In this document: positions 1 through 64,000 of the stretch, piece after piece | Layout of the letters: each line of letters begins with the position of its first letter | Numbering within the stretch: position 1 is the stretch's first letter | Origin: Streptomyces sp. HUAS 15-9 | Lineage (GTDB): Bacteria > Actinomycetota > Actinomycetes > Streptomycetales > Streptomycetaceae | Direction: 5' to 3' | Assembly: GCF_025642155.1 (NCBI RefSeq) | Contig: NZ_CP106798.1 | Span: 682,001 to 746,000 of the forward strand | Length of the DNA: 64,000 nucleotides | The notes under the pieces: generated by a model | Seen by the model: the letters and a program-made list of their open reading frames with translations, nothing else | What the model was told of the DNA's origin: nothing | Databases searched by the model: none | Position numbers and translations under genes: made by a program

Positions 1-319
1 GGAGCCAGATGTGCAGACCGCGTTCCGCGGCCTGTGCCGCGGTGGCCGTGAGACGTTCCACGCCATCACCGGTCACGTCCACGGTGTCGGCGTGCAGCTC
101 GTCGCGGATGACCCGGATGTCCTTGCGCATCCGGCCGGTGCTGAAGGCCGTACCAGGTGTGTCGCCGGCGCCCACGGTGTAGACGACGCCTCGGTGACAC
201 AGCCCGCGCAAAGGCTCCGTCGCCCGCGCCGGCCCCGCGGGCAGCAGCGCCCCCGCGAGCCCGGCGGACGCCGCACCGGCGAGGAACTGTGCCCTGTTGA
301 TCCCCTTCGTCTTCTCCAT
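1..319 (-). CDS. Tat-exported protein, N-terminal part only
   Basis: The first 106 codons of a gene that runs off the left edge of the window. The ATG lies at 317-319 on the minus strand. The N-terminus has a charged start, a Tat-like NRAQFLAGAA stretch, a hydrophobic core and an Ala-rich cleavage region ending near ARA, so export is likely. The mature part starts with RGLCHRGVVYTVG and continues with a pattern (MRKDIRVIRDELHADTVDVTG) that suggests alternating strands and helices, as in a TIM-barrel protein. Similar Streptomyces proteins carry the label abortive infection protein, but I see nothing here that proves a defence role. Function is left open. Confidence 0.6.
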   Translation of the reverse strand, partial: MEKTKGINRAQFLAGAASAGLAGALLPAGPARATEPLRGLCHRGVVYTVGAGDTPGTAFSTGRMRKDIRVIRDELHADTVDVTGDGVERLTATAAQAAERGLHIWL

Positions 320-661
320 GCGCTCACTGTGCCGAGGGGGCGTTCGCCGCGCTGTCCGTCGACGGTCTACGGCGTCGCGACGAAGGGATGGGATCCGGCG
401 CCGAAAGCCGTAAGTACCGTCACTGTGGGGCGGCTTCGGTGTCGGCCCGGCTCCGCACCCCGCTTGGCCGACTTGGATGAACCTTGTACGGCTTCGGCGA
501 ATCGGCCGACGGCACGGACGATCGCGCGCTGCTAGAAAGTGACCACGCAGGCGCACACCGTGACCCGCCTGTCTCACCCGAACCACACCGCAGACCGCCC
601 CCGTTGAGAGAGTGCCCGACGAGCGTCGCGCACGAGGCGGTCCGGAAACGATGGGACGACC
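320..661. other. Intergenic region between divergent genes
   Basis: This stretch separates the divergently read exported-protein gene and sensor-kinase gene and must hold both promoters. Open frames in it have no ribosome site and look like shadows. I see no clear -10/-35 pair, operator or RNA gene. Confidence 0.4.
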
Positions 662-2973
662 TTGTCGAACATCTCACCCCCCACACGTCGTCAGGCCCGT
701 GCGGAAAGCGCTTCCCCCACCCTGCCGACCAGCGGCCGACGAAGATCCCTGACCCGCGGCTGGCGCGTGGGCAGAAAGCTCCGGGCCGTCCTGCTGATCC
801 CGGTGCTCGTCGCACTCGCCTTCGGAGGCGTGCGGGTGAAACGGTCCGTGGACACCTTGCAGGCCGCCGACGACGCGGTGCGGGTGGCCGAGTTGGTCCA
901 GGCGGCGAACAAGTGCGCGAGCGACGCGATCAACGAGCGTGACGTCTCGGTCATCCCGCTGCTGGAAGGGAAGAGGGATGCCGACGCGGTCGTACAGGCC
1001 CGTCGGATCACCGACGAGGACGCGAAGGCGTTCGACAGAGCGGTCGGCCGCATACCGGACACCGTCGGCCTCCTCAGACGGATCGAGCTGGTCCGCGACG
1101 GCGAGAAGCAGCTTGCGACGGTCCGGGCCAACGCGTTCACCACGAAGCTGTCGGGTGTGCAGACCGAGGAGAGCTACCACCTCGTCCAGCATCCGCTGAT
1201 GGAGCTCTCGAACGAACTGGGCTTCGGCAGCAGCAACCAGGCCAGCTTCGGCCGGACGCTCTACGCCATCTCCCTGACGCAGGCCGCCGAGTCCCTGATC
1301 CGGTCCATCGGCACGCATCTGCTGGTGGAGGACCGCGCCACCCTCGCTCCGGGCGAACTCGAGACCCGGCTGGCCTCGTTCCGTTCGTACGCCTACCTCG
1401 AACAGGTCGCGCTCCAGGAGTACGCGGGCGCCGGCACCGCCGAGGACATGGCGAGGCTGCGCAAGGCCCTGGCCGACGCGGAGAAGAAGGGCCGGCGGCA
1501 GACCACGGAGGCCGCCCGACGGGCCGAGGCGGCCGGCCGTCCTTTCGTCACCCCGCCCGACATCGCCAGGATGATCGGCGAGATCGCCTCGGGGAGGACG
1601 ACCGCGGAGCTGGCCGCGGAGGGCATCACCCCGGAGTCGTTCTTCGCCGCGTCCACACTCGGCTTCGACGCCTACCGCGGCATCCAGATCCACCTCACCG
1701 ACAGCGCACTCGCGGACGCCGACGGCATCGCCGACACCGCACGACGTGACGCGATCACCAATGCCGCGCTGGTCCTTGCGGCTGTGCTCACCGCGTTCCT
1801 GCTCGCCGCGTGGGTGGCCCGTTCGATGAGCCGCGGCATGCGCCGGCTGAGCGGCTCCGCCATCGAGATCGCCGAGCAACGGCTGCCGGCCGTCATCACC
1901 CAGCTGTCCCGGGCCGTGCCCGGACAGGTCGACACCCGGGTCGCCGCCATCCCCATCACCACCACGGACGAGATCGGCGAGGTCGCCCGCGCCTTCGACC
2001 ATGTGCACCGCGAGGCCGTACGGCTCGCCGCCGAGCAGGCCGTGCTGCGCGGCAACGTCAACACGATCTTCACCAACCTGTCGCGCCGCAACCAGTCACT
2101 GATCGAGCGTCAACTGGCCCTGATCACGGACCTGGAGGACCACGAGACCGACCCCGACCAGCTGGCGAACCTGTTCCGGCTGGACCATCTCGCCACCCGG
2201 GTGCGCCGCAACGGTGAGAACCTTCTGGTCCTCGGCGGTGAGAAGCCCGCCCAGCAGTGGGACCGCTCGCTGCCACTGGTCGATGTCGTCCGCGCGGCCT
2301 CCTCCGAGGTGGAGCAGTACGAGCGCATCGAGTGCGCCGGCATCCCGGAGGCCGAGATCCACGGCCGTGCCGTGACCGACCTCGTGCATCTGCTCGCCGA
2401 ACTCCTGGAGAACGCCACCGCGTTCTCGTCCCCGCACTCGACGGTCCGGGTGACGGCGACCAGGCTCCCCGACACCCGGATCATGATCGAGATCCACGAC
2501 GAGGGGATCGGGCTGATGCCCGAGGACTTCGCGGTGATCAACCACAAGCTGGCCAATCCGCCGACCGCGGACACCGACGTCTACCAGCACATGGGGCTGT
2601 TCGTGGTCGGCAGGCTGGCCGACCGGCACGGCATCCATGTCCAACTGCGGCCGTCCGGTGAGCAGTCCGGTACGGCCTCGCTCGTCATGCTGCCCGGCAC
2701 GATCACGTTCCGGGCCGCCGGGTCCGAGCCCGACGTCGACACCCTCGCCCTGGCCGCGGTCGGCACGATTCCCGCGTCGCGTCGCGAGGCCGCGCTGTCC
2801 GCGCGGCGGCCGCGGCCGCCGAGGACCGCTTCAGCGCGTACGAGGCGTGGACGGACGAGCCGACGGCCGGCGGGGCCACCGGCGAGAGCGACGGGCCGCG
2901 CGGGAGCGACGGGGCGCGCGGGAGGGGACGCGGCCGCGGGCCCGCGGCGGACCGCACGCGACGGGAGAAGTAG
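662..2973 (+). CDS. Nitrate/nitrite-sensor-type histidine kinase, frameshifted near its C-terminus
   Basis: A membrane sensor kinase of the NIT-domain type common in Streptomyces. A TTG at 662 starts the frame. TM1 lies at about residues 41-58, followed by a helical extracellular sensor region to about 365, TM2, a HAMP segment and an HATPase domain. The N-box (LLAELLENATAF) and G-box (HDEGIGL) are clear. The starting frame stays open to 5335 only because the katG antisense strand lacks stops. Around 2790-2810 the natural reading appears to move to another frame, which gives an acidic tail (EDRFSAYEAWTDEP) and a stop at 2971-2973. This fits the loss of one base. Kinases of this family usually stand next to Roadblock, DUF742 and GTPase genes; here none follow, so it is an orphan. 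The kinase call is firm; the exact end is inferred. Confidence 0.75.
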
Positions 2974-2987
2974 CGGCGAACGGCGTC

Positions 2988-3010
2988 GGCCGGCCCCCGC
3001 GGGGGCGGCC
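2988..3010. terminator. Hairpin between converging kinase and katG genes
   Basis: A GC-rich inverted repeat, GGCCGGCCCCCG facing CGGGGGCGGCC, fills the 49-base gap between two converging genes. It probably ends transcription in both directions. There is no T run, as is usual in Streptomyces. Confidence 0.5.
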
Positions 3011-3022
3011 CGGACGTCATGG

Positions 3023-5263
<2,241 letters not shown>

Positions 5264-5285
5264 TCACAGTGCTCAGGAACATTGC

Positions 5286-5723
5286 TCAGGAACTGCGGGC
5301 GGTGGAGCAGTCGGGGCACAGACCCCAGTAGATGACCTCCGCCTCGGCGACCGAGAAGCCATGGTCGTCGGACGCCGTCAGGCAAGGGGCCTCACCGACC
5401 GCGCAGTCGACGTCAGCGACGACACCGCACGACCGGCACACGACATGGTGGTGGTTGTCCCCGACTCGTCCCTCGAACCGCGCCGGACCACCGGCCGGTT
5501 CGATACGGCGTATGAGCCCCACGGCGGTGAGCGCGTGGAGGGCTTCATACACGGCTTGCAGGGAAATATGGCCTACGCGATCACGTACACCGGAGGCGAT
5601 CGCCTCGACACCGAGGTGATCACCGTCCCGGACGGTCTCGAGCAGCGCAACGCGGGCGGCCGTCACCCGCAGGCCGGCACCGCGGAGCTCCTCGGCGGTG
5701 GTCGGGGTCTGGGATGCGGTCAT
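5286..5723 (-). CDS. furA: Fur-family peroxide-responsive repressor FurA (CatR type)
   Basis: A 145-residue Fur-family repressor upstream of katG. It has an N-terminal winged helix (GLRVTAARVALLETV), the HHHVVCRSCG metal-binding stretch and a second CxxC (GLCPDCS). In actinomycetes this arrangement marks FurA, which represses itself and katG and is released by oxidation. I chose the ATG at 5721-5723. An upstream GTG at 5739-5741 would add six residues but would overlap the likely -10 element, so a leaderless message starting at or near the ATG fits better. Confidence 0.9.
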   Translation of the reverse strand: MTASQTPTTAEELRGAGLRVTAARVALLETVRDGDHLGVEAIASGVRDRVGHISLQAVYEALHALTAVGLIRRIEPAGGPARFEGRVGDNHHHVVCRSCGVVADVDCAVGEAPCLTASDDHGFSVAEAEVIYWGLCPDCSTARSS

Positions 5724-5731
5724 GACGGCCA

Positions 5732-5760
5732 ACCTACCCACACAAACACGAAGAGTTCAA
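5732..5760 (-). promoter_or_regulatory. Likely furA promoter giving a leaderless message
   Basis: On the minus strand TTGAAC (5755-5760) and GTAGGT (5732-5737) are spaced by exactly 17 bases. The transcript would begin within a few bases of the furA ATG at 5723, leaving no room for a ribosome site. The surrounding A/T-rich bases are unusual for this genome and are a good place for FurA autoregulation. Transcription start is inferred, not shown. Confidence 0.5.
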
Positions 5761-5950
5761 GAAAACGAGCAAACCAAGTCTGAGAACCCAGATCAGGGAT
5801 GGCTTATCACTTTATGTGTGGACATATCGACTCGTTGTTGTCAGACCACTCCGCTCGCCAGGCACCCGTGATCATGGGACACCGCTCTCGCCGAGCTCGT
5901 CGGAATTCGGGCGACGGATCGGCAGCCGGATACGTAGGCTTCGGCCCACG

Positions 5951-6217
5951 ATGAAGCGACACGTCGAGTTCACCGAGCGGGCCGGGAGACTTCGCGACTG
6001 TCTCCCGCCCGACGACCGCCAAGACCTCATGCGTCTCGTCAACGAGATCGCCGAGGATCCCTACGGCCCCGACACGCACCTCGCCTACATCAATGACGAG
6101 GTCACACGCTCCGTCTGGTGCGAGAGCGTCAAGGTCGACTACGTCGTGACCTGGTGGACCGTGGTCGTCGTGGATGCCGATGACTACGACGCCGAGCGCG
6201 GTTTCAACGTGGTGTAG
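5951..6217 (+). CDS. Small RelE/ParE-like protein, no partner antitoxin
   Basis: An 88-residue protein from ATG 5951. A weak GTAGG ribosome site lies upstream. The order of a helix rich in charge, a VNEIAEDPYG turn and then three beta-type runs (TRSVWCESVKVDY, VVTWWTVVVVDADDYD) is what one expects of the RelE/ParE toxin fold. No antitoxin-like gene of the usual size is next to it: furA lies upstream on the other strand and soxG ends downstream. It may be a solitary, inactive or differently used member of the family. The fold is an inference from sequence pattern only. Confidence 0.6.
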   Translation: MKRHVEFTERAGRLRDCLPPDDRQDLMRLVNEIAEDPYGPDTHLAYINDEVTRSVWCESVKVDYVVTWWTVVVVDADDYDAERGFNVV

Positions 6218-6263
6218 CGCGGTCGGACGGTTCCGGACGAGGGCCCCGTCGGGCCGGGACCTG

Positions 6264-6866
6264 TCAGGCGTGTTCCACCGCCGCGTCCAGCAGCCAGTGC
6301 GTCAGGTAGTCGGCGAAGGACGAGCGCACCAGGAGCCAGAACCCGGCCCTGGGTTCCTCGCGGGCGACCAGGACGACCTGGCTGCGTGCCAGTGTCGTCT
6401 GGGCGCAGCGGCCGGGGCCGAAGGCGCGCGGGTGCAGGTCCAGCGCGCAGCCGTGGGAGAGCAGGTCGCGGGCGCGGGGGCCGGTGACGAGAAGTGTGGT
6501 GCGCTGCGCGGAGACGTCACACACCGACACGGGTTCGTCCCCGGCCGCCGTACGGATCCGGCTCTCCAGGTCCCACTGTGTGCCGGGCCGGCCGACCACC
6601 AGCCATTCGTCGGGGCCGAGCCACAGCGCGGTCAGCTCCCCGGTGTGTACGACGGTGCCGGGTTCCAGGGGCAGTTGGAGCCCCAGGGCGAGCCCCACCG
6701 CGTCCGCGGCCGGTCCCTTGGCGTCGAGGCGGACGTTGATCTGCGCCAGGAAGGGAAGTTCGGCCAGCCGGATCGCACCCCCGGAGGACCGGGTGACGGC
6801 CGCCAGCCGGTGGGCGGCGGAGGCCAGGGGGCTGCGCTGCTGTACGGTCGGGGCGGTGTCAGCCAT
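6264..6866 (-). CDS. soxG: Sarcosine oxidase gamma subunit
   Basis: A 200-residue subunit of the heterotetrameric sarcosine oxidase, which oxidises sarcosine to glycine and passes the methyl carbon to tetrahydrofolate. It is the last gene of the operon. It resembles the family in length and in the folate-binding-protein-like pattern (LWLGPDEWLVVG, SQVVLVARE, SFADYLTHWLLDA). Its ATG at 6864-6866 overlaps the end of the soxDA reading frame by eight bases, so the two are translationally coupled. Confidence 0.92.
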   Translation of the reverse strand: MADTAPTVQQRSPLASAAHRLAAVTRSSGGAIRLAELPFLAQINVRLDAKGPAADAVGLALGLQLPLEPGTVVHTGELTALWLGPDEWLVVGRPGTQWDLESRIRTAAGDEPVSVCDVSAQRTTLLVTGPRARDLLSHGCALDLHPRAFGPGRCAQTTLARSQVVLVAREEPRAGFWLLVRSSFADYLTHWLLDAAVEHA

Positions 6867-9800
6867 CGCGGCGGGCTCCCTCGGGGTCGTAGAGGACGGG
6901 GCCGGCGACGGTCACCGGGAGCAACCGGTCGCCGACGGGTGCGTAGAGACGTTCGCCGATGCGTTGCCGGCCGCCCTTGACCAGGGCGAGGGCGAAGGTC
7001 CGGCCCAGTGCCGCGCTGCGGTAGCTGGAGGTGACGTGGCCGAGCATCGGGACGGGCGGGGCGGGCAGTTCGCTGTCGGCGACCAGTTGGGTGCCCTCGG
7101 GCAGGAAGGCGGCCGGGTCCTCGGGGAGCAGGCCGACCAGGTGCTTGCGGTCGGGGCGGACGGTGTCGGCGCGGGCGTAGGAGCGCTTGCCGATGAAGTC
7201 GGGCTTCTTCTTCGACACCGCCCAGCTCATGCCCAGGTCCTGCGGGGTGACCGTGCCGTCGGTGTCCTGGCCGATGATCGGGTACCCCTTCTCGGCGCGC
7301 AGGACGTGCATGGTCTCGGTGCCGTACGGGGTGATGCCGTACGGGGCACCGGCCTCGTGCAGCGCCTCCCACAGGGCGAGGGCGTGCCACGGCGACACAT
7401 TGATCTCGTAGGCGAGTTCGCCGGAGAAGCTGATCCGGCACACCCTGGCCCCGATGCCCGCCACGGTCGCCTCCCGCCACGCCATGAACGGGAAGTCCTC
7501 GTTGGACACGGCCAGTTGCGGCGCCAGTGCGCCGAGGACCTCGCGGGAGCGGGGGCCGACCAGGGCGACGGTGGCCCACTGCTCGGTGACGGAGGTGCAG
7601 TGGACGCGCAGTCCGGGCCACTCGGTCTGCAGCCACTCCTCCATCCAGTCCAGGACGGCGGCCGCGTTGCCGGTCGTGGTGGTGACCAGGAAGCGGTCCT
7701 GGGCGAGACGGATGACGGTGCCGTCGTCGAAGACCATGCCGTCCGGGCGGCACATCACGCCGTAGCGGATCATGCCGACCTTCAGGGTGCTCATCATGTT
7801 GGTGTAGAGCAGGTCGAGGAAGGCCGCGGCGTCCGGCCCCTGTACGTCGATCTTGCCGAGGGTGGAGGCGTCCATGAACGCGACGCCCTCCCGTGCGGCG
7901 CGGCATTCGCGCAGCACCGCGGCCTCCATGTCCTCGCCGTCCTGCGGGTAGTACCAGGGGCGCTTCCACTGGCCGACGTTCTCGAACAGCGCGCCGTGCG
8001 CGGCATGCCACTCGTGCAGGGCGGTCACCCGGACCGGGTCGTGCAGCGCGCCCCGGTCGCGGCCCGCCAGGGTGGCGAAGGAGACGGGGGTGTAGGGCGG
8101 GCGGAACGTCGGCAGCCCCAGCGCGGAGATGTCCACGCCGAGGAGTTCCGCGACGACTCCGCTGGCGAGAACTCCCCCGGTCCTGCCTTGGTCGTTGGCC
8201 GTGCCGGCCGTGGTGTAGCGCTTGGTGTGCTCCACCGAGCGCAGCCCGGCTCCGGTCGCGCGGGCCAGGTCGTCGACGGTCACATCGCGCTGGAGGTCGA
8301 CGAAGCGGGGGGCGTCGGCGGAACCAGGGAGGGTGAACACCTGCATGGGCGGGGTGTGCGGTCGCTCGGCCACGGCGGGCAGGGCGGGCCCCTCTGCGGT
8401 GTAGCCCTCGGCCTCGATCGCGCGGGCGCCCGCGGCCGCGCCCTGGGCGAGCACCGCGGCCAGGGCCTGCTCACCGTTCGCGCTGCCCGCGACCTCGACC
8501 GCCTGGCGGCAGGTGTCCGGGACGAAGGCACCGAGTGCCCCGTCGTGGCGGAGTCTGCCGCCCGCCTGGCTGAACAGGTGTGCCACGGGGTTCCAACCGC
8601 CCGAGACCAGGAGGAGGTCGACGGCGAACTCCCGCCGTGCGGCCGACTCTCCGTACGACGCGACCCGCACGGCGGTCAGTCGTGCCCCGCCGTCCGTGCC
8701 GGTCACGGCGTGGCCGGCCAGCACCTCGATCCCGGCCTCGCGGGCGCGGCCCGCCCACTCCCCCGGCTCGGACCGGGTGTCGACGACGGCGGCGACCTCG
8801 ATGCCTGCCGCGGCCAGGTCCAGCGCGGCGGCGTACGCGCTGTCGTTGGTGGTGAGGACGACCGCGCGGCGGCCGGGCAGGACTCCGTACCGGTTGACGT
8901 AGGTGCGGGCCGAGGCGGCCAGCATCACTCCGGGGCGGTCGTTGTCCGCGAAGGCCAGCGAGCGCTCGTGGGCGCCGGTCGCGAGGACCACGCGGCGGGC
9001 GCGGATGCGCCAGACGCGCTCGCGGGAGACGTTGTCCGGGGCCTCGGCGCCCAGGTGGTTGGTGCGCCGCTCGACGGCGAGGAGGTGGTTGTCGTCGTAG
9101 TGGCCGAACACGGTGGTACGACGCAGTACGCGCACCTCGGGGGCGGCGTCCAGGCGGGCCGCGGTCGCCGTCACCCAGTCGAGGTGTTCGCCCGTGCCGA
9201 GCAGGCTGCCGCCGGGCTCCGGCTGGTCGTCGGCGAGGATGACGCGCGCGCCGGAGCGGGCGGCTGCGGCCGCGGCGGCGAGACCGGCCGGGCCCGCACC
9301 CACGATCAGGAGGTCGCAGTGGGCGTGGACGGCGTCGTAGCGGGCCGGGTCGGGCTCGGTGGCGAGGCGGCCCTGGCCGGGGAGGCTGGTGGCGACGAGG
9401 CCGTCGTGGAGTTCGACGGTCGTGGCCGGGAGCATCGGCTCGGGGAAGGGCTTCTCGATCTGGACGATCGCGTTGGGTTCCTCGACGCCTGCGGAGAAGA
9501 TGCCGCGGGGGCGGCCGAGTCTGATGCTGGTCGCTGCCGCGATGATGCCGTTGGCGAGGAGGGCGGAGGCGAGGGTGTCGCCCTGGTAGCCCTCATACTG
9601 GGTGCCGTCGAAGGTGAAGGTCAGGGGGGTGTCGCGGTCGATTCGGCCGCCGGTGGGGGTGCGGAACGTACGAGTCTCGCCCCCGCCGCCCCTACCCGTC
9701 CCGTCCTGAAGGGGCTCCGCCCCTTCGACCCCGCTGGCGGCTGCGCCCCCAGGCCCCCCTTCGGCCTGAACGGCCTCGTCCTCAAACGCCGGACGGGCTG

Positions 9801-10116
9801 GTGGTGCCGGTCGTGGCCGAGAAGTGACCGACCCCGGTTCAACCTCGGCAGGACGCGGCTCCCCGGCCCGATACACGGCCAGGATCTCGTTCGTCGCCGT
9901 GTTCCGTACCGCGTTGAACCAGCGGCGGCAGCCCGCCGCGTGGCTCCATCGCTCGGCGAACGGGCCCTTCGGGTTGTCGCGGAAGAACAGGTACCGCGCC
10001 CACTCCTCGTCGGTGAGGGCCGAGGGGTCCTCGGGATAGGGCACATGTGCCTGGCCGCCGTAGTGGAACTCGACCTCGTCACGGGGCCCGCACCACGGGC
10101 AGGGGATGAGCAGCAT
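6859..10116 (-). CDS. soxDA: Sarcosine oxidase delta-alpha fusion protein
   Basis: One uninterrupted 1085-residue frame holds two subunits that are normally separate. Residues 1-90 are SoxD: CPWCG near the start, His24 and Cys63 are the expected zinc ligands. Residues about 149-1085 are SoxA: the usual RTPTGGRIDR start, a dinucleotide-binding site (LLIVGAGPAGLAAA) and a C-terminal aminomethyltransferase-like folate domain. Between them is a low-complexity linker (91-148) encoded by a dispersed GC-rich repeat. No ATG, GTG or TTG occurs in frame between the SoxD part and the SoxA core, so SoxA can only be made as a fusion, unless an unusual start is used. It follows soxB by 24 bases and overlaps soxG by eight. 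It works with SoxB and SoxG. Confidence 0.93.
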   Translation of the reverse strand: MLLIPCPWCGPRDEVEFHYGGQAHVPYPEDPSALTDEEWARYLFFRDNPKGPFAERWSHAAGCRRWFNAVRNTATNEILAVYRAGEPRPAEVEPGSVTSRPRPAPPARPAFEDEAVQAEGGPGGAAASGVEGAEPLQDGTGRGGGGETRTFRTPTGGRIDRDTPLTFTFDGTQYEGYQGDTLASALLANGIIAAATSIRLGRPRGIFSAGVEEPNAIVQIEKPFPEPMLPATTVELHDGLVATSLPGQGRLATEPDPARYDAVHAHCDLLIVGAGPAGLAAAAAAARSGARVILADDQPEPGGSLLGTGEHLDWVTATAARLDAAPEVRVLRRTTVFGHYDDNHLLAVERRTNHLGAEAPDNVSRERVWRIRARRVVLATGAHERSLAFADNDRPGVMLAASARTYVNRYGVLPGRRAVVLTTNDSAYAAALDLAAAGIEVAAVVDTRSEPGEWAGRAREAGIEVLAGHAVTGTDGGARLTAVRVASYGESAARREFAVDLLLVSGGWNPVAHLFSQAGGRLRHDGALGAFVPDTCRQAVEVAGSANGEQALAAVLAQGAAAGARAIEAEGYTAEGPALPAVAERPHTPPMQVFTLPGSADAPRFVDLQRDVTVDDLARATGAGLRSVEHTKRYTTAGTANDQGRTGGVLASGVVAELLGVDISALGLPTFRPPYTPVSFATLAGRDRGALHDPVRVTALHEWHAAHGALFENVGQWKRPWYYPQDGEDMEAAVLRECRAAREGVAFMDASTLGKIDVQGPDAAAFLDLLYTNMMSTLKVGMIRYGVMCRPDGMVFDDGTVIRLAQDRFLVTTTTGNAAAVLDWMEEWLQTEWPGLRVHCTSVTEQWATVALVGPRSREVLGALAPQLAVSNEDFPFMAWREATVAGIGARVCRISFSGELAYEINVSPWHALALWEALHEAGAPYGITPYGTETMHVLRAEKGYPIIGQDTDGTVTPQDLGMSWAVSKKKPDFIGKRSYARADTVRPDRKHLVGLLPEDPAAFLPEGTQLVADSELPAPPVPMLGHVTSSYRSAALGRTFALALVKGGRQRIGERLYAPVGDRLLPVTVAGPVLYDPEGARRDG
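9671..9802. repeat. Dispersed Streptomyces-type GC-rich repeat inserted at the soxD-soxA junction
   Basis: On the minus strand the block begins with a CCGTCCGGCGTTTGAGGACG-type run and ends in GGGGCGGCGGGGGCGAGA. I recall this type of sequence as recurring between genes in Streptomyces genomes. It contains a perfect eight-base hairpin, GAAGGGGC (9708-9715) facing GCCCCTTC (9719-9726). Here it lies inside an open frame and supplies about 44 stop-free codons. I cannot count copies elsewhere in this genome; only one was seen in the window. Confidence 0.65.
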
Positions 10117-10140
10117 GTCGTTCGGCTCCCTTGAGGATCC

Positions 10141-11373
10141 CTAGTGGGCCACCGCGGCCGCGCCGTGCTCGTCGACGAGCGCGCCGGTGGTGAAACGGTC
10201 GAGCGAGAAGGGGGCGTTGAGGGCGTGCGGGTTGTCGTGGGCGATGGTGTGGGCGTAGACCCAGCCGACGCCCGGGGTGGCCTTGAAACCGCCCGTTCCC
10301 CAGCCGCAGTTGAGATAGAGGTTGTCGACCGGGGTGAGGCCGACGATGGGCGAGGCGTCGGGGCTGACGTCGACGATGCCGCCCCAGGTGCGCAGCACAT
10401 GGGCGCGGGCGAAGACCGGGAAGAGTTCGAGTGCGGCGGACATCTGGTGTTCGATGATGTGGAACGCGCCGCGCTGGGTGTAGGAGTTGTACGCGTCGAT
10501 GCCCGCGCCCATGACCAGTTCGCCCTTGTGGGCCTGGCTGACGTAGACGTGGACCGCGTTGGACATGACGACCGTCGGGTGCACCGGCTCCAGGAGTTCG
10601 GAGACCAGTGCCTGCAAGGGGTGGCTCTGCAGCGGGAGTTCGATGCCCGCCATGGCGGCGAGGACCGAGGTGTGGCCTGCCGAGCACAGGGCCACCTTGC
10701 CGGCCGCGATCGGGCCGAGCGTGGTCCGTACGCCGACCACCCGGCCGTCGACCAGGTCCAGGCCGGTGACCTCGCAGTTCTGGATGATGTCGATCCCGGC
10801 GGCGTCGGCGGAGCGGGCGAAGCCCCAGGCCACGTAGTCGTGTTTGGCGATGCCGGCGCGCGGCTGGTAGGTGCCGCCGAGGACCGGGTAGCGCACGTCG
10901 GGTGAGATGTTGACGATCGGGCAGACCTCTTTGACCTGCTCGGCGTCGAGCCACTCGGCGTCGACGCCGTTGAGCCGGTTGGCCTCGACGCGGCGCACGC
11001 TGTCGCGGACGTCCTGCAGGCTGTGGGCGAGGTTCAGCACACCGCGCTGGGAGAAGAGGATCGGGTAGTCGAGCTCCTCCTCCAGCCCCTCCCACAGTTT
11101 GAGGGCGTGCTCGTAGATGCCGGCGCTCTCGTCCCACAGGTAGTTGGAGCGGATGATGGTGGTGTTGCGGGCCATGTTGCCGCCCGCGAGCCAGCCCTTC
11201 TCCAGCACGGCGACATTGGTGATGCCGTGGTTCTTCGCCAGGTAGTGGGCGGTGGCGAGGCCGTGTCCACCGCCGCCCACGATCACCACGTCGTACGACC
11301 GCTTCGGCTCGGGTGTGCGCCAGAGCCATTCCGGGTGGTCGGGGAGGTCGGCGCCGGGGGTGCGGGGGCTCAT
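10141..11373 (-). CDS. soxB: Sarcosine oxidase beta subunit
   Basis: A 410-residue flavoprotein subunit that carries out the oxidation of sarcosine. The dinucleotide-binding motif [17 protein letters not shown] is at residues 29-45. His178 in [11 protein letters not shown] is the expected site for covalent FMN, and non-covalent FAD binds at the N-terminal fold. It has the normal length for a heterotetrameric type beta subunit. Its ATG overlaps the glyA stop by four bases (ATGA), showing tight coupling. Confidence 0.95.
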
Positions 11374-12653
11374 CGGACGTCTCCGTCTTCCGAAAGGTGC
11401 GGGTAGAGCGGGTGCTTGACCGCCAGTGCCTCGGTGCGGGCACGCAGCGCGGGCACGTCGGGTTCGGGTTGGAGGGCGAGCGCGATGACGTCGGCGACCT
11501 CGGCGAAGTCCTCCTCGGTGAAGCCGCGGGTGGCCAGGGCGGGGGTGCCGATGCGCAGGCCCGAGGTGACCATGGGCGGGCGCGGGTCGAACGGGACGGC
11601 GTTGCGGTTGACGGTGATGCCGATCTCGTGGAGCAGGTCTTCGCCCTGCCGTCCGTCGAGTTCGGAGTGGCGCAGGTCGACCAGGACCAGATGGACGTCC
11701 GTTCCGCCGGTGAGCACCCGCACTCCGGCGGCCGCGGTGTCCGGGCGGCTGAGGCGGTCGGCGAGGACACGGGCGCCGGCGAGTGTTCGGGCCTGGCGTT
11801 CGGCGAACTCGGGCGACGCGGCCACCTTGAAGGAGACCGCCTTCGCGGCGATGACGTGCTCCAGCGGGCCGCCCTGCATACCGGGGAACACGGCCGAGTT
11901 GATCTTCTTGGCGAGGTCGGCGTCATGGGTGAGGACGACCCCGCCGCGCGGGCCGCCGAGGGTCTTGTGCGTGGTGGTGGTGACCACGTGGGCGTGCGGG
12001 ACCGGGCTGGGGTGCAGTCCGGCGGCGACCAGGCCCGCGAAGTGCGCCATGTCGACCATGAGGAGGGCGCCGACCTCATCGGCGATCCGCCGGAAGGCCG
12101 CGAAGTCGAGCTGCCTCGGATAGGCCGACCAGCCCGCGATGATCATCTTGGGGCGGTGTTCCTTGGCGAGGCGTTCCACCTCGTCCAGGTCGACCAGATG
12201 GTCGGTCTCGGTGACGTGGTACGGCACGACGTTGAACATCCTGCCGCTGTAGTTGATGCGCATGCCGTGGGTGAGATGTCCGCCGTGGGCGAGGTCGAGG
12301 CCGAGGATCGTGTCGCCGGGGCTGAGCAGCGCGAAGAAGACGGCAGTGTTGGCCTGGGCGCCCGAGTGCGGCTGCACATTGGCGTATCCCGCGCCGAACA
12401 GGTCCTTGACGCGCTGGATGGCCAGGCGCTCGGTGACGTCGACGTGTTCGCAGCCGCCGTAGTAGCGACGGCCGGGGTAGCCCTCGGCGTACTTGTTGGT
12501 CAGGACCGAGCCCTGGGCCTCCAGTACGGCACAGGGCGCGAAGTTCTCGGAGGCGATCATCTCGAGGGTGGACTGCTGGCGGTGCAGTTCGGCGCGGAGT
12601 GCGGCGTGGACCTCGGGGTCCAGTTCGGCCAGCGGGGTGTTGAGCGCGTTCAT
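11370..12653 (-). CDS. glyA: Serine hydroxymethyltransferase
   Basis: A 427-residue PLP enzyme that joins glycine with methylene-THF to give serine. Lys230 in [14 protein letters not shown] binds PLP, and the [13 protein letters not shown] and MIASENF signatures are intact. The ATG at 12651-12653 overlaps the folD stop. In this operon it consumes both products of the Sox and DMG reactions, glycine and methylene-THF, and yields serine for general metabolism. Streptomyces usually carry a housekeeping glyA elsewhere, so this is probably a catabolic second copy. Confidence 0.95.
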
Positions 12654-13510
12654 ACGGGGTTCGCGTTCCTCTCGGCGGCCTCGACGACGTTGGCGAGCAG
12701 CATCGCCCGGGTCATGGGGCCCACGCCCCCGGGCATCGGCGCGAGCCATCCGGCGACGTGGGCGGCGTCCGGGTGCACGTCGCCGACCAGCCCCTGGTCG
12801 GTGCGGGTGATGCCGACGTCCAGGACGGCCGCGCCCGGGCGCAGCATGTCCTTGGTGATCAGTGCGGGCGAGCCGGCGGCCGCGACGACGATGTCCGCCT
12901 CGCGGACGTGCCAGGCCAGGCCCTTGGTTGCGGTGTGGCAGAGGGTGACGGTGGCGTTCTCGGAGCGGCGGGTCAGCAGGAGTCCGAGGGGACGGCCGAC
13001 CGTGATACCCCGGCCTATCACGCACACCCGGGTCCCGGCGATCGGTACCTCGTGGCGGCGCAGGAGTTCCACGATGCCGCGCGGGGTGCACGGCAGCGGG
13101 GCCTCGACGCCCAGGGTGAGCCGGCCGAGGCTGACGGGGTGCAGTCCGTCGGCGTCCTTGGCGGGGTCCATACGTTCCAGGACGGCGTTCGCGTCCAGGT
13201 GGCGCGGGAGCGGCAGTTGGACGATGTAGCCGGTGCAGGCCGGGTCGGCGTTGAGTTCGTCGACGACGTCCTCGACCTGTCGCTGCGTCGCGTCGGCGGG
13301 CAGTTCGCGACGGATCGAGGCGATGCCGGCCTGCGCGCAGTCGCGGTGCTTTCCGGCGACGTAGGCACGGCTGCCGGGGTCGTCGCCGACCAGGACGGTG
13401 CCGAGGCCCGGCGGCCGGCCGTCGATGGCGGTCAACTTGGCGACGCGCTCGGCGAGTTCACGGCGGACCTCGGCGGCGGTGGCCCTGCCGTCGAGCTTCT
13501 GTGCGGTCAC
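12650..13510 (-). CDS. folD: Methylene-THF dehydrogenase / methenyl-THF cyclohydrolase FolD
   Basis: A 286-residue bifunctional enzyme that oxidises methylene-THF to methenyl-THF and hydrolyses it to formyl-THF. The catalytic Lys lies in YVAGKHRDC, and the substrate and cofactor motifs [29 protein letters not shown] and [10 protein letters not shown] are all present. It starts 36 bases after dmgO and overlaps glyA by four bases. In context it drains the methylene-THF made from dimethylglycine and sarcosine towards formyl-THF, the substrate of the PurU encoded nearby. Confidence 0.96.
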
Positions 13511-13546
13511 CGGCGGTGTTCCTTCCCTCGAAGCTCTCGCGACGCA

Positions 13547-16050
<2,504 letters not shown>

Positions 16051-16132
16051 TCAATGTGCCTGTCGCGGGGAGAGGGTGTCAAGGGGTCCGTGACGTCGGA
16101 GAACGACCCCAAACACAGCCCGGAACACGGCA

Positions 16133-16178
16133 ATGCCCGGCGGGCGGCACGCATCCGCGCGTGCCGCCCGCCGGGCAT
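16133..16178. terminator. Perfect 20-bp hairpin
   Basis: ATGCCCGGCGGGCGGCACGC (16133-16152) and its exact complement (16159-16178) flank a six-base loop, ATCCGC. It lies downstream of the lectin-like gene, which ends at 16401, and upstream of dmgO. It could stop read-through from the lectin-like gene into dmgO. The perfect match over 20 pairs is longer than most terminators here. Confidence 0.6.
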
Positions 16179-16212
16179 GTTCGACCGTGTTGCGACTCCG
16201 CGCTACGCGCAA

Positions 16213-16236
16213 CGTCGCTTCCGTTGAGTGATCTTG
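16213..16236 (+). repeat. 24-bp inverted repeat, left copy
   Basis: CGTCGCTTCCGTTGAGTGAT followed by CTTG is repeated exactly and inverted at 17172-17195. The two copies enclose about 935 bases with the lectin-like gene. The minus-strand frame just inside this copy could encode a basic tail (DLPTVIGRRKVT) before a stop, which might be a transposase remnant, but I cannot confirm this. The rest of 15986-16400 holds the dmgO operator and the 20-bp hairpin and no supported gene. Confidence 0.75.
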
Positions 16237-16400
16237 ATTGAACAGGGGTTGGTGGGCGGGCAGGACGGTCACACGGGTCAGGTGACCTTCCGCCGTCCGA
16301 TCACCGTCGGCAGGTCGGTGAAGTCGTCCTGCCGGCACCAGTGCCTGGGCAGCCAGAGGGGGAGGCGGCGGGCACCGGTCATCAGGCAGTGAATCCAGGA

Positions 16401-16883
16401 TCAGTCATGGTAAGGGCAGTCCTTGATGATGAAGAATGCCTTTCCGGGTTGATCCACACCAAGCTTCGCCTGGCCGCCAGGCCTCGAGCTGCCGATGACG
16501 AGGTCCGCACCCGTGAACTTCGAGGTCTTGGAGTGCCACAGGAGCCGGCCACCGGAATACTGATAAAATCGCACATCACCGTTCCTTGCGACCTGAACAT
16601 ATGCGGACGGGCCGCTGAGGTGCCCCTTGGCCGCGTATACCGTACAGGTCAAGGACTTGTAGGTCATGTAAATGTTGTAGTTCTTGCCGACGCAGAACTT
16701 GGCCCTTCTCGACGCGGGGCCATCGGTGATGCAGTGTCCCGGCTTCAGCTTGCTTCCATTGTGCAGGCGGTTGCTTGCCGCTGCGTTGGCAGGAGTGGCC
16801 ACACCCAAGGCGACCGCGGCCACGGTTGCGAAGACGGCCGCGCCACGAGCGGACCGGGAACCAATTTCAAAAATACGCGCCAT
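16401..16883 (-). CDS. Small secreted lectin-like protein
   Basis: A 160-residue protein with a clear signal peptide: RSARG, a hydrophobic core and cleavage after ANA near residue 34. The mature part has four cysteines and a C-terminal half (YVQVARNGDVRFYQYSGGRL, LLWHSKT) that recalls the repeated beta units of B-lectin (monocot mannose-binding lectin) domains, though the QxDxNxVxY motif is not exact. A strong GGGGAGGA ribosome site precedes the ATG at 16881-16883. Codons ending in A or T are clearly more common than in neighbouring genes, for example around the middle of the gene, which suggests recent transfer. It is flanked by 24-bp inverted repeats and has no metabolic link to the choline genes around it. 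Confidence 0.75.
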   Translation of the reverse strand: MARIFEIGSRSARGAAVFATVAAVALGVATPANAAASNRLHNGSKLKPGHCITDGPASRRAKFCVGKNYNIYMTYKSLTCTVYAAKGHLSGPSAYVQVARNGDVRFYQYSGGRLLWHSKTSKFTGADLVIGSSRPGGQAKLGVDQPGKAFFIIKDCPYHD

Positions 16884-17171
16884 GACGTAATCCTCCCCGT
16901 GGATGAATGGATTTGGGTTTGGTCTTACCGTGTTCCATTCCAGGAATGACCCTATCCCACAGGCGCGTTCCTCGCGGGCCCCAGAAATTCTTTTGCCGCA
17001 GCTTGACTATTCATCCCAACGGCCACGGTCCAGGTGAAGGGTTTCGCGTTCGCTTTCCACAAGCCAATGCATTCGTAGATCTACCGAACCAGGAAGGTGT
17101 ACAGCATCAGCACCGACGGCAGTGCCCCCGGCTACGTGATCACTTGCCACGAAGCCGGGACCCTGCCCCAC

Positions 17172-17195
17172 CAAGATCACTCAACGGAAGCGACG
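17172..17195 (-). repeat. 24-bp inverted repeat, right copy
   Basis: Exact inverted copy of 16213-16236. It ends six bases before the stop codon of the substrate-binding protein gene. The stretch 16884-17201 between that gene and the lectin-like gene is less GC-rich than its surroundings and holds the lectin promoter region; I see no other gene in it. Confidence 0.75.
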
Positions 17196-17201
17196 CCGGC
17201 G

Positions 17202-18170
17202 CTACTTGAGCCAGGCGTCGACCTTGTCCTTGTGGGCCTCGACCCACTTCTTGGCCGCCGCCTCGTCCGTCATCTTGTCCTGGGCGATGTACTTGGCGAC
17301 CTCGTTCTGGTCGTCGTTCGTCCAGTTGAAGTTCTTCACCAGGTTGTAGGCGGGGCTGCCCGACTTGGCGAACTTCGCGCTGACGATCTTGTTCAGATTG
17401 TAGACGGGATAGTCGCAGGCGACCTTCGCCGCGTCGGCGTCACAGCCGGTCGTGTACTTCGGCAGCGAGACCTTCTTCAACGGAACCTCGGACAGGAACC
17501 ACTGCGGCTCGTAGAAGTAGCCGATCACCCACTGCTTTTTCTTCTCGGCTGCGCGGAAGGCCTGGATGAGTGCCGTCTCGCTGCCCGCGTACACCACCTT
17601 GAAGTTCAGCTTCAGGTTCTTCGTCAGCGCCTCGTCGTTGGTGTTGTACGACGGGTCGCCATCGAGGAGCTGACCCTTGCCGCCCGACTCGGAGGTCTTG
17701 AACCGCGACGCGTACTTGTTGAGGTTCTTCCACTCGAGGATGTCGGGGTGCGCCTTGGCCAGCCACGGCGGTACGTACCAGCCGATGATGCCTTTGTTAC
17801 CGGTCTGGCCGGCGTCCACGGCCATCTTCTGCTGGTCGATGTACTTCTTCATCAGGTCGGGGTGGCCCCAGTTCTCCAGGATTGCGTCGACCTCCCCTGT
17901 GCCGAAGCCCTGCCAGGCAATCTCCTCCTTGAGGTCCTTCTTGTTGACCGTACAACCGAGGTTGTGCTGGGCGACGTACGCGACGACCGCGGCGTCCGCC
18001 TCGTAGCCCACCCACGGGTTGACGGCGAGGTTGAAGGTGCCGCACTTGCCGTCCGAGCCCTTCGATCCGCCCGCGGACGAGCTGTCGCCGACCTTCGCCC
18101 CTCCGCAGGCCGTGAGGGTGAGGCCGAGGACGGCCAGGCCGGCTGCCCCGGCTTGCCAGTGTCTTGCCAT
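17202..18170 (-). CDS. Betaine/choline ABC transporter substrate-binding lipoprotein
   Basis: A 322-residue OpuAC-type binding protein. The signal peptide ends in a lipobox, LTLTACGG, so it is a lipoprotein on the outer face of the membrane. NLAVNPWVGYEADAAVVAY opens the mature domain, and several Trp and Tyr residues could form the aromatic cage for a quaternary ammonium group. The ATG at 18168-18170 has AAGGAG upstream. It follows the permease by 13 bases and is the last gene of the unit betB-ATPase-permease-binding protein. Choline, betaine or both may be the ligand. Confidence 0.9.
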   Translation of the reverse strand: MARHWQAGAAGLAVLGLTLTACGGAKVGDSSSAGGSKGSDGKCGTFNLAVNPWVGYEADAAVVAYVAQHNLGCTVNKKDLKEEIAWQGFGTGEVDAILENWGHPDLMKKYIDQQKMAVDAGQTGNKGIIGWYVPPWLAKAHPDILEWKNLNKYASRFKTSESGGKGQLLDGDPSYNTNDEALTKNLKLNFKVVYAGSETALIQAFRAAEKKKQWVIGYFYEPQWFLSEVPLKKVSLPKYTTGCDADAAKVACDYPVYNLNKIVSAKFAKSGSPAYNLVKNFNWTNDDQNEVAKYIAQDKMTDEAAAKKWVEAHKDKVDAWLK

Positions 18171-18183
18171 GGTGTCGCGCTCC

Positions 18184-20187
18184 TTAAGCCGTGCTGGTGC
18201 GTCGTGCCGCTGCCTGAGTGATCCGGTCGAACATGATTCCGAGCAGAACGATGGCGACCCCTGCTGCCAGCCCCTTGCCGGCCAGCTCTCCCTGCTCGAA
18301 TCCGGCCACAACGTCGTAGCCGAGGGCGCCCCCGCCAACCAGGCCGCCCACCACAACCATCGACAGCACGTAGATCAGGCCCTGGTTGGTCGCGAGCGTC
18401 AGGGCACTGCGTGACATCGGCAGTTGAACCTTGGTGATGATCTGCCAGGTGTTGCACCCGGCGGACGTGGCCGCCTCGACGGTGGTCTCGGGCACAGCCC
18501 GCACCCCGTCCGCGATGATCTTCATGGCGACCGGCGCCGCGTAGACGATCGCGGCGACGATGGCCGTGAAGCGTGTCGGGCCGAACAGCGCGAGGAACGG
18601 CACGAGATAGACGAACGGCGGCATGACCTGTGCCGCGTCCAGCGTCGGTCGCAGCAGCTGGTCCACGAGCGTGCTGCGTCCCATCCACACTCCGAAGACG
18701 GCGCCGAGCACCATCACCAGCACGGTCGCCACGACGGTCGACGCCAGCGTCGTCATGCTGTCCGACCACACGCCCGTGCCGACCAGCAGGCCCACGCACG
18801 CGGCCGTGGCGATCCCGGCGCGCCAGCCGCCGAGCACGACGCCGAGCGCGATCAGTGCCGCTCCGACGAGCCACCACGGGGAGTCGGTGAGCAGCGACTG
18901 GAACGGGTTGAGCAGGCCGTAGGTGATCGCGTCGCGGAAGGCGTTGGTGAGGCCCGACAGGTTGTCCTGCGCCCAGGTGGTCGCGGTGTCGGCAGCGCCG
19001 GCAAGGTGGCCTCCCATGGTGCCGTCGCCGGGGAACTCCGCCGCCCACAGGTAGGTGTGCGACAGGTAGACGAGGACGGCCGTGACCGCGGCACCCGCTC
19101 CGAGCAGCTGCCGACGCCACTTGAGGAAGGGGTTCTCCGAACGCCGGGCGGCCTCCTCGCGTGCGCTGGCCGCGGTCGTGACCCGGTCGAGGACGATCGC
19201 CATGACGACGATGGCGAGGCCCGCGTTGAACGCCGTGCCCACATCTTGCGACTCCAGCGCCTTGACCACGGTCTTGCCGAGGCCGGGCGCGTCGATCAAG
19301 GCCGCGATGGTCACCATGGCCAGCGCGGCCATGATGGTCTGGTTGACGCCCATCACCACGGTCCGCTTGGACATCGGCAACAGGACCTTCAGCAGCGCCT
19401 GCCGCCGTGTCGCACCCATCGAGTCCGCCGCCTCGACGGTGGTCCCCGGCACGGAGCGGATGGCGTGCGCGGTGATGCGGATCGCCGGTGGAGCAGCGTA
19501 GATCACGGTGACGATCGTGGCCGAGGCCCCGCCGATGAGAAAGATCAGGGTCAGCGGTGCCAGGTAGACGAAGGTCGGCATCGTCTGCATGAAATCCAGC
19601 AGGGGCGTGATCATCCTGTTGAACCGGTCGGACAGCCCCGCCCACACGCCCAGCGGGATCGCGAACAGCAGTGCCACGAAGACCGCGCAGAGGACGAGGG
19701 ACAGGGTGTCCATGCTCTCCTGCCACAGGCCCTGCAACCCGAGGAAGGTGAAGCCGGCCACGGCCAGCAGCGCGACCCTCCAGTTGCCCACGGCCCAGGA
19801 GGCGTAGCCCGCGAGGCCCACGACACCGAGCCAGCCGATCTGCGGGACGGGGCGGCTGCCGACGGGCTGGGAGATCAGGTGCTGAATGAACGTCACCAGG
19901 TTGTCGATGACCAGCCGGATCTCGTTGAAGAAGTACAGGAAGAGCGGATTGGAGTTGCGGCTGGCACCGATGGAGTCGTTGAAGTCGTTGATCGACCGGT
20001 GCAGATCGGTCAGGTCGGCCGCCGCCAGGGACAGGGTCTGCTTGCCCCGCAGGATGGCGAAGAGCACCAGCCAGACGACGAAGATCGCGCCGATCACCAT
20101 GCGCCGGCCGACCTTGCGCGTGCCCTTGGCGGGCACGGCCGGTTCCACGGCCTCTGTCTTCTCGGGTTCCTCCACGGCGACGGTCAT
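18184..20187 (-). CDS. Betaine/choline ABC transporter permease, tandem duplicated
   Basis: A 667-residue membrane protein holding two ProW/OpuAB-type permease domains. Each half has the coupling-loop pattern, AADSMGATRRQALLKVLLP in the first and AATSAGCNTWQIITKVQLP in the second, and PTFVYLAPL / PPFVYLVPF segments, which shows an internal duplication. One polypeptide therefore supplies both permease halves of the transporter. ATG at 20185-20187 overlaps the ATPase stop by one base (TGATG), so translation is coupled. Confidence 0.93.
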   Translation of the reverse strand: MTVAVEEPEKTEAVEPAVPAKGTRKVGRRMVIGAIFVVWLVLFAILRGKQTLSLAAADLTDLHRSINDFNDSIGASRNSNPLFLYFFNEIRLVIDNLVTFIQHLISQPVGSRPVPQIGWLGVVGLAGYASWAVGNWRVALLAVAGFTFLGLQGLWQESMDTLSLVLCAVFVALLFAIPLGVWAGLSDRFNRMITPLLDFMQTMPTFVYLAPLTLIFLIGGASATIVTVIYAAPPAIRITAHAIRSVPGTTVEAADSMGATRRQALLKVLLPMSKRTVVMGVNQTIMAALAMVTIAALIDAPGLGKTVVKALESQDVGTAFNAGLAIVVMAIVLDRVTTAASAREEAARRSENPFLKWRRQLLGAGAAVTAVLVYLSHTYLWAAEFPGDGTMGGHLAGAADTATTWAQDNLSGLTNAFRDAITYGLLNPFQSLLTDSPWWLVGAALIALGVVLGGWRAGIATAACVGLLVGTGVWSDSMTTLASTVVATVLVMVLGAVFGVWMGRSTLVDQLLRPTLDAAQVMPPFVYLVPFLALFGPTRFTAIVAAIVYAAPVAMKIIADGVRAVPETTVEAATSAGCNTWQIITKVQLPMSRSALTLATNQGLIYVLSMVVVGGLVGGGALGYDVVAGFEQGELAGKGLAAGVAIVLLGIMFDRITQAAARRTSTA

Positions 20188-21278
20188 CACGCGCCGCCTT
20201 CCTGCCCGGCGACCACCGCGAGGATCTCCTCGTCGCCGACGATGCCGAGCAGTCGGCCGTTCTCGACGACCTTGACCGGCTTGTCGGCGGCCAGCACCGC
20301 GCGGGTGGCCTCGCGCACCACGACGTCCGGGCCCAGTTCGGGTCCGTCGAGGGCGTCGTCGGGCTCGGCGGGGCGCATGATCCAGCGCAGGGTGAGGACG
20401 TCGCCTCGTGGCACGTCCTGGACGAAGTCCCGTACGTAGTCGTCTGCGGGGGCCCCGACGAGTTCGTCGCCGGTGCCGCACTGCACCATCTTGCCGTCGC
20501 GCATGATGAGGATGCGGTCGCCGAGCTTGAGGGCCTCGGAGAGGTCGTGGGTGATGAACACCATGGTCTTGCCGACCTCGTGGTGCAGCCGGATGACCTC
20601 GTTCTGCATGTCGCGGCGGATCAGCGGGTCGAGCGCGGAGAACGGCTCGTCGAAGAAGAGGACGTCCGGGTCGCCGGCGAGGGCGCGGGCGAGGCCGACG
20701 CGCTGCTGCATACCGCCGGAGAGCTGGTCGGGGTAGGAGTTCTCGTATCCGGCCAGGCCGACCAGTTCGACGACCTCCATGGCCCGCTTGGTACGCTCCG
20801 CCCTGCCCATGCCGCGGATCTCCAGGCCGAAGGCGACGTTGTCGACGACCCGGCGGTGGGGCAGCAGACCGAAGTGCTGGAAGACCATGGAGAACTTGTT
20901 GCGCCGCAGTTCGCGCAGCCGCCTGGGGTCGGCGTCGCGGATGTCCTCGCCCTCGAAGACGATCTCGCCCGCGGTGGGTTCGATCAGCCGGGTGAGACAG
21001 CGCACCAGGGTGGACTTGCCGGAGCCGGACAGACCCATGACGACGAAGACCTCACCGGGCGACACCTCGAAGTTCACATCGCGCACGGCGGCGGTGCATC
21101 CGGTGCGGTCCATGAGCTCGCGGCGGGTGAGACCGCACAGCTCCTCGGAGTCCGGGACCTGGTCGGCCTTCGGCCCGAACACCTTCCACAGCCGGCGCAC
21201 GGAGATGACCGGGGTGCGGTCCTCGGGGTCCTTGGACGTGTCGCGCCGCTGCGACACCTCGGTCTGTGCTGGGGTCAC
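20187..21278 (-). CDS. Betaine/choline ABC transporter ATP-binding protein
   Basis: A 363-residue ProV/OpuAA-type ATPase. Walker A is GLSGSGKST, the signature is LSGGMQQRV and Walker B is DVLFFDEPF followed by SALDPL. The insertion ahead of Walker A ([14 protein letters not shown]) is typical of glycine-betaine ATPases. The C-terminal tail ([19 protein letters not shown]) looks like a single CBS module, which in this family can sense osmotic strength or nucleotides. GTG at 21276-21278 has GAGAGG upstream and lies 20 bases after betB. Confidence 0.93.
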
Positions 21279-21298
21279 GATCGACCTCTCTTCGGCGT

Positions 21299-22768
21299 TC
21301 AGCCGCGGAACCAGTGCTGCGGCCGGGGTTGGATGTTCTGCCAGACGTGCTTGGGCTCTCGGTACTCGTCCAGACCGGTCGGTCCCAGCTCCCGGCCGAC
21401 GCCCGAGTGCCCGAACCCACCCCATTCCGCCTGCGGCACGTAGGGGTGGTAGTCGTTGATCCACACCGTGCCGTGCCGCAGCCGGCGCGCGACCCGCTGG
21501 GCCTTGCCCGCGTCCTGCGTCCAGACGGCTCCGGCGAGTCCGTACTCCGTGTCGTTGGCTATCCGGACGGCGTCGTCCTCGTCGCCGAACCGCTCGACGG
21601 TGAGCACGGGCCCGAAGGACTCCTCGTGCACCACACTCATGTCCTGCCGGCACTCGTCGAGGACGGTGGGGGGGTAGTAGAAGCCGTTCGCCAGCGCGGG
21701 GTCGTCGGGGCGTTCACCGCCGCAGCGCAGTACGGCGCCCTCGGCGAGGCCCGCCGCGACGTACGCCTCGACCTTGTCCCGGTGCCGCGCCGAGATCAGC
21801 GCGCCGGTCTCGGCCTCGGCGTCGAAGGGCCCGCCGAGGCGGATCTGCCGGGCGCGGCGGACGAGTTCGTCGACGAAGGCGTCGTGCAGGCAGTCCTCGA
21901 CGATCAGCCGGGCCCCGGCCGAGCAGACCTGTCCGGAGTGCAGGAAGACCGCGGTGAGCGCGAAGTCCACGGCGGTCTCGAAGTCGGCGTCGGCGAAGAC
22001 CACGTTCGGGTTCTTGCCACCGAGCTCCAGCGCGACCTTCTTCACCGTGGCCGCGGCGGTGGCCATGATGTGCCGTCCGGTCTGGAGGCCTCCGGTGAAC
22101 GACACCATGTCCACGGCCGGGTCCTCGGCCAGCGGCGCGCCGGCCTCCGCTCCGGCGCCCAGCACCAGATTGGCGACGCCGGCCGGGAGTCCGGCCTCGT
22201 GCAGGGCCCGCATCAGCAGGATCGAGGTGGAGGGTGTCAGCTCGCTGGGCTTGAGCACGATCGTGTTGCCCGCGAGGAGGGCGGGGGCGACCTTCCAGGA
22301 AGCCTGCAGCAGCGGGTAGTTCCACGGGGTGATCAGTCCGCAGACACCGACGGGCTCGTAGGTGACCCGGCTCAGGGCGTCGTCACGGCCGGTGTCGACC
22401 ACCCGGCCGGCGCTGGTGCCGGCGATGCCGCCGTAGTAGCGGAAGCAGGCGACGACGTCGGCGATGTCGTACTCGCTCTCCACCAGCCGCTTGCCGGTGT
22501 CGAGCGACTCGGCGCGGGCGAACTCCTTGGCATCGCGCTCGATGAGGTCGGCGGTGCGCAACAGCAGTGCGCCGCGCTCACGTTCGGGGGTGAGCGGCCA
22601 GGGGCCCTCGTCGAAGGCCCGGCGGGCCGCGGCGATCGCGGCCCCGGTGTCGGCGCGGGTCCCCTCGGACACCGTCGCCACCGGCGTGCCGTCCGCCGGA
22701 CAGCGGATCTCCCGGTGGCCTCCCGCCACCGCTTCGCGCCATTCTCCGTCCACATACAGGTCTGCCAC
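21299..22768 (-). CDS. betB: Betaine aldehyde dehydrogenase
   Basis: A 489-residue NAD(P)-dependent aldehyde dehydrogenase. The general base Glu is in LELGGKNP and the nucleophilic Cys in [12 protein letters not shown]; the N-terminal and folding motifs TPWNYPLLQ and YGLAGAVWT are normal. GTG at 22766-22768 gives the expected length; the frame extends upstream but without a ribosome site. Next to a betaine-type transporter and a choline-dehydrogenase-like gene, betaine aldehyde is the likely substrate. It is first in the unit that includes the transporter and is divergent from purU. Confidence 0.9.
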
Positions 22769-22794
22769 GAGCGGAGCCCTTCGACCGAAATTCG

Positions 22795-22809
22795 TTGCGC
22801 ATCGTGCAC
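22795..22809. promoter_or_regulatory. Operator-like palindrome upstream of betB
   Basis: TTGCG-CATCG-TGCAC matches TTGCG-N5-CGCAA in eight of ten arm positions and lies 27 bases upstream of the betB start. Weaker than the sites upstream of the IclR and ferredoxin genes. Confidence 0.4.
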
Positions 22810-22945
22810 CGAATTGCTTGTGGGGGAACCCTGACCGACGCACCGAGATACGTCAAGGGGTCCCGACGTTTTCGCAAGGGCCGAATGTCCCTCTCTTGAC
22901 CGCCAACAGTCCCAGGTTGAACTATGTTGCGTATCGCTCACCAAG

Positions 22946-22960
22946 TTGTGTATTACGCAT
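22946..22960. promoter_or_regulatory. Operator-like palindrome upstream of purU
   Basis: TTGTG-TATTA-CGCAT matches the cluster palindrome in eight of ten arm positions. A further half-site, GTTGCGTATCGC, is at 22926-22937. The site ends 17 bases before the purU ATG, close enough to block the ribosome site or promoter, and may also serve betB on the other strand. Confidence 0.45.
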
Positions 22961-22976
22961 CAACGGAGGCCTGCGT

Positions 22977-23849
22977 ATGTCCCCTAGACCGCAATCCGGC
23001 CGTGAGTACGTCCTCACCCTCTCCTGTCCGGACCGGGCCGGACTGGTCCACGCAGTGAGCGGCTACCTCGTCAGGAACTCGGGAAACATCCTGGAGAGCC
23101 AGCAGTTCGACGACCGGGTCCAGGGCCGCTTCTTCATGCGGGTCCACTTCGACGTGTCCGATCCGGACACCGGCCTGGAACAGCTGCGTTACCGGTTCGG
23201 CCCCGTCGCCGAGGCCTACGGGATCTCCTGGACCCTCCGGGACGCCGCGACGCCGACGCGGACGCTCATCATGGTGTCCCGGTTCGGACACTGCCTGAAC
23301 GACCTGCTCTTCCGCTGCCGCACCGGCGCCCTCAACATCGAGATCCCGGGGATCGTCTCCAACCACCGTGACTTCGAGTCGCTGGCGAAGACCTACGGCA
23401 TCCCCTTCCACCACATCCCGGTGACCCGACAGAGCAAGCCCGAGGCGGAGGCACGCCTGCTGGAGCTGGTGCGGGAGCTGAACATCGACCTCGTGGTCCT
23501 GGCCCGCTACATGCAGGTCCTCTCCGACGACCTGTGCAAGGAGCTGGAGGGCCACGCCATCAACATCCATCACTCGTTCCTGCCGAGCTTCAAGGGCGCG
23601 AAGCCCTACCAGCAGGCGTACGAGCGAGGGGTGAAGCTGGTCGGCGCGACCGCGCACTATGTGACGCCGGAACTGGACGAGGGCCAGATCATCGAGCAGG
23701 ACGTGGTCCGGGTGGACCACTCCCTCGACCCGGACGACCTGGTCACGGTCGGCCGCGACGTGGAGGCACAGGTCCTGGCCCACGCGGTGAAGTGGCACAC
23801 GGAGAGCCGCGTGATGGTCGACGGGAACCGCACCGTGGTCTTCCGCTGA
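22977..23849 (+). CDS. purU: Formyltetrahydrofolate deformylase PurU
   Basis: A 290-residue enzyme that hydrolyses 10-formyl-THF to formate and THF. It has an N-terminal ACT domain (YVLTLSCPDRAGLVHAVSGY) and a C-terminal formyl-transferase-type domain with LARYMQVLS, INIHHSFLPSFKGA and GATAHYVT. ATG 22977 has a GGAGG run seven to eleven bases upstream. In this place, its role is probably to return THF for the two folate-dependent demethylases rather than to feed purine synthesis. Confidence 0.95.
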   Translation: MSPRPQSGREYVLTLSCPDRAGLVHAVSGYLVRNSGNILESQQFDDRVQGRFFMRVHFDVSDPDTGLEQLRYRFGPVAEAYGISWTLRDAATPTRTLIMVSRFGHCLNDLLFRCRTGALNIEIPGIVSNHRDFESLAKTYGIPFHHIPVTRQSKPEAEARLLELVRELNIDLVVLARYMQVLSDDLCKELEGHAINIHHSFLPSFKGAKPYQQAYERGVKLVGATAHYVTPELDEGQIIEQDVVRVDHSLDPDDLVTVGRDVEAQVLAHAVKWHTESRVMVDGNRTVVFR

Positions 23850-23866
23850 GCGGCGGCGCGCGCAGA

Positions 23867-23906
23867 CCGGGCGGGGCTGGAATCACCGGATTCCAGCCCC
23901 GCCCGG
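23867..23906. terminator. Perfect bidirectional terminator between purU and the MTHFR gene
   Basis: CCGGGCGGGGCTGGAATC (23867-23884) is exactly complementary to 23889-23906 around the loop ACCG. It sits in the 80-base gap between two converging genes. Confidence 0.85.
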
Positions 23907-23929
23907 GTGTTCGTGTACGGGTGCGGCGC

Positions 23930-24763
23930 TCAGCCCAGCCGGTCGAGCAGGGCCCGGCGCCACCTCTCCGTCTCCGCCACCTGGTTGAACGTGAAGACGT
24001 GGAGGCCGGCCACGCCCGCCGAGGGCGCGGTCAGCGCGTCCGCGCCGCGTTCCAGGAACCGCTCGGGCACATAGCCTCCCGGCGTCGCGAACCGCAGGAA
24101 CCACGACGCGTGCCTGGTCAGGAAACGCGTGGACTCCCCCACCCCGATCTTCGTCGCCATGGACAGCAGCTTCGCGCGCTGCACGGGCCCGGCGACACCC
24201 ACATGCACGGGCAGCGTGACATCGCGGCGCCGTATCCGGGCGATCCAGTCACCCAGCACCCGCGGATCGAAGCACAGGTTGCTGACGATGTACGTCGCGT
24301 GCGCGCGCTTGTCCCACATCGCCTGGATGGTGATGTCGTCGTGGATGAGCGGATGGCTCTGCGGGTATCCGGTGATCCCCAGCCGCCCGAAGGGGCTGCC
24401 CAGTTCGCTCAGTCTGCGCAGCACGGGCAGCGCCCCGTCGTACACCCCGGCCGGCCGCTCGGCGTCGCCCGCGGGGACGAAGACGTCGTCGACGCCCGCC
24501 GCGAGAAGCCGCTCGACGACGTCCTTCAGATGCGTGTCGTCCCGCAGCAGTCGCGCGGGCACGTGCGGGACGACCCGGTAACCGTGCGCCGTGAGCCGCT
24601 CGGTGAGGCCGAGCGTCGGCTCCAGACCCTTGACCGGCGACGCCGTGACGGTGACGACGACGTCGCGCGGGACATGGGCCAGGACCTTCTCCTCGGTCGC
24701 CCTCGCCGGCAGCACCTCGTAGCGGACACGGCCCAGCAGCGTCCGCAGGGCCTCGGCGCCCAA
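23930..24763 (-). CDS. Methylenetetrahydrofolate reductase family protein
   Basis: A 277-residue TIM-barrel protein of the MetF family, which reduces methylene-THF to methyl-THF. VTVTASPVKGLEPTL, GYRVVPHVPARLL, VDDVFVPAGD, GITGYPQSHPLI and TYIVSNLCFD follow the barrel pattern of the family. It is slightly shorter than E. coli MetF. The best start is a TTG at 24761-24763 just after the stop of the GMC gene, so translation is coupled; I see no ATG alternative near it. In context it gives a third outlet for one-carbon units from choline. It is not certain that NAD(P)H or FAD use matches MetF. Confidence 0.8.
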   Translation of the reverse strand: MGAEALRTLLGRVRYEVLPARATEEKVLAHVPRDVVVTVTASPVKGLEPTLGLTERLTAHGYRVVPHVPARLLRDDTHLKDVVERLLAAGVDDVFVPAGDAERPAGVYDGALPVLRRLSELGSPFGRLGITGYPQSHPLIHDDITIQAMWDKRAHATYIVSNLCFDPRVLGDWIARIRRRDVTLPVHVGVAGPVQRAKLLSMATKIGVGESTRFLTRHASWFLRFATPGGYVPERFLERGADALTAPSAGVAGLHVFTFNQVAETERWRRALLDRLG

Positions 24764-24766
24764 GAC

Positions 24767-26437
24767 CTACCGGGCCTGCTGCCGGACGTCACGGTGACGG
24801 TAGTACGCGGCCTTGGAGGGCGCCGCCGGCTCCTTGCCGAGGATCAGGTCGGCCGCCTTCTCCGCGATCATCATCACCGGCGCGTAGATGTTGCCGTTGG
24901 TGACGTAGGGCATGACCGAGGCGTCGACGACCCGCAGTCCGTCCAGGCCGTGCACCCGCATGGTCAGCGGGTCGACCACGGACATCTCGTCGGTGCCCAT
25001 CTTGCAGGTGCACGAGGGGTGCAGGGCGGTCTCGCCCTCCTTGGCGACCCAGGCGAGGATCTCCTCGTCCGTCTCGACCGAGGGACCCGGTGAGACCTCG
25101 CCGGCGTTGTACGGGGCGAGTGCGGGCTGGTCGAGGATCCGGCGGGCCACGCGGATCGCCTCGACCCACTCCCGGCGGTCCTGCTCGGTGGAGAGGTAGT
25201 TGAAGCGCAGCGCCGGGTGCTCGCGCGGGTCCTTGCTCTTGATCTTCACGGAGCCGATGGCGTCGGAGTACATGGGCCCGACGTGCACCTGATAGCCATG
25301 GCCGCCGGCCGGCGAGGAGCCGTCGTAGCGGACCGCGACGGGCAGGAAGTGGAACATCAGGTTGGGGTAGTCCACGTCCTCGTTGCTGCGGGCGAAGCCG
25401 CCGGCCTCGAAGTGGTTGGTGGCCGCCGGGCCCTTGCGGAACAACCACTGGAGCCCGATGAAGGGGGCGCGCCACTTCGCCATGTACGGCTGCATGGACA
25501 CGGGCTGCTTGCAGCCGTACTGGACGTACACCTCCAGGTGGTCCTGCAGGTTCTCTCCGACACCCGGCAGATCGTGTACGACGTCGATGCCGAGGTCGGA
25601 CAGTTCGGCGGCGTTGCCGACGCCGGAGAGCTGGAGCAGCTGCGGGGAGTTGATGGCGCCGCCGCACAGGATGACCTCACGGGCCCGCACCTGCTGCGGC
25701 GCGCCGCGTCCGCGCCGGTACTCGACGCCGACGGCGCGCTTGCCCTCGAAGAGGACGCGGTCGACGAAGGCGCGGGTCTTCACGGTGAGGTTGGGCCGCT
25801 TGCGGACCGGCTTGAGGTACGCCTTGGAGGCCGAGAGACGCCGTCCGCGGTGGACATTCCGGTCGAACTTCGCGAAACCTTCCTGGCGATAGCCGTTGAC
25901 GTCGTCCGTGGGCGCGTAGCCCGCCTCCTCGGTGGCCTTGAGGAACGCGCCGAAGAGAGGGCCGGCGGCGGGGCCGCGCTCCAGAACGAGAGGGCCGTCG
26001 TGGCCGCGGAACTCGTCGTCGGGGTCGGCCGCGAGACAGTTCTCCATGCGCCGGAAGTACGGCAGACAGTGGGCGTAGTCCCAGGTCTCCATGCCGGGGT
26101 CGGCGGCCCAGCGCTCGTAGTCCATGGGGTTGCCGCGCTGGAAGATCATGCCGTTGATGCTGCTGGAGCCGCCCAGCACCTTGCCGCGGGCGTGGTAGAC
26201 GCGCCGGCCGCCCATGTGGGGTTCGGGCTCGGACTCGTACTTCCAGTCGTAGAAGCGGCTGCCGATGGGGTAGGTCAGCGCCGCGGGCATGTGGATGAAC
26301 ACGTCCCAGGGGTAGTCCGGCCGGCCGGCCTCCAGGACCAGCACCCGGTTCGCCGGGTCGGCCGAGAGCCGGTTGGCCAGTGCGCTGCCGGCCGATCCAC
26401 CGCCGACGATGACGAAGTCGTAGTGCAGGGGAGCCAT
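24767..26437 (-). CDS. betA: Choline dehydrogenase-like GMC oxidoreductase
   Basis: A 556-residue flavoprotein of the GMC family. [17 protein letters not shown] binds [17 protein letters not shown] is GMC signature 1 and [14 protein letters not shown] is signature 2. The active-site pair is His in [10 protein letters not shown] and Asn in VTNGNIYAP. It is about the size of BetA. ATG at 26435-26437 has GACGAGG upstream. Its position next to the betaine regulon makes choline to betaine aldehyde the likely reaction, but GMC enzymes act on many alcohols. It is co-transcribed with the MTHFR gene and divergent from the IclR gene. Confidence 0.88.
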
Positions 26438-26495
26438 GGTGCCTCGTCTCGCTCGCTTGCTCGCGCTTTCGATACGCGAGGCATGCTAATACAGC

Positions 26496-26530
26496 TTCGC
26501 TATACGCACTATGTTGCGAACAACGCAACA
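26496..26530. promoter_or_regulatory. Divergent operator region between betA and the IclR gene
   Basis: TGTTGCG-AACAA-CGCAACA at 26512-26530 is a perfect seven-base-arm palindrome and contains TTGCG-N5-CGCAA. Next to it TTCGCTATACGCA (26496-26508) recurs exactly, inverted, at 30215-30227. A related GCGTATAG run ends eight bases before the regulator's ATG. It is the strongest candidate for the binding site of the IclR protein encoded at its side. Confidence 0.75.
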
Positions 26531-26596
26531 TGCATACGCCGATATTTCCTCACGGTTACTTGCATGACTGTTGTTTACTGCGCGTATAGTTTCGCT

Positions 26597-27394
26597 ATGA
26601 GCAACCACAGTCCAGATACCGAAACAAACGGTTCGCCGCCCGGCGGGGTGCAGTCCGTCGACCGTGCCATCAGCGTCCTCGAGATCCTTGCCCAGCGCGG
26701 CGAGGCGGGCGTCAGTGAAGTGGCCGCCGAGATCGATGTTCACAAGTCCACCGCGTTCCGGCTGCTCGGCGCCCTGGAGGCGCGCGGTCTGGTCGAGCAG
26801 GCGGCCGAGCGCGGCAAGTACCGGCTCGGCTTCGGCATCGTACGCCTGGCCGGTGCCGTCACGGGTCGCCTCGACATCACGCAGCAGGGCCGCCCGGTCT
26901 GCGAGCGGCTCGCCGAGGAGATCGGCGAGACGGTGAACATCGCCGTCATGCAGGAGCACTACGCGATCAACCTCTACCAGGTACGCGGCCCGGCCGCCGT
27001 CGCCGCGCACAATTGGGTCGGCGAACTGACCCCGCTGCACGCCACGTCCAGCGGCAAGATCCTGCTCGCCCATCTGCCGGCCCAGGAGCGCGCCGCGCTG
27101 CTGTCGGAGTCCGGCCTGAAGAAGATCACGCCCCACACCCTGACGGCCAAGGCCAAGCTCGAGAAGAACCTCGCCGAGGCCCGGGAGCGGGGCTACGCCA
27201 CCACGCTGGAGGAACTGGAGATCGGGCTGCACGCCATGGCCGCGCCGGTGCGTGACCGGGACGGCGAGGTGATCGCCGCGATCAGCGCCTCCGGGCCCGC
27301 CTACCGGTTCACCGAGGAGCGCATGCGCGAGCTCGCTCCGGCGCTGCTCAAGGGCGCGGAGGAGATCAGCCACCGGATGGGCTACCTGGGCTGA
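26597..27394 (+). CDS. IclR-family regulator of the choline/betaine genes
   Basis: A 265-residue regulator. The N-terminal winged helix (VDRAISVLEILAQRGEAGVS, VHKSTAFRLLGALEARGLVE) lies at about residues 18-80, and the IclR effector domain follows (LHATSSGKILLAHL, GLHAMAAPVRDRDGEVIAAI). ATG 26597 was chosen because it begins the conserved region and lies just behind the operator. It is encoded in the centre of the regulon, divergent from betA, with palindromic sites in its own control region. Control of the whole choline-to-glycine set is inferred from these shared sites. Whether it represses or activates, and its ligand (choline, betaine or a later product), cannot be read from sequence. Confidence 0.9.
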   Translation: MSNHSPDTETNGSPPGGVQSVDRAISVLEILAQRGEAGVSEVAAEIDVHKSTAFRLLGALEARGLVEQAAERGKYRLGFGIVRLAGAVTGRLDITQQGRPVCERLAEEIGETVNIAVMQEHYAINLYQVRGPAAVAAHNWVGELTPLHATSSGKILLAHLPAQERAALLSESGLKKITPHTLTAKAKLEKNLAEARERGYATTLEELEIGLHAMAAPVRDRDGEVIAAISASGPAYRFTEERMRELAPALLKGAEEISHRMGYLG

Positions 27395-27439
27395 GCGGCC
27401 CGCAGCTGCTCCGGACCTGGGGGCCGGAGCGCAGGCCGC
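27395..27439. terminator. Two-step hairpin between converging IclR and Rieske genes
   Basis: GCTCCGG (27408-27414) pairs with CCGGAGC (27424-27430), inside an outer pair GCGGCC (27395-27400) and GGCCGC (27434-27439). It begins right after the IclR stop codon. Confidence 0.6.
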
Positions 27440-27456
27440 GGGCCCACGCCCTCGCG

Positions 27457-28590
27457 TCACTTCGGCCGGCGCGTGCCGAGGCGCTCGTGCACCCAGTCGT
27501 GGAAGGCGCCGATGTGATGCTCGCTGGGCACGAGGACACCGCCCTTGGCGTACAGCCGTGAGCTCATGCCGGGCTGGGTGCGCTCGCAGGCGTCGAAGTC
27601 CTGGCGGTTGACCCGGTCGAAGAGCTCCACGGAGCGGCTGACGTCCTTGCCGCTCTCCACCACACCGGGCAGATAGAGCCAGTCGCACTCGACGATCGTG
27701 CGGTCGACGGCCACCGGGTACATCCGGTGGAAGATCACATGGTCGGGCACCAGGTTGATGAAGACCTGCGGCTTGATGGTGATCGCGTAGTAGCGGCGGT
27801 CCTGGTCCTGCGACACACCGGGGATGCGGTCCAGACCCTCGGAGCCGTCGACCGTGAAGCCCTGGACCTCCGCACCGAACTCCGCGCCGTGGCCCACGTA
27901 GTACTGGGCGGCGTAGCCGTCGGCGAACTCCGGAAGCACCTCGGTCAGTTCGGGGTGGATCGTGGCGCAGTGGTAGCACTCCATGAAGTTCTCGATGATG
28001 AGCTTCCAGTTCGCCTCGACGTCGTAGACGATCCGCTTGCCCAGCGCGAGGTTGTCGATGTCGTAGTGCTCGATCGACTCCACGTCCCCGAGGCGGGTGA
28101 CGACGTCGCCGAGGACGTCTTCCTCGAAGGAGGGCGGGTTCTCCGCCAGACAGACCCAGACATAACCGAGCCATTCGCGGACGGCCACGCCCACCAGGCC
28201 GTACTCGCTGCGGCCGACGTCGGGCATCTTGGTGAGGTTGGGGGCCGCGACCAGCCTGCCGTCGAGGTCGTAGGTCCAGGCGTGGTACGGGCACTGGAAG
28301 GCGCGCCTGACCTCGCCGCTCTCCTCGGTGCGGAGCTTGGCCCCGCGGTGCCGGCACACATTGAAGTAGGCGCGGACCGAGTGGTCACGCGCCCGGGTGA
28401 CGAGGATGCTCTCACGGCCCACGTCGACGGTGCGGAACGCGCCGGGCTTGGGCAGATCGGAGGCTCGGGCGACGCAGAACCACATCGTCTCGAAGATGCG
28501 CTCCTGCTCCTGGGCGAAGATGCCCGGATCGGTGTAGGAGGAGCCGGGGAGGGTGGCGATCAGGCTGTCCGGCAGGTTTGTCGAGGTCAC
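27457..28590 (-). CDS. Rieske oxygenase large subunit, probable glycine betaine demethylase
   Basis: A 377-residue oxygenase. The Rieske [2Fe-2S] ligands are Cys79, His81, Cys100 and His103 (CRHRG and CPYHAW). The mononuclear iron site is ENFMECYHC with His207 and His212, and a later acidic ligand in NRQDFDACE. Glu204 stands where many ring-hydroxylating enzymes have Asp, as in carnitine/betaine-type quaternary amine oxygenases. GTG at 28588-28590 has GAGGAG six bases upstream, better than an ATG 13 codons earlier. It shares its unit with a ferredoxin and a reductase and lies within choline catabolism, so betaine to dimethylglycine plus formaldehyde is the likely reaction. Carnitine or stachydrine remain alternatives. 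Confidence 0.8.
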   Translation of the reverse strand: MTSTNLPDSLIATLPGSSYTDPGIFAQEQERIFETMWFCVARASDLPKPGAFRTVDVGRESILVTRARDHSVRAYFNVCRHRGAKLRTEESGEVRRAFQCPYHAWTYDLDGRLVAAPNLTKMPDVGRSEYGLVGVAVREWLGYVWVCLAENPPSFEEDVLGDVVTRLGDVESIEHYDIDNLALGKRIVYDVEANWKLIIENFMECYHCATIHPELTEVLPEFADGYAAQYYVGHGAEFGAEVQGFTVDGSEGLDRIPGVSQDQDRRYYAITIKPQVFINLVPDHVIFHRMYPVAVDRTIVECDWLYLPGVVESGKDVSRSVELFDRVNRQDFDACERTQPGMSSRLYAKGGVLVPSEHHIGAFHDWVHERLGTRRPK

Positions 28591-28681
28591 GCTGCACTCC
28601 TCGGGAAACGTCGTGGATCGGTCATTCACCCGCCGGGAAGCGCGACTTCGGACGGCGTCGGGTATCGGGCGTGGTGTGTGG

Positions 28682-29845
28682 TCAGGGCGCGGCGGCGGTG
28701 AGCTGCTTGCGCCAGCGGGTGAACAGCCGGGGCTGGTTCATCCCGAGTACGGCGACCGGCCGGCCGGCGCGCCGGTAGACGGCCAGGAAACTGCGGTCGT
28801 CGGTGGCGCCGTCCTCGACCGTGACGCTGTCGGCGCCGGCCGCGTGGCCGACGAACTGGATCTTCACGCCGTACTGGTCGGACCAGAAGTACGGCGGCCG
28901 GGGCACGCCCGGTTCCGTCGCGCCGTACGCGAGCAGCGTGGCCACGGCGGCATCGGGGCGTTCCAGCGCGCCGGTCCAGTGCTCGACGCGACGGTGGGTG
29001 CCGGTGTACGGGTCGTACCAGTTGGCGCAGTCGCCCACGGCGACCACACCGGCCAGGCTGGTGCGGCCGTCGGCGCCGCACTTCACTCCGTTGTCGAGTT
29101 CGACGCCGGATCCCTCCAGCCAGTCGACGCAGGGGCGCGCCCCCACCCCGACGACGACCGTGTCGGCGGGCACGCCGCGGCCGTCCTCGAGCAGGACGGC
29201 GTCCACGCGCCGCTCCCCGCTCAGGCCCTTGACCCCCACACCGCACAGCAGCCGTACGCCGTGGTCGGCGTGGAGGGCGGAGACGATGCCGCCCATGACC
29301 TCGCCGAGCGGCCCGGCCAGCGGTGTCGGCGCCGCCTCGACGACCGTGACGTCGAGTCCGAGCGCGTACGCGGTGGAGGCGACCTCGGCGCCGATGAAGC
29401 CGCCGCCGATCACCACCAGGCGTCCGCCCCGGGCCAGTTCGTCGCGCAGGGCGCGGGCGTCGTCCAGGGTGCGCAGGACGTGCACGCCCGCGAGGCCTTC
29501 GGAACCGGGGAGCGTGCGCGCGGCGGCGCCGGTCGCGAGGACCACGCCGTCGGCCCGCATCCGGCTGCCGTCGGCCAGCCGGATCGCCCGCTCGGTGCGC
29601 TCCAGCCCGGTGGCGCGGGTGCCGAGCACCCACTCCGCCGCCAGGTCCTCGTCGTCACGCTCCAGCGCCAGATCCGCTTCGCCGACCGCGCCGGTCAGGA
29701 ACTCCTTGGACAGGGGCGGCCTGTCGTACGGGCGGTGCGGCTCGTCACCGATGAGGACGAGCCGTCCGTCGTACCCCCGCTTGCGCAGCGAGCGCGCGGC
29801 CGACAGACCGGCCAGCGAGGCGCCCACCACGGCGACGGTCCTCAC
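28682..29845 (-). CDS. FAD-dependent ferredoxin reductase of the Rieske system
   Basis: A 387-residue reductase with two dinucleotide folds: VAVVGASLAGLSAARSL at the start binds FAD and LVVIGGGFIGAEVASTAY near the middle binds NAD(P)H. VVAVGDCANW is the second FAD contact. It belongs to the type that reduces Rieske ferredoxins in three-component dioxygenases. GTG at 29843-29845 overlaps the ferredoxin stop by four bases (GTGA). It would pass electrons from NAD(P)H to the ferredoxin encoded just upstream. This differs from the GbcB type of betaine demethylase partner, a single flavin and plant-type ferredoxin protein. Confidence 0.88.
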   Translation of the reverse strand: MRTVAVVGASLAGLSAARSLRKRGYDGRLVLIGDEPHRPYDRPPLSKEFLTGAVGEADLALERDDEDLAAEWVLGTRATGLERTERAIRLADGSRMRADGVVLATGAAARTLPGSEGLAGVHVLRTLDDARALRDELARGGRLVVIGGGFIGAEVASTAYALGLDVTVVEAAPTPLAGPLGEVMGGIVSALHADHGVRLLCGVGVKGLSGERRVDAVLLEDGRGVPADTVVVGVGARPCVDWLEGSGVELDNGVKCGADGRTSLAGVVAVGDCANWYDPYTGTHRRVEHWTGALERPDAAVATLLAYGATEPGVPRPPYFWSDQYGVKIQFVGHAAGADSVTVEDGATDDRSFLAVYRRAGRPVAVLGMNQPRLFTRWRKQLTAAAP

Positions 29846-30204
29846 GCGGGGCCTTTGGCCAGGCGGGAGGCGACGCAGGGCGGCAGGTTGGGAGCCCGGG
29901 TGGACACCCGCACATAGATCATGCCGTCCTCGACGACGACCTCGTGGGTGCGGACCGGGAGCTTGGCCGGCGGGGCGTCGACGGCACCGGTCCTCAGGTC
30001 GAACTTCGAGGCGTGCAGCGGGCATTCCACCTCGCAGCCCTCCAGCCAGCCGTCGGCGAGCGAGGCGTCCTGGTGGGTGCAGGTGTCGTCGATGGCGAAG
30101 AGCTCGCCGTCATCGGTGTGGAACACCGAGACCGGCGGGTCGATGTCGAGCCGGTGGGCCTCGCCTCGCGGCAGATCCGCGAGTCGGCACGCGGGAATCA
30201 TCAT
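29842..30204 (-). CDS. Rieske-type ferredoxin
   Basis: A 120-residue one-domain Rieske ferredoxin. Ligands are in CTHQDASL and CPLHASKFD, the normal CxH and CxxH pairs. It carries electrons from the reductase to the oxygenase. Two successive ATG codons (30202-30204 and 30199-30201) follow a GAGGTG ribosome site; the second has the better spacing, so the protein may be one residue shorter. This is the first gene of a three-gene unit and is preceded by a strong palindromic operator. Confidence 0.9.
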   Translation of the reverse strand: MMIPACRLADLPRGEAHRLDIDPPVSVFHTDDGELFAIDDTCTHQDASLADGWLEGCEVECPLHASKFDLRTGAVDAPPAKLPVRTHEVVVEDGMIYVRVSTRAPNLPPCVASRLAKGPA

Positions 30205-30214
30205 GACACCTCGG

Positions 30215-30247
30215 TGCGTATAGCGAAACGGATTGCGATTAGCGCAA
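30215..30247. promoter_or_regulatory. Operator upstream of the Rieske genes
   Basis: TTGCG-ATTAG-CGCAA (30233-30247) is a perfect five-base-arm palindrome with the same five-base spacer as the site at the IclR gene. TGCGTATAGCGAA (30215-30227) next to it is identical, inverted, to 26496-26508. The block begins 11 bases upstream of the ferredoxin ATG. Confidence 0.75.
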
Positions 30248-30398
30248 CGCCAGTCTGCGGGCCGTGCTGAACCCTTGTCAAGGCGTTCAGGGGCCGGGTC
30301 GAGGCGGTTGCGAGGGCTTGTTTCCGGGCATGCCGAAGCACCCACGACAACAAGGCCGAACAGGCGGAACAGGCGCCGCAAAGGGGGTTCGACGGCGG

Positions 30399-31031
30399 TC
30401 AGAAGCCGCGGTCGATCCACTCCTGGAGGTGCGGTGCCTCGGCGCCGACGGTGGTGGTGTCCCCATGGCCCGTATGTACGACGGTCTCGTGCGGCAGCAC
30501 GAGAAGACGCTCCCTGATCGAGCCGACGATGGTGGGAAAGTCGCTGTACGACCGCCCCGTCGCCCCCGGCCCGCCCGCGAAGAGCGTGTCGCCGCTGAAG
30601 AGCGCCGTGAGGTCGGGCGCGTACAGACAGACGGCTCCCGGGGCGTGACCGGGGGTGTGCAGCACGGTCAGCCGCGTCCCCGCGACCTTGACGGTCTGCC
30701 CGTCGGTCAGTTCACCGTCCGGCGCCCGCTCGGGGTGGGTCTGCTTCCACAGCGGCAGATCGTCGGCGTGCAGCAGGATCGGGGCGCCGGTGCGGGCGGC
30801 CAGTTCGGGTGCGGCGTCGATGTGGTCGTTGTGGGCGTGGGTGCACAGGATCGCGCGCAGCGCCCGCCCGTCGAGGGCCTGGAGGATGGCCTCCGCGTCA
30901 TGGGCGGCGTCGATGACGACCGCCTCGCTGTCGTCGCCCACGATCCACACGTTGTTGTCGACGTCCCAGGTGCCGCCGTCCAGGGTGAACGTCCCCGAGG
31001 TGACGAGGTGTTCGATGCGCGCGGCGGCCAT
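30399..31031 (-). CDS. Metallo-beta-lactamase-fold hydrolase paired with mycothiol dehydrogenase
   Basis: A 210-residue metallo-hydrolase. CTHAHNDHIDAAP is the HxHxDH metal motif, with further ligands in HTPGHAPGAV, FSGDTLFAG and HTGHGDTT, as in glyoxalase-II-type thioesterases. Its ATG overlaps the stop of the mycothiol dehydrogenase gene by one base. Genes of this type regularly follow mscR in actinomycetes and may hydrolyse S-formylmycothiol to formate and mycothiol. That role is inferred from pairing and fold. Confidence 0.85.
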   Translation of the reverse strand: MAAARIEHLVTSGTFTLDGGTWDVDNNVWIVGDDSEAVVIDAAHDAEAILQALDGRALRAILCTHAHNDHIDAAPELAARTGAPILLHADDLPLWKQTHPERAPDGELTDGQTVKVAGTRLTVLHTPGHAPGAVCLYAPDLTALFSGDTLFAGGPGATGRSYSDFPTIVGSIRERLLVLPHETVVHTGHGDTTTVGAEAPHLQEWIDRGF

Positions 31032-32116
31032 CAGAACACCACCACCGAGCGCAGGACGTCACCGTGGTGCATACGCTCGAAGGCCTTCTCGACCTCGTCC
31101 AGGGCGATGGTCTCCGTCACGAACGCGTCGAGGTCGAGACGGCCCTGCAGATACAGGTCGATGAGCATCGGGAAGTCCCGGGAGGGCAGACAGTCGCCGT
31201 ACCAGGACGACTTCAGCGACCCGCCGCGGCCGAAGACGTCCAGCAGCGGCAGTTCCAGCTTCATCTGAGGGGTGGGCACCCCGACGAGCACGACCGTACC
31301 GGCCAGATCGCGGGCGTAGAAGGCCTGCCGGTACGTCTCCGGCCGCCCCACCGCCTCGATCACCACGTCCGCGCCGAAGCCGCCGGTCAGCTCCCGGATC
31401 GCCTCGACCGGATCGGTCTCCTTGGAGTTGACCGTGTGGGTCGCGCCCAGCTTCCGGGCGGTCTCCAGCTTCCGGTCGTCGATGTCGACCGCGATGATCC
31501 TGGCCGCCCCGGCGAGCCGCGCCCCGGCGATGGCGGCGTCCCCGACGCCTCCGCACCCGATGACGGCCACGCTGTCGCCACGTCCGACGTCGCCGGTGTT
31601 GATCGCGGCACCGATGCCCGCCATCACCCCGCACCCCAGCAGCCCGGCGGCGGCAGCGGACGCCGCCCGGTCCACCTTGGTGCACTGCCCGGCCGCCACC
31701 AGGGTCTTCTCGGCGAAGGCCCCGATGCCCAGGGCGGGCGAGAGCTCCGTGCCGTCGGTCAGGGTCATCTTCTGCTGGGCGTTGTGCGTGTCGAAGCAGT
31801 ACCAGGGTCGGCCGCGCAGACAGGCCCGGCACTGGCCGCACACCGCTCGCCAGTTCAGGATCACGAAGTCCCCGGGCGCCACCTCCGTGACCCCTTCGCC
31901 CACGGACTCCACCACACCGGCCGCCTCGTGCCCCAGAAGAAAGGGGAAGTCGTCGTTGATGCCGCCCTCGCGGTAGTGCAGATCGGTGTGGCAGACGCCG
32001 CATGCCTCGACCTTGACCAGCACCTCCCCGGGTCCGGGGTCGGGCACGACGATCGTCTCCAGGCTGACAGGGGCGCCCTTGCCCCGCGCGACAACGGCAC
32101 GAACCTGGTGGGTCAT
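31031..32116 (-). CDS. mscR: S-(hydroxymethyl)mycothiol dehydrogenase
   Basis: A 361-residue zinc alcohol dehydrogenase of the class III-like, mycothiol-dependent type, which oxidises the adduct of formaldehyde and mycothiol. Catalytic zinc ligands are in CGVCHTDLH and GHEAAGVV, the structural zinc cysteines in [15 protein letters not shown], and the NAD site is [15 protein letters not shown]. The ATG at 32114-32116 has GAGGAG upstream. Formaldehyde is released when betaine is demethylated by a Rieske enzyme and when the folate-linked oxidases lack THF, so this gene fits the regulon as its detoxification branch. Confidence 0.92.
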
Positions 32117-32449
32117 GGCCACTCCTCGGCTAATACGAGTCGAGATGTTGCTCATTACGGCACACATCTCACGTGTCGCAACACAGCATCCTGGAGCACC
32201 GTGCGCCGGTCAAGGATCGGGATACGCCTCTCGAAAACGGAGGCCCCAGCGCGGCCCGGAACGGCCCCGTGCCGGGCCCCGGCGGGGTCACGGACGGCTT
32301 TCACGGGCGGCCCCGAAGGCGTCGGCCCCGCACCCGCCCCCACGCCCTCCACCGAGCGTCACGCGAGCGGTCACGGGGCCCAACAAGCCCTCTGATCTGG
32401 GTATTTGTAGTGCCGGGGCCTACGATCCCGGTATCGGAAAGGGGATCGA
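32117..32449. promoter_or_regulatory. Control region between mscR and a methyltransferase gene
   Basis: A 333-base divergent gap. A weak match to the cluster palindrome, TTGCT-CATTA-CGGCA (32148-32162), and a CGCAA half-site in GTGTCGCAACACA lie just upstream of mscR. The rest, towards the methyltransferase gene, shows no gene or clear structure. Confidence 0.35.
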
Positions 32450-33202
32450 ATGGACCGGGACATCCGCACCGTGGAGGACGTACTCAGGCTCCTGGACGGC
32501 CTGTTCGCGTCGGACGCCGACCGCTGGACCGCCCGGGCGGCCTCCTGGTGGGACGGCTTCTACGCGGACCGGAGCAAGCCGGTGCCGTTCTTCGTGACGA
32601 AGCCGGACGAGAACCTGGTCTCGTACCTGGACCGCGGCCTGATCAGTCCGGGCCGCGCCCTGGACCTGGGGTGCGGCCCGGGCCGCAACGCGCTGCATCT
32701 CGCCTCACTGGGTTTCGCGGTGGACGCGGTCGATCTCTCCCCGGCGGCCATCGCCTGGGCCCGCGACCGTGCCCACGAGACGGGTGCCGACGTCCGGTTC
32801 CACTGCGGCGACGCGTTCGCGTCGACGGGCGCCGCGCCAGACGGCCCGTACGACCTGATCTACGACTCCGGCTGCTTCCACCACCTGCCGCCGCACCGCC
32901 GTATCAGCTACCTCGCCCTCCTGGACCGGCTCCTCGCACCCGGCGGCCTGTTCGCCCTCACCTGCTTCGCGGCCGGTGCCATGGGGTCCGAACTGCCCGA
33001 CACCGAGCTGTACCGCCGCTCCAGCCTTCAGGGCGGCCTCGCCTACACGCCGGAGTCCCTGCGCTGGATCTTCTCCGACCTGACGGCCATCGAGTTGCGC
33101 CGCATGCGCGACGAACCCTCCGACTCCCCCCGCTTCGGCGAACCCTTCCTCTGGACGGCCCTGTTCCGCCGCGACGCGCAGCCCGGCACGGGCGCGGACT
33201 GA
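32450..33202 (+). CDS. Class I SAM-dependent methyltransferase
   Basis: A 250-residue methyltransferase. The SAM-binding motif ALDLGCGPGRNALHLA is followed by an acidic loop (VDAVDLS) and YDLIYDSGCFHHLPPHRR. The family includes TehB- and thiopurine-methyltransferase-like enzymes that act on small molecules. ATG 32450 has AAGGGGA upstream. It stands alone, read away from mscR; the substrate is unknown. Confidence 0.85.
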   Translation: MDRDIRTVEDVLRLLDGLFASDADRWTARAASWWDGFYADRSKPVPFFVTKPDENLVSYLDRGLISPGRALDLGCGPGRNALHLASLGFAVDAVDLSPAAIAWARDRAHETGADVRFHCGDAFASTGAAPDGPYDLIYDSGCFHHLPPHRRISYLALLDRLLAPGGLFALTCFAAGAMGSELPDTELYRRSSLQGGLAYTPESLRWIFSDLTAIELRRMRDEPSDSPRFGEPFLWTALFRRDAQPGTGAD

Positions 33203-33335
33203 TGGATGGAGCGTGCGCCGGCGATTCGGCAGGGGGACGGTGGCGATTACCCGCGAGGTCATCGCTCAAGCGGCCACGCCATGACACGATCTTCGGCGTA
33301 CGGAGCCCGACCGACCGACCAACGGGAAGGACACC

Positions 33336-33683
33336 ATGCCCGCCTACGCGATAGCCCACCTGCAGGAAGCCGCCCCGCACCCGGAGATCGCCGAGTACAT
33401 CGAGCGGATCCCCGCGACCTTCGAGCCGTACGGCGGCCGCTTCCTCGTGCACGCCTCGCAGCACGAGGTGAAGGAGGGCAGCTGGCCGGGGCATGTGGTG
33501 GTGATCGCCTTCCCCGGCATGGCCGAGGCGCGGGCGTGGTGGGACTCACCCGCGTACCAGGAGATCGCACCGCTGCGCTCCCGCCACATCGAGGGCGACA
33601 TCGTTCTCGTCCCAGGCGTCCCCGAGGACTACGACCCGGCAGGCACCGCCAAGGCGATGCGTGAGGCGATGACTGTCGAGTAG
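33336..33683 (+). CDS. DUF1330 protein
   Basis: A 115-residue protein of the DUF1330 family, an alpha-beta barrel related to dimeric ferredoxin-like monooxygenases. AYAIAHLQEA, YGGRFLVHAS and HVVVIAFPGMAEARAWWDSP are its usual landmarks. A GGAAGG ribosome site precedes ATG 33336. No function is known for the family. Confidence 0.88.
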   Translation: MPAYAIAHLQEAAPHPEIAEYIERIPATFEPYGGRFLVHASQHEVKEGSWPGHVVVIAFPGMAEARAWWDSPAYQEIAPLRSRHIEGDIVLVPGVPEDYDPAGTAKAMREAMTVE

Positions 33684-33694
33684 CCGACGGATCC

Positions 33695-33720
33695 GGGGGC
33701 GGGGGCCGGGCCCCGCCCCC
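33695..33720. terminator. Hairpin between converging DUF1330 and MOSC genes
   Basis: GGGGGCGGGG (33695-33704) pairs with CCCCGCCCCC (33711-33720), ten perfect GC pairs around a six-base loop, followed by more C. Confidence 0.75.
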
Positions 33721-33733
33721 CCCCGCCCGTGGG

Positions 33734-34276
33734 TCAGACGCGGTCCAGCGGCCGATGCGGTTCGTCCGGCAGCTTCGCCTCGATCGTGTCGCCCGGGCGC
33801 ACCACGCCACCCTGCTTCACGACGCTCATGATCCCGGCCTTGCGCACGACGTTGCCGGCGTCGTCGCGGCCGACGACCTGCTTCAGCAGCCCCTGCTGGA
33901 AGTTGTCGATCTGCACGCACGGGTTGCGCAGACCGGTCACCTCGACCACCGCCTCCTCACCGATGCACAGCAGCGTGCCCACCGGCAGGCTCAACAGGTC
34001 GATGCCACGGGTGGTGACGTTCTCACCCAGCTGACCGGCCGCCACCTGGAAGCCCGCCTCACCCACCTCGTCGAAGAGTTCCTCGTGGATGAGATGGACC
34101 TGGCGCAGATTAGGCTGTGTGGGATCGACCGCGACGCGTGAGCGGTGCTTGACGGTCACCCCTGAGTGCACATCTCCTTCCACACCGAGCCCGGCGAGCA
34201 GGGTGATGCTCGCGCGGTTCGGCTTCGTGAACGAGTACTCACCGTTACTGCTGACCGCCGCCACGATTCCGTTCAA
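33734..34276 (-). CDS. MOSC domain protein
   Basis: A 180-residue protein made of one MOSC domain, a fold that carries or transfers sulfur in molybdenum-cofactor sulfurases and related enzymes. The conserved cysteine lies in VTGLRNPCVQIDNF. Further landmarks are GVEGDVHSG, VHLIHEELFDE and LGENVTTRGIDL. It is the short, stand-alone YiiM-like type. No molybdenum enzyme gene is adjacent. It converges with the DUF1330 gene. Confidence 0.9.
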   Translation of the reverse strand: MNGIVAAVSSNGEYSFTKPNRASITLLAGLGVEGDVHSGVTVKHRSRVAVDPTQPNLRQVHLIHEELFDEVGEAGFQVAAGQLGENVTTRGIDLLSLPVGTLLCIGEEAVVEVTGLRNPCVQIDNFQQGLLKQVVGRDDAGNVVRKAGIMSVVKQGGVVRPGDTIEAKLPDEPHRPLDRV

Positions 34277-34296
34277 CTCCGGACCCCCTCTTCGAA

Positions 34297-34616
34297 GTGT
34301 CGACTTTCAAGATCCTAACCAGCTGTCGCGACCAACTGCCTGTCAAGCCCGGCGCGATCGCCGCACAGATCAACGCGGCCCTGGCGGCGGGCCCGAACCT
34401 CCTGGTCACCCCGGGCGTCTACCACCTGGACCAGACCCTGAAGGTGACCCGCCCCGACACCGTCGTCCTGGGCCTCGGTCTCGCCACCTTCGTCCCCGAC
34501 CACGGGGTCACCGCGTGACGGTCGCCGTTGTCGACGGTGTGAAGATCGCGGGCCTGCTGTTCGACGCGGGCACGACCAACTCGCCGACCCTCGTCGAGGC
34601 CAGAGCCGACCCGTGA
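34297..34616 (+). pseudogene. Remnant of a beta-helix (pectate-lyase-like) secreted protein
   Basis: Two overlapping pieces read as one family. The first (34297-34518) gives INAALAAGPNLLVTPGVYHL and VVLGLGLATFVPDHG. The second, one frame away (34515-34616), gives VDGVKIAGLLFDAGTTNSPT. This is the central part of large Streptomyces right-handed beta-helix proteins. Both ends are missing, and the TGA at 34516-34518 would read through as ATG-ACG if one A were restored. So it is a fragment with a one-base loss, left between MOSC and the SCO2400-like gene. Confidence 0.75.
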
Positions 34617-34819
34617 ACCGGACGGGGCCGGGACAGGACGTCCCGGCCCCACACGGCACTCACGCGCCCCGGGTCACATCTGCGCAGGAGTGTCACACAG
34701 ACTGCACACAGCCCCGCGAAGGCCTCGCTAGCGTTGCTGATCGATCGATTCCCACGTGCGAACACGACCAGGTCGCGGCCGAGCGGGCCGACGGCGCAGC
34801 CAACCCAGGAAGACCGCAG

Positions 34820-35610
34820 ATGGACTACTGCTCCTCGTGTCGTCGGCATCTCAACGGCGCCCTGGTGTGTCCCGGATGCGGCGCCTATGCGCCGGACATA
34901 GCCCCGCCCTCGGCCGTGCGCCCCGCCGTGCCGTCGTGGGAGAACCCGGCCGCCTCCGACGGCCTGCCGGACTTCGGGCCCGGTGACACGGCACCCGTCG
35001 CGGCCCCTGCGCAAGAGATCGCGGCCGAGGAGGCACCCCCCGCGCCGCAGGGCCGGGCCGCGCGGCGCCGCCAGCTGGCCCGGTGGAAGAAGAACAAGCG
35101 CCGCGCCGCCGTCGCCACGGCCGTCGCGATCGTCGGCGGCGGCCTGACCGTCGCCTCCTGGACCGTCACTCCGCCGACCGGGCGCAGGCGGCCACGGCAC
35201 CGGAGAACACCCCGACCGGTTCCGCCGGGGAACCGTCCGTGGAACAGACCCGCCCGGCGTCGACGCCGCCGCCCGGCAGGCATCGGTCCGCACCCCCCGC
35301 CCAGCCGCTCACCGCCAACGCCCCGCGCCAGCAGTCCGCCGCCGCTCCGGACCCCACCTCACCGGCCATCACGCGCCCGGAGTCCGCCATGACGCCCCGG
35401 CCGACGACGACATCGGCTCCGAAGGCGCAGGCCGCTTCTCCGGCCACCGGCGCGGCGACCAGCGGCGACACCGGCACGACCGATCGGCAGCCGTCCACGC
35501 CGACGCCCACGAAGACCGGCGGCAGCGGCTCGGGCACCTCGCAGACGAGCCCCTCACCGGCGGCGACGTCGCCCTCCGAGCTGTGCCTCCTCGTGGTGTG
35601 CATCGGCTGA
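34820..35610 (+). CDS. SCO2400-like zinc-ribbon membrane protein, frameshifted
   Basis: ATG 34820 with AGGAAG upstream starts a frame with two CxxC pairs (Cys4, Cys7, Cys17, Cys20), then a proline-rich stretch, a basic RRQLARWKKNKRR patch and one membrane segment. After about 35155 the frame turns into Arg/Pro-rich noise, while the next frame gives LDRHSADRAQAATAPENT, a Thr/Pro/Ser-rich outer tail and the family ending LCLLVVCIG at 35610. A single missing base near TCCTGG at 35156-35161 explains this. The end overlaps the polX frame by 57 bases on the other strand. The function of this Streptomyces family is unknown. Confidence 0.75.
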
Positions 35611-37353
35611 CCAGGACGCCTCCTTCTTGCGCAGGAAGCGCTTGAGCCGTGCCCGGGGCCAGGTGTTGATCACGTCGTCCTTGGTGAGCCAGCCGCGCTG
35701 GGCCGTGCCCACCCCGTAGCGCATGTTCGCCAGGTGGAGGGCGGCGTGGGCGTCGCTGTCCACGGCGAACTTCACCCCGTACCGCCGGGCCCGCAGGACG
35801 TCCTCGTCCCTCAGGTCGAGCCGGTGGGGGTGGGCGTTGATCTCCAGGGCGGTGCCGGTGCGCGCACAGGCGGCGAAGATCTCGTCGAGGTCGGCGTCGA
35901 CGCCCGGCCGTTTGCCGACGATACGGGTGGTGGGGTGGCCGATGATGTTGACGCAGGGGTTCTCACAGGCCCGTACGAGTCGACGGGTCATCGCCTCGCG
36001 GCCCTGGTTGAAGTGCGAGTGCACCGAGGCCACGCACAGATCGAAGCCGGCCAGGAACTCCTTTGGCCAGTCCACCCCGCCGTCGGGGTCGATGTTCAGT
36101 TCCACGCCGTGCAGCAGCCACATCCCGCCCCGCCGCCCCCGCGCGCCGTACCCGTCGAGCTCCCGTACGCGCTCGCGCTGCGCCAGCATCCGCTCGTCGG
36201 TCATGCGCTGCATGTACAGGTTCGGTCCGTGATCGGTGATCGCGTAGTAGGCGTAGCCGCGCTCGGCGGCCGCCGCGACCATCTCCTCCAGCGGGGCGAG
36301 CCCGTCGGTGAGGTCGGTGTGGGTGTGCAGGTCGCCCCGGATGTCCGCCTCGCTCACCAGGTCGGGCAGTTCGCCGCGCAGCCCGGCCTCGATCTCCCCG
36401 CGGTCCTCACGCAGCGTCGGCGGGATCCAGGGCAGGCCGAGCCGGGCGTAGACGTCCTCCTCGCTCTCGGAGACGATCTTCTCTCCGCTCTCGGCGTCGA
36501 AGAGCCCGTACTCGGACAGCTTCAGGCCCTGGTGCACGGCCAGTTCCCGGGTACGGATGTTGTGCGCCTTGGAGCCGGTGAAGTACTGCAGCGCGGCTCC
36601 CCAGGAGTCCGGCGGGACGACGCGCAGATCGACGGAGAGGCCCTTGGTGGTGCGGATCGACGTCTTGGTCCGGCCGTGCGCGATGACCTCGGTGACGTAC
36701 GGCAGCTCGGTGAAGGCCCGCATGAGCGGCGCCGAGTCCTCGGCCGTGGCGAGGATGTCGATGTCGCCGATCGTCTCGCGGACACGGCGCAGTGAGCCGG
36801 CGTAGGCGCAGCGCCGGCAGCCTCTCACTCCGGACAGCGCGCCGGTGATCTCCTCGGCGAGGTCCATGGCGACGTCGAGCAGGACACGGTCGCCGGTGGA
36901 GTGCAGCAGCTCTATGCCGTGGAGGATGTTCTCCTCCGTTCTCGGTCCGAAGCCCTTGAGATCGCGCAGCCGCTCGTCGTGAATGGCCTCGGTGAGCTCG
37001 TCGACCGACGAGATCCCCAGTTCCTCGTAGAGCAGGAGCGCCTTCCTCGGTCCCAGGGTGGGTATGGCGGTCAACTGCCGCACCCCGGCCGGGATCCGCG
37101 CCCGCAGGTCCGCCACGGCGGAGATGTTGCCGGTGCGGAAGTACTCGACGACCTTCTCGGCGATCGACTTGCCGACGCCGGGTATCTCCTTCAGGCCCTT
37201 GACGTCGAGGGTGCGGACGTCGGCGTGGTGGCCGCCGATCGCGCGGGCAGCCTTCTCGTAGACGCGTGCCTTGAACGCGTCTCCTCCGGTGATCGAGATC
37301 AGATCGGCGTACTCCTGGAGCAGCGCGGCGACCTCATCATTGGACCGGGCCAC
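35554..37353 (-). CDS. polX: DNA polymerase X family protein with PHP domain
   Basis: A 599-residue bacterial PolX, a gap-filling repair polymerase with a 3'-5' exonuclease. Helix-hairpin-helix motifs (LKEIPGVGKSIAEKV, LKGFGPRTEENI) precede the nucleotidyl-transferase site (GSLRRVRETIGDIDI and SVDLRVV carry the acidic residues). The PHP domain starts at about residue 340 with GDLHTHTDLTDG and continues with HSHFNQG, IIGHPTTR and VDSDAHA. The start is a GTG at 37351-37353; its GGAGG is unusually close, so the start is less sure than the product. The extra C-terminal residues overlap the converging gene and may be unnatural. Confidence 0.92.
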   Translation of the reverse strand: MARSNDEVAALLQEYADLISITGGDAFKARVYEKAARAIGGHHADVRTLDVKGLKEIPGVGKSIAEKVVEYFRTGNISAVADLRARIPAGVRQLTAIPTLGPRKALLLYEELGISSVDELTEAIHDERLRDLKGFGPRTEENILHGIELLHSTGDRVLLDVAMDLAEEITGALSGVRGCRRCAYAGSLRRVRETIGDIDILATAEDSAPLMRAFTELPYVTEVIAHGRTKTSIRTTKGLSVDLRVVPPDSWGAALQYFTGSKAHNIRTRELAVHQGLKLSEYGLFDAESGEKIVSESEEDVYARLGLPWIPPTLREDRGEIEAGLRGELPDLVSEADIRGDLHTHTDLTDGLAPLEEMVAAAAERGYAYYAITDHGPNLYMQRMTDERMLAQRERVRELDGYGARGRRGGMWLLHGVELNIDPDGGVDWPKEFLAGFDLCVASVHSHFNQGREAMTRRLVRACENPCVNIIGHPTTRIVGKRPGVDADLDEIFAACARTGTALEINAHPHRLDLRDEDVLRARRYGVKFAVDSDAHAALHLANMRYGVGTAQRGWLTKDDVINTWPRARLKRFLRKKEASWSADAHHEEAQLGGRRRRR

Positions 37354-37390
37354 ACCTCCAGGGTAGGCACGGTCGTCCTACCGTGGAGAC

Positions 37391-38545
37391 ATGAACGGCG
37401 GCACGGTGACGCTGTTCCTGTGCGGCGACGTGATGCTGGGGCGCGGAGTGGACCAGATCCTTCCGCACCCGGGCGATCCTGCCCTGCAGGAGGGATACGT
37501 CGGCGACGCCCTCGGCTATGTCCGGAGCGCGGAGGCAGTGAACGGCCCGATCCCCGCCCCCGTCATCCCCGCCTGGCCGTGGGGCGAGGCGCTCGGGGTG
37601 CTGGAGGAGGAGTCCCCGGACGTCCGGATCGTCAACCTGGAGACGTCCGTCACCCGTAGCGACGCGTTCGCTCCGGGCAAGGGGGTCCACTACCGCATGA
37701 GCCCGGCGAACGTGCCCGCGCTGCTGGTGGCCCGGCCCGATGTCTGCGTCCTGGCCAACAACCACGTGCTGGACTTCGGGCGGGCGGGGCTGGCCGAGAC
37801 CCTGGACACCCTCTCCCGCGCGGGGCTGCGTACGGCGGGCGCCGGACGGGACGCGCGGGAGGCGCGCGCCCCCGTGGCGGTCCCCGTGGGCCGCGGCGGG
37901 CGCGTGCTGGTGTTCGCGCTCGGCGCGTCGTGCAGCGGCATCCCCTCCGACTGGGCGGCGGGCCCGGACCGCTCGGGCGTCGCGTTCGTCCCCGCGCTCA
38001 CCCGGGCCGAGGCCGACGGGGTCGTGGAGCAGGTACGCCGGGTCAGGCGCCCGGGGGACATCGTCGTCGTCTCCGTGCACTGGGGCTCGAACTGGGGCTA
38101 CCGCGTCCCCGAGCGGCAGGTCCGCTTCGCGCACGCCCTGATCGACGGCGGTGTGGACGTGATCCACGGTCACTCCTCGCACCATCCGCGCCCCGTCGAG
38201 GTGTACCACGAGCGGCTCGTGCTGCACGGCTGCGGCGACTTCATCGACGACTACGAAGGCATCACGGGGTACGAGGCGTACCGCGACGACCTCCGGCTGG
38301 CGTTCCTGGTCTCGGTCGAGGCGGCCACCGGCCGCCTCACCGGCCTGCGCATGGTGCCGCTGCGGGCCCGGCGGATGCGGCTGGAGCACGCCTGTGCCGA
38401 GGACCGGGACTGGCTGCGCGAGGCGCTGGAGCGGGTCAGCAAGGGTGTGTCCGTCGCCGTGGCGGCCGACGGGGCGCTGACGCTGGAACTCCCGGGCCGG
38501 TCCGCTCTGGACCGGCGGCCCGGCGGGGCGCAGCCTGAGGAGTAG
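37391..38545 (+). CDS. CapA-family metallophosphatase-like protein
   Basis: A 384-residue protein of the PGA_cap (CapA/YwtB) family. FLCGDVMLGRG, VNLETSVTRS, LANNHVLDFG, VVSVHWGSNWG and IHGHSSHHPRPVEVY carry the Asp, Asn and His residues expected of the calcineurin-like fold. Named after poly-gamma-glutamate capsule synthesis, but most actinomycete members have no tested role. No signal peptide is visible. Divergent from polX with only 37 bases between. Confidence 0.88.
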   Translation: MNGGTVTLFLCGDVMLGRGVDQILPHPGDPALQEGYVGDALGYVRSAEAVNGPIPAPVIPAWPWGEALGVLEEESPDVRIVNLETSVTRSDAFAPGKGVHYRMSPANVPALLVARPDVCVLANNHVLDFGRAGLAETLDTLSRAGLRTAGAGRDAREARAPVAVPVGRGGRVLVFALGASCSGIPSDWAAGPDRSGVAFVPALTRAEADGVVEQVRRVRRPGDIVVVSVHWGSNWGYRVPERQVRFAHALIDGGVDVIHGHSSHHPRPVEVYHERLVLHGCGDFIDDYEGITGYEAYRDDLRLAFLVSVEAATGRLTGLRMVPLRARRMRLEHACAEDRDWLREALERVSKGVSVAVAADGALTLELPGRSALDRRPGGAQPEE

Positions 38546-38584
38546 GGGCAACGACGGGGGGATCGGCGCACGGAGGTGATCACG

Positions 38585-38842
38585 GTGGAAGCGAAGCAGT
38601 GGACCGTGCAGATCTACATCACCGAGGAAGGCGACGACACGCAGGCGCGTGCCGTGCTGTCCACCCGCGACACGTCGACCGTCACCGGCCGGGGTGTGGC
38701 GCGGCGGAATCCGGTCGACCGGCCGGTGCCGGAGATAGGGGACGAACTGGCCGCCAGCCGCGCGCTGGAGGACCTCGCCATCCGGCTGCACGACGTGGCC
38801 GCCGACGACATCGTCCAGCTGGCCGGTCCCGTCGAGGCGTGA
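38585..38842 (+). CDS. DUF1876 (dsRBD-like) stress-associated protein
   Basis: An 85-residue DUF1876 protein. WTVQIYITEEGDDTQARAVL and a closing helix (SRALEDLAIRLHDVA) mark the family. GTG 38585 was chosen over one three codons earlier because the GGAGG lies eight bases upstream of it. In mycobacteria and streptomycetes such genes often lie with universal stress proteins in hypoxia or dormancy regions, as here. Confidence 0.82.
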   Translation: MEAKQWTVQIYITEEGDDTQARAVLSTRDTSTVTGRGVARRNPVDRPVPEIGDELAASRALEDLAIRLHDVAADDIVQLAGPVEA

Positions 38843-38933
38843 GCGGGCATTCGGTCCCGTCGCGGGTCCCGCCCGGCGCTGTCGGCCGTGCGGGATCCGC
38901 GACCGGTCGCCGCGGACGAGAGCCCGGCGGCCG

Positions 38934-39839
38934 TCACGCGTGGGGCACGACGGCCACGGGGCAGTAGATGTGGTGGATGGCGGAGTGGGTGGTGGGCCCG
39001 GTGCGCGGGCCGATCCGCCGCTGGGTGAGATGGTGTCCCACGACCAGGAGGCTCGCCCCGGTCGCGGCGCGCAGCAGCGCGTTCGCGGGCTTGTCCTCGA
39101 CCACCGTCTCCAGGACCTCCACCTCGGGATACTTGTCGCGCCACACCTGCAGCACCGCTTTGAGGAAGCCCAGCCACTCCTCGGCCCGCCGGGGATCGTC
39201 GATCAGCCCGATGTCGCCCTCGCCCAGGCCCAGCGGCCCCGGCGGCTGCCAGGCGTGCACCGCCCGCAGCCGGGCCCGCCGCAGCCGGGCCGCCTCGAAG
39301 GCGAACTCGATGACCTCGTCGCACGGCTCGCTCAGATCGACGCCCAGCACCACGTCCCGGTAGCCGGTCGTGCTCGAGGCGCTGCCGTCGGGGGCGGGCA
39401 GGTGCTCGTCGGCGGTCTCCTCACCGGCCCGTACCAGCACCACCGGCCGGGTCGCCCGTGCCACCACGCCCAGGGCGACCGAACCCACCAAGAACCCGGT
39501 GAAGCCGCTCAGCCCCCGCGACCCCAGCACCAGCAGTTCGGCCCCCTCGGCCCCCTCCAGCAGCGCCTCGACCGGCGGGCCCTCGACCAGCTCGTCGTGC
39601 AGCCGGATCTCGGGGCACGCGGCACGCACTGCGTCCTCCGCCTGACGCAGTGTGCGCTGGGCGAGGTAGCGGCGGCCGGCGGCGGCCGTGCCGTCCTCCT
39701 TCGTGCTCGGCGGCGGGTTCCAGGCATGGACCAGACGCAGTGGCCGCTCGCGGCGTGCGGCCTCGCGGGCCGCCCATTCCGCTGCGGCAAGGCTCTCGGC
39801 GGATCCGTCCACTCCGACGACGACGGGCGGAAGCATCAT
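38934..39839 (-). CDS. Tandem universal stress protein
   Basis: A 301-residue protein with two UspA domains. The first has VVVGVDGSAESLAAAEWA and the ATP loop LVLGSRGLSGFTGFLVGSV; the second has VVLGVDLSEPCDEVIEFA and VVGHHLTQRRIG. Such proteins bind ATP and are induced by low oxygen, nitric oxide or stationary phase in actinobacteria. Two neighbouring ATG codons (39839 and 39836) follow GGAGG; the second has the better spacing. It lies 80 bases behind the GH65 gene, with a DosR-like palindrome between promoter and gene. Confidence 0.92.
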   Translation of the reverse strand: MMLPPVVVGVDGSAESLAAAEWAAREAARRERPLRLVHAWNPPPSTKEDGTAAAGRRYLAQRTLRQAEDAVRAACPEIRLHDELVEGPPVEALLEGAEGAELLVLGSRGLSGFTGFLVGSVALGVVARATRPVVLVRAGEETADEHLPAPDGSASSTTGYRDVVLGVDLSEPCDEVIEFAFEAARLRRARLRAVHAWQPPGPLGLGEGDIGLIDDPRRAEEWLGFLKAVLQVWRDKYPEVEVLETVVEDKPANALLRAATGASLLVVGHHLTQRRIGPRTGPTTHSAIHHIYCPVAVVPHA

Positions 39840-39919
39840 GCCACCTCCAGGTGTTGGGCCTGCTTCCCGATTGCCAGCGTCCTGCGGCCGGCGCCGGACC
39901 GGGAGGGGCTGGCAGGACC

Positions 39920-42331
39920 TCACCGGGGACCAACCGGCCCACGTCCGGGCTCTGTCGGCAGCCAGCATGTCTCCCCCGGCTGCAACCGGACCGAGCGGCC
40001 GGGCAGCCGGAGGTCGATCGGGGCCCGGTCGGACGACGGCACGGTGACCTCCAACTGGCCGCGTCCCAGCCGCAGTCGTACGCCCCAGTGCCCGTGGAAG
40101 CGGAGGACGAATCCGTACGACGAGAGTTCGGGCAGCGGCACGGGGTCGAGCCACAGCGCCCCGTCGCGGGTCTCGAGGCCGGTCAGTCCGCGCTGGACCA
40201 GATCCAGGGTGCCCGCCATGGCGCCCAGGTGGATGCCCTCACCGGTGGTGCCGCCCTGCAGATCGGCGATGTCGCCGCGCAGGGCCTCCTGGCAGTACGC
40301 CCATGCCTCGGCCCGTCGGGCCCGCGCCAGGACCCAGCCGTGCACCAGACCGCTGAGGGTCGATCCATGGCTGGTGCGGCAGAGATAGTGGTCGACGGTG
40401 CGCTGCCAGGTCTCCTCGTCCAGCCGATAGCCCAACCGGTCGAAGAGGGACCGGAGTTCGGCCGGTGAGAAGAGGTAGCCGAGCATCAGGACGTCGGCCT
40501 GTTTGGACGCCCGGTAGCGGTTGACCGTGTCGCCCTCCGCCTCCAGGATCCGGTCCAGGCGCCGAATGTCGCCATAGCGCTCGCGGTACCCGTCCCAGTC
40601 GAGTTCGGCGAGGTCGCCGTAGCCGTCGAACTGACTGATGACGCCTTCGTGGAAGGGAACGTGGAGGGTGCGGGACACCTCCTGCCACTGGTGGAGCTCG
40701 GCGTCGTCGAGGCCGGTGCGCTCGACGAGTTCGAGGCGGCGCGGCTCGGGCAGCGTGTGCAGCAGGTCCAGGGTGCGGGCGAGCACCCAGGCGGCGGTGA
40801 CGTTCGTGTACGCGTTGTCGTCGAGACCGGGCTCCGGCCTGTCGGGGTAGGCGTCGTGATACTCGTCGGGGCCCATCACGCCCCGGATCCGGTGCCGTCC
40901 GAGGCGCTCGTCGTAGATGGCCGAGTCGGCCCAGAAGCGCGCGATCTGCAGCAGCATCTCGGCGCCCTTGGTGTGCCGGAACTCGGCGTCGCCGCTCGCC
41001 TCGCAGTACTGCCAGACGTTGTACGCCACCGCCGAGCCGACGTGCCGCTGGAGCCGGGAGTGGTCGGGCAGCCAGCGCCCCGAGCGGGGGTTGAGATGCA
41101 GGGCCTGTGTCTCCTCACGCCCGTCGCTGCCGCTCTGCCACGGGTACAGCGCGCCACGCCGGCCCACCGCGCGGGCCGCGGAACGGGCCTGGTCCAGGCG
41201 CCGGTGGCGGTAGCGGAGCAGGGCGCGGGAGACCTCGGGGAAGTGCAGGTTGAGGTACGGCAGGACGAACAGCTCGTCCCAGAAGACATGGCCGCGGTAG
41301 GCCTCGCCGTTGAGCCCCCGGGCCGGCACCCCGACGTCCAGGTCGGCCGTGTGCGGGGAGATGGTCTGGAGCACATGGAAGAGGTGCAGCCGCAGGATGT
41401 GTCCGGCCTCCCCGGGGACGTCGAGCTCGGCCCTGCGCCACAGCTGGTCCCAGGCCCTGAGATGGGACTCGAGCAGGTCGTCGAATCCGGGCGCGGCGCC
41501 CACCCGGTCGACGGCGGCGCGCAGCGGGTCGCTGATCGCAGGGTCGCGCGAGGTGTGCAGGGCGACGGTCTTGTCGACGATGACGGTGCGGCCCGCGGTC
41601 AGCGGCAGGGTCAGCCGCTGGACGGCGCGCGGGGGTTCGTGCCGGTCCGACACCGGTGCGCCTGCGGTGAGGCGGGCGGCCATGCCGATCCGGATGTCCG
41701 AGGTGCGGGTACGGCAGCGCAGCCACACCGTGTCGGGCGCGGCCGTGCCGGTGTGCACATGGGTCAGATGACTGCCGTCCAGGTCCCGGTAGCGCGCCAC
41801 CCCGGCGTTGGTGACGCCGCCGTCCAGCGCGGCCTCGACCTCCAGCTCACCGGTGAAGCCCTCGGCGGTGAACTCGGTGCGCAGGGCCGCCAGGTGCGGG
41901 TCGGCCATGTGGACGAGGCGCAACTGCCGCACGCGCAGGGCCCGCCCGTCGCCGAGGCCGTAGCGGGTCAGGCGTTCCAGCAGGCCCGAGTCCAGGTGGA
42001 GGACCATCCGGTGGTCGAGCACCTCGGCGGTGTCCGGCGTCAGCCACTCCCGTTCGGTGGTCCACTGCGGCCCGGTGGGGCGAAAGCGCAGCGGCAGCCA
42101 GTTCGGGAGGTTGACCATGTCCTCGTTCTCGACGCGGCGTCCCGCCACGTCCGAGGTGAGCCGGTTGTAGCAGCCGGCCACATAAGTGCCCGGATAGTGC
42201 ACGTCGCCCGCGGCGCACTCGGGCAGCGCCCCGCGCGTGGCGACATAGCCGTTGCCCAGTGCGCACAGCGACTCCCTGAGACGCTCGTCCGCGGGCTCGT
42301 AGCCGTCGTACTCCCAGGTCCAGCGCGTCAC
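39920..42331 (-). CDS. GH65 family disaccharide phosphorylase
   Basis: An 803-residue glycoside phosphorylase of the maltose/trehalose/kojibiose type. The general acid Glu is in IRGVMGPDEYHDA, the phosphate site in CRTSHGSTLSGLVHGW and the late barrel motif in LQGGTTGEGIHLGAMAGTLD. The GTG at 42329-42331 begins the conserved N-terminal domain (WTWEYDGYEP). Family members are inverting, so they release beta-glucose 1-phosphate, which needs a beta-phosphoglucomutase; none is seen in the window. The substrate could be trehalose or maltose. The gene is set among stress genes, so mobilising stored trehalose is a fair guess. Confidence 0.88.
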   Translation of the reverse strand: MTRWTWEYDGYEPADERLRESLCALGNGYVATRGALPECAAGDVHYPGTYVAGCYNRLTSDVAGRRVENEDMVNLPNWLPLRFRPTGPQWTTEREWLTPDTAEVLDHRMVLHLDSGLLERLTRYGLGDGRALRVRQLRLVHMADPHLAALRTEFTAEGFTGELEVEAALDGGVTNAGVARYRDLDGSHLTHVHTGTAAPDTVWLRCRTRTSDIRIGMAARLTAGAPVSDRHEPPRAVQRLTLPLTAGRTVIVDKTVALHTSRDPAISDPLRAAVDRVGAAPGFDDLLESHLRAWDQLWRRAELDVPGEAGHILRLHLFHVLQTISPHTADLDVGVPARGLNGEAYRGHVFWDELFVLPYLNLHFPEVSRALLRYRHRRLDQARSAARAVGRRGALYPWQSGSDGREETQALHLNPRSGRWLPDHSRLQRHVGSAVAYNVWQYCEASGDAEFRHTKGAEMLLQIARFWADSAIYDERLGRHRIRGVMGPDEYHDAYPDRPEPGLDDNAYTNVTAAWVLARTLDLLHTLPEPRRLELVERTGLDDAELHQWQEVSRTLHVPFHEGVISQFDGYGDLAELDWDGYRERYGDIRRLDRILEAEGDTVNRYRASKQADVLMLGYLFSPAELRSLFDRLGYRLDEETWQRTVDHYLCRTSHGSTLSGLVHGWVLARARRAEAWAYCQEALRGDIADLQGGTTGEGIHLGAMAGTLDLVQRGLTGLETRDGALWLDPVPLPELSSYGFVLRFHGHWGVRLRLGRGQLEVTVPSSDRAPIDLRLPGRSVRLQPGETCWLPTEPGRGPVGPR
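39925..39940. promoter_or_regulatory. DosR/OsdR-like palindrome upstream of the universal stress gene
   Basis: GGGGACC-AAC-CGGCCC fits a GGnCC-N4-GGnCC pattern with one arm mismatch. It lies 86 bases upstream of the stress-protein ATG, inside the end of the GH65 gene. Confidence 0.45.
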
Positions 42332-42557
42332 ACCGGCAGTCCCCCTTCGGCTTGTCGTGCGAGGTCGGCTGCGACTTCGAGGTCGGGTACGACGGGTTCG
42401 GCGCGGCGGCGCGCGGCGGGAATTCCGCGCCCGCAAAGCGTCCGGTTGGCACCTGTCGTGGGGGCGCGGTCCACGAGACAGTGGAGACAGGAGCGGCACC
42501 GATCCCCCGCGGTGTCGCTCCGCCCGTGCACTCCGCCGAAGCGGAGCAGGACCCGGC

Positions 42558-43232
42558 TCAGACCCTGATCCTGCGGCCCGTGACCGTGTCGGGGGCGATA
42601 CGCACCCACAGGTCGCGCGGGCCGCCCGTCCACGGTGTGCTGTAGGCCTCCGCATCGAGCCGGCTCCGCTCGTCCGGGTCCGTCACCGTGCGCGCCGGTC
42701 CGCGCACGAGCACGCTCCAGCCTTGGCTGAACGCGTCGTCGATGCGGTCGACTTCGAAGGCGACCTGGTGGCCCGCCGCCAGCGACGGCGTCGTACCGGC
42801 GCCGGTCCTGAAGACGACCGCCCCGTCGACGACACTGTAGTTGACGGGCACGATCACGGGCCCCGACTCCGTGGACACCGCGAGCCGGCCCACACCGTGC
42901 GTCGACAGCAGCTCCCCGCACTCGCGCGGTCCCAGTTCGGTGAACTCGGGTGCGCGCCCGGCGCGTCCGGGACCGGGAGGCAACTCGGTCTCGCCGCCGG
43001 TGAGCTCGGACACCGTGGTCTCCAGCACCTCGGCCAGCCGCACCAGGAGGCCCCAGCCCGGTGCGGCACCGGGATGCTCCTCCAGGTAGCTGAGGTAGCT
43101 GGGGGCGACGTCCGCGCGCGCGGCCGTCTCCGCGCGGGTCAGGCCGAGTTGGGTGCGCCGGGCGGCGAGCCGGCGGCCCAGGTCGCCGACCGGCACTCCT
43201 TCCGGCCCGTTCGCCCTCGTGCGTTCGGCCAT
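42558..43232 (-). CDS. XRE HTH plus pyridoxamine-oxidase-like flavin protein
   Basis: A 224-residue two-domain protein. Residues about 16-75 are a helix-turn-helix (LGRRLAARRTQLGLTRAETA, SYLSYLEEHP). From about 95 on there is a split-barrel flavin domain of the PNPOx type (GRLAVSTESGPVIVPVNYSV, AFEVDRIDDAFSQGWSVLVRG). It could sense flavin, F420 or redox state and bind DNA. It begins 30 bases behind the alcohol dehydrogenase gene, so both are in one unit. Similar fusions are common in Streptomyces stress regions; no target is known. The 226 bases between it and the GH65 gene show no clear site. Confidence 0.85.
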   Translation of the reverse strand: MAERTRANGPEGVPVGDLGRRLAARRTQLGLTRAETAARADVAPSYLSYLEEHPGAAPGWGLLVRLAEVLETTVSELTGGETELPPGPGRAGRAPEFTELGPRECGELLSTHGVGRLAVSTESGPVIVPVNYSVVDGAVVFRTGAGTTPSLAAGHQVAFEVDRIDDAFSQGWSVLVRGPARTVTDPDERSRLDAEAYSTPWTGGPRDLWVRIAPDTVTGRRIRV

Positions 43233-43262
43233 CAGCCGTCACATCCTCTCGTCGGGCCCGCC

Positions 43263-44330
43263 TCAGTCCGTGCGCACGGCCACTTCGTGCTGCTCCCCGC
43301 CGAGTACCACCTTGAGCGCGCCGGTCTCGGCGGCCCCGGCGAAGACCTCGTACGCCTCCTCCATACGGTCGAGCGGGAAGATGTGGGTGACCATCTGCTC
43401 GGTCGGCAGCCGTCCGGCGGCCGCCATCCGCAGCAGGGTGGGGGTGGAGAACGTGTCGACCAGCCCGGTGGTGATGGTCACGTTCTTGATCCACAGTTCT
43501 TCGAGGTGCAGGGTCGCGGGCCTGCCGTGCACACCGATGTTGGCCACGTGCCCGCCCGGCCGCACCATGCGGGTGCACAGCTCGAAGCTCTCCGGCACGC
43601 CGACCGCCTCGATGACGACGTCCGCGCCGAGCCCGTCGGTGAGGTCGTCGACCAGCTGTCCGGGCGCCTCGTGGACGTCGGCCACGGCATCGGCGCCGAA
43701 CCGCCTGGCCGCCTCCAGCCTGGCCGGTGCCAGGTCCACGGCGATGATCCGTTCGGGTGCGAACAGGCCCGCCGTGGTGATCGCCGCGAGTCCGATCGGG
43801 CCGGCCCCGACGACGGCGACGGTGTCCCCCGGGCGTACGCGCCCGTTGAGCACGCCCACCTCGTAGGCGGTCGGGTAGATGTCCGCGAGCAGCACCGCGT
43901 CCCTGCTCGCCACAGAGGCGGGCAGCGCGTGCACGGACAGGTCGGCGTAGGGGACGCGCACATACTCGGCCTGGGTGCCGTCGATCAGGTGCCCGAGGAT
44001 CCAGCCTCCGCCGCCCCTGCACTGTCCGTAGGAGCTCTCACGGCAGTAGCGGCAGCGGCCGCAGGCGCTGATGCAGGACACCAGGACCCGGTCTCCCGGC
44101 CGTACGGTCCGTACGTCGCTGCCGACCTCGACGATCTCACCGACGGCCTCGTGTCCCAGCACGGTGCCGGGCTGCACCTCGGGTACGTCGCCCTTGAGGA
44201 TATGGAGGTCCGTCCCGCAGATGGTGACCTCGCCGATCTGCACGATCGCGTCGGTGGGCTCCTTGATGGCGGGGTCGGGGACCTCCTCCCAGGCGGACTG
44301 TCCCGGGCCGTGGAAGACGAAGCCTTTCAT
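43263..44330 (-). CDS. Zinc-dependent alcohol dehydrogenase
   Basis: A 355-residue medium-chain dehydrogenase. Catalytic zinc ligands are in ICGTDLHIL and GHEAVGEIV, the structural zinc cysteines in CGRCRYCRESSYGQC, and the NAD(P) site is VAVVGAGPIGLAAI. It resembles the Streptomyces and mycobacterial enzymes encoded near universal stress proteins. ATG at 44328-44330. A perfect DosR-like palindrome lies 98 bases upstream, shared with the divergent Rv1733c-like gene. Substrate unknown. Confidence 0.9.
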   Translation of the reverse strand: MKGFVFHGPGQSAWEEVPDPAIKEPTDAIVQIGEVTICGTDLHILKGDVPEVQPGTVLGHEAVGEIVEVGSDVRTVRPGDRVLVSCISACGRCRYCRESSYGQCRGGGGWILGHLIDGTQAEYVRVPYADLSVHALPASVASRDAVLLADIYPTAYEVGVLNGRVRPGDTVAVVGAGPIGLAAITTAGLFAPERIIAVDLAPARLEAARRFGADAVADVHEAPGQLVDDLTDGLGADVVIEAVGVPESFELCTRMVRPGGHVANIGVHGRPATLHLEELWIKNVTITTGLVDTFSTPTLLRMAAAGRLPTEQMVTHIFPLDRMEEAYEVFAGAAETGALKVVLGGEQHEVAVRTD

Positions 44331-44427
44331 GACGCCCTCACCCTCCCTTCCGGTCGGACGGTGCGGGGGCAGGGAACACCTCTTTGCCCCGTAGATCCAG
44401 CTTGCCCTGCCCTGACGGGTTCCGCTT

Positions 44428-44441
44428 GGGCCGTCCGGCCC
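44428..44441. promoter_or_regulatory. DosR/OsdR-like palindrome between adh and the Rv1733c-like gene
   Basis: GGGCC-GTCC-GGCCC is a perfect five-base-arm palindrome. It lies 98 bases before the alcohol dehydrogenase start and 119 bases before the Rv1733c-like start, so it could serve both divergent genes. Confidence 0.6.
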
Positions 44442-44559
44442 CCGGGGCCCGCCGGAAGGTGCCTGTGCGGCGCCTGTCGGCCCATGTCGCGGCGCACCGC
44501 CTGCTGTCACCTTCGGAACTGTCGCGAGCACCACGAAGACGACGAGGGGGTGGGCGGCG

Positions 44560-45147
44560 ATGCGCGAAGGCACGTCCGCACGGCGACGGCGGTGGCTGTG
44601 GCGGTGGCGGAGCAACCCGTTGCGACGGCACGACGACATCGTCGAGGCCTGGCTCGTACTGGCCGTCTGGACGGTCGTCGTGCTGGGTGGCGCCGTCGCC
44701 GGCCTGGTGACGGCCCATGCCGCGGACGAGGTGTTCGCACGGCAGCGCGCCGAGCGGCATTCCGTCCGGGCCGTGCTCCTCGCCGACACCCCCGCCCTCA
44801 CGCTGGCGGCGTGGGGCAAGGACGACCAGGCCTGGGGCAAGGTGCGCTGGAACGCACCCGACGGCACCACCCGCACCGGCCGGACCCTGGTGGGCACCGA
44901 TCTGGCGGCCGGAACCTCGGTCACGATCTGGCAGGACCGGCAGGGCCGGCTCACCGACCGGCCGATCGATCGTACGGAGGCGTCCGTCGAGGCCGGTTTC
45001 CTGGGGGCCGGGGCCGCGCTGGCGCTGACCGGCGTGGTCGTCGGTGCCGGGGCGGTCGTCCGGTGGCGGCTCGACCGGCGGCGTATCGACCAGTGGGGCC
45101 GCGAGTGGGCTCTGGTCGGCCCGCAGTGGGGGCACAAGACGGGCTGA
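44560..45147 (+). CDS. Rv1733c-like two-pass membrane protein
   Basis: A 195-residue membrane protein. Two hydrophobic segments (WLVLAVWTVVVLGGAVAGLV near residue 32 and LGAGAALALTGVVVGAGAVV near 150) flank an outer domain of about 95 residues with VRWNAPDGTTRTGRTLV. The N-terminus is rich in Arg. This layout is that of mycobacterial Rv1733c, a known dormancy (DosR) gene product. It is divergent from the alcohol dehydrogenase. Function is unknown, but the family strengthens the case for a hypoxia-type regulon. Confidence 0.85.
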   Translation: MREGTSARRRRWLWRWRSNPLRRHDDIVEAWLVLAVWTVVVLGGAVAGLVTAHAADEVFARQRAERHSVRAVLLADTPALTLAAWGKDDQAWGKVRWNAPDGTTRTGRTLVGTDLAAGTSVTIWQDRQGRLTDRPIDRTEASVEAGFLGAGAALALTGVVVGAGAVVRWRLDRRRIDQWGREWALVGPQWGHKTG

Positions 45148-45237
45148 CCCGTCCCTCTGCTGCTGCCGAGTCGGCCCGAGCGCGCTGCAATGGAAGGGGG
45201 CGGTTCACCGCCGGTGGCGGGCCTGAGGAGGTGCCGT

Positions 45238-46539
45238 ATGCGATTCGACGACCGTACGGACGCCGGGCGCCGGCTGGCCCGGCGACTGGAGTATCTGCGC
45301 GGCGCGGACGTCGTGGTGCTCGGGCTGCCCCGGGGCGGAGTCCCGGTGGCGTACGAGGTGGCGCAGGCGCTCGGCGCGCCGCTGGACGTACTGGTGGTCC
45401 GCAAGCTGGGCGTGCCGTGGCAGCCGGAGCTGGGCTTCGGCGCGATCGGTGAGCAGGACGTCCGGGTGCTCAACGAGGACGTGATCCGCGACGCCGGGCT
45501 GGAGCCCGCCGAGCTGGCGGCCGTGGAGGCGGACGAGCGGGTCGAACTGGAGCGGCGGGTACGCGAGTACCGGGCCGGCCGCGATCCCGTACCGCTCGCC
45601 GGGCGGACCGTCGTGGTCGTGGACGACGGACTGGCCACCGGTGCCACCGCGCAGGCCGCGTGCCGTGTCGTACGGGGCAGAAACGCGGCCCGGATCGTGC
45701 TCGCCGTCCCGGTCGGAGCGGGACGGGCGCTCCCCCTGCTGCGTACGGTGGCCGACGAGGTCGTGTGTCTGCACAGCCCGGCGTACTTCGGCGCCGTCGG
45801 CGCCTGGTACCGCGTCTTCGACCAGACCGGAGACGACGAGGTCACCGACCTCCTCGCGCACAGCGCGCCCCGCTCCCCCGCCCCTCCCGACGCGCCCCCG
45901 CCGAACCGCGAGGTCGAGGTGCCGGCCGGGCGGGTGCGGCTGGCCGCACGCTTCGTGCTGCCGGAACCGGCCCGGGCCGTGGTGGCGTTCGCGCACGGCA
46001 GCGGCAGCGGCCGGCACAGCCCGCGCAACCGGTACGTGGCCGCCGTGCTCAACCGGGCCGGTCTGGGCACGCTGCTGCTCGACCTGCTCACCGAGGACGA
46101 GGAACGCGACCGGCAGAACGTGTTCGACATCGCCCTGTTGGCCCGGCGGCTGCAATCCGCGGCGCTCTGGCTGCGCCGGGAGACCGACCTGCCCGTGGGC
46201 TACTTCGGTGCCAGCACGGGTGCCGGCGCGGCATTGGAGGCCGCCGCCGACGACTTGGGCATCGGCGCGGTCGTCTCCCGCGGCGGCCGCCCCGACCTGG
46301 CCTCCGCCGCCTCGCTGGCCCGGGTGCGGGCACCGACGCTGCTCATCGTCGGCAGTCTCGACACCCAGGTGCTCAGCCTGAACCGGCTCGCCGCCGACCG
46401 GATGCTGTGCGAGCACCGCCTGGCGGTCGTACCCGGCGCGAGCCATCTGTTCGCCGAGCCGGGCACCCTGCCCGTCGTCGCCGGACTGGCCCGCGACTGG
46501 TTCACCACCCATCTGGCGCCCGGGGACGGAACCGGCTGA
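45238..46539 (+). CDS. Phosphoribosyltransferase - alpha/beta hydrolase fusion
   Basis: A 433-residue fusion. Residues 1-215 are a type I phosphoribosyltransferase-like domain with the PRPP loop VVVVDDGLATGATA. After a proline-rich linker, residues about 230-433 form an alpha/beta hydrolase of the dienelactone-hydrolase type with nucleophile Ser in GYFGASTGAGA and His in VPGASHLF. ATG 45238 has GAGGAGG upstream. Such genes often lie next to universal stress genes in actinobacteria; neither activity has a known substrate. Confidence 0.88.
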   Translation: MRFDDRTDAGRRLARRLEYLRGADVVVLGLPRGGVPVAYEVAQALGAPLDVLVVRKLGVPWQPELGFGAIGEQDVRVLNEDVIRDAGLEPAELAAVEADERVELERRVREYRAGRDPVPLAGRTVVVVDDGLATGATAQAACRVVRGRNAARIVLAVPVGAGRALPLLRTVADEVVCLHSPAYFGAVGAWYRVFDQTGDDEVTDLLAHSAPRSPAPPDAPPPNREVEVPAGRVRLAARFVLPEPARAVVAFAHGSGSGRHSPRNRYVAAVLNRAGLGTLLLDLLTEDEERDRQNVFDIALLARRLQSAALWLRRETDLPVGYFGASTGAGAALEAAADDLGIGAVVSRGGRPDLASAASLARVRAPTLLIVGSLDTQVLSLNRLAADRMLCEHRLAVVPGASHLFAEPGTLPVVAGLARDWFTTHLAPGDGTG

Positions 46540-46585
46540 CGCGCCTGTGCTCGCGGTGGACCGTGGTCCCAAGTGCCCACGGTCC

Positions 46586-46601
46586 GGGGCCGTTCGGCCC
46601 C
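46586..46601. promoter_or_regulatory. DosR/OsdR-like palindrome upstream of a stress-protein gene
   Basis: GGGGCC-GTTC-GGCCCC is a perfect six-base-arm palindrome 80 bases before the ATG at 46682. A second, GGACC-GT-GGTCC, lies about 20 bases further upstream. The gap 46540-46681 shows nothing else. Confidence 0.6.
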
Positions 46602-46681
46602 TGAACCGGCACGGCGGCAGGCGTCAGGGTGGAGGGCTCGTGGGGGGGGCACGCTCCCTCGTGGCGGAGAGGTGGACGGTC

Positions 46682-47341
46682 ATGCAGCGAGTGATCCTTG
46701 CCGGTGTCGATCCCGCGGCGGGCGGCCGGGCCGCGGCCGACTGGGCGGAGGACGAGGCGATACTGCGCGATCTGCCGGTGCGCGTGGTCCGCGCCTGGCC
46801 GCCGGACCCGGGCGAGGCCAGGGTGACGGTCACGGGCCTGGGCCTCGTCCCGGAGGACACGGCGGCCCGTGCCGAGGCGCCGGCCTGCCCGCTGATCCTG
46901 GTCCCGGAGGCTCCGGCCCGCTCGAACCGCACCGGCGGCATCACGCTCGGCGTCGACGCCCGGCGTCCCGCCGACGCCGCGATCGACTTCGCCTTCGAGA
47001 GCGCCCGGCTGCGCTGTCTGCGGCTGCACGCCGTGCACGCCTGGGCACTGCCGCCGAGCGCCGCCGAGCTGCCCTTCGCCGTACCGGAGGAGGACCGCGC
47101 CACCTGGGAGGACCACGAGGTCCAGTTGCTGGCGGACGCTCTGCGCCCCTGGCGCGCGAAGTACCCGGACGTACAGGTGTTCCAGGACGTCGTCCTGTTC
47201 ACCCCGTCCGAGGCCCTGCTCCATCACTCGCCACACGCCGCCCTGGTCGTGGTGGGACACAGGCGGGGCTCCGCGTGGGGAGACACCACACGGAGCCTGC
47301 TGCGGGCCACCACGTGCCCGGTCGCCGTCGTACCGTCGTAG
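46682..47341 (+). CDS. Universal stress protein with a shortened first domain
   Basis: A 219-residue protein. The second UspA domain is complete (ITLGVDARRPADAAIDFAFE, LVVVGHRRGSAWGD). The first keeps its first strand (VILAGVDPAAGGRAAADWA) and its last strand (CPLILVPE), but the middle is missing: it is about 82 residues instead of about 140. The start is ATG 46682 behind GGAGAGG. It resembles the 301-residue Usp at 38934-39839 with one internal loss. Confidence 0.85.
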   Translation: MQRVILAGVDPAAGGRAAADWAEDEAILRDLPVRVVRAWPPDPGEARVTVTGLGLVPEDTAARAEAPACPLILVPEAPARSNRTGGITLGVDARRPADAAIDFAFESARLRCLRLHAVHAWALPPSAAELPFAVPEEDRATWEDHEVQLLADALRPWRAKYPDVQVFQDVVLFTPSEALLHHSPHAALVVVGHRRGSAWGDTTRSLLRATTCPVAVVPS

Positions 47342-47364
47342 GACGACACCGCTCAGGGGGCGTC

Positions 47365-47386
47365 GGGCGCACCTGCCGGCGCGCCC
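47365..47386. terminator. Hairpin between converging usp and arcC genes
   Basis: GGGCGC (47365-47370) pairs with GCGCCC (47381-47386) around ten bases in the 51-base gap. Confidence 0.4.
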
Positions 47387-47392
47387 GCTCGT

Positions 47393-48316
47393 TCAGTCGG
47401 CCATGAGATCCGGTCGGACCAGCGTCCCCGACCTGCCGTGGGCGATCTCGTACGCCGCGTCCAGCGCTCCGATCGCCGCCAGTCCGCCGGTGTTCTCGAC
47501 GAACCGGGCGACTGCCTCCGCCTTGGGTCCCATGGAGCCCTCGGGGAAGCCGCCGCGGCGCAGCTGGCGGGGGGTCACGTCCGACAGGGGCCGCTGCTCG
47601 GGGGTGCCGTAGCCCTCGTAGACGTACGGCACGTCGGTGAGGACGAGCAGGAAGTCCGCCTTGAGGTGCTCGGCGAGCAGGGCCGCCGAGAGATCCTTGT
47701 CGACGACGGCTTCGACGCCGGTCAGCGCACCCGTGACGGGGTCGGCGGTGACGGGGATCCCGCCGCCGCCGGCGCAGATGACGAGGGCACCGCCGCCGAG
47801 CAGATCGTGGATGGTCTCGGTCTCGACGATGCGCCGGGGGTCCGGTGAGGGCACGACCCGCCGCCAGCCCCCCGTGTCCTCGGCGATGTGCCAGCCCCGC
47901 TCGCGGGCGAGGGACCGGGCCAGGTCACGGGGGTAGACCTGGCCGACGAACTTCGTGGGCCGGTCGAAGGCCGGATCGTCGGCGCCTACCAGGGTGTGGG
48001 TGACGAGGGTGGCGATCCGGTGGCCGGGCAGGGCGTTGTGCAGGGTGCAGGCCAGCAGCGAGCCGATCATGCCCTGGGTCTGGGCGCCGAGCAGATGCAG
48101 CGGGTAGGGGGCGCTCAGGTCGGGGTCGGCGGCGCTCTCCACGGCCAGCAGGCCGATCTGGGGACCGTTGCCGTGGGTGATGACCAGCTCGTGCTCATGG
48201 GCGAGGGCGGCCAGCGCGGTGGCCACCCGGTCGATGTTGGCCTGCTGGACCGCGGCGTCGGGGCGTTCGCCGCGGTGGAGCAGGGCGTTGCCGCCGAGGG
48301 CGACGACGATGCGCAT
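47393..48316 (-). CDS. arcC: Carbamate kinase
   Basis: A 307-residue kinase that turns carbamoyl phosphate and ADP into ATP, ammonia and CO2, the ATP-yielding step of the arginine deiminase pathway. VVALGGNALL, THGNGPQIG, GGGGIPV, DKDLSAALLA and GSMGPKAEAV match the family. It is the last of four arc genes and starts four bases after arcB. Confidence 0.95.
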   Translation of the reverse strand: MRIVVALGGNALLHRGERPDAAVQQANIDRVATALAALAHEHELVITHGNGPQIGLLAVESAADPDLSAPYPLHLLGAQTQGMIGSLLACTLHNALPGHRIATLVTHTLVGADDPAFDRPTKFVGQVYPRDLARSLARERGWHIAEDTGGWRRVVPSPDPRRIVETETIHDLLGGGALVICAGGGGIPVTADPVTGALTGVEAVVDKDLSAALLAEHLKADFLLVLTDVPYVYEGYGTPEQRPLSDVTPRQLRRGGFPEGSMGPKAEAVARFVENTGGLAAIGALDAAYEIAHGRSGTLVRPDLMAD

Positions 48317-48320
48317 GGCT

Positions 48321-49322
48321 TCAGTCCTCCAGGGTGGCGACGAGCACGGCCTTGATGGTGTGCAGCCGGTTCTCCGCCTGGTCGAAGACGATCGACGCCG
48401 GAGAGGAGAAGACCTCGTCGGTGACCTCCAGTCCGTCCAGTCCGTGGGTGTCGAACAGGTCCCGGCCGAGGCGGGTACTGCGGTCGTGCAGCGAGGGGAG
48501 GCAGTGCATGAACTTTACGTCCGGGTTCCCGGTGAGGGCGAGCGTCTTGGCGTTGACCTGGTACGGGAGCAGCAGCCCGATGCGCTCGCCCCAGGTGTCG
48601 GCGGGCTCGCCCATGGAGACCCAGACGTCGGTGTGGAGGAAGTCGGCACCGCGTACGGCGGTCTCGATGTCCTCGGTGAGGGTGATGCGGGCGCCGCTGC
48701 GGTCGGCCACGGTGCGGCAGGTGGTGACCAGTTCCGGGTCGGGCCACAGCTGCCGGGGAGCGGCGATGCGGACGTCCATGCCGAGCAGGGCGCCCATGGA
48801 CAGCAGGGAGTTGCCCATGTTGTTGCGGGCGTCGCCGAGGTAGCAGTAGGCGATGTCCGGCAGCGGCTTGGGGCTGTGCTCGTGCATGGTCAGCACGTCG
48901 CACAGGCTCTGGGTGGGGTGTGCCGTGTCGGTCAGCCCGTTGTAGACGGGGACGCCGGAGCGGGCCGCCAGTTCGGTGACGATCGACTGGGCGGAGCCCC
49001 GGTACTCGATGGCGTCGAACATGCAGCCGAGGACGCGGGCGGTGTCGGCGATGGACTCCTTGGCGCCGATGTGGGTGTCGCCGGGGCCGAGGTAGGTGGT
49101 GGCGGCTCCCTGGTCGGCGGCGGCGACCTCGAAGGCGCAGCGGGTGCGGGTGGATGTCTTCTCGAAGATCAGCGCGAGGTGCCTGCCGGTCAGCCGGGGC
49201 CGCTCGGTGCCCGCGCGCCTGGCCCTCTTGAGGCCGGCCGCGAGATCGAGGAGGTGGTGGATCTCGGCGGACGTGAAGTCGAGTTCGCTCAGGTAGGAGC
49301 GCCCTCGCAGATCGACGGTCAT
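48321..49322 (-). CDS. arcB: Ornithine carbamoyltransferase, catabolic
   Basis: A 333-residue transferase that splits citrulline to ornithine and carbamoyl phosphate here. FEKTSTRTR binds carbamoyl phosphate, with [11 protein letters not shown] and [10 protein letters not shown] completing the site. Ornithine motif [10 protein letters not shown] is present. Position between arcA and arcC points to the catabolic direction, although an anabolic enzyme would look similar. Confidence 0.94.
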
Positions 49323-49352
49323 GGTGGTTCCCCTTGCTCGATCGGTGCTCGA

Positions 49353-50567
49353 TCAGACGGCCGGGTCTCGTTCGATGGGGCAGCTCATGCAGCGCGGGCC
49401 GCCGCGGCCGCGGCCGAGTTCACCGCCGGCGATGGTGACGATCTCGATGCCCTGTTTGCGCAGATAGGTGTTGGTGGTGACGTTGCGCTCGTAGCCGACG
49501 ACGACGCCGGGGGCGATCGCGAGGAAGTTGTTGCCGTCGTCCCACTGCTCGCGCTCGGCGTTGCGGATGTCCTGGGGCGCGCAGAGCATGCGGACCTTGT
49601 CCAGGTCGAGGGCTTCGGCGAGGGCGGTCCCGAGGTCGGAGTTCGCCGCGACGTCGAAGCCGGCCTCGCGCGTTTCACTGGGCGTGAGCGTCCACGAGCG
49701 CAGGGAGTCGGCGAGGCCGGGATAGATGGTGAAGGCGTCGCGGTCGACCATGGTGAGGACCGTGTCGAGGTGCATGTACGCGCGTGCGGAGGGCAGTTGG
49801 ACGGCGATCAGCCGTCTGGCCGTGCCGGTGGCGAAGAGCCGTGTGGCCAGGTTCTCCACCGCCTGGGCGGTGGTGCGCTCGCTCATGCCGACCATGACGG
49901 CCCCGTTGCCGAGGACGTGGACGTCACCGCCCTCGAGGGTGCCCACCGTGCCGTTGAGGATCGGTTCCTTGATGTTGCCGGCGAACCTGGGGTGGAAGCG
50001 GTAGATGGCCTCGGCGTGCAGGCTCTCGCGTCGGCGGGCGCTCTTGGCCATCGGGTTGACCGACAGACGGTCGTACATCCAGCACGAGTTGTCGCGCGAG
50101 AAGAGATGGTTGGGCAGCGGGGTGAGCGCGAAGTCGTCCGCGTCGAGGGCGTTCCAGACGAGGCTGTGCGGGGCGGCGATCGGCAGATCGCTCATGAGGA
50201 GCCCGCCGATGAGATAGCCGGCCAGGGTCTCCCCGTCGAGGTCGGCGCACAGCCCGCGCACCGCGTCGATCAGCGCCGGGCCGACGGTGGCCGTGGTGAT
50301 GGCCCGGTCGAGGAGCCAGTCGCGGGCCTCGGGGATGTCGAGGGTCTGGGCCAGCAGGTCGGAGAAGTAGTGGACGCGTGCGCCGTAGTCCCTGAGGACC
50401 TGGGCGAAGGCGTCGTGCTCTTCGCGGGCGCGTCTGGCCCACAGGATGTCGTCGAAGAGCAGGGCGTCGACGTTGCGCGGGGTGAGGCGCGAGAGTTCGA
50501 GGCCGGGACGGTGCAGGATCACCTGGCGCAGGGGACCGACCTCGGAGTCGACGTGGAAGGTGTTCAT
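49353..50567 (-). CDS. arcA: Arginine deiminase
   Basis: A 404-residue hydrolase that converts arginine to citrulline and ammonia. The nucleophilic Cys lies near the end in GGPRCMSCP; other active-site parts are [22 protein letters not shown] and LFSRDNSCW. Length matches the family. It begins 41 bases behind the permease gene. Confidence 0.95.
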
Positions 50568-50608
50568 GTAGGAGTTCCTTCGTGCTGTGGTTCTGTGCTG
50601 TGGGTCGG

Positions 50609-52108
50609 TCAGTCGTGGTGGCCGAGGCCGTTGCGCCTGCGGGTGCCGGCGGTACGGTTCGTCCGGAGCCCGCGGGCGATCCGCTGGGTGGGCAGGGGCG
50701 TCTCGGGTGCCCGGTCCTCCTGGGTTTCCTGGGCCGGGATCGCCACGGCCTGGGGGGCCGTCGGCTCGCCGTAGCTGCCCTGGCCCCGCTTGAGCCAGAC
50801 GTAGACCGGGATTCCGAGCAGCAGGACGAACAGGCCGTAGTAGACGGTCTGGTAGCCGCTGCCCTGGATCGACCAGTACGAGAAGGCGAGGGCGAGCGAG
50901 GCGACGGTGATGTCGCGGGCCAGCCGGCGGGGGCTGAGGCTGTCGCGGCCGCGCACGAGCAGCCAGTACAGCTGGGCGGCGGCGGAGAACAGGTAGGGGA
51001 TCACGGCGGTGAGCACGCTCAGCAGCACGATCTTCGTGAAGACGTCCTCGAAGCGCGTGTAGCTGAACACGGTGATCAGCGAGGCCAGCACGGTGGAGGC
51101 GATGATGCCGAAGGCCGGGACCCCGCTCTCACCGCGCAGCCTGGCGAAGACGCCGGGGAAGAGGCCGTCGCGGGCGGCGGCGTACGGCATCTCCGCGCAC
51201 AGCATGGTCCAGCCGTTCAGGGCGCCGATGCCGGAGACGATGGCGGCCGCGGCGACGATGTCACCGGCCCAGGTGCCGCCGAAGATGTTGTTCGCGGCGT
51301 CGGTGAAGGGCGCGGTGGAGGAGCCCAGGTCGGCGTGCGAGACGGTGCCGAACACCGCGAGGGTGCCGAGGATGTAGATGACGGCGCAGGCGAGCGTGCC
51401 GTACACGGTGGCGCGCGGCACATTGCGTCCCGGCTCACGGACCCGCCCGGCAACCACCGAGGCCGCTTCCAGGCCGAGGTAGCTGAACAGGGCGATGGCC
51501 CCGGCCGCGGAGATCGCGCCGAGCGCCGACTGGCCGCTGGCGTTGAAGGCGCCGAAGTTGCCGGCGTCGATGAAGATCAGCCCGACGGTCGCCATGAAGA
51601 CCAGCGGGACGAACTTCAGCACGGTCGTGATCACCTGGAAGGCGCCGATGTTGCGCACACCGGTGAGGTTGATCGCGGCCGGGATCCACAGCCCGACCAG
51701 CGCGATGAGTACCGATATGCCGGTTTTATGGCTGGTGTTGACGAACACCTCGACATAGCCGACCCAGGCCACCACGATCGCCGCGTTCCCGGCCCATGCC
51801 GTGATCCAGTAGGACCAGGCGTTGAGGAACCCGGCGAACTCACCGAAGGCCTCGCGGGCATAGACGTACGGTCCGCCGCTCGCCGGGACGCGCTTCGACA
51901 GGGCTCCGAAGGTGTGTGCCAGCGCGAGGGCGCCGAGGGTCACGACGACGAAGGCGACGAGGGAAATGGGGCCATAAGGGGCGAGGGCGGAGGGGAGGGC
52001 GAACACTCCGGTACCGATGATGCTGCCGATCACGAGCGCGGACGCGGCCGGCAGACCGAGGGCGGTTGTGGGCGCCGCTCGGTCTCCTCTGCGCGTGGTA
52101 CTGGCCAT
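50609..52108 (-). CDS. arcD: APC-family arginine/ornithine antiporter
   Basis: A 499-residue permease with 12 expected membrane segments. [20 protein letters not shown] is the substrate-binding start of APC transporters, and [18 protein letters not shown] follows. As the first gene of the arc unit it probably swaps arginine for ornithine. A basic, Pro-rich tail of about 50 residues ([19 protein letters not shown]) extends into the cytoplasm. ATG at 52106-52108 has AAGGAG upstream. Confidence 0.9.
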
Positions 52109-52188
52109 GGCTGTGCTCCTTGTGCGGACCGTTATGGAGGGGTCGGCCCGTCAGCCATGCTTCTGTGGCGCGCAGAGGTGCGGACAGC

Positions 52189-52222
52189 GGCCGGATGGCC
52201 CGCAAGAGGTCCGATGGTCCTC
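52189..52222. promoter_or_regulatory. Two DosR/OsdR-like palindromes upstream of the arc operon
   Basis: GGCC-GGAT-GGCC (52189-52200) has perfect arms; GAGGTCC-GAT-GGTCCTC (52206-52222) is near-palindromic with a three-base spacer. They lie 81-114 bases upstream of arcD. The 250-base gap to the next gene shows no other feature. Confidence 0.5.
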
Positions 52223-52358
52223 TTGTGCCGGAGCCACTCAGCCCCAGGTGAGCGCGCGGCCGGTACGGCGCCGAAGGGCCGGCGCCGCCGTGATCGAGGC
52301 CGCCGGGGCCACCGGCGCGGCCGGCCGCCTGCCCGTAGCCGGATCCGCGGTCCAGGGA

Positions 52359-53924
52359 TCAGTAGCTGCCGCCGAGGGTCTGCTTCGTGTAGGCGCACTC
52401 CGTGTAGAGGTAGCCGGAGCGGAGCTTGGCGGTGTCGGAGGCGGGGGTCGCCGTGCTGGTGCCCTGCGGCTTGTGCACGAAGTACGTGGTGCCGGGCGGC
52501 AGGCTGATCGTGCGCTGTGGGTAGTGCTTGCCGCTGTCGCTGCAGGGCTTGAATCCGATCGTGAGCGAGCTGGCGAAGGAGTAGGCCTTGCAGCTGCCGC
52601 AGGCCTTGAGCGAGAAGCTGCCGGTGACCGGGCCGGTGTAGTAGACGGTGATGGGGTCGGGGCTGTCGTTCTTGACCGTGACGGAGATGCTGCCGCCGGA
52701 GGCGGTGGTGGGCAGCCGCTTCCCGGCGGCCGGCAGCGTCTGGGCGACCTCGGCGGCGATGGAGATCTTCTTCGCGCGCTCCCGGTTCTTGTCGTTCTTG
52801 TGGTCGGCGACGAACTCGTCCATGGTCTTCTGCGCCGCCTCGAAGTCGCCGTCCTTGTACTGGTCGACTCCGCAGGCGTACTCCCCCGAGTCGGCGCTCC
52901 GGCCCGCCCGGTCGGCACTCTTCGTCAGATCGTCGGCGGCGTCGCCCGCGCTCCCCGAGAGGTCGGTGATCCGGGTGTTCAGGCCGCGCAGCTCCTCGAC
53001 GGCGGCACAGGGGTCGGAGCCGCGCACGTTCTTCGCCGTGCCGGACACCGCGGAGTCGACGGCTGGCGCGATCTTCGTCGTCTGCTCGGACCGGGGGAAC
53101 GTGCTCAGCAGCTCACCGAAGTGGGTGACCCAGTCCCCCTCACCGGAGGACAGGCTGCTCGATCCGCACTCGTACAGAGCGGTGGCCAGCCGGTCGTCGG
53201 GCCACCGGGCCAGCGCGCCGAGCTCCTCGTTCGGCATCGTGCGCGGCACCGTACGCAGGTACTTCAGCGGCGCGATCGCCTCGCAGTAGCGCTGGTGGCC
53301 GTAGGGCGCGCCGACCGTCGCGTAGTAGGTCTTCAGGCTGTCGGGGACACGGTCGGCCGCGCGGGAGCCGGAATGGTGGGCCACGAGGTCCTGGTAGACG
53401 TCCAGGGCCGTGCCGTAGTCGGACTGCGCGCTCTCGAAGGACCGCCGGCCGCTCTGCGCCACCAGCCGGTCCGCCTTGTCGAGCCGGTCGAGGAGCTGCT
53501 GCTGGACCGCTTCGTCGCGGGCGTCGTCGTACAGCACCGTCCCGCCGACCGGTGCGGCGAGGAGAAGCACCCCCAGCAGCAGCGCGAGGGGCGATCTTCC
53601 GGGCCAGGCCAGTCGGGTGCGCAGTCCGGCGTACGCGCCGTGCACGGCGGCCAGCACGAGGAACACGAGGTAGACGGAGAGTGCGAGTCCCGGGACGCCG
53701 TCGGCATCCGCGGGCAGGGCGACGAGCAGCAGGGCGGCCGTCGCCGCGCAGCACACGGCCGTCAGCACCCAGCGACGGACAAGGGCATAGCCCAGGCCGA
53801 GGCCGCTGAGGTTGAGCAGGGCGACCGCCGCCGCCCGCAGGCCGTCCGGTGGTGCCGGCGGCGGGCTCGACGGCATGGGCGGCACGACGAACCCATGGCT
53901 GGGGCCGTACGGATCACCGGACAT
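52359..53924 (-). CDS. Membrane-anchored extracytoplasmic protein of unknown function
   Basis: A 521-residue protein. A proline-rich start is followed by three or four hydrophobic segments (to about residue 130), then a long outer region rich in Asp, Ser and Lys with helix pairs (DYGTALDVYQDLVAHHSG, QYKDGDFEAAQKTMDEFV) that recall TPR-like repeats. The last 120 residues are beta-rich with a CGSCKAY cysteine pair. ATG at 53922-53924 has GGGGGAG upstream. I do not recognise a family function. Confidence 0.75.
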   Translation of the reverse strand: MSGDPYGPSHGFVVPPMPSSPPPAPPDGLRAAAVALLNLSGLGLGYALVRRWVLTAVCCAATAALLLVALPADADGVPGLALSVYLVFLVLAAVHGAYAGLRTRLAWPGRSPLALLLGVLLLAAPVGGTVLYDDARDEAVQQQLLDRLDKADRLVAQSGRRSFESAQSDYGTALDVYQDLVAHHSGSRAADRVPDSLKTYYATVGAPYGHQRYCEAIAPLKYLRTVPRTMPNEELGALARWPDDRLATALYECGSSSLSSGEGDWVTHFGELLSTFPRSEQTTKIAPAVDSAVSGTAKNVRGSDPCAAVEELRGLNTRITDLSGSAGDAADDLTKSADRAGRSADSGEYACGVDQYKDGDFEAAQKTMDEFVADHKNDKNRERAKKISIAAEVAQTLPAAGKRLPTTASGGSISVTVKNDSPDPITVYYTGPVTGSFSLKACGSCKAYSFASSLTIGFKPCSDSGKHYPQRTISLPPGTTYFVHKPQGTSTATPASDTAKLRSGYLYTECAYTKQTLGGSY

Positions 53925-54011
53925 GAGGGCTCCCCCCGTCAACACAACCCATATGTCTGTGAGTTGGCAGTGTACGGCCAGCGGTGGGTGCTCGACAGAG
54001 GCCCCGTCTTC

Positions 54012-54743
54012 TCAGCGTGGCACGGGCGCGGGACGCGGCGCGGCCGTCAGCACCGCCTTGACGACGCCCTTCGACGACGCCATGACGTCGGCCACGAAAC
54101 GCAGCCGCCCGACGCCGAGCCGACGCAGACCGGCGCCGTGGTCGGCGGCCACCACGAGCGCCACCGCGAGCAGCAGCAGTTGCCACAGGGCCGTCACGGG
54201 GCGTCGCGCTGGCCGGGGCAGTTCCAGGAAGGAGGCGTGCAGCCGCGCGCAGTGGAAGGGAACGTGGCGCTCCTCGTCGGCCAGGATGCGGCCCGCCACG
54301 TCGGAGGCGAGCGCGTCGTCCGCGCCGTCGCGCAGGGCCCGGTAGTAGCGCAGCGCCACGACCTCCGCGATCATCAGCACCAGCAGTTCCGTGCGCAGCC
54401 CCAGCAGCCGCCGGAACCGTACGAAGACCTTGTCGCTCCAGTGGCCCGCGAGCGTCGGCATGCCACCGGCGGCCAGCAGGCCGGCCAGCAGACGGGCGTG
54501 GTTCTGTTCTTCGGCGACGAACAGCCGTACCGCACCGGTGTATTCGGGGTTCCCGGCCGCCTCGGCCTTGGCGATGAGGTTGGTGCCGTCACCGTCCTCG
54601 CCGACCTGGAAGCGCTGGATTCCCGCCCACACGGCGTGGTGCAGCGTCGCTCCCCGCGCCCAGTCCGGGTCGCCCTGTGCCCGTCTGCGTTCGCTCTCCT
54701 CCTCGAATCGCCTGGTCCAGTCGGCATGTCCGCCCGTACGCAC
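54012..54743 (-). CDS. Ferritin-like di-iron protein
   Basis: A 243-residue protein with a ferritin-like four-helix pattern. Two helices carry the iron-binding ExxH pairs, RLFVAEEQNHARL and ILADEERHVPFH, and other acidic residues sit in helices between. The first GTG with good spacing behind GGGAGG is at 54741-54743; a GTG nine codons upstream is possible. Members may be oxidases or iron stores; the C-terminal hydrophobic stretch (LLLLAVALVVAA) suggests membrane contact. Confidence 0.75.
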   Translation of the reverse strand: MRTGGHADWTRRFEEESERRRAQGDPDWARGATLHHAVWAGIQRFQVGEDGDGTNLIAKAEAAGNPEYTGAVRLFVAEEQNHARLLAGLLAAGGMPTLAGHWSDKVFVRFRRLLGLRTELLVLMIAEVVALRYYRALRDGADDALASDVAGRILADEERHVPFHCARLHASFLELPRPARRPVTALWQLLLLAVALVVAADHGAGLRRLGVGRLRFVADVMASSKGVVKAVLTAAPRPAPVPR

Positions 54744-54840
54744 GCGGCCTCCCGTCGCCGGTGAGAGCACGGCTCCCGTGCCCGGATCAAGGAGGACGCG
54801 CGCGCCGACGGAACCGTTCCCTCGGGACGGCGGGTGAGCG

Positions 54841-56481
54841 TCAGCCGCCGAGTGCCGTCAGCACCACCGACTTGGCCTCCTCCTGCACCCGGGCGAGATG
54901 GTCGGGTCCGAGGAAGGACTCGCCGTAGATCTTGTAGACGTCCTCGGTGCCCGAAGGCCGTGCCGCGAACCAGGCGTTGGCGGTGGTCACCTTGATGCCG
55001 CCGATCGGGGCGCCGTTGCCGGGAGCCTCGGTGAGGACGGCGGTGACCTCTTCCCCCGCCAGGCTCCGCGCGGTGACCTGGGCCGGGGAGAGCTTCGCGA
55101 GGAGGGCCTTCTCCTCGCGGGAGGCCGGTGCGTCGATGCGCGCGTACGCGGGCCGGCCGAAGCGGGCGGTGAGTCCGGCGTAGTGCTCGGAGGGCGTGCG
55201 GTCGGTGACGGCGGTGATCTCGGACGCGAGGAGCGCGAGGAGGATGCCGTCCTTGTCCGTCGTCCACACCGAGCCGTCGCGGCGCAGGAAGGACGCCCCG
55301 GCCGACTCCTCGCCGCCGAAGCCGAGCGCCCCGTCGAGCAGCCCGTCGACGAACCACTTGAATCCCACGGGTACTTCGACCAGTTCACGGCCGAGGTCGG
55401 CGGCGACACGGTCGATCATCGAGGACGACACCAGTGTCTTGCCGATCCCCGTGCCGGCGGGCCACTGCTCGCGGTGCTCGTAGAGGTAGGCGATCGCGAC
55501 GGCGAGATAGTGGTTGGGGTTCATGAGACCCGCGTCCGGTGTGACGATGCCATGGCGGTCGGCGTCGGCGTCGTTGCCCGTGGCGATGCGGAAGCGGTCG
55601 CGCCGCTCGATGAGCGAGGCCATAGCGTACGGCGACGAGCAGTCCATGCGGATCTGGCCGTCCCAGTCCAGCGTCATGAACCGCCAGGTGGGATCGGTGT
55701 GCGGGTTGACCACCGTCAGATCCAGGCCGTGCTGTTCGGCGATACGGCCCCAGTAGGCGACGGACGCCCCGCCCAGCGGGTCGGCGCCGATGCGCACGCC
55801 CGCCGTGCGGATCGCGTCGATGTCCAGCACGCTCGGCAGGTCGGAGACATAGCCGCCGAGGAAGTCGTACCGCTCGGTCGTGGGGGCGGCGAGCGCGCGC
55901 GGGTAGCTGATGCGGCGCACGTCCTTGAGACCGCCGGCGATGATCTGGTTGGCCCGGTCCTGGATCCAGGAGGTCGCCTCGGAGGCTGCCGGGCCGCCGT
56001 TCGGCGGGTTGTACTTGAAGCCGCCGTCGGCGGGCGGGTTGTGCGAGGGGGTGACCACGACGCCGTCCGCGAGGCCGGTGTCACGGCCCCGGTTGTGGGT
56101 GAGGATGGCGTGCGAGACCGCCGGGGTGGGGGTGTAGCCGTCCTCGCTGTCGATGAGCACGGTCACGCCGCCCGCGGCGAACACCTCGAGGGCGGTGACC
56201 TTCGCGGGCTCCGACAGCGCATGCGTGTCGGCTCCGAGGAAGAGGGGGCCGTCGACGCCCTGGCCGTCGCGGTACTCGCAGATGGCCTGGCTGGTGGCGG
56301 CGATGTGGTCCTCGTTGAACGCGGTGGCCAGCGATGATCCGCGGTGTCCTGAGGTGCCGAACGCCACTCGCTGTCCGGGCTCTGCCGGGTCGGGGTGCAG
56401 TGCGTAGTACGCCGTGACCAGCCGGGCCACGTCGACAAGGTCCTCGGGACCGGCCGGCTTGCCCGCTCGCTCGTGCGGCAT
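54841..56481 (-). CDS. pgm: Phosphoglucomutase (alpha-D-glucose phosphate specific)
   Basis: A 546-residue mutase that interconverts glucose 1-phosphate and glucose 6-phosphate. The phosphoserine is in [13 protein letters not shown], the metal loop is [10 protein letters not shown], the sugar loop is [10 protein letters not shown] and the phosphate site is [16 protein letters not shown] at 56479-56481 has GGAGGAG upstream and gives the usual length. It uses the alpha anomer, so it does not directly serve the inverting GH65 enzyme upstream. Confidence 0.95.
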
Positions 56482-56609
56482 GGGTCCGCTCCTCCGCATC
56501 GGTTGATCCGTCGCTCGACGTCTCATCATTCCCCGTCACGACCGGGGAACGCGAGTGGGCCACGACCTGCTCGATCCCGCGTGGAGGCACGACCGTGTCC
56601 GGCCGTCGC

Positions 56610-57890
56610 TCATCGTGCGGGGTGCGTGCCCGAGGAGGCGGACCGCTCCTGGTCTCGGGCTCTGACCGTGCACGCGGCGGGATCCGCCTGCCTGGGCCGC
56701 GGCACGCGTTCCCCTCCCGTGCCGCTCCGCGTGGCGCCGCGGACCGCGAGGAGCGCCGCGCCCAGGTCCGCCGCCGTTCGCGGGTCCGAGAGGGAACGGC
56801 CGGTCAGTTCCTCGATACGGCGCAGCCGGTAGCGGACGGTGTTGGGATGGACGAACAGGCTCCGGGCCGCGTCGGCGGCGGAACCGGCCGCGGCGAACCA
56901 GTGCTCCAGGGTCTCCAGCAGACGGGCGCGTTCCGGCGCCGGAAGGTCGAGGACGGGTCCGAGGGTGACCGTCACCAGGTGAGCGGCTTCCACCGGGGCG
57001 GCCGCGACGACCATGGCCAGGGGGTTGTCGTCGAAGCGCGCGACACCCGGCCCGGTGCCCGGGAGGCCGGCCAGGGCCAACCGGGCGAAGCGCAGGGCCT
57101 GCGGGGTATCGCTCAGCGAGTGGAAGCCGGGACTGATGCCCACGCGGGCGTGTGTACGGCGCAGGATGCGCAGACCCGTGCTCTCCGCCGTCGGCGTGGC
57201 CAGGGCGACCAGACCGATCTGCTGGTCGGGCAACAGCCGCCAGGCGGACGGAAGCTGGGCCTGGCGCAGCGCGGTCTCGATGCCGGCCAGCGGCTCCGTA
57301 CCCGGCGCCGTGGACTCGGCGGCGACCACGGCGTAGGGTCCGCGCTCGGGCAGGCCCAGTTCGTGGGCGGCCTCCCACAGGGTGGTGCGGTCGGCGATGG
57401 CGCCGGTGAACAGCGCTTCCACCAGTGCGGAGCGGCGGGCTTCGCGTTGCAGGGTCAGTTCGGCGGTGGTCTCCCGGTGGGCCTCCGCCACGGCCTCGGC
57501 GTACAGGCCGAACAGCGACCAGATCTCGGCGGAGCGGGCCACCAGTTCGGCGTCCGGGACCTCCGGATGGGTGCCGGCCTCCTTGACGATCTCCGACCAC
57601 AGGAACTCGAAGCCGACCCGGTAGGCGTGCAGGGTGTCGGCGAGGGGCATGCCCTGCTCGGCGCGGATGCGGCCGGTCTCCCGCGCGGGGTCGGGGTCCG
57701 GGGCGCCCGCGCGGTGGAAGTGCCTGAGGACCAGGTCGGCGTTGGCCGTGCACGAACGGCGCAGTGACTCGAAGGGGATGAGTGATTCGTCCCTGTATGC
57801 GTCGATGTCGGAACGTATGCGCTCCGCCAGCCGCTCGCCAAGTTCCGGAAGCCGTGCGTGAATCGCCGCGGCGACACCCGAGAAGTCCAT
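56610..57890 (-). CDS. PucR/CdaR-family transcription regulator
   Basis: A 426-residue regulator. A long N-terminal region of alpha helices (about 1-150) precedes a GGDEF-like CdaR domain and a C-terminal HTH of the PucR type (SLFVHPNTVRYRLRRIEELT). ATG at 57888-57890. It is divergent from an acyl-CoA ligase gene, 150 bases away, and is the obvious candidate to control it. The effector is unknown. Confidence 0.85.
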   Translation of the reverse strand: MDFSGVAAAIHARLPELGERLAERIRSDIDAYRDESLIPFESLRRSCTANADLVLRHFHRAGAPDPDPARETGRIRAEQGMPLADTLHAYRVGFEFLWSEIVKEAGTHPEVPDAELVARSAEIWSLFGLYAEAVAEAHRETTAELTLQREARRSALVEALFTGAIADRTTLWEAAHELGLPERGPYAVVAAESTAPGTEPLAGIETALRQAQLPSAWRLLPDQQIGLVALATPTAESTGLRILRRTHARVGISPGFHSLSDTPQALRFARLALAGLPGTGPGVARFDDNPLAMVVAAAPVEAAHLVTVTLGPVLDLPAPERARLLETLEHWFAAAGSAADAARSLFVHPNTVRYRLRRIEELTGRSLSDPRTAADLGAALLAVRGATRSGTGGERVPRPRQADPAACTVRARDQERSASSGTHPAR

Positions 57891-58040
57891 CGGCGCAGTG
57901 TAGCGCCCTGCTTTTGTTCCCAGGAACAACGCGGCAAAAGGGAAGCTGTCGCTGCTCCCATAGGTCGTCGCCTTCAGCGGCAGCACCATGTCGTCAACGT
58001 GAACGGCGGATTTCGACGGTGACATTCGTGGAGGCGGGGC

Positions 58041-59528
58041 ATGCCCAATCTGGCGGAGTTCTTGGTACGGACGGCGGAGCGGCAGCCGGAGCGTCCCGCG
58101 CTGCGTCTGGGAACGCAGGTCATCACCTACGCCGAACTGGAGGAGCGCAGCGCCCGGGCCGCGGCACTGCTGCGGGCCGAGGGCGTACGGCCGGGTGACC
58201 GGGTGGCTCTGATGCTGCCGAACGTCCCCGAGTTCGTCGTGCTGTACTACGGCGCGCTGCGCGCCGGGGCGATCGTCGTGCCGATGAACCCGCTGCTGAA
58301 GACCCGGGAGACCGAGTACCACCTGAACGACTCCGGGGCGGCGCTGCTGTTCGAGTGGCACCAGGCACCCGGTGAGGGCGCCCAGGGCGCGGCAGCCGCC
58401 GGGGTGCGGCACATCGCCGTCGAGCCCTCCCGCTTCGCCGGACTGCTGGCCGGTCAGGAGCCGCTGGCCGAGGTGACGGAGACGGCTGCCGACGACGTGG
58501 CCGTGCTCCTCTACACCTCCGGCACCACGGGACGCCCCAAGGGCGCCGCCCTCACCCATGGGAGCCTGCGGCACAACACCGAGGTCAACGCCGTTCATGT
58601 GCAGCGCATCACATCTGACGACGTGGTCGTCGGCTGTCTGCCGCTGTTCCACATCTTCGGCCAGATCTGCACGATGAGCGTCGCCGTGCGCAGCGGCGCC
58701 TCGCTCACTCTGATCCCGCGCTTCGACCCGCAGGCCGTGCTGGACGCGATCGCCCGCGACCGGGCCACGGTCTTCGAGGGCGTGCCGACGATGTACGCGG
58801 CGCTGCTGCAGCATCCGTCGGAGGCGGACGTGTCGACGCTGCGGATGTGCGTGTCCGGCGGAGCCTCGCTGCCCGTGGAGGTGCTGCACGGCTTCGAGCG
58901 GCGCTTCGGCTGCATGGTGCTCGAGGGCTTCGGCATGTCCGAGACCAGCCCGGTGGTCTCCTTCAACCACCCCGACCGGCCGCGCAAGCCGGGGTCGGTC
59001 GGCACTCCGATCCTGGATGTGGAGGTCCGGCTGCTGGACGAGAAGGGCCAGGACGTGGGCCCCGGCGAGGTCGGTGAACTGGCCGTGCGCGGACCGAACC
59101 TGATGAAGGGCTACTGGAACCTGCCCGAGGAGACGGCGACGGCGATCCCGGACGGCTGGCTGCGCAGCGGCGATCTCGCCCGGCGGGACGAGGACGGCTA
59201 TCTGTACATCGTCGACCGCAAGAAGGACATGATCATCCGCGGTGGCTACAACATCTACCCGCGGGAGATAGAGGAGATCCTGCACGAGCACCCGGCCGTC
59301 GCGCTGGCGGCCGTGGTGGGCCTGGCGCACGAGCGTCTCGGCGAGGAGGTCGCGGCCGCGGTCGTCCTGCGCAAGGGCGCCGCGGCGACGCCCGACGAGC
59401 TGCGCGAGTTCGTCAAGGACCGGGTGGCGGCGTACAAGTACCCGCGATCGGTCTGGCTCGTGGACACGCTGCCGACGGGCCCCAGCGGCAAGATCCTCAA
59501 GCGGGAGATCACCGCGCCGACGGCGTGA
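58041..59528 (+). CDS. Long-chain acyl-CoA ligase
   Basis: A 495-residue AMP-forming ligase. The P-loop is LLYTSGTTGRPKGAALTH, followed by GFGMSETSPV, DGWLRSGDLARRDEDGYLYI, DRKKDMIIRGGYNIYP and the Lys in GPSGKILKREI. GGAGG lies six bases upstream of ATG 58041. It activates a carboxylic acid as CoA thioester; length and motifs suggest fatty acids. Confidence 0.92.
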   Translation: MPNLAEFLVRTAERQPERPALRLGTQVITYAELEERSARAAALLRAEGVRPGDRVALMLPNVPEFVVLYYGALRAGAIVVPMNPLLKTRETEYHLNDSGAALLFEWHQAPGEGAQGAAAAGVRHIAVEPSRFAGLLAGQEPLAEVTETAADDVAVLLYTSGTTGRPKGAALTHGSLRHNTEVNAVHVQRITSDDVVVGCLPLFHIFGQICTMSVAVRSGASLTLIPRFDPQAVLDAIARDRATVFEGVPTMYAALLQHPSEADVSTLRMCVSGGASLPVEVLHGFERRFGCMVLEGFGMSETSPVVSFNHPDRPRKPGSVGTPILDVEVRLLDEKGQDVGPGEVGELAVRGPNLMKGYWNLPEETATAIPDGWLRSGDLARRDEDGYLYIVDRKKDMIIRGGYNIYPREIEEILHEHPAVALAAVVGLAHERLGEEVAAAVVLRKGAAATPDELREFVKDRVAAYKYPRSVWLVDTLPTGPSGKILKREITAPTA

Positions 59529-59557
59529 GCGACGGCCCGCGCACGCCGAAAGGCAAG

Positions 59558-59592
59558 ACCCCCGCTCCGATCCGATCCGTCAGGGCGGGGGT
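59558..59592. terminator. Hairpin at converging acyl-CoA ligase and MASE1 genes
   Basis: ACCCCCGC (59558-59565) pairs with GCGGGGGT (59585-59592). The second arm lies in the last codons of the MASE1 gene. Confidence 0.55.
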
Positions 59593-60614
59593 TCCCGGCG
59601 TTCGGGGCGCTCGGTGTCGGCCTCCCCTGTGTCTTCGTCCGTCGGCGCGCGGCTCGGCGGGGTGTCGCCCGCGGTCAGATGCTCGAGCACCTCGACGAGT
59701 TCCTGGCAGGCCTGTTCCACGGACAGTCTGGTGTTGCGCTGCTCGGTGATCACGGCCGACAGGAGCAGGGCGGTCAGGGCCATGGTCCCGTTGAAGGCCT
59801 GGAGCTTCATCATCACTTCGACGGGGGTCAGCCGCGCGAACGGCCCGATGTGCTCCGTCGCCGCGATGGTGGCCAGGATCGAGGTGAGGAGGGCGCACAG
59901 GATGCTGCCCGCGAGCCTGAAGCGCAGCGCCGCCCAGACGAGGAGCGGATAGACCAGGAACAGCAGGCTGACGGAGCTGCGCGTGGCCAGGGGGATGAGA
60001 CCGACGGCGACCAGCGTGACGACCAGGGCCTCCTTCCACCGCGACATCCTCAGCGGCCAGGTCATCCGGTGCAGCATCAGCAGGATCGGGGTGACGATCA
60101 GGACGCCCATCGCGTCGCCCACCCACCACGCGAGCCAGATGAGCCCGGAGTCGTGCAGGGGGAGCTTGCCCACGAGGACGAGGAGACCGACGCCGACGGT
60201 CGCGCTGAGCAGCATGGCGGCCAGTGCGCCGAGGAACACCAGCGCGAGGCCGTCCCGCAACCGGTTGAGCTCGGTCCGGAAGCCGACGTGGCGCAGCATG
60301 AGGTACGCGCACAGGGGTGCGGCGGTGTTTCCCGCGACGATGCCGACCGCGTCGGGGCCCGGCGGGCTGATGGAGGCGATGACGAGGAAGGCGCCGAGCG
60401 CGATACCGGGCCAGATGCCCACCCCGAGGAGCAGCAGGGCGGCCACCGCGAGGCCGGTCGGTGGCCAGATGGGGGTGACCACGGCTCTTTCGACGACGAG
60501 CTGGCGCAGGAGTCCGAGCCGCCCCGCCGCGTAGTAGCAGACAGCGACGGCCAGCACCTTGAGGACGTAGACGACCGTCCGGCGCAGCTCCTGTGTACCC
60601 ACCACAGCTGCCAT
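59580..60614 (-). CDS. MASE1-domain membrane sensor without output domain
   Basis: A 344-residue membrane protein. About eight hydrophobic segments follow the MASE1 pattern (TPIWPPTGLAVAALLLLGVGIW near residue 45, then ISPPGPDAVGIVAGNTAAPL). It ends in a helix (LSVEQACQELVEVLEHL) and an acidic tail, with no kinase, GGDEF or phosphatase domain. The ATG at 60612-60614 lacks a strong ribosome site. It follows the PP2C gene by 50 bases and probably acts with it as a split sensor and phosphatase. Confidence 0.8.
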   Translation of the reverse strand: MAAVVGTQELRRTVVYVLKVLAVAVCYYAAGRLGLLRQLVVERAVVTPIWPPTGLAVAALLLLGVGIWPGIALGAFLVIASISPPGPDAVGIVAGNTAAPLCAYLMLRHVGFRTELNRLRDGLALVFLGALAAMLLSATVGVGLLVLVGKLPLHDSGLIWLAWWVGDAMGVLIVTPILLMLHRMTWPLRMSRWKEALVVTLVAVGLIPLATRSSVSLLFLVYPLLVWAALRFRLAGSILCALLTSILATIAATEHIGPFARLTPVEVMMKLQAFNGTMALTALLLSAVITEQRNTRLSVEQACQELVEVLEHLTAGDTPPSRAPTDEDTGEADTERPERREPPP

Positions 60615-60664
60615 CAGACACCGATGCCGCGTGGTCGGCGAGGTGAGAAGCGCGGTGACCGGTC

Positions 60665-61495
60665 CTACGGCTGAAGGTCGGGCCCCTCGTGGCCCACGAC
60701 GAGTACGGCCGCGTCGTCCTCGTGCCCCACGAGCTCGGCACCCTTGATCACGGCGGCGGCCAGTGACTCCGCGTCCAGACCCGCGACGGCCGCGCCGCCG
60801 GCGAGCCGTACGACGTGGTCGAGCCCCTCGTCGACGCTCAGGTGGGGCCCCTCCACGACGCCGTCCGTGAGGAGGATGAAGACTCCGCCCGTGCTGAGCC
60901 GGAAGCGGGCCACCCGGTATTCCATGCCCTTCTCGATACCGAGCGGCGGTCCGCCGTCGTCCTCGGCGATCCCGGACCTGCCGTCCGCCGTGGCCCAGAC
61001 GAAGGGGATGTGGCCGGCCCGCGCACTCTCCAGCACCCCGGTGGACGGGTCGAGCCGCACGAAGGTGCAGGTGGCGAAGAGGTCGCTGCCCAGGGACAGG
61101 AGCAGGTCGTTCGTGCGGGTGAGCAGCTCGCCCGGCTCGCTGGTGACGGAGGCGAGCGCCCGCAGCCCGGCCCGGACCTGGCCCATGAAGGCGGCCGCCT
61201 CGATGTTGTGGCCCTGGACGTCGCCGATGGTCAGCCCGATGCGGCCGTCGGGCAACGTGAAGGCGTCGTACCAGTCGCCGCCCACGTTCAGGCCGTAGCA
61301 GGCGGGGGCGTACTGGACGGCCAGGTGGAAGCGGGGGTCGGTGGGCAGGTCCCGGGGCAGCATGCCGCGCTGCAGGGCGATGGCCAGCTCGACCTGGGAG
61401 CGCTGCAGCTCCGCGCGCTCGCGCGCCTGCGCGGTGAGCCACCGGAGTCTTTCCAGCAGCTCGTCCGCGTCGGGCATTGCGCGCTTGCGGGGCAT
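60665..61495 (-). CDS. SpoIIE-type PP2C protein phosphatase
   Basis: A 276-residue Ser/Thr phosphatase. After a coiled-coil start (ERAELQRSQVELAIALQRGML), GGDWYDAFTL, IGDVQGHNIEAAAFM and TDGVVEGPH carry the metal-binding Asp residues. ATG at 61493-61495 has GGAG upstream; a GTG two codons earlier is possible. Phosphatases like this act on anti-anti-sigma factors in Streptomyces. None is encoded nearby. Confidence 0.9.
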   Translation of the reverse strand: MPRKRAMPDADELLERLRWLTAQARERAELQRSQVELAIALQRGMLPRDLPTDPRFHLAVQYAPACYGLNVGGDWYDAFTLPDGRIGLTIGDVQGHNIEAAAFMGQVRAGLRALASVTSEPGELLTRTNDLLLSLGSDLFATCTFVRLDPSTGVLESARAGHIPFVWATADGRSGIAEDDGGPPLGIEKGMEYRVARFRLSTGGVFILLTDGVVEGPHLSVDEGLDHVVRLAGGAAVAGLDAESLAAAVIKGAELVGHEDDAAVLVVGHEGPDLQP

Positions 61496-61610
61496 GATCA
61501 CTCCGGCGAGACACTAGTCCCTCGAGACAGCAGTCCCGTATGGATAAACCCCTAGATTTTACCTTCATACGACCATGTCGAACATAAAGAGCAAATCAGC
61601 AGGTGGGGGG

Positions 61611-63233
61611 TCATGCGAACACGCGCGCAAGACCGCACAGCACATCGGTCCTGCCGACGGGATCCGTCCTGACCCCGATGTACCCGTCCGGACGGATCAG
61701 AACGGCGGCGGACCCCTCGGTGCGGTAGGCGCGGCGGAAGTCCGCTGCGTCGTCGTGGATCACCGGCAGGAGCAGTCCGGACGCCTCGACGTCCGCGGCG
61801 AGCAGGCCGTAGCAGATCAGCTCGCCCCGGGCCGCGTCCCGTGCGGCGTGGGCCAGTTCGTCGAAGGCCGTGAGCCGGTCGGCGGCGTCGGCGTAGAGCA
61901 GCAGCACATGGTCGCGGTCGCGCAGCAGGTCGTACAGCCGCAGGGGATGGGCGGCGATCGGGTCCCGCAGTCCCCCGCAGTCGGGGGCACGGTCGCCCGG
62001 GGCCGGTCCGGGGTGTCCGGCCGCCGCCGCGACGAGGGGGCTGCCCCGGTAGGAGATCAGCAGCTGGGCCTCCCGCATCAGCACCGTGGCGAGGTCGTCC
62101 GGGTCCGACTGGACGCCCTGGGCCGCGTGCCGCACCGTACGGCCCACGACCTCCTCCCCGACGGGCCTGCGCTCCGCGTCGTAACTGTCGAGCAGCGCGG
62201 GGTGCGCGATGCCCTTGACGGCGAGGGCGAGCTTCCAGGCGAGGTTGTGGGCGTCCTGGATGCCGGTGTTCATGCCCTGCGCACCGGTCGGCGGATGAAT
62301 GTGCGCCGCGTCCCCGGCGACGAAGACCCGGCCGTCGGCGTACCGGTCGACGATCCGGTGACTGATGCGGAACACCGAGGACCAGCGCATCGCGGTGGCG
62401 ACGGCCGGTCGGGGCGACAGCCGGTCGAGCACCTCCTGAATGTGCTCGATCCGGGGCAGCGGACCGCTGTCCAGGCCGTGGGACACGCCGACCGCAGGTG
62501 CCGACCGCGGCTGCCCACCGCCGGAGACCTCGGGAGCGGCCGGCATCGACACCCGGTACCGGGAGCGCCCCGGCAGCGGGATGCAGACCAGGAGCGCGTC
62601 GACGGTCCCGTCCGCGCCGCGGTGCATGGAGCGCACGGTGTAGCCGGCCGGCAGGTCCCAGTCCAGCTCGACGTCCGCCAGCATGTACTCCTCGTGGAAC
62701 GCGCCGCCCTCGAAGGACAGCCCCAGTTGCTTGCGTACGACGCTGTGCGCTCCGTCGCAGCCCACCAGGAACCGCGAGCGCACCTCCAGGTCCGCTCCGG
62801 CCGCGGTGGTCAGCCTGCTGGTGACCCCGTCCGCGTCCTGGGCGAAGGACACCAGTTCGGTCTCCCGCTCGATGCGCGTGCCGTGGCGGGCCAGCCGCTC
62901 CTCGAGGACGCGCTCGGTCTCGTACTGCGGCAGCGCGGCGAAGCCGTACGGCACCTGCGGCGGCAGCGCCAGCTCGACCCGTGCCTGCTCGGCCCCGTCG
63001 ACGTACACGAGCTGCCCGCGCAGCGGCACGGCGGCGTCGAGCGCCGCTCGTACGACACCGGACCGCTCCCAGATCTCCAGGGTTCTCGGCTGTACGCCCA
63101 CCGCCTTGGCATGGGGCAGGCGCTTCGGCAGGCGGTCGATCAGACGGCAGTCCACGCCTCGCCGCGCCAGTTCCAGCGCCGCGGTCAGACCCACCGGTCC
63201 CGCGCCCGCGACCAGGACATGGGTGTCGGCCAT
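61611..63233 (-). CDS. FAD-dependent aromatic hydroxylase-type monooxygenase
   Basis: A 540-residue flavoprotein of the p-hydroxybenzoate/polyketide hydroxylase type. VLVAGAGPVGLTAALELARR binds FAD, GCDGAHSVVRKQLG is the DG motif and GDAAHIHPPTGAQGMNTGIQ is the GD motif. A thioredoxin-like C-terminal domain follows. The substrate is probably an aromatic compound or polyketide. No biosynthetic genes are visible next to it. Confidence 0.92.
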   Translation of the reverse strand: MADTHVLVAGAGPVGLTAALELARRGVDCRLIDRLPKRLPHAKAVGVQPRTLEIWERSGVVRAALDAAVPLRGQLVYVDGAEQARVELALPPQVPYGFAALPQYETERVLEERLARHGTRIERETELVSFAQDADGVTSRLTTAAGADLEVRSRFLVGCDGAHSVVRKQLGLSFEGGAFHEEYMLADVELDWDLPAGYTVRSMHRGADGTVDALLVCIPLPGRSRYRVSMPAAPEVSGGGQPRSAPAVGVSHGLDSGPLPRIEHIQEVLDRLSPRPAVATAMRWSSVFRISHRIVDRYADGRVFVAGDAAHIHPPTGAQGMNTGIQDAHNLAWKLALAVKGIAHPALLDSYDAERRPVGEEVVGRTVRHAAQGVQSDPDDLATVLMREAQLLISYRGSPLVAAAAGHPGPAPGDRAPDCGGLRDPIAAHPLRLYDLLRDRDHVLLLYADAADRLTAFDELAHAARDAARGELICYGLLAADVEASGLLLPVIHDDAADFRRAYRTEGSAAVLIRPDGYIGVRTDPVGRTDVLCGLARVFA

Positions 63234-63324
63234 ATGCGCTCCCCGACGGTGCCCTGATCCATTTCCCTCCCATCGTCGGGCACCGCGGGTCCGTCGGCCA
63301 CCTGACGCGTCCGCCCCGGCCGGC

Positions 63325-64000
63325 TCACGTCCGCGCGGAGCCGGTGCGGCGCGAGGTGCGCAGCGTGCCGACCGTCTTCAGCAGCCGGTCGGCCGGCTCC
63401 CGGAGCCGCGGATGGGCCAGCACCGTGTTCCGCAGGCCACGTACCGGTCTGCGCCACAGCCGGTACCCCGCGGCCACCGGGTGGGTCCGGGCCGCGAACC
63501 CCTCCCCCACGCGCAGCTCACGGGTCTTGAGCCAGTCCTTGTACTCCTTGTCGCCCCGCCCCAGGTCGACGAGCGTCACCCCGTTGCGGGCCGCCGCCTC
63601 GGCCGTGCGCAGATGCATCATCAGGCCGGGCGAGTAGTAGTGCAGTTCCGGGTCGTACGCGGTGAACCAGGCGGCGAGCACCGTGCTCGAGCGCGGTCCG
63701 AAGTGCGCGGCCACCGGCCGGTCGCCCGCGTACAGCACGGACAGCACACCCGTGAAGTGCTCCTCGCGAACGTGGAACAGATGGTCGACCACATCGACGA
63801 TCCACCCTCTGGCGAACCGGTCCATCCGTCCCGTCCTGCGGTACTGGGCGGACTTCCACCGCATGAGCGTGCGCAGCATCCGTGGGTCGCGTTCGTCGAA
63901 CACGAACCGCACCTCGCCCACGTCACGCCCAAGACGGCGCTCCTTCTTCAACGTCGTCTTGGCCAGCCCCGGGTAGGTCCCGCGCAGCCACTCCGGATAG
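63325..64000 (-). CDS. GNAT/FemAB-like acyltransferase, C-terminal part
   Basis: The frame is open to the right edge and the start lies beyond it, so at least 224 residues are seen. WKSAQYRRTGRMDRFARGW, HFGPRSSTVLAAWFTAYDPE and VTLVDLGRGDKEYKDWLKT match the GNAT-type domain of CelD/BioF2-like proteins, which may transfer acyl or aminoacyl groups in cell-envelope building. A TTG at 63949-63951 is internal: sequence upstream (EWLRGTYPGLAKTT) belongs to the protein. Confidence 0.75.
   Translation of the reverse strand, partial: YPEWLRGTYPGLAKTTLKKERRLGRDVGEVRFVFDERDPRMLRTLMRWKSAQYRRTGRMDRFARGWIVDVVDHLFHVREEHFTGVLSVLYAGDRPVAAHFGPRSSTVLAAWFTAYDPELHYYSPGLMMHLRTAEAAARNGVTLVDLGRGDKEYKDWLKTRELRVGEGFAARTHPVAAGYRLWRRPVRGLRNTVLAHPRLREPADRLLKTVGTLRTSRRTGSART

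Follow-up and report, generated by a model that had tools for sequence, protein, structure and literature searches.

Rickettsia palindromic elements (RPEs) and other protein-coding MITEs are short, mostly intergenic repeats which, in the parts of the literature drawn on here, are described as also lying in frame in unrelated genes (PMC10969869, PMC2229807). Enterobacterial RU-1 (ERIC), RU-2 and RU-3 are intergenic repeats of 103-168 bases for which, in the portions of those accounts used here, open frames within annotated genes are reported (PMC2759123, PMC2229807). As for the enzyme concerned, the solved heterotetrameric sarcosine oxidases SoxBDAG (PDB 1vrq, 2gag) have their delta (99 residues) and alpha (964-965 residues) subunits as separate chains.

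The window analysed here is a 64,000-nucleotide stretch of the genome of Streptomyces sp. HUAS 15-9, in which the delta and alpha subunits are encoded as one chain (SoxD-linker-SoxA) and a copy of a dispersed repeat makes up most of the linker. We know of dispersed repeats in the Streptomyces group only as intergenic sequence, and a literature search (top-ranked matches, with subscription journals mostly outside) returned no description of this repeat or of a SoxD-SoxA fusion. The repeat resembles RPEs and MITEs in being short, dispersed, mostly intergenic and also in frame in unrelated protein genes, and it shares with the enterobacterial RUs an open frame inside genes in a repeat of intergenic type. 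Unlike RPEs and MITEs, it joins two once-separate conserved subunits at the site of a lost start codon; the host is an actinobacterium and the joint appears to have been rewritten with different repeat types. From the RUs it differs in sequence and host, and also, as far as the consulted parts of the RU account extend, in joining two operon genes of which the second has lost its start (PMC2759123, PMC2229807). The SoxDA linker is a Streptomyces counterpart of these in-frame repeats, and the joining of two conserved subunits is what is new. We propose, with a probability of about 0.7, that the SoxD-SoxA fusion is old and clade-wide, and that its linker has mostly been built, and repeatedly rebuilt, from short dispersed intergenic repeats.

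A one-chain SoxD-linker-SoxA frame with a repeat-derived joint

The features of the locus are collected in Table 1. It resembles the SoxBDAG enzymes in its SoxD and SoxA domains and in the adjacent soxB and soxG, and differs from them in that delta and alpha form one open frame, known from sequence. Both the soxD and the soxA models of NCBIfam score above their own cut-offs on this frame, the Pfam SoxA domains lie from residue 163 onward, and in alignments with the 1vrq and 2gag chains SoxD covers residues 1-90 and 1vrq_A and 2gag_A run from query residue 154/156 to the end. Pfam, NCBIfam and PDB-chain alignments thus agree with the preliminary description of this DNA, which had placed SoxD in the N-terminal part and SoxA after the joint. 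Its claim of an open 1085-codon frame without a SoxA start near the joint was likewise borne out: no in-frame ATG, GTG or TTG was found by a codon scan between codon 81, a GTG inside SoxD, and codon 228, an ATG which lies some 77 residues past the beginning of the SoxA core. The linker shows a weaker codon bias (GC3 0.66) than SoxD (0.92) and SoxA (0.94) on either side of it. An AlphaFold2 model of SoxDA, made from 45 fused proteins, reached a mean pLDDT of 45.5 and a pTM of 0.35, and we base no conclusion on it.

Table 1. Coordinates of the SoxDA locus, its repeat-derived linker and its neighbours in the window
Feature	Position	Strand	Evidence or remark
soxB, upstream neighbour	10141..11373	-	PF01266; TIGR01373 645.7 bits
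Fused soxD-soxA (SoxDA)	6859..10116	-	single open frame, ATG to TGA, 1085 codons + TGA
SoxD (delta subunit) domain	9868..10110, residues 3-83	-	PF04267 E 4.4e-37; TIGR01374 above cut-off
SoxDA linker	9667..9858, residues 87-150	-	no in-frame ATG/GTG/TTG; GC3 0.66
Copy of the dispersed repeat, part of the linker (about 126 bases)	about 9675..9800	-	whole-genome search; core motifs unique in the window
Repeat 5' module, reads ARPAFEDEAVQAEGG...	9734..9800	-	also matches alone elsewhere in the genome
Repeat 3' module, reads GVEGAEPLQDGTGRGGGGE	9675..9739	-	also matches alone elsewhere in the genome
SoxA (alpha subunit) core	6862..9666, residues 151-1085	-	TIGR01372 1281 bits
soxG, downstream neighbour, 8-base overlap with the soxDA end	6264..6866	-	PF04268, above the Pfam cut-off; NCBIfam soxG 123.6 bits, below the NCBIfam cut-off of 143.95

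Searching the window's own genome with a 146-base query gave at least 46 places at E<=10 and at least 26 at E<=0.001, the query site included; these counts are lower bounds because 40 of the 102 first-look candidates were scored. Four further near-full copies in this genome are 89-92% identical to the window copy, and the genomes of six relatives hold 9-38 places each (E<=0.001, sox copies included). Within the window, each of two repeat core motifs has a single site at up to three mismatches (chance mean 0.03 and 0.00). The genome search and the placement of the copies confirm the suggestion that this block belongs to a repeat which is dispersed and mostly intergenic, and the bounds 9671-9802 proposed for it are correct to within a few bases, since the homologous copy spans about 9675-9800. 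The copy contains short internal inverted repeats, its RNA folding is no better than that of shuffles (z -0.14), and comparing positions 9300-10300 with Rfam gave nothing up to E 1; without a match or a folding excess, we do not assign the coding copy a role as RNA. A one-chain frame with a repeat-derived joint is confirmed.

Fused and split loci in relatives

Using close orthologues in 61 genomes, we found all seven of seven to be fused, and the six other orthologues of the window SoxDA are 84-87% identical to it and all fused. P0002, from Streptomyces sp. NPDC001406, has a linker of similar sequence, with 84% identity across 80% of the region. Among the classified loci, 44 of 88 are fused, and a further set of 24 loci, drawn from 61 genomes of the family, includes 5 fused ones; four of the 92 loci (L084, L085, L091, L092) had no SoxD match and stay unclassified, the match in three of them beginning near a contig end, and the sets are not unique by species (the L086 and L169 linkers are identical). 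A SoxD part within a long chain was matched in 582 database proteins, 120 of which were examined. The split loci all have soxA in a different frame from soxD (63/63), and 57 of the 63 show NTGA, the overlapping soxD stop and soxA start, at the joint by a loose pattern; the soxA start in split relatives falls approximately where the repeat-derived linker now ends.

A careful tree was made from 41 chosen rows, and in it the 25 rows of the main fused group fall into a single clade (100/100). Separate fusions, in which no dispersed repeat was detected, are known from Streptantibioticus (L086/L169), whose linker has no dispersed match in its own genome, and in Paractinoplanes bogorensis (L129, excluded from the large tree), which is fused with practically no linker. 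A single clade for all fused rows was rejected with a p-AU of 0.008, an optimistic value since the tested group was named after seeing a tree. A repeat is thus not needed for fusion. Taken together, these comparisons indicate that the SoxD-SoxA fusion is probably old and common to many relatives, and not private to the window genome.

Repeat content and turnover of the linkers

Of the fused loci with a linker, 37/43 carry at least one module scoring more than 2 points above the best of 200 letter shuffles, which preserve single-base content only. The L037 and L168 linkers fail this test and L170 passes narrowly (21.0 vs 18.5); a second repeat type is seen for them in genome G080, with 43 places for the L037 linker, 12 for L168 and 44 for L170. 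By the module test, no repeat was found in L067, L075, L079 or L096 of the main clade. The 37 repeat linkers have a mean GC3 of 0.73, compared with 0.84 for the remaining 6.

We then compared the linker subtypes, called by regular expressions, with the tree (60 label shuffles each). The long/short 5' subtype changes 13 times vs 14.3 for shuffled labels (minimum 12), an earlier wording of the expression having given 17 changes; the VQ/SGP type changes 19 times vs 32.8 (minimum 26) and the extra tail 12 times vs 14.7 (minimum 13). Distances between copies give no clear closed sox lineage (sox-sox 0.103, sox-dispersed 0.117, permutation p 0.09). For 15 of 17 sox linker copies the nearest neighbour is another sox linker (10.1 expected), which together with the VQ/SGP signal argues that part of the linker is inherited vertically. 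In 16 of 18 usable pairs, the window repeat has a higher four-fold codon identity with the other linker than the opening 900 bases of the SoxA core have with their counterpart. Over 178 usable pairs, from the 20 of 41 loci that fitted the pattern, the four-fold excess in the linker is small (0.805 vs 0.759; higher in 117) and amino-acid identity is lower there (0.750 vs 0.882); L129, L096 and L086 were excluded from both the four-fold and the copy-distance comparisons. Judged from these alignments and trees, the main-clade linkers appear to be mostly dispersed repeats, of types that differ by lineage and turn over fast.

The course of events that we propose would begin from the split state, with soxA outside the soxD frame and, usually, with soxD stop and soxA start overlapping. 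An in-frame stretch would have replaced this joint in the ancestor of the fused clade, and soxA, having lost its own start in that way, would rely on the soxD start for translation. Selection would retain a linker that is open and a multiple of three in length, and its letters would be nearly free because it presumably only tethers two subunits of one complex. Dispersed repeats may enter the linker or exchange with it, insertion, recombination and gene conversion being candidate routes, and older copies would drift to gene-like codon use.

How the fused ancestor arose may be read in several ways. A small indel at the overlap may have joined the frames first, repeats colonising the free linker afterwards, a sequence of events that we hold to have somewhat less than an even chance. 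The Streptantibioticus and Paractinoplanes fusions show that joining without a detected dispersed repeat arose elsewhere, and in L096 a Pro/Ala linker connects the two subunits. Against this, no other repeat-free basal linker is seen in the main clade, and L096 itself, which quick trees place at the main-clade base in one case and without resolution in another, is grouped by the careful tree with L170 and L168, both of which carry repeats. We give practically the same chance to a founder insertion, in which one dispersed repeat, entering the soxD-soxA joint in the main-clade ancestor, would have eliminated the stop and the start and thereby fused the genes, later repeats only taking its place. 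Repeat-built linkers do occur in both sub-branches of the fused clade, in L168 and L170 on one side and in most loci on the other. There is also a partial relationship between the two repeat types, since at least five places in genome G024 are matched by the window repeat and by the L170 linker alike; the linker ends near the former soxA start, and the window's repeat is found in frame in other genes. Against this, a single founding copy cannot be made out, the linkers of L168, L170 and L037 having no G000 match at E<=0.001, and the independent fusions show no dispersed repeat. This second course is the idea of the preliminary description shifted back in time.

That description had the repeat landing at the soxA start and fusing the genes in this genome. 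The repeat-derived joint, the SoxA without its own start and the position of soxA starts in split relatives all stand; a local event as the explanation of the fusion is not supported, for the fusion is clade-wide, the linkers of the clade draw on different repeat subtypes and types, and independent fusions exist in which no dispersed repeat was detected. It had named relatives all fused without any repeat as an observation that would refute it; the relatives are indeed fused, but most of them carry repeats, so that this refutation does not apply. A recent event private to the window genome might be suspected from the 89-92% identity of the four near-full copies and the low linker GC3, and is very improbable, contradicted as it is by the six fused orthologues, with the P0002 linker as a further argument against it. 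Sequencing or assembly error, or chance likeness, in a very GC-rich region with repeats that assemble badly has a negligible probability, as the identical fused frame arrangement recurs in many genomes, the motifs are hardly expected by chance (0.03 and 0.00 in 64 kb) and module scores lie far above shuffles.

The same repeat in other genes

Returning to the proposed old and repeatedly rebuilt linker, we consider tentatively, at not quite even odds, that protein linkers are continually supplied by the dispersed repeats of Streptomyces. Such repeats would be taken up in frame, in either orientation, at gene joints, between domains and in loops, could fuse adjacent genes, and would keep exchanging letters with intergenic copies. 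If so, the linker of a core enzyme would evolve as part of a repeat family and not of its gene. The SoxDA locus itself shows that repeats can turn into coding sequence of a conserved enzyme, replace a lost start codon and be swapped with the frame intact. The hundreds of long-chain SoxD proteins would offer a natural series on the origin, turnover and drift to gene-like codon use of linkers, and on the way in which non-coding repeats can be turned into a subunit fusion.

The copies placed are mostly intergenic (55 loci taken, 46 rows placed, two copies seen twice). In 25 cases the frame across the repeat is open and coding-like on both sides, and 23 of these (4 sox and 19 others) were scanned against Pfam, an approach which could miss genes without Pfam domains; domains flank the repeat on both sides only in the sox copies and in two CobB-like copies, L016 (in the window's own genome) and L153, whose interdomain linkers carry it in reverse orientation. 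The reading of nine long frames over dispersed copies as all non-coding was ruled out by the same Pfam matches of L016 and L153. In-frame copies are seen in three unrelated protein families, LuxR-type ATP-binding, trypsin-like and CobB-like. Four of 83 protein matches to the repeat are not SoxDA, two being LuxR-type ATP-binding and two trypsin-like. Repeat-like letters occur in 42 of 90 parsed trypsin-like proteins (120 of 520 matches examined), a figure enriched because the query itself carried repeat letters. An empty site is found in the window's own genome, where a LuxR-type homologue (L207/L213), with pieces 85% and 73% identical to P0083, reads through the loop without the repeat.

The SoxDA frame and its joint

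The preliminary description had placed SoxD and SoxA in one 1085-residue frame, and this was confirmed, the frame being open throughout and both NCBIfam families scoring above cut-off (Table). In the solved structures 1vrq and 2gag, the delta subunit corresponds to residues 1-90 of SoxDA and the alpha subunit to residues 154/156-1085. We infer that the chain is translated as a single polypeptide. Across the whole joint, no in-frame ATG, GTG or TTG occurs between codons 81 and 228, as had been claimed for the stretch before the SoxA core, so that none of the usual start codons is available close to where SoxA really begins. All three start codons are absent from the linker in only 15 of the 44 fused loci (linker-less L129 counted), so that the window's start-free linker is not typical of fused loci in general. 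The window soxG scores above the Pfam and below the NCBIfam cut-off.

Table. Features of the sox locus and of two CobB/CobQ-like genes carrying the repeat
Feature	Position	Strand or orientation	Remarks
SoxDA frame	10116-6859	minus	open ATG to TGA, 1085 codons
SoxD	residues 3-83 of SoxDA	minus	domain search; NCBIfam soxD above cut-off
SoxA domains	from residue 163 of SoxDA	minus	domain search; NCBIfam soxA above cut-off
Linker	residues 87-150 of SoxDA	minus	contains repeat copy at about 9675-9800
soxB	10141-11373		flanks SoxDA gene
soxG	6264-6866		flanks SoxDA gene
CobB/CobQ-like gene L016	L016:460-2220; repeat C1:2058393-2058446	reverse repeat orientation	window's own genome
CobB/CobQ-like gene L153	L153:398-2221	reverse repeat orientation	genome G009

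Dispersed repeats in the linker

The joining block had been called a dispersed repeat, and searches of the window's own genome and six relatives bore this out with many matches: at least 46 own-genome places at E<=10 and at least 26 at E<=0.001 (window copy included; lower bounds, with 40 of 102 candidates scored), and 9-38 per genome in the relatives, sox copies counted. Four further near-full-length copies in the own genome are 89-92% identical; copies are built of two modules, each also matching alone, and a longer 5' variant exists. Each of the two core motifs is present a single time in the 64-kb window, and an Rfam search with its repeat region gave no match. Among the papers listed in literature searches, none dealt with this repeat or with a SoxD-SoxA fusion. 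For genomic context, 55 loci were supplied and placement succeeded for 46 rows, with two copies seen twice; 25 frames stay open for at least 150 bases on either side of the repeat with GC3 >=0.65. Four are sox genes, and among 19 of the remaining 21, scanned with Pfam, domains flank the repeat on both sides in two, L016 and L153, and lie downstream only in L007 and L157. To the extent that Pfam reveals genes, most copies thus lie between genes and a few are coding.

Fused linkers measure 99-408 bases, plus one of zero length. A module of the window's repeat stands well above letter shuffles in 37 of the 43 fused loci with a linker (first set), and none does so in L037, L067, L075, L079, L086 and L096. 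The linkers are of mixed repeat types: those of L037, L168 and L170 match another type in genome G080 (43, 12 and 44 places, respectively) and have no match in genome G000 at E<=0.001, and that of L170 clears the module test narrowly. The two types are partly related, at least five places in genome G024 matching both queries. In G080 (genus g20) this second type (core GGTTTCGGGAAGGGGCGGGGTGG) is matched at more than 40 places and has likewise been put to use as soxDA linker. The Streptantibioticus linker L169 (= L086), searched in three genomes, matched only itself, its own inverted stretch and one 27-base place in G000. The longest linker (L093, Actinobacteria bacterium OV320; 408 bases) has two in-frame ATG codons and is Ala/Pro/Val-rich ahead of its repeat part.

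Age and origins of the fusion

A local fusion at the window's soxA start, as first proposed, did not hold up: a close SoxDA orthologue is present in 7 of 61 genomes, fused without a stop in all seven, and 44 of 88 classifiable loci (92 in total) are fused, the other 44 being split. The fusion is thus old. In the 61 genomes, soxD and soxA are separate genes in the remoter pairs that were looked at (L038-L042; SoxA about 55-66%). A further, family-wide sample of 61 genomes gave 5 fused among 24 additional loci. With SoxD alone as query, a protein search restricted by length to long proteins returned 582 proteins at E<=1e-5 from 595 candidates; among the 120 matches listed, names are mostly sarcosine oxidase alpha or delta. 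The soxA frame differs from that of soxD in all 63 split loci, 57 of which have NTGA (a loose pattern) in the joint. In L084 (Streptomyces mexicanus), soxA has no SoxD match directly upstream and appears rearranged.

A careful tree was built from 41 selected rows with the linkers left out. In it, 25 fused rows form a single clade (support 100/100), made up of rows from Streptomyces and of a group (100/96) that unites L096 from Actinacidiphila with L168 and L170, both from genus g20; L086 is placed among split loci (99/98). One clade for all 26 fused rows was rejected (p-AU 0.008, the group having been picked after the tree had been seen); two changes are enough. In a quick tree, L129 (Paractinoplanes bogorensis), fused at 2995-3300 with practically no linker, is sister to split L125, both on long branches. 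The fusion thus has at least three origins, unless the splits are reversions; two of the three show no dispersed repeat.

The best-supported reading is an old fusion whose linker was supplied again and again by dispersed repeats. As to the order of events, fusion first with later colonisation of the linker and a founder insertion that caused the main-clade fusion are almost equally likely, each at somewhat less than even odds; the former was lowered and the latter raised slightly because the repeat types are partly related. Repeats may enter the linker by insertion or recombination, and gene conversion probably takes part.

Linker turnover and in-frame repeats in other proteins

Mapped onto the large tree, the 5' subtype, long or short (a trait called, like the next two, by sequence patterns) requires 13 changes vs 14.3 with shuffled labels (minimum 12; 17 changes under another pattern wording), the SISGSAAG-like tail 12 vs 14.7 (minimum 13) and the VQ/SGP type 19 vs 32.8 (minimum 26); tree signal is absent for one trait, slight for another and clear for the third. 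Linker copies (17) and dispersed copies (11) lie at much the same distance (0.103 within sox linkers vs 0.117 between sox and dispersed copies; permutation p 0.09), though the nearest neighbour is another linker for 15 of 17 linker copies (10.1 expected). Four-fold identity to other linkers is higher for the window repeat than for the SoxA core (first 900 bases) in 16 of the 18 pairs that could be used. For the full set of 178 such pairs only a modest excess remains (0.805 vs 0.759), and the linker has the lower amino-acid identity (0.750 vs 0.882). Mean GC3 is 0.73 in the 37 repeat linkers and 0.84 in six others, in line with a drift toward coding-like codon use.

Used as a protein query, the linker region matched 83 proteins, 79 of which start with SoxD; the other four, an ATP-binding LuxR-type pair and a trypsin-like pair, carry the same peptide inside an internal loop. 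In a close LuxR-type homologue of P0083 from the own genome (L207/L213, C1:5548801-5550894) the loop is uninterrupted, without insert. Among trypsin-like proteins (120 of 520 matches examined, 90 parsed), 42 have repeat-like letters in loops of 38-157 residues, a share enriched because the query carried the repeat; the loops of the other 48 span 10-264 residues, the twelve shortest 10-16. In L016 and L153 the repeat follows a nucleotide-binding domain and precedes or abuts GATase_3. LuxR-type, trypsin-like and CobB-like proteins are thus three further families with an in-frame repeat. That dispersed Streptomyces repeats are a standing source of protein linkers, with continued exchange, has a probability of roughly 0.43, raised from 0.40 because of the CobB-like genes. 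In-frame repeats within protein genes are described for Rickettsia and enterobacteria (PMC10969869, PMC2229807, PMC2759123), and the SoxDA repeat functions in the same manner, sharing four of six listed features.

The L016 interdomain linker is a second coding use of the repeat in the window's own genome, and L207/L213 represents an empty site for the repeat of P0083. In the LuxR-type locus L205 (genome G007), the P0083-equivalent loop holds four near-identical in-frame units (ARPAFEAVAWPSPSLTGPEGASSVDGGGFHL), followed by a diverged fifth unit and then a repeat copy.
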